Assembly (NCBI GenBank): GCA_020435205.1
Contig: JAGQZY010000016.1
Span: 1-41,639 of the forward strand
Source of the DNA: Bdellovibrionales bacterium
GTDB taxonomy: Bacteria > Bdellovibrionota > Bdellovibrionia > Bdellovibrionales > JAGQZY01
Direction: 5' to 3'
DNA length: 41,639 bases
A program made the translations under genes and the position numbers. A model generated the notes under the pieces. That model did no database searches, was not told the origin of the DNA, and worked only from the letters and a program-made list of their open reading frames with translations. Shown in pieces: positions 1 to 41,639 of the stretch (position 1 is the first letter of the stretch; every line of letters starts with the position of its first letter).

Positions 1-290
1 AGCCATAGATCTCTTAAGTTTTGCAGTAGGATCACATCAATCTGATATTTTGCAAGCAACCGATTCAGCTTAATGGTGAAGTCGGGAGCAAAGTATTGAG
101 CACTATTCCATTCAAGGACTGAATAGCCATTTTCCTTGAGGTCTTTGGCGAGAGGAGATTGCGGAGTACAAATGTTAAGGTTCATATGGCCATTTTCAGC
201 GAGAACTTCATTCCACTTACTCACCGCCATTTCGAGACCGCCCCAAGCTTCAGATAGGCAAATGTGTAAAAATGTACGGCTTGAACTCAT
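1..290 (-). CDS. Glycosyltransferase family 4-like protein, N-terminal part (runs off the window)
   Basis: Only the first 96 codons are present; the gene continues beyond base 1. The start ATG (288-290) overlaps the stop of the upstream gene in an ATGA arrangement, so the two are translationally coupled. The N-terminus reads as a strand (TFLHICL) followed by a glycine turn and helix (SEAWGGLEMAVSKWNEVLAE), the usual opening of GT-B fold, family 4 glycosyltransferases, where the GGxE turn binds the acceptor side. A second Rossmann-like strand (HMNLNICTP) and a third (IDVILLQ) follow with typical spacing. GT4 enzymes act at the cytoplasmic face on lipopolysaccharide or capsule sugars; which sugar cannot be told. 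The family call rests on the N-terminal domain only, because the nucleotide-sugar-binding C-terminal domain is outside the window. Confidence 0.6.
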   Translation of the reverse strand, partial: MSSSRTFLHICLSEAWGGLEMAVSKWNEVLAENGHMNLNICTPQSPLAKDLKENGYSVLEWNSAQYFAPDFTIKLNRLLAKYQIDVILLQNLRDLW

Positions 291-1336
291 TGGCGCTCCC
301 GCAGGGATTTGTAATCGATGATTTGTTTGAAGGCAACAATCCGTCTTAGATAGGGGAGATGAGCCCATAAGCCAAGAGTTTTTCGCGCTCGTTCTACGTA
401 AGACTGGCAGTTCTCCCGAGCTTTCCAATCAATTTTTTCTAAAACATCAAGATGGCTTTGAAAAGTAGGCTCAAAGGGAAAGGAGTTTGTCAAAAGGGGG
501 ACCGTATTGGCAATAAGGGGTCTTTTTTTGTGGTAAATGGAGCAAAAACCAGTGGGCAAAGAGTCTTCTACAAAGATCGCGTTCATTTGTTGGGGCTTGT
601 TCATGAGATCGAAGTACTCGTAGGTGGAGAATAAGAAGTCTCGATAGCGGTCCAACTCTTTTTGTTCAAAGGTTTGCCACTCACTGGTTAAAGCTAACTT
701 TCTTGCTGCAATAAAATCGAGAACATCCCTTTCTTTTTCCAGTAGAGATAGGCCCGCGAGTTGAAAGTTTAAATTTTCACTCTGAGTGAGTAGCCTTGCC
801 ATGTGGCGTACGTTTTCAAGTGCTGCTTTAATGTTGTCATAGTCTTTGTGGATGGTGTGGTTGAGATAAATCTTTCCTGCCACGACAAGCTCAATGGCTG
901 AAAGATTAGGAAAGCTTTGCAAAGTTCGATGCAGAGACCAGCGCTTATATAACTTGATTCCGTTAAAGATTTCTAGGATGGCTTCTTTGGGCTCTATCCA
1001 GTTGAGTTTGGCGGTCCATTCGTTGCCACTCGATAGCACCTGGCTTTGCAAGCGTTTATTGATCAGCGCCTGGGGGTCTTCTTTATTTAGACGAGAGAGC
1101 AAGAAGTCAGCAAAGTCCTCGCCGCTTTCCATCTCTGTTGAGGAAAAAAAGGAATGCTGCTCGAAGTGGGCCTTTTCTTTTCGGTACTGGCTGAGCTGCT
1201 GGTCACGGGTCTTTTGCCACTGACTGATCAAAGGCTGATAGTAAACCTGAAATCCTATGTCGAGAACCAAGCCCAAAAGGGTTAGCGACAAACAAGCAAC
1301 AAAGGTCAAAAATAGTAGCCATCGGAACAAGTTCAT
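287..1336 (-). CDS. Membrane-anchored protein of unknown function
   Basis: A 349-residue protein not recognised as any family. Residues about 5-29 form one hydrophobic segment without a clear cleavage site, so it is probably a signal anchor with the rest in the periplasm. The remainder is rich in charged and aromatic residues and predicted helices; residues about 45-60 and 205-235 are strongly charged and could be coiled. Two cysteines lie in the C-terminal third. The start ATG at 1336 is preceded by TGGAG, a usable ribosome binding site. The downstream gene, a GT4-like glycosyltransferase, begins inside its stop codon, so the two proteins are made together. That pairing suggests, but does not show, a role in surface polysaccharide synthesis. 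Confidence 0.6.
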   Translation of the reverse strand: MNLFRWLLFLTFVACLSLTLLGLVLDIGFQVYYQPLISQWQKTRDQQLSQYRKEKAHFEQHSFFSSTEMESGEDFADFLLSRLNKEDPQALINKRLQSQVLSSGNEWTAKLNWIEPKEAILEIFNGIKLYKRWSLHRTLQSFPNLSAIELVVAGKIYLNHTIHKDYDNIKAALENVRHMARLLTQSENLNFQLAGLSLLEKERDVLDFIAARKLALTSEWQTFEQKELDRYRDFLFSTYEYFDLMNKPQQMNAIFVEDSLPTGFCSIYHKKRPLIANTVPLLTNSFPFEPTFQSHLDVLEKIDWKARENCQSYVERARKTLGLWAHLPYLRRIVAFKQIIDYKSLRERQ

Positions 1337-1502
1337 GGACTCCAGGGTTGTTTTGGCTCCATTGTAGCCCGGTGTTGGGTGGGGGCAAAGTCTCGCTGAT
1401 TATGCGCAGCGTATTTGTGCCCAATAGGGAGGCAGCTATCCCCTCGACTTGAGGCTTGAATTAAGCCATGATAGAACTCATCATTTACAGGAGAGCATCA
1501 TT

Positions 1503-2009
1503 ATGAAAAACCTTTATGGCCCTTTAATTCTGGCACTTGTTATTTACGTCAGTCGTTTTTTACCCCATTTGGATAACTTCTCTCCTCTCCTCGCTCTGTG
1601 CTTAGTTGTGGGCTACTTTGCTCGAGGCCAATGGTATGGTTTTGTGACTCCTTTGGCGGCGATGTTTTTAGCCGATTTGCAGTTGGGATTTTATCCGGGT
1701 TGGGCCTTTGTTTATATCCCTCTTGTTGCCATTGTGGCCCTTGGCGCTTGGGCGCAGCCCCGCTCGCTCAGGATCCTCGGTCTAGGGGTTTCCAGCGCTT
1801 TTGTTTTCTTTTTAATTTCTAACTTTGGTGTGTGGTACTCGGCAGAACTCTATCCCCACACGGCTGCGGGTTTAATCGCCTGCTACGCCGCAGGAATTAG
1901 CTTTTTTGTTCGCAGCTTGGTTTCCACTTTGGTTTATTCTGGGGTGATTTTCACCATGGTTTTTGTGGTTCTTAATTCCAGCAGTCGGAGCGTGGTGAAT
2001 CAGCGCTAA
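1503..2009 (+). CDS. Small integral membrane protein, DUF6580-like
   Basis: A 168-residue, very hydrophobic protein with five or six predicted membrane segments. The ATG at 1503 is chosen over the upstream in-frame TTG (1449) because a good ribosome binding site (CAGGAGAG, 1489-1496) sits before it and the protein then begins with a membrane segment. The sequence carries features I associate with DUF6580 membrane proteins: an early HLDNFSPLLAL stretch, a central AMFLADLQLGFYPG turn, and an FGVWY...YPHTAAGL segment before the last helices. That family resembles the substrate-binding S components of ECF vitamin/metal transporters, but no ATPase or T component is nearby, so the transport role is inference. 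It heads a run with a ferredoxin and ppk. Confidence 0.6.
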   Translation: MKNLYGPLILALVIYVSRFLPHLDNFSPLLALCLVVGYFARGQWYGFVTPLAAMFLADLQLGFYPGWAFVYIPLVAIVALGAWAQPRSLRILGLGVSSAFVFFLISNFGVWYSAELYPHTAAGLIACYAAGISFFVRSLVSTLVYSGVIFTMVFVVLNSSSRSVVNQR

Positions 2010-2015
2010 TTGTCT

Positions 2016-2252
2016 ATGGCCGATAAAAACGATAAATTTGATGAAAATGTTGAGGGTCGCTACTATGTCGACCGCTCCTGTATTGCCTGTGATGCCTGCT
2101 GCATAGCTGCTCCTGATCACTTTGGAATGGATGAAGATGATGGTCATGCTTTTGTCAAAAAGCAACCCACAGGTGATGAAGAAGAAGAACTCGTGGTTGA
2201 AGCCATGGAAGGGTGCCCTGTCGAAAGCATTGGTAGTGATGGGACGGACTGA
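2016..2252 (+). CDS. Small acidic ferredoxin, single 4Fe-4S cluster
   Basis: A 78-residue cytoplasmic electron carrier. After a short acidic N-terminus it has the cluster motif Cys-Ile-Ala-Cys-Asp-Ala-Cys-Cys, and the fourth ligand is in EGCPVESI near the C-terminus. This is the layout of single-cluster [4Fe-4S] ferredoxins (Fer4_13/Fer4_19-like). The middle (DEDDGHAFV, then a run of glutamates) is strongly acidic, as usual for this class. Start is ATG 2016; a TTG lies six bases upstream, directly after the stop of the previous gene, and cannot be excluded. There is no strong ribosome binding site, so translation probably depends on coupling to the membrane-protein gene. The redox partner is unknown. 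Confidence 0.8.
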   Translation: MADKNDKFDENVEGRYYVDRSCIACDACCIAAPDHFGMDEDDGHAFVKKQPTGDEEEELVVEAMEGCPVESIGSDGTD

Positions 2253-4343
2253 GTGGAGACGAGTGGAGAAGATCGGTTTTTAAACAGAGAAATTCAGTGG
2301 CTTGAATTTAATAGGCGCGTTCTGAATGAGGCCATTGATGATCGCAACCCTCTTCTCGAGCGACTTCGTTTTATGGCCATATTCACCAGCAACCTCGACG
2401 AATTTGTTATGAAGCGAGTTGGGGGGCTTAAGCGTCATGTTCACTTTGGGCTGGCACAAAAGTCTATCGATGGATTGAGTGCGGCCGAACAGCTCGTAGC
2501 TATTCGAATCAATATTGAACCCATGCTCAAGGATATGGCCTCGCTTTATAAAAAAGAGGTTTTGCCTAAACTTTCCGAACACAACATTCATTTAAAAAAG
2601 TGGAAAGATTTGAATAAGGCTCAGCAAAAACAGGCCACGGATTATTACAAAAAAAATATTTATCCGGTGCTCACCCCGTTGGTTGTCGATAATGCGCTCC
2701 CATTTCCTTTTATTTCAAACCTGTCGCTGTCATTGGCGATCAAACTTGAACACATGGAGAGCGGGGAGATTTTTTTTGGTCGGGTCAAAATTCCGGAGGT
2801 CTTTCCTCCTTGGGTCGAGGTGGAGGCAGAAACTGGGCAATGGTGCTTTGTCTCTTTATTGCAAATTATTTCCCACAATTTACAAGACCTCTTTCCCGAT
2901 ATGAAAATTCGCCAAGTCATGCCCTTTCGAATCACTCGCAATGCTGACTTGGATCGTGATGAAGAAGGGGCTGAAGATCTTTTGGAAATGATTACGGAGG
3001 AGCTTCGCCAGCGTCGCTTTGCCGAACCTGTTCGCTTGGAGGTGGGCAAAAACTCGGACCCATGGATGGTGGACCTTTTAAAAGAAGAGTTGGAGTTGGG
3101 ATCAGAGGACGTTTACGAGGTGGGTGGCCTATTAGACTATGGCTCCCTTCTTCCAATTGCTGATTTACCCTTTCCCCACTTAAAGTTTAAGCCTTGGGAT
3201 CCTCAGATTCCTGGTCGCCTGCAAGACACGCAGAGTTCGATGTTTGACATTATCAAAAGGGGAGATCTTCTTGTTCATCATCCCTATGAAAGTTTTCCGT
3301 CTAGTGTCGAAAGATTTATTCGCACGGCTATCGAAGACCCAAAAGTGCTGGCGATCAAGATGACCCTTTATCGTACTAATGCCAAAAGTCGAATCATTTC
3401 GGCTCTGATCAAAGCCGCGGAGTCTGGAAAGCAGGTGGTTTGCCTGGTTGAGCTTAAGGCTCGTTTTGATGAGGAACGAAACATTTATTGGGCTCAACAA
3501 ATGGAAAAAGCGGGCATCCATGTCGTTTATGGGGTGATTGGATTTAAAACCCACTGCAAGACAGCCCTTGTTTTGCGCCAAGAAGGGGAGAATATTGTCC
3601 CCTATTGCCACATTGGCACGGGTAATTACAATAGTACGACTGCCAAACTTTACACTGATTTAGGTCTTTTTACTTCGGACCCTAAAATTACTGAAGATGT
3701 GGTTCAACTTTTTCATTTTTTAACTGGAAGATCTTTTCATCGGACTTTTGAAACATTGCTGGTGGCGCCGATGAACATGAAAGCCCAGTTTCTAAAAATG
3801 ATCGAGCGTGAGCAAAGAAACGCCAAAGCTAAAAAACCGGCTCAAATCATTGCTAAGTTCAACAGCCTTGAAGACTCTGAAATTTGTGAAGCTCTCTATA
3901 AAGCCTCCTCTGCAGGAGTGCCAGTAGATTTAATAGTGCGTGGTTTTTGTTGTTTGCGACCAGGTGTCCCTGGTTTAAGCGAGAATATTCGAGTCATGTC
4001 TGTGGTTGGTCGTTTTCTTGAACACTCCCGCCTGTTTTATTTTCGTGCTGGCAAGGACGATGAACTGGATGGTGAAATGTATATTGGCTCCGCCGACTGG
4101 ATGAGACGCAATCTGCATGGGCGGGTGGAAGTGATCACACCCATATTTAAGCGGGAATTAAAACGACGTTGTCTCGAAGTTTTGAATGTCGCTCTCAATG
4201 ACCAGCGCAAAGCTTGGGACTTAAACTCTGATGGAAGCTATCAACAAAGAAAATCCAAGAAAGAGGCTTTGGGGTCCCAGGAAGAGCTGATGAAAAGGAC
4301 GTTGCTGAATCAGCAACTCTTTGAAGACTTAGACAACTCATAA
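2253..4343 (+). CDS. ppk1: Polyphosphate kinase 1
   Basis: Reversibly polymerises the terminal phosphate of ATP into long-chain polyphosphate. The 696 residues match the usual Ppk1 length. The N-terminal domain opens with FLNREIQWLEFNRRVL; the two C-terminal catalytic domains hold HHPYESF (342-348), the phosphohistidine in FKTHCK (His434, equivalent to E. coli His435), YCHIGTGNYN and KLYTDLGLFTSDP, and the second essential histidine in GRFLEHSR (His591, equivalent to E. coli His592). The start is GTG at 2253, immediately after the ferredoxin stop, so expression is probably coupled to it. Its last 34 bases overlap the 3' end of the convergent exopolyphosphatase gene, placing synthesis and breakdown of polyphosphate face to face. 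Confidence 0.97.
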   Translation: METSGEDRFLNREIQWLEFNRRVLNEAIDDRNPLLERLRFMAIFTSNLDEFVMKRVGGLKRHVHFGLAQKSIDGLSAAEQLVAIRINIEPMLKDMASLYKKEVLPKLSEHNIHLKKWKDLNKAQQKQATDYYKKNIYPVLTPLVVDNALPFPFISNLSLSLAIKLEHMESGEIFFGRVKIPEVFPPWVEVEAETGQWCFVSLLQIISHNLQDLFPDMKIRQVMPFRITRNADLDRDEEGAEDLLEMITEELRQRRFAEPVRLEVGKNSDPWMVDLLKEELELGSEDVYEVGGLLDYGSLLPIADLPFPHLKFKPWDPQIPGRLQDTQSSMFDIIKRGDLLVHHPYESFPSSVERFIRTAIEDPKVLAIKMTLYRTNAKSRIISALIKAAESGKQVVCLVELKARFDEERNIYWAQQMEKAGIHVVYGVIGFKTHCKTALVLRQEGENIVPYCHIGTGNYNSTTAKLYTDLGLFTSDPKITEDVVQLFHFLTGRSFHRTFETLLVAPMNMKAQFLKMIEREQRNAKAKKPAQIIAKFNSLEDSEICEALYKASSAGVPVDLIVRGFCCLRPGVPGLSENIRVMSVVGRFLEHSRLFYFRAGKDDELDGEMYIGSADWMRRNLHGRVEVITPIFKRELKRRCLEVLNVALNDQRKAWDLNSDGSYQQRKSKKEALGSQEELMKRTLLNQQLFEDLDNS

Positions 4344-5212
4344 AGAATTCCCTCTTTGATGCCCACTTCAGGTAGATAGATAACCTGGGACTTGGCTAGG
4401 TGCATGATTTCTACGGTCGCTAAAGCCGCGGGGACAATCACATCAGACCGATCGGGTCTGAGTGCAAAATGAGAAATCCTTTCCTCGTAGTTGAGGCTTA
4501 AGATGAGATCAAGCAGGCCTTCCATTTCATGGAGACTGAGCCACTCGCCACCGTCTTCAGAGACAAAGCTTTTCAATTTTGCAAAACGCTCCATGTTGCC
4601 TCCAAGGCCAACGGCCTTAGGAAAATCGTCTTGAAAAAAATCTTTTAAAGTGTCGCGAACATACTGAGGGTACCAATCTCGGAGTTTTTTGTGGCTTTTT
4701 TGTTTTTTCATCAGCTGCAAAGCACGCACAGTCCCCAAAGGGAAGCTCTGCTTTTTTAAAAGGCTCCCGTTGGCTAGTCCAATCAACTCGATGCTGCCGC
4801 CACCAATGTCGATCAGGAGAAAACGACCCTGGGACAGATCCATTTTTTGTTCGACGGCTAACTTAACGAGTTGGGACTCCTCGTCGCCACTGATCACCTC
4901 TACCGAAATGCCGGTGGCCACTTTAAGTTTTTCCACAATTTCTTCTTTATTCCGAGCGTTACGCATAGCACTTGTGGCAATGGCACGAAACTTTTCAACA
5001 TTGTGGTTTTCCATCTGATTGCGAAATTTCATCATAGCGCCGGCCAGTTTTTCATAGGTCTCGGGATCGATTTCTCCCCCTTGAAAAACGGACTGGCCTA
5101 AGCGAACGGCTTCCCGGCTGCGGAAACTCATGTGCAAGCCCTCGCTAGTCTGATGGGCAATGGCTAAGCGCATTGCATTGGAACCAATATCTATGGCAGC
5201 TAAATAAGGCAT
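4310..5212 (-). CDS. ppx: Ppx/GppA family exopolyphosphatase (short form)
   Basis: Removes terminal phosphate from polyphosphate and/or the 5'-phosphate of pppGpp. It has the actin-like ATPase fold of the family: phosphate-1 loop AAIDIGSNAMRLAI at the N-terminus, TSAMRNARN, the GDEE catalytic region and the phosphate-2 loop IDIGGGSIEL. At 300 residues it has only the two core domains and lacks the C-terminal HD-like extension of E. coli Ppx (about 510). Two ATGs are possible, 5221 and 5212. I chose 5212 because a promoter (TGGACA-17-GATAAT, 5220-5248) overlaps the upstream ATG and would start transcription at about 5212-5213. Neither ATG has a Shine-Dalgarno sequence. Convergent with ppk1, overlapping it by 34 bp. 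Confidence 0.92.
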   Translation of the reverse strand: MPYLAAIDIGSNAMRLAIAHQTSEGLHMSFRSREAVRLGQSVFQGGEIDPETYEKLAGAMMKFRNQMENHNVEKFRAIATSAMRNARNKEEIVEKLKVATGISVEVISGDEESQLVKLAVEQKMDLSQGRFLLIDIGGGSIELIGLANGSLLKKQSFPLGTVRALQLMKKQKSHKKLRDWYPQYVRDTLKDFFQDDFPKAVGLGGNMERFAKLKSFVSEDGGEWLSLHEMEGLLDLILSLNYEERISHFALRPDRSDVIVPAALATVEIMHLAKSQVIYLPEVGIKEGILYELSKSSKSC

Positions 5213-5219
5213 AGAGGGC

Positions 5220-5248
5220 ATTATCTAGCAGAGTCTAAGAGCTGTCCA
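5220..5248 (-). promoter_or_regulatory. Candidate promoter of ppx, predicting a leaderless mRNA
   Basis: On the minus strand, TGGACA (5243-5248) is followed after 17 bases by GATAAT (5220-5225); each box matches the sigma70 consensus at five of six positions. A start site seven bases downstream of the -10 box falls at about 5213, one base before the ATG at 5212. No Shine-Dalgarno sequence is visible. Confidence 0.5.
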
Positions 5249-5304
5249 GTGAAAGGGTTTTTGAACTTTAAGGCTTTGACTTTCATGGAAGGGGGGCCTA
5301 GGTT

Positions 5305-6891
5305 GTGACCGCTATGCGGCTAATTGTTGGGGCTATAATTTTACTTTCTTTTTTGCAGGTTCAAGCCAAGCTGCCTCCCCAAGCTCAAACTTACTTAAGT
5401 CAAATTCCGGGGCAAAAACTCACTCTCCCCTTTGTGATTGAAACGGCATTAAAAAATTCAGATCAGTACCGAGTGGTTGGCTTGCAATTTGCCCAAGCAA
5501 AAATTGAGCAAGAAGCTTTAGAGTCTGCAGAAGACTTTCGTTTCAACAGCTCCGCTAATTATATGGACAACAATAGTGCCAAAGCCTCCCAATTTCAAAA
5601 TGCGAGGGATAAGCAGTGGAAGTGGGATGTGGGTTTCAGTAAATACTGGGCCACAGGTACAAAGACTTTGATCAAATATCAGCATGATTGGAATTGGGCT
5701 CAGCTGAGTTCTGCTTTTTCCAATCCCTCCAGTCCTTTTTCGAGTGGAGGGTTTTTCCTTACCAACTATAAGCAAAGTGTGGGTGTGCTTGGTTTGGAGC
5801 AAAGTCTTTTGAAAAACTCCTTTGGATACTCCTACCGAAAAAAGCGCGAGGCTGCCCGCAAGCGAGGGGAGGCCATCACTTTGAAGACTCAACATGATCT
5901 AGAGCAAACCACCCTCAATTTTGTATCTCTCTTTTACGAGGCTTGGTTGACACAACAACAGGTGGCCAGCCTATCAGACCAAGTGGCCAGACAAACCAAA
6001 CTGCTGCGAGTGATGCGCCGAAAGGCACAAAAAGGAGCCGTGGAAAAACCGGAACTGATTCAAGTGGAGGCTTTGTTGGCCTCAACCCGTTCTAATTTCG
6101 AGGTGGTCAAAGCTCAATTGCGCCAAAAGTGGGAAGCTTTGGTCTATGGATTAAAGCTGCCCATGGAGTTCTTGCCTGTGGACCCTATGGACATACCCAC
6201 TCAGATTGACGATCCAGTACCCCTCGGCCTTCGTGTTTGTGGTCTTAAAGAACCACGCAAGACTGCAGAAATTTTAAGTCTTGAAAAAAACTTGGAAGCT
6301 TTAAAAGCAGATTTTTCCGCAGTGAAGAATGAAGCCTATCCCGATTTGTCTTTAAAGGCGAACTATACCGGGAATAGCATTGATACGAGTGGCTCGACGA
6401 CTTTTCAGCAGGTTTTGTCAGGGCGAGATACTAATGGCAACGGTTTGGGACCGATGTGGTCAGTAGGCCTTGTCTTGGACTGGCCCTTGGATAATTCTAA
6501 AAATCGAGCGGATCGCGCCCAAAAATTTGTAGAAAGAGAACAAACCGTTTCTCAATTGCAGATGGCCAAAGACCAACTCCAAGCTTCATGGAAAGATCTC
6601 TGTCGACAATTGCGAGTGGAGTTAGAAAATGAAAAAATCACTTCCAATGTTGTTCGTGAACAAAAAAAGCGAGTGAAAGCAGAAAATCGGCGCTTTTCCT
6701 TGGGGCGGATTTCGGTCAGCGATTTAGTGCAAGCCGAGGATGACTTAGGCCGCTGGGAGTTTAGTAACAGCCAAAAGTCAGTGCAGGTGCGCAGTTTGGC
6801 GTGGCGAGTGCAGGCCCTGTCTGGAGAACTCTTTAAGAAAATCACCCCAGCTGTGGAAGCGCAACTGGATGCTGCTGAAGGAGTTCTGTGA
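5305..6891 (+). CDS. TolC-like outer-membrane efflux channel
   Basis: A 528-residue outer-membrane factor of the OEP/TolC family. It has a signal peptide (about residues 1-21, ending VQA), then PFVIETALKNSDQ, typical of the first TolC repeat. Long helical stretches follow (TLNFVSLFYEAWLTQQQVASL, then AQKGAVEKPELIQVEALLAS) and the second repeat ends with GRISVSDLVQAEDDL. The trimeric channel would carry substrates from the periplasm across the outer membrane. The start is GTG 5305, with a GGAAGGGGGG ribosome binding site ending about ten bases before it; ATG 5314 is too far from that site. It overlaps the RND pump gene by four bases (GTGA), so the two are coupled. No periplasmic adaptor gene is in the locus. 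Confidence 0.9.
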   Translation: MTAMRLIVGAIILLSFLQVQAKLPPQAQTYLSQIPGQKLTLPFVIETALKNSDQYRVVGLQFAQAKIEQEALESAEDFRFNSSANYMDNNSAKASQFQNARDKQWKWDVGFSKYWATGTKTLIKYQHDWNWAQLSSAFSNPSSPFSSGGFFLTNYKQSVGVLGLEQSLLKNSFGYSYRKKREAARKRGEAITLKTQHDLEQTTLNFVSLFYEAWLTQQQVASLSDQVARQTKLLRVMRRKAQKGAVEKPELIQVEALLASTRSNFEVVKAQLRQKWEALVYGLKLPMEFLPVDPMDIPTQIDDPVPLGLRVCGLKEPRKTAEILSLEKNLEALKADFSAVKNEAYPDLSLKANYTGNSIDTSGSTTFQQVLSGRDTNGNGLGPMWSVGLVLDWPLDNSKNRADRAQKFVEREQTVSQLQMAKDQLQASWKDLCRQLRVELENEKITSNVVREQKKRVKAENRRFSLGRISVSDLVQAEDDLGRWEFSNSQKSVQVRSLAWRVQALSGELFKKITPAVEAQLDAAEGVL

Positions 6892-9800
6892 AAAGGCTGA
6901 TAGAGTTTTTTGCTCGCCAAGGTTTGTTCTCGGAGCTCATCACGGTTTTAGTGATTGGTGTTGGGCTTTTTACGCTTTTTAAGATCAATCGCGAAACTTT
7001 CCCCAACGTACAGTACGATATCATCACGGTGAATACAGTCTTTCCTGGGTCAGCGTCGAGCGAGGTTGAAAAGTTGATCACCAACCCTCTTGAGCAAGAA
7101 CTTAAAGAGGTTGATGGTATTAAAAAAATGTTTTCCGTCTCTATGGAAGGCCTGAGTTATATCATTATTCAATTAGACCCTGATCAAGTGAGCCAAGAGG
7201 AAGCTAAAGTGGATGTTCAGGATGTGGTGGATCGTTTTAAAGATCTTCCTGAGCAGGCGGAAGATCCGATTATCACAGCCTTAGAATCAAAGATCTTTCC
7301 CGTGGTTGAGGTAGGAGTGAGTGGGGGAACGGACCCTTTTGAACTCAAAGAAGTGGCACGCTATATCGAAGAAGAGATTGAAACCATGCCTGAAGTGGCG
7401 CGAGTGGATCGCAAGGGCGAGCAAGAGTACGAAGTTCGGGTGGAAATCAGTGCGCAAAAGTTAAAAGAGTACCAACTTTCTTTTACCGAAGTCATTCGGG
7501 CTCTTAAAGAGCAAAATGTCTCGATCCCTGGTGGGGATTTCACCCGCTTGCAGGAGGGTATTGAGAAAGACGTTATTGTACGCACGGATGGTCAGTTTGA
7601 TGATGTGGATGGGGTCAAGAAAACCGTCATTCGCAGTAATGATTTGGGAAGCCCGATTGTTCTTGGTGATATTGCCAATGTCTACATGAGTCTCAAAGAA
7701 ATCCAGATCACTCACCGAGTGAATGGCGATCCTGCGATCCGTTTGGTGGTCATGAAAAAAGAAAAGGCAGATGCCATTGCCTTGATTGATAACTTAAAAA
7801 AGCTCATTAATGAACGATTGGATCAAGAAAAAATTAAAAATGTTCACCTCGAGTATGTCAATGATATGTCTTTTTTGATTCGTCGACGTTTGGGAGTTCT
7901 GTCCAACAATATGTTGGTAGGCCTTGTGCTCGTTGTGGTGATGCTTTCCATCTTTTTACCAGTGCGAGTCTCTCTCGTGACCGCTATTGGAATTCCCTTT
8001 TCCTTTTTGGGAACGATGTGGTTTTTCTATTCTAATGGGGTCAGTCTTAACTTGATCACCATGATGGGTCTGATCATTGTGGTAGGGATGTTGGTGGATG
8101 ACGCGATCGTGGTCACGGAAAATGCGGTTCGCCACATGGAAGAGGGTAACGACCCAATGACCGGAGCTATTAAGGCCACCCAACAGATTTGGGCGGCAGT
8201 ATTTGCGTCGGTGATGACAACGGTATTGGCCTTTTTTCCCATGGCAATCATGAGCGGGATCTTTGGAAAATTTGTAAGTTACATTCCCATCGGTGTGATC
8301 TGCGCCCTTCTCATTAGTCTTTTGGAATGTTATTTTATTCTCCCTTATCATATTGGTCGTTGGGTGCGACTTAAAGATGTGGCTAAACCAGAGAAAGGTT
8401 TTAAAGCGGCATTTGATAAGATGTGGGTGAGACTGATTGCCAGCTATGGAGTTGTGCTAGAATGGATCACTTGCTTTCGCTATCTTGTGTTTGCGGGCTT
8501 TATTGCCTTTTTGTTCATTTCAGTCCTTAATATCAAGCACAACATGCGCCTAGTGTTATTTCCTCCTAAAGGGATCGATCAATTTTTGGTGAAGGTAAAG
8601 GCGCCCAATGGAACATCATTAGAGCAAACTACCGAATTGTTAAAACCTATTGAAAAAGTCATTGGCACTCTATCTAAAGAGGAGCTTCGCAACTTTGTGA
8701 CCTCGGTGGGTGAGCAAAGACAACGGCCGGATGAGCCTGGAGACCGTGGCAGTCATGTCGGCCAAGTTATGGTTTATTTGACCCCAGAGAGTGGAAGAGA
8801 ACGCTCAGCCGAAGAAATTATTGAAGACATTCGCGGCAAAGTGAAAGTCTCTGACCAACTGAAAGTTATTTTTAATCAAATCAATCCAGGCCCGCCTGTT
8901 GGGGCCCCTGTCAATGTGGGTGTGCGCGGGGAAAACTACGAACGTATCATGCTTCTTGTCAATGAGATCACCGACGAATTAAAAGATTATGATGGAGTCA
9001 AGGATCTCAGCCATAATTTTTCTAAGGGTAAAGAGCAGCTGATTGTACGAGTCAACCCCAAGGAGTCTCTCTCTGTGGGGTTGAGCGCGGCAACTGTCGG
9101 GACTTCGGTGATGGCTGCTTTTGAAGGAGTCATTGCTACGTCTATCAAAAGCCTTGATGACGAAATCGATATTCGGGTCACTCTGCCAAAGGCTGAACAA
9201 AAGGGGCGGGCAGGGATTGCGGGCTTGCAAGTTCTAAACCCTTTTGGAAAGCTCGTTCGCTTGGACCAAATTGCTGATTTTGAATCGGAGCAGGGGATTG
9301 AATCCTACTTCCATGTCAATAATAAGCGCCAGGTCAATGTGAATGGAGAAGTGGATGTGACGAAAACCTCAGCCACGGAAGTGAGCAATTATATTCGTGG
9401 TAAAGTCGAAGAGTATCGAAAAAAATATCCTGATTTGAGTCTTGATTTTGGTGGTGAAGATGAAGACACCAAAGAAAGCCTGGACTCACTAAAAAGAGCT
9501 TTCATTCTTGCCCTTGTTCTTATCTATTTTTTATTAATTTTGACTTTTCAAAGCTTTGTTTGGCCATTGATTATTGTTTTAGTTATTCCCATCGGTGCGG
9601 TCTCTGTGGCCTGGGCACTGTTCTTCCATGGTCAGCCTTTAAGCTTTATGGGCATGCTCGGAGTGGTTGCGCTCGCGGGGGTGATTGTTAACAATGCCAT
9701 CGTTTTTGTCGACTTCGTTATGAAGGAACGGGAAGAGGGCATTGATGGACATCAGAGCATCATCCTTGCTGGCCAAAAACGTTTGCGTCCCATTCTGCTC

Positions 9801-9989
9801 ACCACCCTCACCACAGTGTGTGGAATTTTGCCGACGGCCTACGGAATTGGCGGAATGGATCCCTTTGTGGTTCCCATTGCTCTTTCGTTGGGCTGGGGTA
9901 TGTTCTTGGGTTCTGGACTGGCGAGCTTTTTCCTTCCTGCCTTTGTTGCCATCTTTGATGATATTCGCAGCCTCGGCCGCCGCGCTTAA
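6888..9989 (+). CDS. RND family efflux pump permease (AcrB-like)
   Basis: A 1033-residue proton-driven inner-membrane exporter, the standard length for the HAE1/AcrB class. It has twelve predicted membrane segments in two halves separated by large periplasmic loops. The proton-relay pair Asp-Asp is present in TM4 (GMLVDDAIVVTENA), and the matching second-half segment is GVIVNNAIVFVDFVMKERE. The porter loop reads INRETFPNVQYD...VFPGSASSEVEKLITNPLEQ. Translation starts at a GTG inside the TolC stop region. The pair would need a membrane fusion protein, which is not encoded between or next to them, so an adaptor elsewhere must serve. The substrate is unknown. The gene ends three bases from the convergent arginase. 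Confidence 0.93.
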   Translation: MKRLIEFFARQGLFSELITVLVIGVGLFTLFKINRETFPNVQYDIITVNTVFPGSASSEVEKLITNPLEQELKEVDGIKKMFSVSMEGLSYIIIQLDPDQVSQEEAKVDVQDVVDRFKDLPEQAEDPIITALESKIFPVVEVGVSGGTDPFELKEVARYIEEEIETMPEVARVDRKGEQEYEVRVEISAQKLKEYQLSFTEVIRALKEQNVSIPGGDFTRLQEGIEKDVIVRTDGQFDDVDGVKKTVIRSNDLGSPIVLGDIANVYMSLKEIQITHRVNGDPAIRLVVMKKEKADAIALIDNLKKLINERLDQEKIKNVHLEYVNDMSFLIRRRLGVLSNNMLVGLVLVVVMLSIFLPVRVSLVTAIGIPFSFLGTMWFFYSNGVSLNLITMMGLIIVVGMLVDDAIVVTENAVRHMEEGNDPMTGAIKATQQIWAAVFASVMTTVLAFFPMAIMSGIFGKFVSYIPIGVICALLISLLECYFILPYHIGRWVRLKDVAKPEKGFKAAFDKMWVRLIASYGVVLEWITCFRYLVFAGFIAFLFISVLNIKHNMRLVLFPPKGIDQFLVKVKAPNGTSLEQTTELLKPIEKVIGTLSKEELRNFVTSVGEQRQRPDEPGDRGSHVGQVMVYLTPESGRERSAEEIIEDIRGKVKVSDQLKVIFNQINPGPPVGAPVNVGVRGENYERIMLLVNEITDELKDYDGVKDLSHNFSKGKEQLIVRVNPKESLSVGLSAATVGTSVMAAFEGVIATSIKSLDDEIDIRVTLPKAEQKGRAGIAGLQVLNPFGKLVRLDQIADFESEQGIESYFHVNNKRQVNVNGEVDVTKTSATEVSNYIRGKVEEYRKKYPDLSLDFGGEDEDTKESLDSLKRAFILALVLIYFLLILTFQSFVWPLIIVLVIPIGAVSVAWALFFHGQPLSFMGMLGVVALAGVIVNNAIVFVDFVMKEREEGIDGHQSIILAGQKRLRPILLTTLTTVCGILPTAYGIGGMDPFVVPIALSLGWGMFLGSGLASFFLPAFVAIFDDIRSLGRRA

Positions 9990-9992
9990 GCC

Positions 9993-10853
9993 TTAGTCAG
10001 CAAGCATGGCTTCGATGAGCCGGCAGACATTAGCTTCGGTGGTTTCGAGCTCCTGCTGATTTTTTGCAAGATCGGGGTTGAACTCCACCACTTCAAAAGA
10101 AACAAAGTTGAAATGACCTTTAACAGTGTCAATGATTTGCAAGCCCTCATCCATATTGAGACCCTGACCAACCGGGGTTCCTGTTGCTGGGACTAAGGAA
10201 GAGTCTAAGCCATCGATATCAAAACTAAGATGGCAAGGGGCTCCCGCCCACCTTTTAACAATATCGTCGAGAATATGATTTAAACCTTTTTCGCGAACTT
10301 GGGAGGGCGAGTAATACTCAATGCCATACTCATCCATAAGTTCTTGTTCTCCGTGGTCGATATCACGAACCCCCAATTGTATAACTTGGTCGGCTCGCAA
10401 GAGTTGGTTGAGCCAAGGCATTCCCCAATCTTCTTTGGGAACCAGTCCTAGCAGTCCAGAAAGTGGCATCCCATGCAAGTTTCCGGAGGGACTGGTTTTT
10501 GGTGTGTTCATGTCGCCGTGGGCATCCACCCAAAGGATTTTCAGGTCGGGATAAATATTAAGGAGAGCACTGATGGTTGAAAAAGCCTGGGAGTGATCTC
10601 CGCCAATCAAGGCAGGGCGAAACCCAGAGTTATGAATCTCAAGAGTTTTGTGAAAAAGGTCATTATAGGCCTTAGCAGGCTCATTGGGTGAGAATTGTAA
10701 ATTTCCAAAATTTTTAAGTCGAGGATGGACTTTGGCCATCTTTTCCCAAAGACCCATGAGTTCCAGGTAATGGTATCCCTTCTCCACCCCAGGTTTGGGT
10801 TGGCCATGGCAGATTCCTGTTCCGAGAATGGCAAATGGTTTTTTATTACTCAT
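9993..10853 (-). CDS. rocF: Arginase (ureohydrolase family)
   Basis: Hydrolyses arginine to ornithine and urea with a binuclear manganese centre. All metal ligands are visible: His87 in GGDHS, Asp110, His112 and Asp114 in WVDAHGDMN, and Asp212 and Asp214 in SFDIDGLDSS. The stretch TSPSGNLHGMPLSGLLG after the DAHGD motif is the arginase signature for binding the amino-acid end of the substrate and argues against agmatinase, although the symbol is assigned by family only. Length (286) is close to the usual 300. It is the last gene of a minus-strand group after a secreted protease and a 2Fe-2S ferredoxin; the 64-base gap may allow independent control. No clear ribosome binding site precedes the ATG. 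Arginine breakdown would suit a peptide-consuming organism. Confidence 0.88.
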   Translation of the reverse strand: MSNKKPFAILGTGICHGQPKPGVEKGYHYLELMGLWEKMAKVHPRLKNFGNLQFSPNEPAKAYNDLFHKTLEIHNSGFRPALIGGDHSQAFSTISALLNIYPDLKILWVDAHGDMNTPKTSPSGNLHGMPLSGLLGLVPKEDWGMPWLNQLLRADQVIQLGVRDIDHGEQELMDEYGIEYYSPSQVREKGLNHILDDIVKRWAGAPCHLSFDIDGLDSSLVPATGTPVGQGLNMDEGLQIIDTVKGHFNFVSFEVVEFNPDLAKNQQELETTEANVCRLIEAMLAD

Positions 10854-10917
10854 ACGTGGGTAGTTTCAATCAGTCGGATAGCCAATTTATCCTTAAATAC
10901 CCTCAAAGAGCAAGGAC

Positions 10918-11232
10918 TCAGTCAGAAGCCAGCTTGCTGAGCAGGGTTTTGATTGTCTCAGTGTCTTCTGGGCGAATCGATTTCCACCACATATTTTGAG
11001 GATAAAGGCAGGCCGTGATGCCCTCTTCACAGTGGCCTAGACAAGCTGATTTGGTGATTTGGATTTGATCTTTTAAACCTTGTTCTTTTGCCCACTTTTT
11101 AAGCTCCTCGAACATGGCTTCGGCACCTTTTTCGGCACAATTGGGCTTATTTTCCTTATTTCGGCAGCAGATAAAAAAATGGGCTTTTTTGGATTTTTCA
11201 AAGGCTTGCATCACAATGAGCGGAACTACCAT
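10918..11232 (-). CDS. Thioredoxin-like [2Fe-2S] ferredoxin (Shethna type)
   Basis: A 104-residue electron carrier with the thioredoxin-like [2Fe-2S] fold. Cluster ligands follow the family spacing: Cys22/Cys23 and Cys32 in the first loop (FICCRNKENKPNC), then Cys64 and Cys68 in SACLGHCEEG; Cys75 is extra. The motif CLGHCEEGI followed by YPQNMWW is characteristic of the (2Fe-2S) ferredoxin domain proteins related to the Shethna protein and NuoE. Start is ATG 11232 with GAAAAGG upstream; ATG 11211 is an alternative that would give the family-typical short N-terminus but has no ribosome binding site. It lies 15 bases after the protease stop. Its redox partner is not evident from the neighbours. 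Confidence 0.82.
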   Translation of the reverse strand: MVVPLIVMQAFEKSKKAHFFICCRNKENKPNCAEKGAEAMFEELKKWAKEQGLKDQIQITKSACLGHCEEGITACLYPQNMWWKSIRPEDTETIKTLLSKLASD

Positions 11233-11247
11233 GGCCTTTTCAAGGGA

Positions 11248-12165
11248 TCAAGGAGTTGGTGTACTTAAAAAATCTAAAACCACAGAGATCCGAACCACAT
11301 CCTCTCCTCGACAGTCCTGGAGCTGGCAAACCTTGGCCCTTCGACATTTATTAATATTGTCGAAGGCAAAATCCGATTCGCCGCGCACAAGAATGCCTTC
11401 AATTTCTTGAGTGTCCAGATTGAAAACGGCGCTACCTGAGTTCCCGCCGAAGGTGTCCAGGTTGGTCACAAAGAAGGGCTTTTCTGGATCATTGTTGCGT
11501 ACGCTCGCGTGCGCAGCAAATTTTGAAGGAATCCCCGAGGGGTGGCCAATCACCGCCAAATCTTGGTTATCGGCAATGAGATTCTTATCTTTACGCAAAT
11601 TCAGTGGCTCATGGCCCACAACTTCGCGATCTAGGCGCACCAAAGCAAAATCACTCCCGGTGAGTGCGTTTGTCTCCGTATGGATAACTTCGGCGCAAGA
11701 GTAGACTTCATCGCTAGCGATGATCAATGGGTCCTTATCTTCCGATTTGTAGTCATAACCAAAAACAAAGCGCGCCTTTTGGCAATTAAGATCGTTGCGA
11801 ATGCAGTGGCCTGCAGTCAAAATAATATCGGGAGCAATCAATGAGCCTGAGCAAAAGGCGGAGGTCGGTTGATCGTAAAAAGCCTCATCCGTACAGAGGC
11901 CATAGGTTTTTCCATAAGTGGTGGCTTTAATTTGATAGTATTGGCCCATGTCTTCTAGTTTGCCAAAGTCAAAGATAGCCACTGTCGATTGAGCGACATC
12001 GGCCCAACCGTTTTGAGGAAGTTCCCAAAGGTCAAAACGACTATCGTCACCATAAATGACCTTTTCATGAAAAGCCTCAGGAGACACTTTTTGTTTTGGC
12101 AATTGATTGGGATGGCAAGCTATGAGTGAAAAACCTAAAAGGAACGAGCTGGCTGCTTTCTTCAT
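11248..12165 (-). CDS. Secreted trypsin-like serine protease, probable lipoprotein
   Basis: A 305-residue S1-fold (trypsin/V8-like) protease exported as a lipoprotein. The signal segment ends in SLIAC with Cys17 as lipidation site. The catalytic triad is intact: His120 in LTAGHC, Asp172 in GSDFALVRLD and Ser243 in FGGNSGSAV. The pattern FCSGSLIAPDIILTAGH and a late-placed GGNSGS are typical of glutamyl-endopeptidase/V8-like or Bdellovibrio-style trypsin-like proteins. Several cysteines (91, 105, 121, 128, 157 and a C-terminal trio) could form disulfides. The start is ATG 12165, with AAGGAT upstream; the frame is open further upstream (to 12306), but that extension lacks a signal peptide. It heads a minus-strand group with a ferredoxin and arginase. 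Probably digests peptides or proteins at the cell surface. Confidence 0.88.
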   Translation of the reverse strand: MKKAASSFLLGFSLIACHPNQLPKQKVSPEAFHEKVIYGDDSRFDLWELPQNGWADVAQSTVAIFDFGKLEDMGQYYQIKATTYGKTYGLCTDEAFYDQPTSAFCSGSLIAPDIILTAGHCIRNDLNCQKARFVFGYDYKSEDKDPLIIASDEVYSCAEVIHTETNALTGSDFALVRLDREVVGHEPLNLRKDKNLIADNQDLAVIGHPSGIPSKFAAHASVRNNDPEKPFFVTNLDTFGGNSGSAVFNLDTQEIEGILVRGESDFAFDNINKCRRAKVCQLQDCRGEDVVRISVVLDFLSTPTP

Positions 12166-12496
12166 CGTGAATCCTTTTTGACTGAGAGTGCATTCCTTAA
12201 GGATACGTGAAAACCGCAGCAATCCCCATTTTTGCTGGGAATTTTCGACTTGTTGCCAGAGACTTGGGTCCTGAAAAGAGGGGGAGCGCCCATAAAAGCT
12301 AGGCAAAATTTTCCTAGTGATTTCATCGTTTTGCGATTCTAACTGTTTTTTTATGGATGGCCTTAGCTAAAAGTTCAGACACTATTTTTAAAAATATGTA
12401 TCAAGTTGAGACAAAGCCGTGTTGGAAAATGAGAATAACTAGGGGCTTATCAGGCTTTCGTGTAAACTAAGAGTGTCTCTATAATTGGGGTGGGAT
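12166..12496. other. Intergenic region between divergent protease and QNC-protein genes
   Basis: 331 bases with no gene I can support. It must carry promoters for both flanking genes, but I could not identify a convincing -35/-10 pair. The only marked structure is a perfect 14-base AT palindrome, TATTTTTAAAAATA, at 12383-12396. The protease frame stays open upstream to 12306 without coding character. Confidence 0.5.
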
Positions 12497-12925
12497 ATGA
12501 AACATAAGCACATTATTTTATATGTCCTTTTAGGTTTGCTAATGATGCAATATCAAAACTGCGCGTCACCTTCACAGGAATTCATGCAAGACGCCAATGT
12601 TGATGTTAATGACAGCGCCACTGGCATTGACGAAGTTAATGTGGGCCGCGTGTTTTTTCCGCAAGAAAAAGTGACGGCAACCCAGGACTCTCCAGTGGTT
12701 GTTATTGGTGCTTGTGATCAGAGTGGCGCCATGATCGGTTGGACTCTAAAGAGTCAGGATGGAGAGCTCATTGAAAGAGGCCTTTCTGAATGTGATCAAG
12801 GGGCTTTTGAAATTGAACTCAGTGACCAGTGGCTGAACTACTGCCAAGAAAGTTTGATTCTTAAGGCCGCGTTGGGAGCAAAAGCCAGTTCAGAGACTCT
12901 GGTTGATCCTCAGTGTAATATCTAA
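12497..12925 (+). CDS. Probable lipoprotein with QNC signal, unknown function
   Basis: A 142-residue exported protein of no recognised family. Residues 6-20 are a hydrophobic signal segment ending in MMQYQNCASPS. The cysteine sits where a lipoprotein cysteine would, but Tyr-Gln-Asn replaces the small residues of a normal lipobox; proteins of Bdellovibrio relatives with FQNC/YQNC endings are known to me by impression only. The mature part is acidic and contains three further cysteines (in GACDQSG, LSECDQG and VDPQCNI), plus one in YCQES, which may form disulfides in a small beta domain (VVVIGACDQSGAMIGWTLKS looks like a beta-sandwich segment). Start is ATG 12497, preceded by GGGGTGGGAT. A strong terminator follows at 12963, so it is a single-gene unit. 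Confidence 0.65.
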   Translation: MKHKHIILYVLLGLLMMQYQNCASPSQEFMQDANVDVNDSATGIDEVNVGRVFFPQEKVTATQDSPVVVIGACDQSGAMIGWTLKSQDGELIERGLSECDQGAFEIELSDQWLNYCQESLILKAALGAKASSETLVDPQCNI

Positions 12926-12962
12926 TTCGAAACGATTTCCAAAAAACAAAATGACTGATTAG

Positions 12963-12998
12963 AGGCTCGCCCTTGGTCTGGTGAGCCTTTTCTATTTT
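12963..12998 (+). terminator. Rho-independent terminator after the QNC lipoprotein gene
   Basis: AGGCTCGCC (12963-12971) pairs with GGTGAGCCT (12980-12988) through one G-T pair, with an eight-base loop, followed by a T-rich tract TTTTCTATTTT. It lies 37 bases after the stop and ends this transcript before the next gene. Confidence 0.85.
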
Positions 12999-13078
12999 CA
13001 CGGGTCTTTAGTGGAGAAGGCAAGAGATAGGGGTGATCCGCTTGCTTTCAAGGTGGGATATATAGAAAATAGTGAGTA

Positions 13079-13936
13079 ATGGAGTCGATTCTCGCACTGT
13101 TTGTCAATTACGATACTTATGTCCTCAGCTTTTTAGTTGCAGGAATCACAATCATTTTTCTTTTGTTAATTTTTTCAAGCTTTAAGAATCCAGAAGATGT
13201 GGTTATGGACGAAATGGCCGATAGTGAACACATTGAAGGTGCGCTTCGTCGGGTTCTCGGTGAACAGAGATGGTTGAATGCCGGGCAGGGTGGTGGAAGT
13301 GTAGACACGGGTGCTGTTAAAAAACTTGAGAGTGAAATTCTACAAAAAGATAAAGAAATCGCTAAGCTTCATAAGCAGATGACTCAGAATCCTGGTGGCG
13401 GCAGTGGCAATGAAGGCGGCAGTGACGAGCTACAGGCCCGAATCAATGACCTTGAAGCCAGACTTCGAGAATATGAAATCATCGAAGACGATATTGCTGA
13501 TCTCTCTCTCTATAAAACGGAAAATGAAAAGCTGCGTGCGGAATTGGCGGGGCTGAAAAATGGTCAAGCCACTGCTACTGAGGTCTCTGCGGTGGTGGCA
13601 GAGGATGAAATTGCCGTTTCCCACCAAGAGGCTCCTGCGAAAGCCACGGCTCCGGTTGATGAAGAATGGGCTGGAGCCACCGATGACACCAATGACACAG
13701 ATCTGATGGCTGAATTTGCTAAAGTGATCAGTAACCAAGAAGCCCTCGATAACGGTGAGGTTGAAGTGGTTGCTCCAGAAAAAGAGCCCAAGCATATTCT
13801 TGTTGATAGTGATCCCTCCATTGGCGTGGTTGAAATGCTTAAATCCCATCCAAAACTGAGCACGGTCAAACCAGACTCAAAAGAAGAAGCAGAAGTTTTT
13901 ATTACTGATTTGAAAACTTTGAAAAAAGGATCATAA
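13079..13936 (+). CDS. Single-pass membrane protein with coiled coils, unknown function
   Basis: A 285-residue protein not assigned to a family. Residues about 13-33 form one membrane segment near the N-terminus; the rest is probably cytoplasmic. Two coiled-coil stretches are visible: about 78-101 (VKKLESEILQKDKEIAKLHKQ) and 117-160 (LQARINDLEARLREYEII, continuing to LRAELAGLKNG), separated by a glycine/serine linker. The C-terminal half is acidic and low in complexity (AVVAEDEIAV, EWAGATDDTNDT) and ends with a small helical region. Start is ATG 13079, with no Shine-Dalgarno sequence; a weak TTGCTT-17-GAAAAT pair (13042-13070) could place the transcript start beside it. The HEAT-repeat gene begins one base after its stop, so the two work as a pair. 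A scaffold role at the membrane is inference. Confidence 0.7.
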   Translation: MESILALFVNYDTYVLSFLVAGITIIFLLLIFSSFKNPEDVVMDEMADSEHIEGALRRVLGEQRWLNAGQGGGSVDTGAVKKLESEILQKDKEIAKLHKQMTQNPGGGSGNEGGSDELQARINDLEARLREYEIIEDDIADLSLYKTENEKLRAELAGLKNGQATATEVSAVVAEDEIAVSHQEAPAKATAPVDEEWAGATDDTNDTDLMAEFAKVISNQEALDNGEVEVVAPEKEPKHILVDSDPSIGVVEMLKSHPKLSTVKPDSKEEAEVFITDLKTLKKGS

Positions 13937-14650
13937 ATGAAATTCATCATAAGTGTGGCTTTGGTTTGGCTTGTCTCTTTGCCTACATTGTCGGCTATTC
14001 CTAATCGAAAACAAAGTATAGACCCTTTGCTTAAGAAACTATCAGCACCCCATAAAATTGCTGTAAGTGAGATTTATAAAATGGGGCCGACAGCCTATAA
14101 AAAGCTTTATAAAATGTCTTTTGATGACTCTCAGCCCATGAAGATGCGTTGGAAAGCCTTTATGGTAATGACCTCCATTGGGGGTAAAAAAAGTTTACCT
14201 GAAATTGATAGGGCTTTAGAAAATAAAGCCTGGTTTATGCGTAGTGCTGGCCTGCTGGCTTTGGAAAATGTTGATCAAGGCCAAGCTCGAAAACGAGCTC
14301 GGCAAGTTCTTCAGCAAGATCCCGCCATGCTTGTTCGTGTTAATGCGGTGGATATCCTAGCCAAGGATCCTAGCAAAAGTTCGCGCAGTGCTTTGTGGAA
14401 AGGCCTAGATGATGAACTTAACTTTCATCGCAAAAGGAGTCTTTGGATCCGCGAGCATATCGCAAAATCTCTTGCTGAAGACCCCACAAAAAGAGAACTT
14501 TTGTCGTGGAAGCGCATGCTTCATAGTGAAGATCATCAATTGCAAATTCATGCCTCCAAAGCTTTGAGTCAATTGGCGGGTAAAAAAGATATTGAGGATC
14601 CAAAGAAGCAGTTGGCTTACTGGAAAAAGAAATTTCCTTTGCAAAGATAA
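13937..14650 (+). CDS. Periplasmic HEAT-repeat protein
   Basis: A 237-residue exported protein. The signal peptide spans about residues 1-20 (ALVWLVSLPTLSA). The mature part is all-helical and consists of consecutive helical pairs of HEAT type: MKMRWKAFMVMTSIGGKKSLPEI, AWFMRSAGLLALENVD, PAMLVRVNAVDILAKDP and QLQIHASKALSQLAG are successive repeat units with the characteristic alanine/leucine pattern. Such arrays bind partner proteins; no catalytic residues are evident. The ATG follows the stop of the coiled-coil membrane protein directly, so both are made from one message. It ends seven bases from the convergent lipoprotein gene. The partner protein cannot be named. Confidence 0.75.
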   Translation: MKFIISVALVWLVSLPTLSAIPNRKQSIDPLLKKLSAPHKIAVSEIYKMGPTAYKKLYKMSFDDSQPMKMRWKAFMVMTSIGGKKSLPEIDRALENKAWFMRSAGLLALENVDQGQARKRARQVLQQDPAMLVRVNAVDILAKDPSKSSRSALWKGLDDELNFHRKRSLWIREHIAKSLAEDPTKRELLSWKRMLHSEDHQLQIHASKALSQLAGKKDIEDPKKQLAYWKKKFPLQR

Positions 14651-14657
14651 AAGAAAC

Positions 14658-15140
14658 TTAGGAGCTTTTTCCTTTTTTCATTTTATCCATGGCTCGCTTA
14701 ATCTGTTTTTCCAAGAGAATCTCTCGGCCGATGCGATAGATGAGTGCTTTTTCCTCAAATCCATCGGAGCCAATTTCCTTAGGCTTTGCAAAAAAGTCCC
14801 TTTGCAGGCGACTCTCTTTGCGAATGGAAACTTTGGTGCGAGTGTCAGATTCATTTCTGAGGATATTCACATTGATTTGGTACTGCAAACCACTAGGAAG
14901 TTTTTCAGTTTCTTCGTGGGGAGCTTTATAGCGATTGCGTCCTGTGATAAAGAGCGTCTGTAAAAATCCTGTGTCCATGTTATTAACGTTCATAGGGTAA
15001 TTGAGCATGGCTTGTTGGGTGGCTCTCCACACAACTTCATATTTAGCGTTAAAAACTTGATGGTATTCTCGGACCTCTGCTTTTTGGCTAGAAGCGCAGG
15101 CGCTGAAAATTAAAAATAGGGGAAGCAATGCGTTTTTCAC
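14658..15140 (-). CDS. Small lipoprotein, BamC/NlpB-like fold possible
   Basis: A 160-residue lipoprotein: the signal ends IFSAC with Cys15 as the lipid site. The mature sequence begins with a strand-helix unit (YHQVFNAKYEVVWRATQQAMLNY) followed by NNMDTGFLQTLFITGR and alternating strands (GLQYQINVNILR, TRTKVSIRKES). This resembles the domain of BamC and other lipoproteins that compare a folded pair of strands; the assignment is weak. The C-terminal 30 residues are very basic. The start codon is GTG 15140: an in-frame TAA is just upstream and there is no other candidate. There is no ribosome binding site; instead a perfect TATAAT box ends eight bases before the GTG, predicting a leaderless transcript. 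Confidence 0.7.
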   Translation of the reverse strand: MKNALLPLFLIFSACASSQKAEVREYHQVFNAKYEVVWRATQQAMLNYPMNVNNMDTGFLQTLFITGRNRYKAPHEETEKLPSGLQYQINVNILRNESDTRTKVSIRKESRLQRDFFAKPKEIGSDGFEEKALIYRIGREILLEKQIKRAMDKMKKGKSS

Positions 15141-15148
15141 TAATAACC

Positions 15149-15177
15149 ATTATAGGCATAGGATGCTTCACTAGAAA
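15149..15177 (-). promoter_or_regulatory. Candidate promoter of the BamC-like lipoprotein gene, leaderless
   Basis: On the minus strand a perfect -10 box TATAAT (15149-15154) lies eight bases before the GTG start at 15140. The -35 region at 17 bases spacing (TTTCTA, 15172-15177) is weak. Initiation seven bases after the -10 box would leave a leader of about two bases. Confidence 0.45.
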
Positions 15178-15224
15178 AGGATTAGACTAAGGTCTTAATG
15201 ACCTATGTCAGGAGGAGAGTATTT

Positions 15225-16904
15225 TTAAAACTGTTTGCGAACACCCAGTTGAATAATTTGGTACTGGGTTTTATTGCCCGATGTCGGGTTGTTGTAAGAC
15301 GTGTCAGAAAAGTCACCAAAAATAGACCAACTCTCGTATTTGCGGGCGGGGTCGATACGCCAGCCGAGATCAGTACCTATTTCACGGTTTTCGAAGCGGA
15401 AGCCCAAATCTTGACCGGTGGGACCATAGCGTCCGCCAAACCAAAAGCGGTCATTCTCAAAAAGGGCTTTAGCTTGAAAGCCCACCAGTGAATTAAAACC
15501 AAAAAGTTTATTAGAGGCGAACATAGTAATATAATAACCGCCAACTCCAAATTTAAATGGCACTCCACTGACCGAAATAGGTGTTGTGTAAAGAAGCCAC
15601 TGCTCACCTCTAAATATATAAGACTTTTCAAAGACACCATTTTCGTTGGCAGCGATGGGAATCACGGCCGAAAAGTTACCCTGAACTTCTAGATCAATAA
15701 ATATAGGAGCAAACATACCCACGCCAAGGGCAACGCCGGATTGTTGAAAGTCTTCAGTTAAAAAGCTTTGCTTAAGGGTTATGGTATGGCCATTGATGAT
15801 TCCATCGAAGGCAATGTTTTGAAAGAAAACCTCAGTGGTTTGGCCTGGGGTGGAAGCGAGCCAGCGATTGAGATTCTTGTTGGGCGAGTTCATATTTTCG
15901 TCAAAAACATAATATTTAGAAAGCCTTTGCAAACGCTCTTCATCACTTTCATAGGGTGACATGCCGTCGGGAGACCGCGTCGCTAAAAGGGATTTAGGCA
16001 ATTGAGTGATTTTTCGTTTGGCATGAGCCGAAGGAATCCAGCCCACGTGATGGAGTAGATTTCCGTCTTTGTCTTTAATCTGATAGCCTATTTTATAGAA
16101 GAGAGTGTTTTTTTGTTTGTGATTGACCACATCTTTTAAAGACACGATCGTGGCATCAAAAAGGTAGGCCTTTGTATGAAGGTCAATAAAATCAGTGCAT
16201 AGGTTTTCATTGAGGCCACAATCCTTCCAGGTCCATGCTCCTGGTCGAGAAAAAACAGGAATTGAGTTACGCCCGTAGGGAACAGTGATATCCATTTCGA
16301 CAGGTAGATCGTGGGAGGTGATGGTTTCATAGTTGCGCCAATCATAGTATACATGTAGGTTTTGTTGGTCTTGCTCGCGTGTAGATATTCTTTTCCAAAC
16401 ACCTTGGTTATCTCGATCCATTCTCATTTTATGAACAAATTGAGATGGGGTATCGATAACTTTGATCAACTCACCAGGTTTAAGGTGCATGATGGCCTCT
16501 TCAGACTGTGAGGCGGCTGGGTATATGGGGGCATTGCCATTGCCTGTAAATGAGCGAAGCTCAAGAAAATAGACAATTTTTTGGGGAAGCTCGCGGTTGC
16601 GGACGACTCCAATTTTGTCGGGAGTTTCCACGGGAGCGCTGGCTGGGCTACGAATATCGAGTTTCTTAATTTCCTTATTGGGCTCGCCCACTTCTTTTTT
16701 GTAGAGCTCTTCTAGCTTGATTTGTTTGGTGGAGCTGTCGGTCAGATGATTAATATTTTCTTTATCATCAGCGGAATCAACCTCAACATCTTCTACGAAA
16801 ATCGTACCAAAGTGTACGCTGTCTTCGGAAAAAGCAACGCTGGCACTCAGCAGATGGAGTGCAAGGAATATATAAATAACATTAAACCGCTTTAACAAAT
16901 TCAT
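15225..16904 (-). CDS. Outer-membrane beta-barrel with periplasmic SH3-like domains
   Basis: A 559-residue exported protein of no named family. Signal peptide about 1-26 (LLSASVAFSEDS); the frame is open upstream to 17186 but that part lacks coding character and a signal. Residues about 30-105 are an acidic, disordered linker. Residues about 108-180 (VYFLELRSF...LKPGELIKVID...VWKRIS) and about 205-305 (VPYGRNSIPVFSRPG...AYLFDATIVSL...GNLLHHVGWIPSAHAK) look like two SH3-type beta domains, often used for cell-wall binding. From about 365 to the end, alternating amphipathic strands and the terminal LGVRKQF with a final Phe indicate an outer-membrane barrel. The likely job is to link outer membrane and peptidoglycan; this is inferred. 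The ribosome binding site is weak. Confidence 0.65.
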   Translation of the reverse strand: MNLLKRFNVIYIFLALHLLSASVAFSEDSVHFGTIFVEDVEVDSADDKENINHLTDSSTKQIKLEELYKKEVGEPNKEIKKLDIRSPASAPVETPDKIGVVRNRELPQKIVYFLELRSFTGNGNAPIYPAASQSEEAIMHLKPGELIKVIDTPSQFVHKMRMDRDNQGVWKRISTREQDQQNLHVYYDWRNYETITSHDLPVEMDITVPYGRNSIPVFSRPGAWTWKDCGLNENLCTDFIDLHTKAYLFDATIVSLKDVVNHKQKNTLFYKIGYQIKDKDGNLLHHVGWIPSAHAKRKITQLPKSLLATRSPDGMSPYESDEERLQRLSKYYVFDENMNSPNKNLNRWLASTPGQTTEVFFQNIAFDGIINGHTITLKQSFLTEDFQQSGVALGVGMFAPIFIDLEVQGNFSAVIPIAANENGVFEKSYIFRGEQWLLYTTPISVSGVPFKFGVGGYYITMFASNKLFGFNSLVGFQAKALFENDRFWFGGRYGPTGQDLGFRFENREIGTDLGWRIDPARKYESWSIFGDFSDTSYNNPTSGNKTQYQIIQLGVRKQF

Positions 16905-17089
16905 ATCTGGTATACCTATGATATCTATCGGTGGTCTTGATTTGAAAAATGATGGAGATTTAAGGTAGATGGGCATTTTTGGACCATGGGCGGAAGGATT
17001 AAAGGCTAGAGAACTTGCTCGACTCGTAGACGTTCCACTAGAGTAACATAATCTTTGTACTTTTTGCGCTAGACCTTGGGCATTGGAAA

Positions 17090-17119
17090 GTGACACTTGG
17101 AAATTTGAGTTGCTAAAAT
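17090..17119 (+). promoter_or_regulatory. Extended -10 promoter of the YdbL-like gene, leaderless
   Basis: GTGACA (17090-17095, five of six to TTGACA), 18 bases, then TGcTAAAAT, an extended -10 with TAAAAT at 17114-17119. The start site seven bases downstream is base 17126, the A of the ATG. No Shine-Dalgarno sequence precedes the gene. Confidence 0.6.
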
Positions 17120-17125
17120 AAGACA

Positions 17126-17677
17126 ATGAAAAGTTCAACATTAACAATGGTCCTGATTCTTTTTTTTGGTGCGGCTTGCTCCTCAAGTGGTACGGCTTTG
17201 CAAGCTTCTGTCGCTAAAGCTCAGGGGTCAGAAAAAAAGAAAGCGGACGCCAAGCCTGCGGCAAAAAAAACAAAGAACCAAAAAGCGGAGAACAAGAAAT
17301 CAGATCAGAGCCAGAGAATTGGTTGGGATGAAAGTGCTTTGGAATTACCGCAATCTCGGCGTTTACAAAAAAAGATGGCGGCCCGTTTTATGGATTACGA
17401 AAAGTATCGCAATAAAAAATACATTGGTGAGAGTGTTGATGGTATTTTAAGAGTGCGCACGACAAAAGGACTCTCTAAGAAAGAAGCGCAAAAAGTGAAG
17501 AACTTAGTTAAAGCAGAAAATAAAGATCGCGAAGCTTTGTATAAAATTATTGTCAAAGCCGAGGGCTATGATCAAAATATGGAAAAAGTTTTACGGGAGA
17601 AGTTTTTTAGATCTTATCAAGAATGGGCTCCAAAAGGGACCTACTTTTTTATTGATGGCCGTTGGAATATTAAATAG
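17126..17677 (+). CDS. YdbL-like (DUF1318) lipoprotein
   Basis: A 183-residue lipoprotein; the signal ends FFGAAC with Cys18 as lipid site. Residues about 32-63 are a Lys/Ala-rich, disordered linker. The C-terminal domain has the YdbL/DUF1318 pattern: GESVDGILRV, then a helix with VKAENKDREALYKIIVKAEG, and finally APKGTYFFIDGRW, matching the family's pattern of a 'G-x-dG-l' opening, asparagine/arginine helix and 'pG-x-y...-G-W' end. In Escherichia coli YdbL is encoded with YdbH and YnbE, which take part in lipid transport between membranes; neither is nearby here. Instead a beta-barrel gene follows after 12 bases with its own ribosome binding site. The ATG appears to be the first base of the transcript. 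Confidence 0.72.
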   Translation: MKSSTLTMVLILFFGAACSSSGTALQASVAKAQGSEKKKADAKPAAKKTKNQKAENKKSDQSQRIGWDESALELPQSRRLQKKMAARFMDYEKYRNKKYIGESVDGILRVRTTKGLSKKEAQKVKNLVKAENKDREALYKIIVKAEGYDQNMEKVLREKFFRSYQEWAPKGTYFFIDGRWNIK

Positions 17678-17689
17678 CAAGGAGTGCAA

Positions 17690-18373
17690 ATGCTGGCGAG
17701 AATCGCTCTGGTATTCATTACGTTTTCTTTTTCTCTCACAGCCTATGGGGCTCGTTACGGAAGCACGGATTTAGCCTTTCGAGGAATGGCTGGTTATGCT
17801 GGTTTTGGGGTGGCTGAATTTACTGTACTCAACCCTCGAGCGGATTTCCGAATGGATCAGGGTACCTATATTTACCTCGGTGGCGAAAAGGAAATTGGGC
17901 ACACCGGTTTATTTATTACAATCAACCTCAATTTTATGGAGAGTTCGGGGCAAAGTCTTTATGACTACACGGCTTTGGGTGGAACTCAATATCAAAACAA
18001 TCCGGGCAGTCAGATTGATTTTGATTCTAGTCATTACCAAATAGGGATGGGATTAAAATTTAAGCTTTTTCCAACCTCCTGGTTTCGCCCTTATGGTGAA
18101 GGCGGTGGTCTGTTTGGTTTTCATGAAGTGAGGCACAACGCCAGGGCTTCTGATCTGACAGTGACAGATGGCAATCATAAAACTAAAGACACCTTGAGCG
18201 GTTTTGGCTATTACATGGAAGCTGGTTTAGAAGTGGATTTCTCAGAGATTTGGGGTGTGCGTGCGGCGGCTCGCTATCAGCTCACTGAAACTCGGCCTTT
18301 TGAAACTCTAGGCAATGAAAAAATAAAGTATGAGACTCGCATATTCTTTTTCGGGATTGGTCGAAAATTTTAA
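17690..18373 (+). CDS. Outer-membrane beta-barrel protein
   Basis: A 227-residue exported protein with a signal peptide (about 1-20, ending TAYGA) and alternating amphipathic strands through to a C-terminal phenylalanine (FFFGIGRKF), as in small eight- to ten-strand outer-membrane barrels. Strands such as YIYLGGEKEIGHTGLFITINLNF, YQIGMGLKFKLFP and GYYMEAGLEVDF are separated by turns and a polar loop (about 95-108, GGTQYQNNPGSQ). It resembles OmpA/OmpW-size barrels but no family motif is clear. Start is ATG 17690, five bases after AAGGAG; a GTG at 17684 overlaps that site and is rejected. It shares the message with the YdbL-like lipoprotein and ends at a strong terminator. Confidence 0.75.
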   Translation: MLARIALVFITFSFSLTAYGARYGSTDLAFRGMAGYAGFGVAEFTVLNPRADFRMDQGTYIYLGGEKEIGHTGLFITINLNFMESSGQSLYDYTALGGTQYQNNPGSQIDFDSSHYQIGMGLKFKLFPTSWFRPYGEGGGLFGFHEVRHNARASDLTVTDGNHKTKDTLSGFGYYMEAGLEVDFSEIWGVRAAARYQLTETRPFETLGNEKIKYETRIFFFGIGRKF

Positions 18374-18391
18374 GAGGAACTCTATTGTAAT

Positions 18392-18425
18392 AAAAAAAGC
18401 CGATGCATTCATCGGCTTTTTTTTT
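18392..18425. terminator. Bidirectional Rho-independent terminator
   Basis: GCCGATG (18399-18405) and CATCGGC (18410-18416) form a perfect stem with a four-base loop, flanked by seven A upstream and nine T downstream. The A and T tracts let it act on both strands, ending the barrel gene on the plus strand and the repeat protein gene on the minus strand. Confidence 0.93.
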
Positions 18426-18436
18426 GTTTTGCAAGA

Positions 18437-19045
18437 CTATTTACGGACCATCTTGGAAGTGAGTCCCCCAGTTTGATATTCAAATTGATCGTCGATCCCC
18501 TCAGTGAGTTGGATGCTGCGACTGCCACCCTTCTCATTGCACTGTCCTTGCTGGCAAGTGAAAGGCCAAGGGGAGTCTGTGGTGCAATGATAATTGAAGC
18601 TGACAACCTCGCCGCTAGCATTGGACTCAACTTCAGACACTTGGTAGTCATCGCAGAAGTAACTATCTGTCGATAAGGGGAGGTAGATTCCCTCTTGTAG
18701 GGAAAACTGTGGTGGGTGCTCAGAGCAGACCTTTCCAGCCATAAGATCTTCTTGACTGGCAATATGTTTGCTCAGGTCCTTGCAAACGACGTCAAACATC
18801 CCGTCCTCTCGTTTTTGTACAGAAAGAATATCATAGGCTGGAACGGAGGTGAGCTTTGGACAAATGTTATCAAGTTTAATATCCAAATCAGAAGCCGACT
18901 CAATGGAACCGTCTTTACAATTCACTTGGTAGCTGCCATCAGCCAGCAAGGTGATGACGGCGGCGTCGTTAATGCTCAGGCTCGAAAAATCAGCTAAGGC
19001 GGGTTGAAGCAAAAAGGTTGTCAGTGCAGATATTATAAATTTCAT
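18437..19045 (-). CDS. Secreted cysteine-rich protein with two 28-residue repeats
   Basis: A 202-residue exported protein of no recognised family. Signal peptide about 1-18 (ending PALA). Two ungapped 28-residue repeats are visible at 35-62 and 80-107: each begins with an acidic residue or Ala then Asp-Gly, has an aromatic at position 5, Val at 7, Cys-Lys-Asp at 9-11, Ala-Ser at 17-18 and a final Cys; 11 positions are identical. The two Cys of each unit are 19 residues apart, suggesting one disulfide per repeat. More cysteines follow in YFCDDYQV, NYHCTT and TCQQGQCN. Start ATG 19045 has a strong GGGGGA ribosome binding site. A function cannot be assigned. Confidence 0.7.
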   Translation of the reverse strand: MKFIISALTTFLLQPALADFSSLSINDAAVITLLADGSYQVNCKDGSIESASDLDIKLDNICPKLTSVPAYDILSVQKREDGMFDVVCKDLSKHIASQEDLMAGKVCSEHPPQFSLQEGIYLPLSTDSYFCDDYQVSEVESNASGEVVSFNYHCTTDSPWPFTCQQGQCNEKGGSRSIQLTEGIDDQFEYQTGGLTSKMVRK

Positions 19046-19133
19046 ATTTCCCCCTGGAAAAAGTTGAAATCCAAGCTTAGCGCAAACCTCTTGGCTGTCT
19101 AGGAAAAGTTACATTATGTCACTAAATGTTAGC

Positions 19134-19161
19134 GAGGCCTGAGGTTTTGCCTCTTTTTTTT
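19134..19161 (+). terminator. Possible weak terminator or leader hairpin
   Basis: GAGGC (19134-19138) pairs with GCCTC (19149-19153), followed by eight T. The stem is short. It lies between divergent genes with no plus-strand gene feeding it, so it would act only on a transcript starting upstream, for example as attenuation of the operon at 19310. Confidence 0.3.
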
Positions 19162-19309
19162 GCAGAGTGAGGGGCTTGCAGGAAGACTCTATGGAGGTTA
19201 AAGCCCCTTCAGCCGGAGCCTAGATTTTGATTTAAAAAGGCGGCCTGTAAATGCTTCCAAGAGATTGACACTCTGCCTCGGGGAGGGGAAAAGGGGCTGT
19301 GGAGGGAGT

Positions 19310-20308
19310 ATGGGGAAACGGATAAAAATCATTATTGTCAGTCTTTTTCTGGCAAGTTGCGGGCCAAGAGACGAGGCCGCGAGTGGCAGCTCGGGTCCAA
19401 GCTTTATTCAGCTCAAGACAGGGGAAGTCCTAGAGGTCAGTGCTGAAGGGGAGCAGCTGACACCAGAAAACTGCAAGCGCAAAGATGGTAGCCAAGATAT
19501 TTGGAAAACCATTCGGCTTTTTAAAGAAAATCAAAACTTATACTCGAAAGCCCAAGACAATCGCCTAAAAGTTATTTTAGGACGGGCTCGCAACTGTTTG
19601 CAGGTGTCTACGAAAGTTCCTGTGGAATATGTTTTACAAAATGAAGACGGAAAAAGTTTTGCAAACACCGGGGTGAAGGTTCTCGTCACTAAACTTCAGG
19701 TGATGAATATCGATGACCTCTTAAAAAAATCGGATTTGATGACAGAGTTTGCTGACGGCATGGGAGTTTCTGTTAGTGAGCTAGTGGAGTTTTTAAAGGA
19801 CGAGGGTTTAAGAGGTCAAGTTTCGGTGACCTATGTGCAGTCGGCGAATCCAGACCAGCCACAGCAGCCCTCAAATGGCAAAATTCAAGTCATAGATCTT
19901 GCAGGAAATGAAGGACAAGTGATCCGTCCGGATCTTTGTGGCACCCAGATTTGGCAAAGTGTGCGCATCTTTCAAGACATTCAAGATCCAGTCATTGAAG
20001 CCATCACTGATAAAAAGTTGAAGTTATTTCTGTCCCAAGGAGACAAGGTCTGTCTCGCTATGGGCGAACCTTTTTTCTTTGAGGTAAAGAATCAAGATGG
20101 GAAGTTTGAAAAAGTGGAAGGCAGTGATTATCGTCTAGTGAAAGTGATTATCCGCAACAAAGATGACTTTCTTGGGGATCCCATGCTCAGAGATTATGTC
20201 AGTCGCGATATGAATTTAAGTCTGGCAGAATTTGAATCTTACCTCCAAGGTATGAGCCGAGATCAAGTCAACCTGCTTTATTTCAATCCAGTAGGAGATC
20301 AATTATGA
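19310..20308 (+). CDS. Lipoprotein with a tandemly duplicated domain
   Basis: A 332-residue lipoprotein; the signal ends LFLASC with Cys17. The mature protein consists of two copies of one domain, about 32-166 and 181-327, joined by a Pro/Gln linker. Matching landmarks are IWKTIRLF/IWQSVRIF, LKVILGRARNCL/LKLFLSQGDKVCL, VEYVLQNEDGK/FFEVKNQDGK, NIDDLL/NKDDFL and VSVSELVEFL/LSLAEFESYL. The core pattern (tryptophan-x-(T/S)-(I/V)-R, then a Gly-Asp type turn, then an E/F...DG hairpin) has some likeness to ASCH domains, but this is a weak guess. Start ATG 19310 follows GGAGGGAG; the upstream in-frame extension has no signal peptide. It overlaps the next gene by four bases and heads a three-gene operon. 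Confidence 0.75.
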   Translation: MGKRIKIIIVSLFLASCGPRDEAASGSSGPSFIQLKTGEVLEVSAEGEQLTPENCKRKDGSQDIWKTIRLFKENQNLYSKAQDNRLKVILGRARNCLQVSTKVPVEYVLQNEDGKSFANTGVKVLVTKLQVMNIDDLLKKSDLMTEFADGMGVSVSELVEFLKDEGLRGQVSVTYVQSANPDQPQQPSNGKIQVIDLAGNEGQVIRPDLCGTQIWQSVRIFQDIQDPVIEAITDKKLKLFLSQGDKVCLAMGEPFFFEVKNQDGKFEKVEGSDYRLVKVIIRNKDDFLGDPMLRDYVSRDMNLSLAEFESYLQGMSRDQVNLLYFNPVGDQL

Positions 20309-21378
20309 AGAAGCCTTGGATCCTTATCGGAATATTTTTCCTCAGTGTTTCTTGCACAACCACACCTTACCAACCGGCTCCTGACAGTGTTTCGATCATG
20401 GCCTACAACGTAGAGAATCTCTTTGATAATCAAGATGATCCTGGCAAAGATGATGAAACTTATATGTCAAAAAAATCAAAGCAAAGTCCTCGGCACCGCA
20501 TGACTTGTAGTGGGATGTCCAATCCCTATTATCGTCAGCAGTGCCAAGAGTTGGATTGGTCGGATAGCAAGATCCAGCGTAAGCTAAAAAGAATTGCCCA
20601 CGTCATTTTGCAGGTGAAAAAGGGATTAGGTCCCGATATTGTTATCCTTGAAGAAGTAGAAAATGAAAAGATTTTGGAAAAACTTCGTAAAAGCTATTTG
20701 CAAAAAGCTGTCTATCAAAAGGGAATCCTCCTGGAAGGACCTGACAAGCGAGGGATCGACGTGGCCATGCTTTCGCGGTATCCCTTGGTCGGAAAGCCAA
20801 TCCTGCACCCCGTCCAATGGATTCCTGATCCTAAAAAAAATAAATCGGCTCGTCCCACCCGTGGGATTTTACAGGCTCAGTTTCGATTGCCCACTGGCGA
20901 TGTTTTGACTGTGTTTGGAGTGCATTTTCCATCTCAAGGCAATCCCGTAGGTTACCGTTGGGCAGCTATCGAAACCTTGCGTAAGGCTAAGCAGGCCCTG
21001 CCTGAAGATAGTCTTGTTGTGGTCGGTGGAGATTTTAATATTACGGCAGAAGAAGAAGGGGAGAAGGGTCTTTTTAAAAGTCTTGCCAATGAATTTTATA
21101 TTTCTCATTTTGAAGGCTGCAGTCAATGCGAAGGAACTCACAATTACCGTGGGAGCTGGTCCTTTCTTGATGCTCTTTTATTTAGCAAAAATTTGAAAAC
21201 TCAAGGGCGATGGAAGTATGTTCCTGAAAGCATTCGCGTGGCCAATAAAAGTATTTATCAGCTCAACAATTGGGGGGCTCCCGCCCGCTTTCAAGAAGGT
21301 ATTTCGCAAGTGGGGGTTTCTGATCACTTTCCGATTGTTGCTGAGATAGTGCCTGTAAAGGCGAAGGTGGCCCAATGA
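20305..21378 (+). CDS. Endonuclease/exonuclease/phosphatase family lipoprotein
   Basis: A 357-residue member of the EEP (DNase I-like) superfamily exported as a lipoprotein: signal ending LSVSC with Cys17. The catalytic motifs are all present: MAYNVENLFD (Asn for metal positioning), VILEEVEN (metal-binding Glu), RGIDVAMLSRYP, VFGVHFPSQ (His), GGDFNI (Asp/Asn) and the final VSDHFPI (Asp-His catalytic pair). Such proteins cleave DNA or phosphodiester/phosphomonoester bonds; a surface nuclease is the simplest reading. A cysteine pair in GCSQCEG (about residue 272) and one near HRMTCSGM may form disulfides. It overlaps both its neighbours by four bases, so it is translated together with the duplicated-domain lipoprotein and a beta-barrel. 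Confidence 0.9.
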   Translation: MKKPWILIGIFFLSVSCTTTPYQPAPDSVSIMAYNVENLFDNQDDPGKDDETYMSKKSKQSPRHRMTCSGMSNPYYRQQCQELDWSDSKIQRKLKRIAHVILQVKKGLGPDIVILEEVENEKILEKLRKSYLQKAVYQKGILLEGPDKRGIDVAMLSRYPLVGKPILHPVQWIPDPKKNKSARPTRGILQAQFRLPTGDVLTVFGVHFPSQGNPVGYRWAAIETLRKAKQALPEDSLVVVGGDFNITAEEEGEKGLFKSLANEFYISHFEGCSQCEGTHNYRGSWSFLDALLFSKNLKTQGRWKYVPESIRVANKSIYQLNNWGAPARFQEGISQVGVSDHFPIVAEIVPVKAKVAQ

Positions 21379-22304
21379 AAAAGTGGTTCCTTTCTTTTTT
21401 GATTTTGGCTTTTACAGGATCCGCCTCGGCGAGCATGTTTGTTCAAGATAGCCTCAATCTTCGCAAAACGCCTTGGAGTTTCACTGGCTTTTCCATAGCC
21501 AGTTTGGAGCCTGATCAATTGAGTGATGGCGGTGGTCGTCTGCAATCCTACAACTATGCCAGCATCAATTACCGGCTTTCCATGCGCGATCGGGTGTCGC
21601 TGAGACTTCCTTTTAACTATAATACTGCTGGCTATGACCGCTTTAACGGTGAGTGTGTGCAAAATCAAGAGTGGGCCGTGGGGGACCCTATCATTGGCTA
21701 TACCAACTACAACTTGGTTTTGCTACCCGGTGAGATCGACACCTTTTGGAATGGGCGAATTTACCTTCCTGTGAGCAACACCTCTCAGGATCAGGGGCGT
21801 ATTTTGCGAGCCCGTAACCGATTCATCTTTTCAAGAATGCTCACACAGAAATTAGAAATCGCCTATCGCGATACCTTTAACTATTATCACCAGGCTAAAA
21901 CCACTTATGTGGGTAAACATGCAGACGACCAATGCAATTTGGTAGATAACGACAATCCAAGCAATACTAAGAAATACGATTGGGAGCAATTGGTAGCCCT
22001 TTGGTACAGTCTTGGCAAAAACTTTGGTATTAGTTGGCAAGGTGGTATGCGCACAGAAATGCGCAATGCCTCCAACACCATTGAAACCAGCCGTCAGGCT
22101 TTTGGTCGGCTAAGGGAAATTTCAGCTTTTATGGGTCCGGCCATCCGCTTTAGTGTCAGCGATGATATCAATATGATCTTAACCTACTATGATGTGGCTG
22201 AATTTAGTGGGTATAGGGAAGATCGCCAGGATTTACTGTCTGATTTGGGAACTTTTAAAAGCAAAAATACGGAAATTTCCCTATTAACTTTCTTCCGTTT
22301 CTAG
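21375..22304 (+). CDS. Outer-membrane beta-barrel protein
   Basis: A 309-residue exported protein: signal peptide about 1-20 (ending GSASA), then alternating amphipathic strands to a terminal aromatic (LLTFFRF). Examples are YNYASINYRLSMRDRVSLRLPF, IDTFWNGRIYLPV and QKLEIAYRDTFNYYHQAK; loops of 15-25 polar residues separate them. There are about twelve strands, fitting a transport-type barrel, but no family signature is recognised. It is the last gene of an operon in which each stop overlaps the next start by four bases, so its amount is tied to the nuclease-fold lipoprotein. It might import products of that enzyme or hold it at the surface; both are inference. Confidence 0.75.
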   Translation: MKKWFLSFLILAFTGSASASMFVQDSLNLRKTPWSFTGFSIASLEPDQLSDGGGRLQSYNYASINYRLSMRDRVSLRLPFNYNTAGYDRFNGECVQNQEWAVGDPIIGYTNYNLVLLPGEIDTFWNGRIYLPVSNTSQDQGRILRARNRFIFSRMLTQKLEIAYRDTFNYYHQAKTTYVGKHADDQCNLVDNDNPSNTKKYDWEQLVALWYSLGKNFGISWQGGMRTEMRNASNTIETSRQAFGRLREISAFMGPAIRFSVSDDINMILTYYDVAEFSGYREDRQDLLSDLGTFKSKNTEISLLTFFRF

Positions 22305-22351
22305 CTGAACTTTGCTAAATCCCACTGATCTTTTGCGAAAAATAGGAGATC

Positions 22352-23248
22352 ATGGGAAACGAAGTTCTCGCTTATTTTTATGCCTTTGGCTCAGTGGCCA
22401 CTTTTTCAGTGGCAGCCCTAGTTTACACCCATTTTTCTCTAAAAATTTCAGCCCTATGGATGACCATGTTCAAGGCGGCGGTTTCGGTTTGGTGTTCGGT
22501 GCCCTTGCTCTTGATTGTGGGAAGCCCCCTTTATTTTCCGGTCGCTGTGAGCTGGCCATTTTTACTCAGTGGAGCCCTTGGCTTGGCTTTGGGGGACTTC
22601 TTTTTGTTGAGTGCCTACCGGCGTATTGGGCCGGCGCGAACCCTGATTCTTTTTGGCTTTGAGCCTTTAGTGGTTGGTGCCTTTTCCTATTTTGTTTGGG
22701 AAGAAGAGCTGCAGAGCATGCAATTTTTTGCGGTGATCTTTTTTGTCGGTTGTCTGTTTCTATTTAGTTACGAGCGCTTTCGCGCGAACCGCCAGTGGGA
22801 AATCAAAGGTTTGCTTTTTGCCTTGGCTGGCGTGCTACTCGATGCGGTTGGCGTTCTTTTATCTCGCTACGGATTTGACCATACCCCTCAGGTGTCGGGG
22901 ATTGAGGGGCATTTTATGAGATCGGTGGCGGCCCTGGTTGTTTTACTTATAGTTTCCCCCTATTTTCGGGTTCCTTTTTATGAACCTTTCAAGAAGTTGG
23001 TTTTTAAGGAAAGATTTATGGTCTCTATGGCCAGTGTGATGGGGACATTTTTGTCTTTGGTTCTTTACATGCAGGCGATCAAAATTGGCAAGATGGCAAC
23101 AGTCACCTCCATTGTGCTCACTGACCCCATGATCTCGACCACTCTGGAAAGTTTTTGGAAAAGGCAATGGCCCAGTCGCTATATGTGGGCGGCCCTGGTC
23201 TGCTTCGCCTTTGCTATGCTCTGTTTGTTTTACCCTCAATTTGCGTAA
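22352..23248 (+). CDS. EamA/DMT family membrane transporter
   Basis: A 298-residue inner-membrane protein with about ten predicted transmembrane helices in two EamA halves (about 6-135 and 150-297). Typical elements are ALGDFFLLSAYRRIGPARTLILFGFEPLVVGAFSYFVWEEEL closing the first half and YMQAIKIGKMATVTSIVLTDPM in the second. These drug/metabolite superfamily carriers export amino acids, metabolites or drugs; the substrate is not deducible. Start ATG 22352 with AGGAG (22344-22348). It is separated from the barrel gene upstream by 47 bases and from the Nfu gene downstream by 71 bases, so it may be its own unit. Confidence 0.88.
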   Translation: MGNEVLAYFYAFGSVATFSVAALVYTHFSLKISALWMTMFKAAVSVWCSVPLLLIVGSPLYFPVAVSWPFLLSGALGLALGDFFLLSAYRRIGPARTLILFGFEPLVVGAFSYFVWEEELQSMQFFAVIFFVGCLFLFSYERFRANRQWEIKGLLFALAGVLLDAVGVLLSRYGFDHTPQVSGIEGHFMRSVAALVVLLIVSPYFRVPFYEPFKKLVFKERFMVSMASVMGTFLSLVLYMQAIKIGKMATVTSIVLTDPMISTTLESFWKRQWPSRYMWAALVCFAFAMLCLFYPQFA

Positions 23249-23319
23249 AGATTCCTTATTTACTGTGCAGGCTTGCCCAAAAAGCTGGGATTAGGTAGAT
23301 CTGCCGTCAAGGAGAGGTC

Positions 23320-23904
23320 ATGACTATAGAAATTCAGCTAACCGGCGATGATGAAGAAAGAAAGTTTGTTCTCGGGCAAAATATTAGCCAGCGTGAGGTT
23401 ACCTATGCAGAGGCACAAAAGGCTCTTCGCTCTCCTATAGCCCACAAGATTTTTGGCTTTCCATGGACAGCCCAAGTGACCGTGGGTCAAGATTTTGTGA
23501 CCATCAAGAAGCAGGAGTGGGTGGATTGGGAGGTTTTGGAAGAGCCTCTTAAAGGCATGCTCATGGAGCATTTCTCTGACAAAAAAGCAGGTTGGGAGGA
23601 AAACCCAGAACAGAAAATCCTGGCTCAACCAGCCGGTTTGGACACTCCTGAAGCGCAGCAAGTTCTGGAGCTTATTGAAAATGAAATCAACCCATCTCTG
23701 GCTAGCCATGGCGGTTTTGTGAAACTCCACGCCCTAGAAAATGGAACGGCATCCATTGAAATGGGTGGCGGGTGTCAGGGCTGTGCTATGTCTTATATGA
23801 CTCTGAAAGAGGGCATAGAAACAGCGATTATTGAGCGTGTGCCCTCAGTGAAGCAGGTGGTGGATGTGACAGATCACAGTTTAGGTGACAACCCATTCTA
23901 TTGA
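23320..23904 (+). CDS. nfu: Nfu-type iron-sulfur cluster carrier
   Basis: A 194-residue protein that receives and delivers [4Fe-4S] clusters to target enzymes. The N-terminal Nfu_N domain (about 1-90) reads RSPIAHKIFGFPW...VTVGQDFVTIKK. The C-terminal NifU-like domain (about 108-185) has INPSLASHGGFVKL and the cluster-binding Cys152 and Cys155 in GGGCQGCAMSYMTLKEGIE. This two-domain layout and the acidic tail ending NPFY match mitochondrial/alphaproteobacterial Nfu1 more than E. coli NfuA, whose N-terminus is a degenerate A-type domain. Start ATG 23320 follows AAGGAGAGG. Clients could include lipoate synthase, which would serve the lipoylated SucB encoded nearby; this link is inference. Confidence 0.93.
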   Translation: MTIEIQLTGDDEERKFVLGQNISQREVTYAEAQKALRSPIAHKIFGFPWTAQVTVGQDFVTIKKQEWVDWEVLEEPLKGMLMEHFSDKKAGWEENPEQKILAQPAGLDTPEAQQVLELIENEINPSLASHGGFVKLHALENGTASIEMGGGCQGCAMSYMTLKEGIETAIIERVPSVKQVVDVTDHSLGDNPFY

Positions 23905-23957
23905 TGAAAATCTTTTCATTTTTTTGCAAAACCTAGGCAGACTTTCTTTTTCATGTC

Positions 23958-24512
23958 ATGCTCAACGATATGACTGATAAAAAACCAAGCAAAGACGAAA
24001 CCTACTGGAAAGTTCTCAATTGCGCTATTGAGCTTGAGTTTAAAAAAGGCCATTTAAAATGGACCATGACGGATCTTTCTCGCAAAAGCAAAGTCACGCG
24101 CTCTTTGATTTACTATTATTTTGGTCGTTCAAAAATGAGCATTCTTGAAGAGGCTGTCAAAGTCATCGGCGAAGAGTTTGTAGGGATGAGTGAAAAGAGG
24201 CTCACTTTTTGGCGAGAAGGAGCCTTTGAGGAATCCCTTCTTGAAGCGCGAAAGCTCTACGAGCGGATGCCTTACCTATGTGCTTTTTATCTTAATTACC
24301 GTCAGCTCCCCAATGACATAGGGGAAGCCTTGTTAAAACTGGAAAAGGCTTTTCTGCGCAAGATTGCTAACTTTGCCCCTAAGGCGAGCAAAGAAGAGGT
24401 GAACACTATTTTTGCCGTTTATTTTGGAATTTGTTTTTCCCCAAATGTTGGCATCAAAGAAATTAAAATTTATGCTCAATTCATTAAGCAAATTTTCAAG
24501 GGTGGGCTTTAG
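23958..24512 (+). CDS. TetR family transcriptional regulator
   Basis: A 184-residue repressor-type regulator. The N-terminal helix-turn-helix (about 33-62) reads WTMTDLSRKSKVTRSLIYYYFGRS with the conserved YYYF of the recognition helix end. The C-terminal all-helical domain (about 65-184) would bind an unknown ligand. The start is taken as ATG 23958; ATG 23970 is possible, and neither has a ribosome binding site. It overlaps the convergent lgt gene by four bases at its 3' end. The EamA exporter and Nfu genes lie upstream on the same strand; TetR regulators often control an adjacent exporter, but no operator palindrome could be recognised. Confidence 0.88.
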   Translation: MLNDMTDKKPSKDETYWKVLNCAIELEFKKGHLKWTMTDLSRKSKVTRSLIYYYFGRSKMSILEEAVKVIGEEFVGMSEKRLTFWREGAFEESLLEARKLYERMPYLCAFYLNYRQLPNDIGEALLKLEKAFLRKIANFAPKASKEEVNTIFAVYFGICFSPNVGIKEIKIYAQFIKQIFKGGL

Positions 24513-25561
24513 GACTTTTGAGCCCAGCCTCCCAGTGGCTTGGATTTTCGTTTGATTGACCAAATCAAAAAACCGAATCCCACGATAAGCATCCAAAGGC
24601 TGATGAACTGCCCACGGCTGATCCCAAGAGGCTGCTGACTGAGGTCAGAGATATGGGCATCAGGTAAGCGAAACTGCTCGTTGAAAATACGACCCAGACC
24701 ATAAATGATAATGAATATAGAACCAATAATCCCTGGTTTCCGGGGTTTACGCCACAACCATAATGTGATGATTAAAGGGATGAGCCCCTCAGTGAGAGCC
24801 GCATAAAGCTGGGAAGGGTGTCTAGGTTCCAAGGCCTTCCCAACGGCTTCAGTGACCTGCTCGTTATGGTTCTGAACCTGTTCGATGATTTCATTGGCCA
24901 CACTATAAAATTTTGAGCGGTATCTGGGGATATTGGAAAGCCAAAGGTTCCAATCAGAAGGAGAAATACCTAGGGTGGCCACAGTGTCTTTGAGTTTTGG
25001 CAGGTTTTCTGGTTCATAGCCGACCCAGCGAAAAATATCTTGGGGGAATTTCACGGCGAAAATGTAACTGGCGTCACAAACTCGTCCCATGAGCTCACCA
25101 TTGGCAAAATTGGCAAGCCTTCCAAGAAAAATCCCAATCATTGCGCCGACAACGGTCAGATCACCGAGATGAGGGAACTCAATCTTATGGCGCCAACTGA
25201 AGTAAGCACAAGCGAGCCACACTCCGATGAATCCACCATGGCTAGCCATTCCCCCTTCCCAGACGGCGAGGACCCCCCAGAAGGGAAAATCGGGGCGGAA
25301 ATCTGTAAATAAACTAGGACTGTAAAAAAGGGCGTAACCTAGACGTCCCCCAAGAAGAACGCCAAGAATCAAAGTGGTCAGAAAATCGGAAACCTGCTCC
25401 ACAGTCATAGGAGAGATCTTCTTGTCTGAAAACCATTTCATGAAGAAAAAGGCGCAAATAAAGCCAGTGACATAGGCGAGGCCATACCAGCGCACACCAA
25501 TAGAGTCGGTAAACTGAATGAGAAAGGGGTCTAAATCGTGGACCCAGACTTTGTGTTCCAT
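24509..25561 (-). CDS. lgt: Phosphatidylglycerol-prolipoprotein diacylglyceryl transferase
   Basis: Attaches diacylglycerol to the lipobox cysteine of exported prolipoproteins, the first step of lipoprotein maturation in the inner membrane. Seven membrane segments are predicted. Conserved family motifs: IGVRWYGLAY, GGRLGYALFY, the MASHGGFIG loop (His108), FLGRLANFANGE (about 145-156), RHPSQLYAALTEG (about 247-259) and RIFNEQFRLPDAH. It is 350 residues long against about 290 in E. coli; the excess lies mainly between GRVCD and RHPS (about 165-245), an enlarged periplasmic segment. No good ribosome binding site precedes the ATG; a possible TTGTCT-16-TAAACT promoter (TAAACT at 25569-25574) ends seven bases before it. 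The window encodes at least seven likely substrates. Confidence 0.96.
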   Translation of the reverse strand: MEHKVWVHDLDPFLIQFTDSIGVRWYGLAYVTGFICAFFFMKWFSDKKISPMTVEQVSDFLTTLILGVLLGGRLGYALFYSPSLFTDFRPDFPFWGVLAVWEGGMASHGGFIGVWLACAYFSWRHKIEFPHLGDLTVVGAMIGIFLGRLANFANGELMGRVCDASYIFAVKFPQDIFRWVGYEPENLPKLKDTVATLGISPSDWNLWLSNIPRYRSKFYSVANEIIEQVQNHNEQVTEAVGKALEPRHPSQLYAALTEGLIPLIITLWLWRKPRKPGIIGSIFIIIYGLGRIFNEQFRLPDAHISDLSQQPLGISRGQFISLWMLIVGFGFLIWSIKRKSKPLGGWAQKS

Positions 25562-25758
25562 GGGGTCCAGTTTATTCGAGAATAGCTCGCAGACAAGTCA
25601 AATTGGTCTGGATTCTAGGCAGGGTGTCAGAGAGGAGCCAGAAAAGTGGGCACCCTACGACTAGAAAGGGACCAGCCAGCCTGCACGAGGGCTTTTCAGC
25701 TTGGTATAAATAGGGTAAGAGATGATGCATACATAGTATAGATACAGCGAGGTCCCCC

Positions 25759-28479
25759 TTGAAGTTTTCGTCGATCCAGCGAGCCAATTTAGAGTATTTG
25801 GAAAACCTCTATCAAATCTACCAAACCAACCCAGACCAATTGGAGGAAAGCTGGCAGGCTTTTTTTGCCGGTGTGGACTTCAATAAGGATATTGGCGGGG
25901 GCATGTCCTCCAAGGAGTTGGACGCTTACCACTTGATCCAGGCCTATCGGGATTACGGTCACTTTGAAGCCAACTTGGATCCCTTAAGTTCACAAAACGC
26001 CACTGGCGATTTAGCTTTGAGTAAATTCAATTTAAGTGAATCCGATTTAGATAAAACTTTCGCCGTTGGTCAGCTCGTAGGAATGCCCAATGCCACCCTT
26101 CGTGACATCGTCAATCATTTGAAAAAGTGCTATTGTGGAACCATCACTGTGCAGGTGGCCGATGCCGTCAAAGGTGTACGCGATTGGTTTTATGGGGAGT
26201 TTGAAAGTGCTGTGGCAGCACCAGCCCCTGAAAAGAAAAAGCAAATTTTTGAACAACTGGCTCGCACAGAATCTTTAGAAAAGTTTTTGCACACTCGTTT
26301 TGTTGGCGCCAAGCGATTTTCTATCGAAGGCGGGGACTCTTTGATTCCACAACTTGAGCATTTGGTGGAGAAGGGTGTCGAGCTTGGTGTTGAAGAGATT
26401 GTGATCGGTATGGCCCATCGAGGCCGTTTGAATGTTTTGGTCAATTTTATGGATCAAGCCGTGGAAGAGACTCTGGCGCAATTTGACGGTCATTACGACG
26501 TGAATGAAAACTATGATGGCGATGTGAAGTATCACCTAGGTCAGTCTGCTGACAAAAAAACAGCCAAAGGCAATTGCCATGTTTCCTTGGCTTTTAACCC
26601 CAGTCACTTGGAAGCGGTGAATCCGGTTGTGTGCGGGATGACTCGTGCCAAGCAAAGATTGAGAGTGGATACGGCTGATCGCAAAAAAGTGGTGCCGGTG
26701 CAAATTCATGGGGATGCCGCTTTTGCGGGTCAGGGTGTGGTGTCTGAAACTCTGCAATTGGCGCAACTGAAAGGCTACACCGTCGGTGGCAGTATTCATA
26801 TTATTATTGATAACCAAGTGGGCTTTACGACCGATCCAGAAAGCAGTCGTTCTTCACCCTACGCTTCGGATGTGGCTAAATCTCAGCAGGTGCCAGTGAT
26901 TCATGTCAATGGTGACGATCCTGAGGCTTGTGTACGCGCCATGGATATTGCCATTCGGTTTCGACAAAAATTTGGCCGCGATGTTTTGATTAATCTCACT
27001 TGTTACCGTCGTTTTGGTCATAATGAAGGTGATGAGCCAGCTTATACTCAGCCGGCGATGTACAAAACCATTAAAGGGCATGCCACGATTAAAGATTTGT
27101 ACGCCAAAAAGTTGATCCAAGAAAAAGTGATTGATGATAACTATGCCAAAAGCTTTTTTCAGGAAAAGATCGATAATTTACAGACGATCCTTGATGGGGT
27201 GCGCGCCAATCCGCCGAAATGGGAAGTGCAAGCTTTTGGTGGTTTTTGGAAGGGCCTTCGCCGCAGCCAACCCGACGATTTTTTAAAAACTTGGGATACC
27301 ACGACTAAGCTTGAGACCTTGCAGAAGGTGGGGCAGAAGCTCACCACAATTCCCAATGGATTTCATCTTCATCGTAAATTGGAAAAACTGGTTGAGCACC
27401 GCACGGCGATGGTCAAAGGCGAAATGCCGGTGGATTGGGGGATGGGGGAGTTGTTGTCCTATGGGAGCCTCATTCTTGAAGGACATTCTGTGCGTTTGTC
27501 TGGACAGGACTGCATTCGCGGAACCTTTACCCACCGTCACTCTTGTTTTTTTGATACTCAAACGGGTGAGCTTTATAACCCTTTGGCGCAGCTTCGCGAT
27601 GACAAAGAATTTTGTGTTTACAACAGCTCTTTGTCAGAAATGGCTGTGCTTGGCTTTGAATATGGCAACTCTAGTAGTGATCCCACCTTCCTCAATATTT
27701 GGGAAGCTCAGTTTGGTGATTTTGCTAATGGAGCTCAAATCATTATTGACCAGTTCATTGCCAGTGGTGAGCATAAGTGGAAGCGTCTAAGCGGATTGGT
27801 TATGTTGCTGCCCCATGGTTATGAGGGGCAGGGTCCTGAACACTCCAGTGCCAGATTAGAAAGGTTCTTACAACTTTGTGCGCAAAACAATATGCAAGTC
27901 TGCAACTTAACGACTCCAGCGCAACTCTTTCATGTGTTTCGTCGGCAAATGTTGCGACCCTTCCGGGTACCACTTGTGATTATGTCGCCGAAGTCCTTAC
28001 TTCGTCACCCGAAAGTGGTGAGCACTCTTGATGAGTTGACCAATGGTCACTTCCATGAGGTTATTGAAGACCAAGACGTTGCCATTGAAAAAGTTAAGCG
28101 CGTGGTTTTAGTGAGCGGAAAACTTTATTATGATCTTCTCGCTAAACGGGAAGAGTTGGGTGGAGAGGATGTCGCTCTCGTTCGAGTGGAACAGCTGTAT
28201 CCATTCCCAGGTTATTTATTGAAAACCATTTTGCAAAAAGCCAAAAACTGCCAATCCGTGGTGTGGGCTCAAGAGGAGCCACAAAACATGGGGTCTTGGC
28301 ATTACATCTGTCACCCCATTCGTGATTTAATGGATGAATGTGGTTTGGGGGCTTTAACTTTGCAATACATTGGGCGAGGTTTTCGAGCAAGCCCAGCAAC
28401 AGGTTCTGGCAAATTACATGCAGAAGAACAACAAAAAATAGTCAACGAAGTGTTTTCACTCAACAAAGGACGGAAGTGA
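25759..28479 (+). CDS. sucA: 2-oxoglutarate dehydrogenase E1 component
   Basis: Thiamine-diphosphate-dependent decarboxylase that starts oxidation of 2-oxoglutarate to succinyl-CoA in the citric acid cycle. The 906 residues match the family. The N-terminal helix that docks E2 ([26 protein letters not shown], split here by position 10-35), [34 protein letters not shown], the thiamine/Mg site region [11 protein letters not shown] and [13 protein letters not shown] are all present. The start is TTG at 25759, with GAGG about six bases upstream; the first in-frame ATG (residue 49) would remove the E2-docking helix. The 197-base region before it is AT-rich near 25700-25745 (TATAAA, TATAGA), the likely promoter. 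Heads the sucA-sucB-lpd operon. Confidence 0.96.
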
Positions 28480-29714
28480 TGGATATTAAAGTGCCCGCTG
28501 TAGGAGAATCAGTCAGCGAAGCCACCATTGGTGAATGGGTTAAAAAATCGGGAGACTATGTCAACCGCGATGAAATCATTCTGGTTTTAGAAACAGACAA
28601 AGCCAGCGTGGAAGTGGTTGCTGAAGATTCTGGTGTTTTACAAACCAAAGCCGAAGAAGGGGACACTGTAGAAATCGGTGCCGTGGTTGCCACTTTGGAT
28701 ACCAGTGCCGAAGCCCCAGCCGGAGCTGCTAAAACGGAAGCGCCAAAGGCACAGGCCCCTGCGCCGGCAACAAGCAATGGCGGCGGTATGACCGCGCCAA
28801 AGCCCGCACCACAACCACAAATGGCTGCGGCTCCCGTTCCTGAAGGATTGTCGCCCGCCGTGCGCCGAGTGGTCAGTGAAACGGGTATGGATGTCGCCGG
28901 TATGCAGGGGACAGGTCGTGGTGGTCGTTTGACCAAGGCTGACGTTTTGCAAGGCCCAGCCAAGACGCCGGCGTCAACACCTGCGCAAAAAGGCCCGAGC
29001 CGAGATTCTTTGCCGGGTTCCATTGACCGAGTTCCTATGACCACCATTCGCAAACGCATTGCTGAGCGCTTAGTGAATGCACAGCAAACCGCTGCAATTT
29101 TGACCACTTTCAATGAAGTGGACATGTCGGCCCTCATGAAAATTCGCAACCAGTACAAAGAAACTTTTGAAAAGCAGCATGGTGTGCGTTTGGGTTTTAT
29201 GGGCTTTTTTGTCAAAGCTGCCATTGAAGCTTTAAAAGCCTATCCTGCAGTGAATGCTTCTATTGAAGGCACGGATATTCTGTATAAAAACTTTTTTAAT
29301 ATTGGTATTGCCGTGAGCTCACCCAAAGGTTTGGTGGTTCCTGTGTTAAAAGATGCAGACCAAATGACTTTGGCGCAAATTGAAGGAGCTATCACGGACT
29401 ACGCTATCAAAGCGCGCGATGGTAAAATCACGATTGACGATATGAGTGGCGGGACTTTTACTATCAGTAATGGTGGTGTGTTTGGCTCACTCATGTCGAC
29501 ACCCATCCTCAATCCCCCGCAGTCGGGAATTTTAGGAATGCACAAAATTGAAAAACGCCCCGTGGTGGTGGATGATCAAGTGGTGGTTCGTCCGATGATG
29601 TATCTAGCTCTTTCTTATGATCATCGCATGATCGATGGTAAAGAGTCGGTGAGTTTCTTGGTGAAAATTAAAGAATGTATTGAAGATCCTTCGCGAATTT
29701 TATTGCAGGTTTAG
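28479..29714 (+). CDS. sucB: 2-oxoglutarate dehydrogenase E2 (dihydrolipoyl succinyltransferase)
   Basis: Core enzyme that transfers the succinyl group to coenzyme A. The 411 residues show the standard order: lipoyl domain (1-75) with Lys41 in [11 protein letters not shown] as the lipoylated residue; an Ala/Pro-rich swinging arm (77-120); the peripheral subunit-binding domain (about 122-158, [15 protein letters not shown]...[12 protein letters not shown]); and the catalytic domain (about 180-411) ending with SYDHRMIDG, where His382 is catalytic. The ATG overlaps the sucA stop (TGATG), so translation is coupled. A longer frame upstream inside sucA is rejected because it precedes the lipoyl domain without homology. 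One lipoyl domain, as in E. coli SucB. Confidence 0.97.
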
Positions 29715-29725
29715 GAGAGTCGAGG

Positions 29726-31126
29726 ATGTCAGAAGTGTTTGATGTTGTAATTATTGGTGCAGGTCCCGGTGGTTATGTTGGAGCGGTTCGCGCAGCCCAA
29801 CTGGGTCTCAAAACAGCGGTTGTGGAAAAAGACAGCACTCTTGGCGGAACTTGCCTCAACGTAGGCTGTATTCCCTCTAAAGCCCTTTTGGATTCCAGTG
29901 AGCATTTTGCTCAAGTTCAGCATGAATTTGCAGACCATGGAATCGAAGTCAGTGGGGTAAAGTTGAATTTGCCCGCTATGATGAAGAGAAAAGAAAAAGT
30001 GGTGGCTGACCTTACGGGTGGTATCAAATACCTTTTTGAAAAAAATAAAATCACTAGCTTTAACGGCATTGGAAAAATTCTTGCCCCTGGTCAAGTGGAA
30101 GTCCAAGGCAAAGACACTCAAGTCATTGAAGCCAAAAATATCATTATTGGTACAGGTTCTGTTCCCGTTGAACTTCCTTTTATCCCTTTTGACGGGAAAA
30201 ATATTGTCTCTTCTACGGAGGCTCTTTGTTTCGACAAAGTTCCTACACATTTAATTGTGGTGGGTGGAGGAGCTATTGGTCTTGAGATGGGCTCAGTGTG
30301 GATGCGTTTAGGGGCGAAAGTCACAGTGATTGAGTTCGCGGATAAAATTTGTGGCCCAATGGATTCACAAATTTCAAAAGATCTTTTACGAATTCTTAAA
30401 AAGCAGGGTATGGAGTTTATGCTCTCCACCAAAGTCACTGGCGGCTCTGCTAAAGGTGGTAAAGTCACCATTGATTTCGAATCGGTTAAAGACGGCAAAC
30501 CGGGTTCTATTGAAGGTGATAAAGTTTTGATCGCCGTCGGACGCAAGCCTTTCACGCAAGGTTTAGGCTTGGAGAACGTGGGTGTTAAAACCGATGAGCG
30601 CGGCTTTGTGTTGATTGACGATCACTTTCAAACCAGTGTTCCGGGCATTTATGCCATGGGCGATGTGGTGGGTGGGGCTATGCTAGCTCACAAAGCCGAA
30701 GAAGAGGGTGTCGCCATTGCTGAAATCTTGGCTGGTCACTCTGGACATGTGAACTATAACACAGTCCCTTCTGTTATTTACACTTGGCCAGAGGTCGCCG
30801 GTGTGGGTCAAACCGAAGATGAATTAAAGGCGCAAAACATCCCCTATAATGTAGGAAGTTTTCCATTTACAGCCAACGGTAGAGCTAAGGCTATGAACTG
30901 CACTGATGGTAAGGTCAAAGTTCTTGCTGATAAAAACACGGACCAAGTTTTAGGGGTGCATATCGTTGGCCCTAGAGCGTCGGATATGATTGCTGAAGCG
31001 GTGGTCGCCATGGAGTTTTATGCCAGTAGCGAAGATATCGCTCGCAGCTTCCATGCCCATCCAACCCTTGCCGAAGTGATGCGTGAGGCAGCCCTAGCCG
31101 TCGACAAGCGCGCCCGCCAAATGTAA
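29726..31126 (+). CDS. lpd: Dihydrolipoyl dehydrogenase (E3)
   Basis: FAD-dependent flavoenzyme that reoxidises the dihydrolipoyl arm of SucB with NAD+. 466 residues. The FAD-binding GAGPGG is at 11-16; the redox-active disulfide is Cys43-Cys48 in GGTCLNVGCIPSK; the NAD-binding loop is VVGGGAIGLEMG; the second FAD motif is GIYAMGDVVGG; and the C-terminal dimerisation domain carries the catalytic HAHPTLAEV His-Glu pair. It follows sucB by 11 bases with GGAGAG as ribosome binding site and closes the complex operon. The same E3 may serve other lipoyl enzymes of the cell. Confidence 0.97.
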   Translation: MSEVFDVVIIGAGPGGYVGAVRAAQLGLKTAVVEKDSTLGGTCLNVGCIPSKALLDSSEHFAQVQHEFADHGIEVSGVKLNLPAMMKRKEKVVADLTGGIKYLFEKNKITSFNGIGKILAPGQVEVQGKDTQVIEAKNIIIGTGSVPVELPFIPFDGKNIVSSTEALCFDKVPTHLIVVGGGAIGLEMGSVWMRLGAKVTVIEFADKICGPMDSQISKDLLRILKKQGMEFMLSTKVTGGSAKGGKVTIDFESVKDGKPGSIEGDKVLIAVGRKPFTQGLGLENVGVKTDERGFVLIDDHFQTSVPGIYAMGDVVGGAMLAHKAEEEGVAIAEILAGHSGHVNYNTVPSVIYTWPEVAGVGQTEDELKAQNIPYNVGSFPFTANGRAKAMNCTDGKVKVLADKNTDQVLGVHIVGPRASDMIAEAVVAMEFYASSEDIARSFHAHPTLAEVMREAALAVDKRARQM

Positions 31127-31228
31127 CGGCGCGCAACGGTTCTCTGGTTCCATATTGGCCTGAAAGTACTGGATTCTCCCTCTATGAGAAGGTAAGACAT
31201 GCCTGTCTAACCAAACAAAGAGAGAATC

Positions 31229-32587
31229 ATGACCAAACCTCAAGATCGCACCTTTTTGGGCCATCCCGTTGGATTGTTTATTCTATTTTTCACAGAAATG
31301 TGGGAACGCTTTTCTTACTACGGAATGCGCGTGCTTTTGGTCCTTTATATGGCCAAGCACCTTATCCAAAGCGGTCGTGATGGCAACTATATTTGGGGCT
31401 TTGATTTCATTCAATCCATGCTCGCCAACGTGTTTGGGGCGACTGAAATCCAACCCATGGCTTCACAAATTTATGGGCTTTATACTTTCTTGGTTTACTT
31501 CACTCCCTTTTTTGGTGGGATTTTAGCGGATCGCTATATTGGTCAAAAAAAGAGCATCATTATTGGTGGCGTGCTTATGTCCATAGGCCACTTCTTGATG
31601 GCCTTTGAAAGTATGTTTTTTTTAGCTCTTCTTTTTTTAATTTTTGGTAATGGATGTTTTAAACCCAATATTTCTACACAAGTCGGTGGTTTGTACCCAG
31701 AAGGGGATCCTCGTCGGGATTCCGCTTTCACCATTTTCTATATGGGGATCAATCTAGGTGCGCTATTGTCGCCAATCATTTGTGGAACCCTTGGAGAACT
31801 TTGGGGCTGGCATTACGGGTTTACAGCGGCTGGGTTTGGAATGGTTCTTGGTTTGTTTATTTATCTTTGGGGACAAAAATATCTTCCACAACAAGATCAA
31901 ATTGTGAAAAAAGATCTCAGTCAAAAAACAGAAAAACAACCACTCACGGCCAATGAATGGAAAGCCGTAGGGGGCTTAGTGGCCCTCAGTTTGGTGAATA
32001 TTGTATTTTGGGGGATTTTTGAGCAGCAGGGGAATACGATGCAACTTCTTTCCACTGATCACACAGATTGGTCTTTAGGAAGTCTGACCATTCCCTCGAC
32101 GTGGTTACAAACTTTGAATCCTCTATTTATTTTTACCTGTGCCCCGATCATGATGTGGTACTGGAAGAAGCAGGGTAAAAAGCAGCTTTCGAGTGTGGCT
32201 AAAATGGCTGTGGGCTGTGTCCTCTTGGGGATTGGTTTTGTTTTTCTTATTTATGTTACGCAAGATTTTTCTGCACAAACACAAATTTCATTTCTCTGGT
32301 TCGTTCCCACAATGCTCGTGGTGACTCTGGGTGAGCTCTACTTGTCACCCATTGGCTTGTCTCTTGTGACCAAAGTGGCTCCTCCCCGAATGGTGGGAAT
32401 GATGATGGGGTGGTGGTTTTTGTCCACAGGCCTTGGTAACTACTTTGGCGGTTATCTCGGGACTTTTTATAGTTCTATGAGCAAGACTAGCTTTTTTACT
32501 ATGTTGATGATTCTTGGTGTGGCTGCGGGTGGCTATTTGTTTGTCCTGCAAAAACCACTGAAAAACGCCGTCGGTCACGACGTTTAA
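31229..32587 (+). CDS. POT family proton-dependent peptide transporter (first copy)
   Basis: A 452-residue inner-membrane importer of di- and tripeptides driven by protons. It has the family's ExxERFxYYG motif in TM1 (FFTEMWERFSYYGMR), a cytoplasmic loop with GGILADRYIGQKK, and the FYxxINxG motif in TM5 (FYMGINLGALLSP), with about 12-14 membrane segments. Start ATG 31229 with GAGAG. It lies 102 bases after lpd with no clear terminator between, so it may be transcribed partly from the sucA promoter. A second, clearly different POT gene follows after 15 bases; the two likely differ in peptide preference. Confidence 0.95.
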   Translation: MTKPQDRTFLGHPVGLFILFFTEMWERFSYYGMRVLLVLYMAKHLIQSGRDGNYIWGFDFIQSMLANVFGATEIQPMASQIYGLYTFLVYFTPFFGGILADRYIGQKKSIIIGGVLMSIGHFLMAFESMFFLALLFLIFGNGCFKPNISTQVGGLYPEGDPRRDSAFTIFYMGINLGALLSPIICGTLGELWGWHYGFTAAGFGMVLGLFIYLWGQKYLPQQDQIVKKDLSQKTEKQPLTANEWKAVGGLVALSLVNIVFWGIFEQQGNTMQLLSTDHTDWSLGSLTIPSTWLQTLNPLFIFTCAPIMMWYWKKQGKKQLSSVAKMAVGCVLLGIGFVFLIYVTQDFSAQTQISFLWFVPTMLVVTLGELYLSPIGLSLVTKVAPPRMVGMMMGWWFLSTGLGNYFGGYLGTFYSSMSKTSFFTMLMILGVAAGGYLFVLQKPLKNAVGHDV

Positions 32588-32602
32588 TTAAGGATTGTTA
32601 TT

Positions 32603-33946
32603 ATGAATGCGGCAACCCACGCTCAAGATAAGTTTCCTCCACAAATCAAATTTATCATCGGCAACGAGGGTTGCGAGCGTTTTAGCTTTTATGGCATGCG
32701 CGCCATCCTCACTGTCTTTATGGTTCAGTATTTGGCCATCAAAGAGGTGGATGCCACGGCTGTTTACCATATCTTTATTGCTGCCTGTTACTTGATGCCT
32801 TTGGCGGGCGGTTATTTAGCGGATCGCTTTTTTGGTAAGTATCATGTCATTCTTTACCTCTCACTTTTTTACTGTTTAGGTCATGGGGTTATTGCTCTTT
32901 TTGAAAACGAAATGGGTCTTTATTGGGGCTTGGGTCTTATTGCTATAGGTTCTGGCGGGATTAAACCCTGTGTGTCGGCTTTTGTCGGCGATCAGTTTCG
33001 CCCGGATCAAGATAATCTCATTAAAAAAGTTTATAATCTTTTTTATTGGATCATTAACTTTGGTTCGGCTTCATCAACGATTATCACCCCTCTTTTGCTA
33101 GCTTTCTTTAGTCCCAGTGTGGCTTTTGGAATCCCCGGTGTGCTTATGGCCATTGCCACTTTGATTTTTTGGAGTGGTCGCAAACATTATGTGAATGCTC
33201 CTCCTAGTGGCAAAAATCCACATAGCCTTCCCAGGGTTTTATTGTCAGCCATTAAAAATATTGGCGGTGGTTCTGGATTTTTAAATAACGCCAAAAAAGA
33301 TCATCCATCAGAAGCTGTGGACGCAGTCAAATCTGTATTTAATATCATGAAGATCTTTTTTGTGGCGGTTCCCGTATTTTGGGCTCTTTTTGATCAGCAT
33401 GGTTCCACTTGGGTGCACCAGGCTCGCGCTATGAAGCCCGACTTTTTAGGGATCACCATTCAACCCTCACAAATTCAGGCACTGAATCCTTTCATGGTGA
33501 TGACTTTGATCCCCATTTTTGTGTTTGGCATTTATCCTTGGGTGGGTAAGTTCTATAACCTGACTCCGTTAAGACGCATGGGGTGGGGTATGGTTATTGC
33601 TGCCTTTTCTTTTGTGCAAGTGGGTCTTATCCAATATGTGCTCGATGCAGGCACCCCGCTCAATATTGCTTGGCAGTTCTTCCCTTACTTAACCATCACC
33701 ATTGCTGAGGTGATGATCTCCATCACCGGCCTTGAGTTTGCCTACACACAGGCGCCCAAGAGTATGAAGTCAGTGATTATGAGCTTTTGGATGCTCACCA
33801 CATTTTTAGGTAACGTTTATGTGGCCTTTGTCGCGAAAATTAACGTTTTTGAAGGTGGGCATTTCTTTATGTTTTTTGCAGCATTGATGCTTGTCGTGGC
33901 CGGTGCTTTTGCTTGGCTCGCTTCTAGCTACAAATACCAAAACTAG
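32603..33946 (+). CDS. POT family proton-dependent peptide transporter (second copy)
   Basis: A 447-residue paralogue of the preceding transporter. TM1 has EGCERFSFYGMR, the first loop GGYLADRFFGKYH and TM5 FYWIINFGSAS, so the proton- and peptide-binding ExxER and the FYxxINxG motifs are kept. A larger cytoplasmic region is present between the halves (about 195-240, with SGKNPHSLPR and NNAKKDHPSEAVDAVKS). It starts 15 bases after the first copy with AAGGATTG upstream, so both are in one operon. The divergence between the copies is far beyond a recent duplication. A GC-rich hairpin follows the stop before the convergent gene. Confidence 0.95.
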   Translation: MNAATHAQDKFPPQIKFIIGNEGCERFSFYGMRAILTVFMVQYLAIKEVDATAVYHIFIAACYLMPLAGGYLADRFFGKYHVILYLSLFYCLGHGVIALFENEMGLYWGLGLIAIGSGGIKPCVSAFVGDQFRPDQDNLIKKVYNLFYWIINFGSASSTIITPLLLAFFSPSVAFGIPGVLMAIATLIFWSGRKHYVNAPPSGKNPHSLPRVLLSAIKNIGGGSGFLNNAKKDHPSEAVDAVKSVFNIMKIFFVAVPVFWALFDQHGSTWVHQARAMKPDFLGITIQPSQIQALNPFMVMTLIPIFVFGIYPWVGKFYNLTPLRRMGWGMVIAAFSFVQVGLIQYVLDAGTPLNIAWQFFPYLTITIAEVMISITGLEFAYTQAPKSMKSVIMSFWMLTTFLGNVYVAFVAKINVFEGGHFFMFFAALMLVVAGAFAWLASSYKYQN

Positions 33947-33966
33947 TGGGGCGGGGAGCCCCTACT
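33945..33966. terminator. GC-rich hairpin between convergent genes
   Basis: GGGGC (33948-33952) pairs with GCCCC (33958-33962) around a five-base loop, with AGT/ACT extending the stem past a bulge. There is no strong T tract on either side, so its use as a terminator is uncertain; position between two converging genes favours it. Confidence 0.4.
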
Positions 33967-33971
33967 CTGCC

Positions 33972-34580
33972 TTAGATTTTGGAGAGAAGACCTTTTCCGA
34001 TATTCAATGTGGTATTCTTTCGTCCCACCTTGTAAACCAAATCATAGAGAAATTTGGCGTCGTCGGGGTGGATGAGAATGGAGCCGCGGGAACAAGCGTA
34101 GCCTTTTTCTAGGCAGGTTTTCCCTGTTACTGAAATAGATCTATTGGGGAGGAGGTTAACCCGAGTCTTTCCCCGCAAATTAATGGACGCAATTTGAAAA
34201 GCGCGGCGAAACCAAATCACATGATCTCTTTTGAGTCCGGGATACATTTTTGACTGAAAATGCTCTTGCAGCCGATCAGGGCGATAGTTGTGTGTCGGTG
34301 GAGTGTTGTATCTTCGATCGGGGAGATAGCCGTCCTCATAGATTTTAGGAATATAGGTCGTCTTCCCTGTGCTGGCTGGGATGATGAGACTACGCACTAT
34401 GCCTTCAGAATCTAGCATGTTGACCATCAAACGCTGTCCACCATCAGCACTAAGGCCTGTGTCCACGATGATTTCTATTTGTACTACTTTCTCTGTGGAT
34501 AGGTCCTGATTGGTATCATCAGCGACAGACAAATAGGGGGTGAGTAAAATCAGCGCTAAAGCCACTAGGGGTTTGGCCAT
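33972..34580 (-). CDS. L,D-transpeptidase-fold protein lacking catalytic Cys and His
   Basis: A 202-residue exported protein (signal about 1-20, ending YLSVA) with the YkuD fold: QRLMVNMLDSEGIVRSLIIPASTGK is the first hairpin, TYIPKIYEDGYLPDRR the 'TP-x-G-x-y' region, and SRGSILIHPDDAKFLYDLV aligns with the catalytic signature SHGC-(I/V)-R-(L/M)-x-x-x-DA-x-x-LYDLV. In active enzymes this stretch has His and Cys; here they are Arg165 and Ser167. The upstream A-x-HG motif is also replaced (ASIN, 131-134). Cys163 lies near but is out of register. The protein therefore looks like a pseudoenzyme that may bind peptidoglycan without crosslinking it. Start ATG 34580 has a good AAGGAG site. The fold call is firm by pattern; loss of activity is inference. 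Confidence 0.75.
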   Translation of the reverse strand: MAKPLVALALILLTPYLSVADDTNQDLSTEKVVQIEIIVDTGLSADGGQRLMVNMLDSEGIVRSLIIPASTGKTTYIPKIYEDGYLPDRRYNTPPTHNYRPDRLQEHFQSKMYPGLKRDHVIWFRRAFQIASINLRGKTRVNLLPNRSISVTGKTCLEKGYACSRGSILIHPDDAKFLYDLVYKVGRKNTTLNIGKGLLSKI

Positions 34581-34628
34581 AATGAGTTCTCCTTCTAGGG
34601 ATATTCTATGATAGAGAAAGTTATAGCA

Positions 34629-34655
34629 CAGCTTAGCAAGGACTTCGCTAAGCTG
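34629..34655. repeat. Perfect 9-base inverted repeat
   Basis: CAGCTTAGC (34629-34637) and GCTAAGCTG (34647-34655) are perfect inverted copies around a nine-base spacer, in the gap between a lipoprotein gene and the L,D-transpeptidase-like gene on the minus strand. A second, smaller pair CTATTC/GAATAG lies at 34676-34693. Neither is followed by a T tract, so they may be a non-canonical terminator or a protein-binding site. Confidence 0.6.
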
Positions 34656-34734
34656 GGAAAAATCTTTAGAGATGGCTATTCGATAGTGAATAGAAACTAG
34701 ACAAGGCTGGCTCGAATCCGAACTTGAAAAGGTA

Positions 34735-35283
34735 TCATTCGTTAATTTTGCTTAAGGAGCCGAGGCGGTTTTCCTCAGTGTAAAATAGGCTCATTTGGCC
34801 GTTTTCGATCTTGTTACCCACAAGTTGGTACTCTTTCGTCTCTGGTTGAATGACGAATTGGTCACTGGCGGAAGCCTCAATGGCAACTCTGCAGGCTCTA
34901 CCGTCAGTCATTTCCACCACTTTCGAGGTGTTATTGACGGCATTCAGCTTAATACTGGATTTTTTGCCAGTGCTGGTTTCGGAAACGGTGGCTTCGATGG
35001 GAGCTTCAATCTGTACGTAAAAAGGAATATTGTCGCTACCCACGCATTTTTTAGCGAGGATCATGCGATCTAGTTCCACTTTCCAGCGGATCTGTTGGGT
35101 CAATCCCTGATACTGATATTCGTCGGACTCCCACAGGCCAAGAAGAGTGTCTTTGTCACTCAGGCTGCTGAGATCTTTGCTGGCAATATTAAAAATATTC
35201 AACTCTTCAGCCACCGGCTGACCGTCACTGCCGCAGCTGGTGAGTAAAAAAGCAATAATAAGAGCAAGGCCAATGGTTTTCAT
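34735..35283 (-). CDS. Lipoprotein of unknown function
   Basis: A 182-residue lipoprotein; the signal ends AFLLTSC and the Cys is followed by GSDGQ. The mature part shows alternating strands (IRWKVELDRMILAKKC, FYVQIEAPIEATV, SSIKLNAVNN, EYQLVGNKIENGQMSLFYTEE) that could form a small beta-barrel or lipocalin-like fold; a Cys pair (KKCVGSD and GRACRV) may be bonded. No family is recognised. Start ATG 35283 is fixed by an excellent GGGAGGAG site; the frame upstream is open for 13 codons but is not coding. It lies between the L,D-transpeptidase-like gene and a serine hydrolase, all on the minus strand, with gaps large enough for separate promoters. Confidence 0.75.
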   Translation of the reverse strand: MKTIGLALIIAFLLTSCGSDGQPVAEELNIFNIASKDLSSLSDKDTLLGLWESDEYQYQGLTQQIRWKVELDRMILAKKCVGSDNIPFYVQIEAPIEATVSETSTGKKSSIKLNAVNNTSKVVEMTDGRACRVAIEASASDQFVIQPETKEYQLVGNKIENGQMSLFYTEENRLGSLSKINE

Positions 35284-35437
35284 ATCTCCTCCCGGTGTTC
35301 TTACTATAGATAGGAAGAGCAAAGCTCGTGCCGCTCAGTTGAGAATGGCGATAGGGAGGATGTATCAAAATGAGACAAAGTCAGAAAGTGACGTTTTTGG
35401 CTAAGCGTTGGCTCCGAACCTAATCAGTATGGACAAG

Positions 35438-36439
35438 CTACTCTTCTTCTGATTTAGGAAACTGCCGTTGGACCTGTTCAAACACTATTTTTGAGGTTTT
35501 TTGGATAGTCTTTTCAAGGGCGGCATACTCCCTTCCTCTGGTCATGATGCAAAGGAGGTAGGGGCGAGGGGGGTAAAAGACGATACCACAATCATGGAGT
35601 TGTTTGGTGTTTCCTAGGGTGCGTTCACCAAACTTATGGGCCACTTCGATATGGGAGGGTACACCTGCGACCAAGCCTCTTTTGTATATGGAGAGAGTCA
35701 TCATTTTGAGAGCGGCTTCGGAGGCTTTGGCATCGATATAGTCTTGGTAGTACAAACTTAAAAAAACCTTAGAGTAGTCCTTGACCGTCAAGTAATCTAA
35801 GCCACCGGGGCCAGAAAACAGGCGAATTTTTAAGTCCTTCATGGCATCATAAACAGAGATCTCAGGATGTTTTGCAATTAACATATCGGTGGCCACATTA
35901 TCCGACATGGTGACCATTCTTCCTAAAAGCTCGTTGGCGGGATACTCTTTACCATCGATCAGTTCATCAGGGGGGGCTATATTTTGTTTTAAACGGGCAC
36001 TGTCAAAAATCTTTTTTGTATAAAGCACTTTCTCGCGGATGATTTCTGGCCTTTGCTTGGCCGCCTTAAAGTAGGCCATAAGAAATGGGATTTTTAGAAG
36101 GCTTGCTGCGGAAAAACCAATCTCGGAGTTGATGCCAAAATATTTTTCACTTTTAAGATCATGGAAATAAATCCCAACTTGTTGCACCGTTTGTTTATCT
36201 CTATAGGTGGATAATTCGTTGCGCAGTTGGATATCCATTTGGGAAACCCACAAGTCATGGTGATCGAGTCCTTGGCTTTTTTGCATGGCCATAAACAAAA
36301 AATCACTTCGACTTTTAATAAGATTTTTATCCCAGTGGAGAAGGGCTTCGCCAAGGTCATAGTAATGTTCAGCCCAGAGACCCGCCAAAAATGCGCTGAC
36401 AACCACAACAAAAGATAGCAAGGCCGATTTCAATGTCAT
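35438..36439 (-). CDS. Membrane-anchored serine hydrolase, class A beta-lactamase fold
   Basis: A 333-residue protein with an N-terminal membrane anchor (about 5-24) and a periplasmic penicillin-interacting domain (about 85-325). Active-site motifs: SxxK at Ser113-Leu-Leu-Lys116 in FSAASLLKIP; SDN at 179-181 in TMSDNVATDML; and the third motif is KFG (269-271) where KTG is usual. The omega-loop glutamate that deacylates class A beta-lactamases (Glu166) has no evident counterpart in the stretch about 200-220. It is therefore more likely a peptidoglycan peptidase or a penicillin-binding protein than a beta-lactamase. The ATG has no ribosome binding site, and a promoter ends six bases before it. 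The neighbouring minus-strand gene downstream encodes a lipoprotein. Confidence 0.78.
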   Translation of the reverse strand: MTLKSALLSFVVVVSAFLAGLWAEHYYDLGEALLHWDKNLIKSRSDFLFMAMQKSQGLDHHDLWVSQMDIQLRNELSTYRDKQTVQQVGIYFHDLKSEKYFGINSEIGFSAASLLKIPFLMAYFKAAKQRPEIIREKVLYTKKIFDSARLKQNIAPPDELIDGKEYPANELLGRMVTMSDNVATDMLIAKHPEISVYDAMKDLKIRLFSGPGGLDYLTVKDYSKVFLSLYYQDYIDAKASEAALKMMTLSIYKRGLVAGVPSHIEVAHKFGERTLGNTKQLHDCGIVFYPPRPYLLCIMTRGREYAALEKTIQKTSKIVFEQVQRQFPKSEEE

Positions 36440-36445
36440 TCTTTA

Positions 36446-36475
36446 ATGATAATTCAAGAAAAAGGCTCAGTCCAA
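36446..36475 (-). promoter_or_regulatory. Candidate promoter of the serine hydrolase gene, leaderless
   Basis: On the minus strand TTGGAC (36470-36475), 18 bases, then TATCAT (36446-36451; five of six to TATAAT). Six bases separate the -10 box from the ATG, so initiation at the usual distance falls on the A of the start codon at 36439. Confidence 0.4.
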
Positions 36476-36497
36476 GTAAGAAATGAGGAAATAGGGA

Positions 36498-37343
36498 TTA
36501 AAAGCTACGGGGAAAAAGGCTAATACGGTCAGGCCAGCCACTGGGTAGCTTTTCTTCAAGAATTTTTTGGGCTTGAGCTGTGGAGTAACGGGCTGACAAG
36601 TGAATTAGGGAGATATGTTCATTCTCAAATTCAGAAAAACGAGCGATAAACTCATCCAAATGAATATGTCCCCATTCCCTGGCTGCGGCCACCGGTTTTT
36701 TTTCATCAAGATAGGTGCACTCCATAAAGAGGAGCTTGCACTTTTTGATGTCAGGATGACTCTCTAAAAACTCGATCTGAGTGTCCCCAGTGAAGGCAAC
36801 AATAGGGGTATGGAAGTGCTCTTCTAAGATAGCCCCTGAGTTCTTAGCTTCAATGAGGTTTTCTCTAGAAAGGCCCTGAAACTCTGGCTTTAAGCGCTTA
36901 TTTTTTTCGTAAATAATATATCCCCGGGAGGCAATGCGATGGACTGTTTGAAAACTCATAATGTCGTACTGGTCATTGAATGGGATTCGCTGGTTCGCCT
37001 CAGCCGGGATGATTTTATAGTTATATTGAAAGCCTTCAATGGCTTGCCACTTTTTTAGAATTTCATCTACCGCTGCCACATGCTCTGAAGGTAACATAAT
37101 TTTTGCTGTCGGTAGGCGATAAAGCGATCGTTGAGAAAGGGTGTAATGAAGACCGCTACCGTGGTCAGCATGCATGTGGCTAAGGCAATAAAAGTGAGCA
37201 TTGAATCCATAGGGAAGGCCTGGACCCAAATCAAACAGGATTTTAGCATTTTCAAAAAGCAAAGAGGTGACGGTCCCAGCGATGGAAAAGCCACGAAAAT
37301 TAAGGTCTTTGTAGCTCCAAGCTAAACCCTTTTCGAGGCTCAT
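36498..37343 (-). CDS. RNase Z-like metallo-beta-lactamase fold hydrolase
   Basis: A 281-residue cytoplasmic MBL-fold enzyme. The dinuclear zinc motif is SHMHADHGSG (His56, His58, Asp60, His61), followed by FQTVHRIASRGYIIYE, FTGDTQ (Asp187), MECTYLDEK with HIHLDEF, and SLIHLSARYS near the end. The 'T-x-H-x-x-x-S-x-GY' region and 'L-x-H-x-S-x-R-Y' ending are those of tRNase Z, which trims tRNA 3' trailers; length is close to the short bacterial form (about 300). The typical long flexible arm is not obvious, so a different substrate remains possible. Its ATG overlaps the stop of the FabMG-like gene by four bases, linking the two. Confidence 0.75.
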   Translation of the reverse strand: MSLEKGLAWSYKDLNFRGFSIAGTVTSLLFENAKILFDLGPGLPYGFNAHFYCLSHMHADHGSGLHYTLSQRSLYRLPTAKIMLPSEHVAAVDEILKKWQAIEGFQYNYKIIPAEANQRIPFNDQYDIMSFQTVHRIASRGYIIYEKNKRLKPEFQGLSRENLIEAKNSGAILEEHFHTPIVAFTGDTQIEFLESHPDIKKCKLLFMECTYLDEKKPVAAAREWGHIHLDEFIARFSEFENEHISLIHLSARYSTAQAQKILEEKLPSGWPDRISLFPRSF

Positions 37344-38635
37344 CCGTTGGCAGCCATCCTCTTGGCGATCACATCATGGTTCAGCCACAGAATGGGTTCA
37401 GTGAGGTTCCAACTTTCATGGAGCATGAGCTGGCCAGTGGCTTTAAAAACCTCTTCACTCAAAGGGAAGGTCATGAGATTTTTGACATCTTTGTGCATTT
37501 GAAACAGATGATCAGAGGAGTCCAGCATAAACTCCATTTGTTCTTTGGAGTTTTGCTGAGGCCACTGATCAAAATGGCTGTGACTTTGAATCAATGGGTT
37601 TTTAACGTAGGCGCTTGTAAAATTCATGATTTCAGCAAAGTTGTGCTCCTCTTTGAGAAGGCTTCGACATTCATCCAAAACTTTTTTGCAGTAAGCGGAG
37701 TCTTCTCCTTCTTTTTGCAAGGCGCCGAGCAGAGGATAAAGGGAGACCTCAACTCCTTGAAAAATACTTGAAGAGTTGGTGAGAATCTCTGGGCAGTTAA
37801 ATACCGTGCAATGAACCCCTTTATCCATCCAAGTTTTACAGTGATCTTCAAGTTCCATCTTGGCCCAGCCCTGAAAATAGGGGGTATAGGTTTGCCACTG
37901 GTATTTGCCATCAATTAAAACCTCGGTACCATGGTATCCATAGGCTACATAAGAAACCTTTTGGCCTTTGGACTCAATGTTTTTTCGGATCATTGTGCTC
38001 AAGTCCACGAGATGATGAAAGGTATGGGCTGTCACTTCACTAAAATTCATTTGGCTAAATTTGCCAATGTCAGAATCAAATAAAGCTTTAGACCCTACAT
38101 GACGATCGCCACGGCCTTTAAAAACCTTGTTCATCACGGGCATAAGGATCTTTGCGCGAGGAACGCCGCCGGCCATGGTATGGACGAATAGCACATTGGC
38201 TCCTTCAGGGATGTATTTCTGAAGTTCTGCCATGTAAGCAGTGACGTTTTTACGAAAACGATGAACGCCATTGACCTGACTCTGCTTAATTTTTTCCCAG
38301 TCTAGGTGGTTGGCATCCCAGTCTGACATTTTAATCCCTTTGAGTTGATCGCAAGGAGTGGTGCCATCCTTAGCCGGCTCCATATCAAAACCAGCCTCAA
38401 GGGGAATGTTAATAAAAGGCAAGGGTTGGCTAGAGGCTTCTTCTTCATTGAGGGCGCGCAAATGGCCATCCGCATCCCGTCGTCCCACAGTTGAACGAAT
38501 GATGGTCATTCCCAACTTTTCGGCTTCATCCACAATTCCATTGGCATAGCCTTTTGAAAACAGCTCACCAAATAATACAAGCACATCACCCTTTTTGTAT
38601 CCCGCCGTCTTTGGGATCTCCCTTAGCGCTTTCAT
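37340..38635 (-). CDS. Enoyl-ACP reductase FabMG-like protein
   Basis: A 431-residue cytoplasmic protein. The N-terminus is Rossmann-like: KKGDVLVLFGELFSKGYANG followed by IVDEAEKLGMTIIRSTVGRRD, as in short-chain dehydrogenases where a glycine-rich turn and a helix hold NAD(P). The later part (INIPLEAGFDMEPAKDG, NVLFVHTMAGGVPRAK, YVAYGYHGTEVLIDG) is unlike FabI and resembles, from memory, the FabMG family described as an alternative enoyl-ACP reductase in fatty acid synthesis. I could not confirm this. Start ATG 38635 has AGGAGG. It is the first gene of an overlapping pair with the RNase Z-like gene. Confidence 0.5.
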   Translation of the reverse strand: MKALREIPKTAGYKKGDVLVLFGELFSKGYANGIVDEAEKLGMTIIRSTVGRRDADGHLRALNEEEASSQPLPFINIPLEAGFDMEPAKDGTTPCDQLKGIKMSDWDANHLDWEKIKQSQVNGVHRFRKNVTAYMAELQKYIPEGANVLFVHTMAGGVPRAKILMPVMNKVFKGRGDRHVGSKALFDSDIGKFSQMNFSEVTAHTFHHLVDLSTMIRKNIESKGQKVSYVAYGYHGTEVLIDGKYQWQTYTPYFQGWAKMELEDHCKTWMDKGVHCTVFNCPEILTNSSSIFQGVEVSLYPLLGALQKEGEDSAYCKKVLDECRSLLKEEHNFAEIMNFTSAYVKNPLIQSHSHFDQWPQQNSKEQMEFMLDSSDHLFQMHKDVKNLMTFPLSEEVFKATGQLMLHESWNLTEPILWLNHDVIAKRMAANG

Positions 38636-38730
38636 AAAGGCCTCCTCTTAGAAGTCTCAGCAATGTATGTCCCTTTACCCATGAGGGTCAATCTGAGCAA
38701 GGTGTCATTTCCTCTGGCATGAGGAGGGGG

Positions 38731-38760
38731 TGGACAAGGGATTTCTTGTGGGGTTACCAT
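38731..38760 (+). promoter_or_regulatory. Candidate promoter of the BtuF-like gene, leaderless
   Basis: TGGACA (38731-38736; five of six), 18 bases, then TACCAT (38755-38760; four of six). The ATG begins five bases after the -10 box, so the transcript would start at or beside the start codon. No Shine-Dalgarno sequence is within reach; the nearest G-rich run (38721-38730) is too far. Confidence 0.4.
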
Positions 38761-38765
38761 AGGTT

Positions 38766-39530
38766 ATGCGTGTAGTCAGTCTTGTGCCTTCGTGGACAGA
38801 AACTTTGATTCATTGGGGGATCCCCATAGTTGGAAGAACCCGTTATTGCATTCACCCTAAAAATCAACTGGAATCCATCGCCGTGGTGGGTGGGACCAAG
38901 GACAATCACTGGAAGAAGATTGAAGAGCTTGAGCCGGATTTGATCGTTGCTGACAAAGAAGAAAATCGACAAGAGATCCTTGAAAAAACAGACGTGCCTT
39001 TGCACGTCACCCATGTTGAAGATTTAAAGAGCATGCCGGTGGAACTGGAGCGATTTCTTGAGATCTTTAAAAATTCTCCGGAAAGTGTTCTCAATCAAAT
39101 CACTGAAGACAAAAAGCGTTGGCAATCGGTGCTTGCCCATAAATACTCTTTCACGCCAGAAACTCTACCGGGAATTATTCACTGGATTCACAAACCAGAG
39201 CAAAAAATTGAAAAAATCCTTTACGTAATCTGGAAAAACCCTTGGATGGCCGTGGGTAAAAATACTTACATAGGATCTGTTCTGTCTCACCTGGGTCTTG
39301 AGTCTTGGCTCTATGATTTTGAGGAAAAGTATCCAGAGATTGATTTAATGGACTACGCCGATGGGAAAACCCTTTTGTTGTTTTCCTCGGAACCTTATCT
39401 TTTTGGAAAAACAGAGGAGATCAGTGAAATTGCTAAATTGAAAGCTCCCTCGGCTATCATTAACGGTGAGAGCTTCAGTTGGTTTGGCGAGCGTAGTCTC
39501 TCATTCTTGGAAAGCACTCAGTCAATTTAA
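38766..39530 (+). CDS. BtuF-like helical-backbone metal-receptor protein without signal peptide
   Basis: A 254-residue protein of the type III periplasmic-binding fold (BtuF/cobalamin and siderophore receptors): VVSLVPSWTETLIHWGI, IVGRTRYCIHP, GGTKDNHWKKIEELEPDLIVADKEEN, the long connecting helix about 90-115, and NPWMAVGKNTYIGSVLSHLGL in the second lobe. The protein starts directly with the first strand (MRVVSLVPS), with no signal peptide and no space for one, since the promoter abuts the ATG. It is thus predicted to be cytoplasmic, unlike BtuF of ABC importers; no permease or ATPase is nearby. It may bind a corrinoid or metal complex inside the cell. It overlaps the convergent barrel gene by four bases. 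Confidence 0.78.
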   Translation: MRVVSLVPSWTETLIHWGIPIVGRTRYCIHPKNQLESIAVVGGTKDNHWKKIEELEPDLIVADKEENRQEILEKTDVPLHVTHVEDLKSMPVELERFLEIFKNSPESVLNQITEDKKRWQSVLAHKYSFTPETLPGIIHWIHKPEQKIEKILYVIWKNPWMAVGKNTYIGSVLSHLGLESWLYDFEEKYPEIDLMDYADGKTLLLFSSEPYLFGKTEEISEIAKLKAPSAIINGESFSWFGERSLSFLESTQSI

Positions 39531-40108
39531 AATAAGTAATCAGCTCCGATGAGAACTGTGTTTAAGTTTTTCCCTACTGAAAATGACCCCGCCCATTGGG
39601 AGTTAAAAAAGTAGCGAGCATTTAAAAATAGAACTAAGTCCGTCGCATTGGCTACCGCACTTCCCGGATTTGGGAAATTGGTGGGTGAAGACCACTTTGC
39701 AGACACTCTATTGTGAGCGACACCAAGGTTGACGGATGTGTCTAGATTTCTGATTTTCAGAACATCAGCGTGGAGAGAAGCATAACCGACAAAAATAGTG
39801 CTGGTGTATTTAAATTCTCCAAAGTTTTCAAAGCCACGGTTAAAAGTCGAATAATAGATTTCGCCATTAAGGCTGACAAAATCACTCACTTGCCGTTCCA
39901 AATGCAAACCCACTCCCGGGCCCCCATCATTAAGATCGCCAAGAGCTGTGCGCACACCAATGAGGCTGTCTTTAGTTTCTAGAACTTGTGGGGCTGTCAT
40001 TTGAAGGGCTGCTGCATCGGCGGCCTCTTTCTTTTTACTCTTTGCATAGGTGGGGGCTGCCACCAGCAAAATGGATATCAGTCCAAGGGCAAAAGATTTG
40101 AGGTTCAT
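39527..40108 (-). CDS. Small outer-membrane beta-barrel protein
   Basis: A 193-residue exported protein with a signal peptide (about 1-22, ending PTYA), a lysine/alanine-rich linker (KSKKKEAADAAA) and eight predicted amphipathic strands ending LIGADYLF with terminal Phe. Strands such as GVGLHLERQVSDFVSLNGEIYYS, TSTIFVGYASLHADVLKI and LVLFLNARYFFN have the alternating pattern of OmpA/OmpX-size barrels. No family is recognised. Start ATG 40108 has AAAAGGAGAGG. It is convergent with the BtuF-like gene (four-base overlap of stops), and its promoter must lie in the 291-base gap shared with the porin-like gene. Confidence 0.75.
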   Translation of the reverse strand: MNLKSFALGLISILLVAAPTYAKSKKKEAADAAALQMTAPQVLETKDSLIGVRTALGDLNDGGPGVGLHLERQVSDFVSLNGEIYYSTFNRGFENFGEFKYTSTIFVGYASLHADVLKIRNLDTSVNLGVAHNRVSAKWSSPTNFPNPGSAVANATDLVLFLNARYFFNSQWAGSFSVGKNLNTVLIGADYLF

Positions 40109-40180
40109 AGGCCTCTCCTTTTAGGGGTTGTCTTGTATTTTTCGATAACAAAGCCGAATGGCTCCTGTCACCTAGAATGG

Positions 40181-40210
40181 TTGATACCCCTAGGCGGTAA
40201 TATCTATAAA
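40181..40210 (+). promoter_or_regulatory. Candidate sigma70-like promoter upstream of the porin-like gene
   Basis: TTGATA (40181-40186), 18 bases, then TATAAA (40205-40210), each five of six to consensus. It would start a transcript at about 40217 with a 183-base leader to the ATG at 40400. CCTAG/CTAGG form a small inverted repeat at 40171-40194 overlapping the -35 box. Other AT-rich -10-like sequences closer to the gene (TATAAA at 40375-40380) may be used instead. Confidence 0.35.
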
Positions 40211-40399
40211 AGGGCGAGAATTTCTTACATGGGTAAAGTGACGAAATGCGCGCTTTTTTAGGCATATTAGACAGTTACCGCCGAGCCGGCTATCGGAATT
40301 TCAAGGGTTTAGGTCCTCTTTGTTAAGGTACGGTTCTTGAAAAACTTACAAGTGAAATTCGAATATTATTAACTTATAAATGTTTTTGTCAGGGGAAAC

Positions 40400-41620
40400 A
40401 TGAGAGTTCATAGGTATTTACATATTGCACTTGCGTGTGCATTTTTTGGAGGCCTTTTTGGCACCAATGATCTTGCATACGCCTATGACTCCGCTCTTCA
40501 GCGTTCTCAGTTTCTCGCTAATGAGCCCTCTTATATAAAAATCATCGAAGCCCAAATGGAAGAGCGTCGCGCATCTTTTATGTGGCGAATGCGTTTTGAA
40601 AGCCTCAACTATAATACCGATAACAATATTAATTCCAACACTATGGGCACTTCTTTTCGCGCACGCATGAAGTATAAACTTTTAGAAAATCTAGATTTCA
40701 AAGGTAGAGTTTGGTTAAACTTTCGCAGCGGACGCACTCAGGCCTTATTTGGTGATCAAACTCCAACATCTGGATTGTATCCGCGAGAGTTAAAGCTTTC
40801 TTGGACACCAATGAGTGATTATTTGACCATCGATGGGGGAGTCATTCCGCAAACTTGGTTAAACATGCCCATTTTTATCACAAGCAGAGGCTTTCCTGGC
40901 CTATCGCAACGCTTTGATTTAAAAAATGATACTTTGGGACTGTCACTCACCACGCAACAACTCATCCCCACATCAACGACTCTATCAACCCGTGTTGCCG
41001 AAAAAGAAGAGGTGCCGACCTTCTTTACAGAGTCAGCGGAGCTTTACTACAATATAAGTTCTGCCAATTGGCTGCGCGCTCGCTTTCATTGGTGGAGCTT
41101 TAAAGATCTTCCCCATGTGGTCGCTTATGAGAGTGCCATTTACGGTAATACATTGGGCAGCGGTGGTAACCAAAACAATGCCACTTTTAAGTATGAATTT
41201 GAGGGGTGGATCACTCAATTGATCTTTGAGCAGAAGCTTTCTAACCGCCTTGCTCTTCAATTGCAGTGGAATATGTTGCAAAATGTGAGAGCACCCAGCG
41301 ATGCTTCTGATGCTCAAAATATTCGTGCCCATGTTGCCTATGACTCAGGTCGATGGATTTATTCGGGTTCCTACGATAACTTTTTTATTGAGTCCGATGC
41401 AGCAGTGAGCTCCTATAACTCATTTAATTTTGGTAACACCAATCGTATTGGATATGCCCTCGAGGCGGCCGCTGAGTCTAAAGACTGGGGTGTGCAATTT
41501 TCTTTAAACTATTCCAATGCGGATCTTCTTAATCAAAATCCTCCTGTCGTAGGAGGTTTGCAGCAAGATAATCTGCAAACTATATGGTTTAAAGTGGAGA
41601 CAGCCTATGACTTTATCTAG
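40400..41620 (+). CDS. Outer-membrane porin-like beta-barrel protein
   Basis: A 406-residue exported protein. Signal peptide about 1-28 (ACAFFGGLFGTNDLAYA). After a short helical segment (SYIKIIEAQMEERRASFMW) the rest is alternating amphipathic strands with long polar loops: MRFESLNYNTDNN, FRARMKYKLLENLDFKGRVWLNF, LTIDGGVIPQTWL, WLRARFHWWSF, GWITQLIFEQKLSNRLALQLQW, and the terminal TIWFKVETAYDFI. About sixteen strands are expected, in the size class of general or substrate porins (compare alginate/OprB-like). The family is not recognised and the final residue is Ile after Phe, slightly off the usual terminal Phe. Start ATG 40400 follows AGGGGAA. The complete gene ends 19 bases before the window edge. 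Confidence 0.78.
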   Translation: MRVHRYLHIALACAFFGGLFGTNDLAYAYDSALQRSQFLANEPSYIKIIEAQMEERRASFMWRMRFESLNYNTDNNINSNTMGTSFRARMKYKLLENLDFKGRVWLNFRSGRTQALFGDQTPTSGLYPRELKLSWTPMSDYLTIDGGVIPQTWLNMPIFITSRGFPGLSQRFDLKNDTLGLSLTTQQLIPTSTTLSTRVAEKEEVPTFFTESAELYYNISSANWLRARFHWWSFKDLPHVVAYESAIYGNTLGSGGNQNNATFKYEFEGWITQLIFEQKLSNRLALQLQWNMLQNVRAPSDASDAQNIRAHVAYDSGRWIYSGSYDNFFIESDAAVSSYNSFNFGNTNRIGYALEAAAESKDWGVQFSLNYSNADLLNQNPPVVGGLQQDNLQTIWFKVETAYDFI

Positions 41621-41639
41621 GATTTTGTTCTCCTCAGCA

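What the first reader, a model, noticed from the sequence alone, without database searches (positions are those of the whole stretch)
19310..22304. Coupled surface operon: duplicated-domain lipoprotein, nuclease-fold lipoprotein, beta-barrel
Three envelope genes overlap by four bases each: an unknown two-domain lipoprotein, an EEP-superfamily lipoprotein with full catalytic motifs, and an outer-membrane barrel. This looks like a dedicated surface module that breaks down nucleic acid or another phosphodiester and perhaps takes up the product. I know of no named system with this composition.
Basis: partly seen in the sequence, partly recalled or inferred. Interest (0 to 1): 0.66.

Follow-up and report, generated by a model that had tools for sequence, protein, structure and literature searches.

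The report
Surface nuclease–channel module of Bdellovibrio relatives
A Bdellovibrio-related bacterium carries a conserved set of three outer-membrane proteins (a nuclease-type enzyme, a channel with a positively charged lumen, and a lipoprotein built from nucleic-acid-type ASCH domains) that probably work together to break down and take up nucleic acid outside the cell.

Summary
Three genes (19310-20308, 20305-21378, 21375-22304, +) overlap by four bases each. The unknown "two-domain lipoprotein" is now identified: its domains have the ASCH fold. AlphaFold gives pLDDT 93.7, the six best PDB fold matches are all ASCH-type proteins, and a relative passes Pfam's ASCH cut-off. YqfB's catalytic residues are missing, so binding is likelier than catalysis. 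The middle protein is an exported EEP enzyme whose active-site motifs are invariant in 41 relatives. The third is a 12-stranded barrel with conserved arginines that appear to line its lumen.

The grouping is real. Of 55 strongly matching barrels in Bdellovibrionota, 54 lie next to an EEP gene and the 55th next to an ASCH lipoprotein. Fifty of 56 EEP+barrel loci also carry a third lipoprotein: the ASCH type in eight, an unrelated family in the rest. Both types share an N-terminal tag, C-x-P-(K/R)-D, found only on lipoproteins of this module among those examined.

Best reading: a surface module that cuts nucleic acid and admits anionic products. Co-occurrence and folds are computed results; substrate, uptake and complex formation are inferred. 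I found no named system with this composition. It bears on how Bdellovibrio takes up intact prey nucleotides.

The parts
19310..20308 (+). ASCH-repeat lipoprotein gene (332 aa), first gene of the overlapping trio
   Evidence: ORF and translation; relatives with 2-4 copies of the domain
19358..19372 (+). Lipidated cysteine and N-terminal tag C-G-P-R-D, the C-x-P-(K/R)-D motif of this module's lipoproteins
   Evidence: 37 of 166 lipoprotein-like ORFs in the neighbourhoods carry the motif and all 37 belong to the module; profile comparison aligns the two lipoprotein types over signal peptide and tag
19421..19852 (+). ASCH-fold domain 1, with two conserved cysteines
   Evidence: AlphaFold pLDDT 93.7, pTM 0.88; Foldseek top six all ASCH-type; profile matches YqfB 1te7 at E 0.0038
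19877..20299 (+). ASCH-fold domain 2
   Evidence: Same domain family as domain 1; not folded separately
20305..21378 (+). Exported EEP-superfamily enzyme (357 aa), probably a lipoprotein
   Evidence: PF19580 113.5 bits; all EEP active-site residues and four of its cysteines invariant or nearly so in the family
21375..22304 (+). 12-stranded outer-membrane barrel (309 aa) with conserved arginines apparently facing the lumen; ends in Phe
   Evidence: AlphaFold pLDDT 88.1; Foldseek matches FapF, a COG4313 channel, NanC, Tsx and OmpG; conserved K/R columns

Best explanation
A three-component outer-membrane module for harvesting nucleic acid. The EEP lipoprotein hydrolyses phosphodiesters of nucleic acid outside the inner membrane. 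The tandem-ASCH lipoprotein binds nucleic acid or (modified) nucleotides and holds substrate near the enzyme. The 12-stranded barrel, with its positively charged lumen, lets the short anionic products pass the outer membrane. The shared C-x-P-(K/R)-D tag on the variable lipoprotein may dock it to the barrel or the EEP protein, or sort it to the same place. Shown by computation: gene overlap, conserved co-occurrence, folds, intact EEP motifs, missing YqfB catalytic residues, conserved basic columns, tag specificity. Inferred: nucleic acid as substrate, uptake direction, physical complex, surface exposure, role of the tag.
For: Linkage: 54 of 55 strong barrels in the phylum adjoin an EEP gene, in both divergent and overlapping co-directional layouts. 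ASCH fold of the lipoprotein; characterised ASCH proteins act on RNA or nucleosides: ZmASCH cuts single-stranded RNA (PMC5615036), YqfB hydrolyses N4-acetylcytidine (PMC6972931). EEP active-site motifs invariant and an S1/P1 nuclease gene 9 bases upstream of the EEP relative in Pseudomonas GM4FR, conserved in Pantoea Ap-967. Seven conserved K/R columns in the barrel against three D/E, with R73, R77, R128, R145 and R147 on the lumenal face by strand alternation; two relatives hit KdgM, an acidic-oligosaccharide porin (E 4.6e-4, below curated significance). Two separate lipoprotein families share position and tag.
Against: EEP enzymes also include sphingomyelinases and sugar phosphatases, and those are among the distant PDB matches, so the fold does not fix the substrate. 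The window's ASCH lipoprotein is acidic (pI 4.9) and relatives range up to 9.1, so there is no uniformly basic nucleic-acid surface. The nearest barrel folds are FapF, a protein-secretion pore, and a COG4313 channel thought to pass hydrophobic molecules. The most widespread third lipoprotein is not ASCH-like. A minority of loci lack the third lipoprotein, and many EEP paralogues stand without a barrel.
Confidence: 0.5

Rival explanations
1. The EEP protein acts on a non-nucleic phosphodiester or phosphomonoester (phospholipid, sphingolipid, phosphorylated sugar or envelope polymer), and the barrel takes up or exports that product.
For: Profile matches in PDB include mannosyl-6-phosphatase and sphingomyelinases at E about 1e-5. 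The COG4313 relative SphA is a sphingosine uptake channel and the family is linked to hydrophobic substrates (PMC4493636).
Against: The ASCH domains have no known lipid or sugar role. The lumenal arginines do not fit a hydrophobic substrate. S1/P1 nuclease neighbour in the outgroup. The best PDB matches are tyrosyl-DNA phosphodiesterases.
Confidence: 0.25
2. The barrel is an export or display pore. It moves the tagged lipoprotein (or its N-terminal segment) to the surface, and the EEP enzyme serves defence, biofilm or prey digestion rather than feeding through this channel.
For: Closest solved fold is FapF, a polypeptide secretion pore. A lipoprotein+barrel pair without EEP exists at G085:C100 and at G048:C59. 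The tag is shared by two lipoprotein types that differ elsewhere.
Against: FapF similarity is modest (TM about 0.53, rmsd 6-7 A) and shared with NanC, Tsx and OmpG uptake channels. In all but a few loci the EEP gene, not the lipoprotein, is the constant neighbour of the barrel. The basic lumen suits small anions.
Confidence: 0.15
3. Three independent envelope genes kept together for expression reasons only, with no joint substrate.
For: No experimental data link the products. Many EEP paralogues of the same family stand alone.
Against: Linkage persists through inversion of the barrel (6 co-directional, 50 divergent), across several families and into a second branch of the phylum. Strong barrels almost never occur without EEP.
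Confidence: 0.1

Closest known systems
EEP secreted nucleases (Pfam PF19580 Exo_endo_phos_3; ExeM/NucH, NF033681)
   Same: Same superfamily, exported, complete active-site motifs
   Different: ExeM/NucH model scores 19.5 bits against a 300-bit cut-off; here a short lipoprotein paired with a barrel
ASCH proteins (E. coli YqfB; Zymomonas ZmASCH)
   Same: Fold and strand/helix order; profile match to YqfB
   Different: Exported tandem repeats in a lipoprotein, a conserved cysteine pair per domain, no YqfB catalytic triad
COG4313 / FapF 12-stranded channels
   Same: Strand number and overall fold
   Different: No Pfam match; conserved lumenal arginines; N-terminal plug not resolved (pLDDT under 50 for residues 11-28)
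NanC / KdgM acidic-oligosaccharide porins
   Same: 12 strands and a basic lumen, as expected for anionic substrates
   Different: Below Pfam significance for the window protein; partner genes differ
SUS-like nutrient-uptake modules of Bacteroidota (from general knowledge)
   Same: Logic of surface hydrolase plus binding lipoprotein plus outer-membrane transporter
   Different: No TonB-dependent SusC-type barrel and no SusD; a small 12-strand barrel instead
Known exported nucleases of B. bacteriovorus (Bd0934, Bd1244, Bd1431, Bd1934, Bd3507; PMC3593177)
   Same: Exported nucleases in the same phylum
   Different: Those are endonuclease I or SNase types; the two Exo_endo_phos entries in that list are cytoplasmic ExoIII enzymes, and no exported EEP lipoprotein is listed

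Membership tests
EEP superfamily (PF19580) | Pfam score above curated cut-off | tested here: met
   113.5 bits vs 27
EEP superfamily (PF19580) | Complete active-site residues (Asn, Glu, His, GDFN, Asp, SDH) | tested here: met
   Invariant in 41 sequences
EEP superfamily (PF19580) | Nuclease activity | not testable with these tools
   Needs enzyme assay
ExeM/NucH extracellular nucleases (NF033681) | Model score above cut-off 300 | tested here: not met
   19.5 bits
ASCH domain (PF04266) | ASCH fold | tested here: met
   AlphaFold pLDDT 93.7; top six Foldseek matches ASCH-type, YqfB E 2.5e-4, prob 1.00; domain 1 only
ASCH domain (PF04266) | Pfam score above curated cut-off | tested here: inconclusive
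   Met by relative L038 (28.2 vs 21.2 bits) but not by the window protein itself
YqfB-type ac4C amidohydrolase | Lys21-Thr24-Glu74 triad plus Arg26 | tested here: not met
   Triad not conserved in any of 24 domains; required in YqfB (PMC6972931)
COG4313/FapF channels | 12-stranded barrel of that fold | tested here: met
   Foldseek E 2e-8 (FapF) and 7e-7 (4rl8), TM 0.5-0.6
COG4313/FapF channels | Sequence-family membership | tested here: not met
   No Pfam match for the window barrel; PDB profile search best E 0.34, OMPLA
COG4313/FapF channels | N-terminal segment inside the barrel | tested here: inconclusive
   Low confidence at residues 11-28
SUS-like uptake system | TonB-dependent SusC-type barrel with SusD partner | tested here: not met
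   Barrel is 12-stranded, 309 aa; no Pfam SusD in the lipoprotein

The most novel reading that the evidence does not exclude
A phylum-specific outer-membrane machine in which a constant nuclease+channel pair accepts interchangeable lipoproteins through a short N-terminal docking tag (C-x-P-K/R-D). In the window's lineage the interchangeable part is an exported tandem-ASCH nucleotide or RNA reader, and the machine is the route by which Bdellovibrio-type bacteria take up intact nucleotides.
Probability: 0.25. Interest if true: 0.82.

Novelty: new variant of a known kind. Interest (0 to 1): 0.64.

Why it matters
Bdellovibrio is known to use and take up intact nucleoside monophosphates from prey (Rittenberg & Langley 1975; Ruby et al. 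1985, both as cited in PMC7529429). The two Bdellovibrio papers on exported nucleases consulted here do not describe this module, and no outer-membrane route is proposed in what I read. The module gives a defined, deletable gene set for testing that question. It also puts ASCH domains outside the cytoplasm, and provides a candidate lipoprotein tag that can be tested by mutation.

Tried and rejected
Direct family searches of the lipoprotein gave no family above cut-off; its relatives appeared only after building a domain profile. Single-protein PDB search of the EEP found nothing; the alignment was needed. Sequence search for the barrel fold in PDB gave nothing significant. YqfB-like amidohydrolase activity was rejected on missing residues. 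ExeM/NucH membership was rejected. A common origin of the globular parts of the two lipoprotein types was tested and not supported: only signal peptide and tag align. The barrel was looked for next to EEP genes outside Bdellovibrionota and not found in the loci retrieved. No barrel match in plasmids.

Full report
What is in the window. Three genes lie head to tail with ATGA overlaps: lipoprotein 19310-20308, EEP protein 20305-21378, barrel 21375-22304.

The lipoprotein. Pfam and NCBIfam gave no family above cut-off. Splitting it into two domains and building a profile with the sister species' three-domain version (L036) found relatives with 2-4 copies. One relative (L038, four domains) passes Pfam's ASCH cut-off (28.2 vs 21.2 bits). 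AlphaFold on domain 1 with 24 domain sequences gave pLDDT 93.7 and pTM 0.88. The six best PDB matches are all ASCH-type: YqfB twice, ZmASCH, PF0470, EF3133 and a Lactobacillus ASCH domain; the next match drops to probability 0.07. An independent profile search puts YqfB 1te7 first (E 0.0038). The YqfB triad Lys21-Thr24-Glu74 is not conserved in any domain (residues from PMC6972931). Two cysteines are almost invariant per domain, which fits an exported, disulfide-bonded protein. A binding module is therefore more likely than an amidohydrolase. The domain's nucleic-acid affinity is not shown, and the window protein is acidic.

The EEP protein. PF19580 at 113.5 bits. Asn35, Glu119, His207, Asp243, Asn245, Asp289, Asp340 and His341 are invariant in 41 sequences. 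Profile relatives of known structure are TDP2, a mannosyl-6-phosphatase and sphingomyelinases, so the fold alone does not fix the substrate. In Pseudomonas GM4FR an S1/P1 nuclease gene ends 9 bases before the EEP relative, and Pantoea Ap-967 has the same neighbour.

The barrel. AlphaFold: pLDDT 88.1, 12 main strands. Fold matches: FapF, the COG4313 channel 4rl8, then NanC, Tsx and OmpG. Seven alignment columns are at least 82% Lys/Arg (window residues 67, 73, 77, 128, 145, 147, 199); by strand alternation R73, R77, R128, R145 and R147 face the lumen. This resembles anion channels and differs from the electronegative, hydrophobic-type COG4313 channel of known structure (PMC4493636). The lumen assignment is from the strand pattern, not from measured coordinates.

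Conservation of the grouping. In the phylum sample 55 barrels match at E 1e-50 or better. Fifty-four adjoin an EEP gene; the other (G085:C100) overlaps an ASCH lipoprotein. Weaker barrel matches mostly lie elsewhere and are treated as other members of the wider barrel family. Among 56 distinct EEP+barrel loci, 6 are co-directional and 50 divergent. All six co-directional ones carry the ASCH lipoprotein directly upstream of EEP, nearly all with 1-4 base overlaps: the window, G001, G019, G023, G077, G087, three genera and two families. On the EEP tree the paired genes cluster strongly (8 label changes against 33 in shuffles). These loci are related by descent, so the counts are not independent events; the inversion and the lineages without a barrel show that the linkage is kept rather than merely inherited in one frozen block.

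A third gene with a tag. One search found a third lipoprotein in 49 of the 56 loci, and adds one (L042). Eight are ASCH type. The rest belong to a different family (C/F) with no Pfam match, usually convergent to EEP. Profile comparison aligns the two types only over signal peptide and the C-x-P-(K/R)-D motif. In these neighbourhoods 37 of 166 lipoprotein-like ORFs have the motif and all 37 are module lipoproteins. The motif was first noticed in this same set, so a test on whole genomes is still needed. The stand-alone ASCH lipoprotein of the own genome (G000:C133) lacks the tag.

How it most likely works. Nucleic acid outside the cell (prey or environmental) is held by the ASCH lipoprotein, cut by the EEP lipoprotein, and short anionic products pass the basic barrel. 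This would suit organisms that take up intact nucleoside monophosphates (Rittenberg & Langley 1975; Ruby et al. 1985, seen as citations in PMC7529429). I give this 0.5. Whether the window's organism is a predator is unknown.

Known or new. Each part belongs to a known superfamily. I found no paper describing the combination: the published HD100 nuclease list has no exported EEP lipoprotein (PMC3593177), and only three open-access papers hold both 'ASCH domain' and 'lipoprotein', none about such a protein by title and abstract. Subscription papers and preprints were not searched.

Noticed in passing
G000:C133 (L119:884-1792, -): A second, stand-alone lipoprotein with two ASCH-like domains in the same genome, without the C-x-P-(K/R)-D tag.
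   Followed up: partly
L034:5655-6737 and L035:5910-7112: Two further EEP paralogues of the own genome, without barrel partners.
   Followed up: partly
L120:2186-4161; L248:5871-8109: Lipoprotein and barrel directly paired without an EEP gene: ASCH type overlapping the barrel in L120, C/F type in L248.
   Followed up: partly
L077, L064, L129, L080 and about 40 others: A family of about 310-400 aa lipoproteins of unknown fold, tagged C-x-P-(K/R)-D, next to the EEP/barrel pair in Bdellovibrio and relatives.
   Followed up: partly
L126:4945-7026: S1/P1 nuclease gene ending 9 bases before an EEP relative in Pseudomonas GM4FR; the same order in Pantoea Ap-967 (L124).
   Followed up: yes
window 14658-23248 and L036: The neighbourhood (OmpA-like barrel 17684-18373, DUF1318 protein 17126-17677, 15225-17186 protein, EamA transporter 22352-23248) is syntenic with the sister species.
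   Followed up: no
L240:6467-7012: In G285 the barrel gene next to an intact EEP gene is interrupted by stop codons.
   Followed up: no
L247 (G029:C12): A distant EEP and a distant barrel are divergent neighbours about 1.1 kb apart, perhaps an old version of the pair.
   Followed up: no
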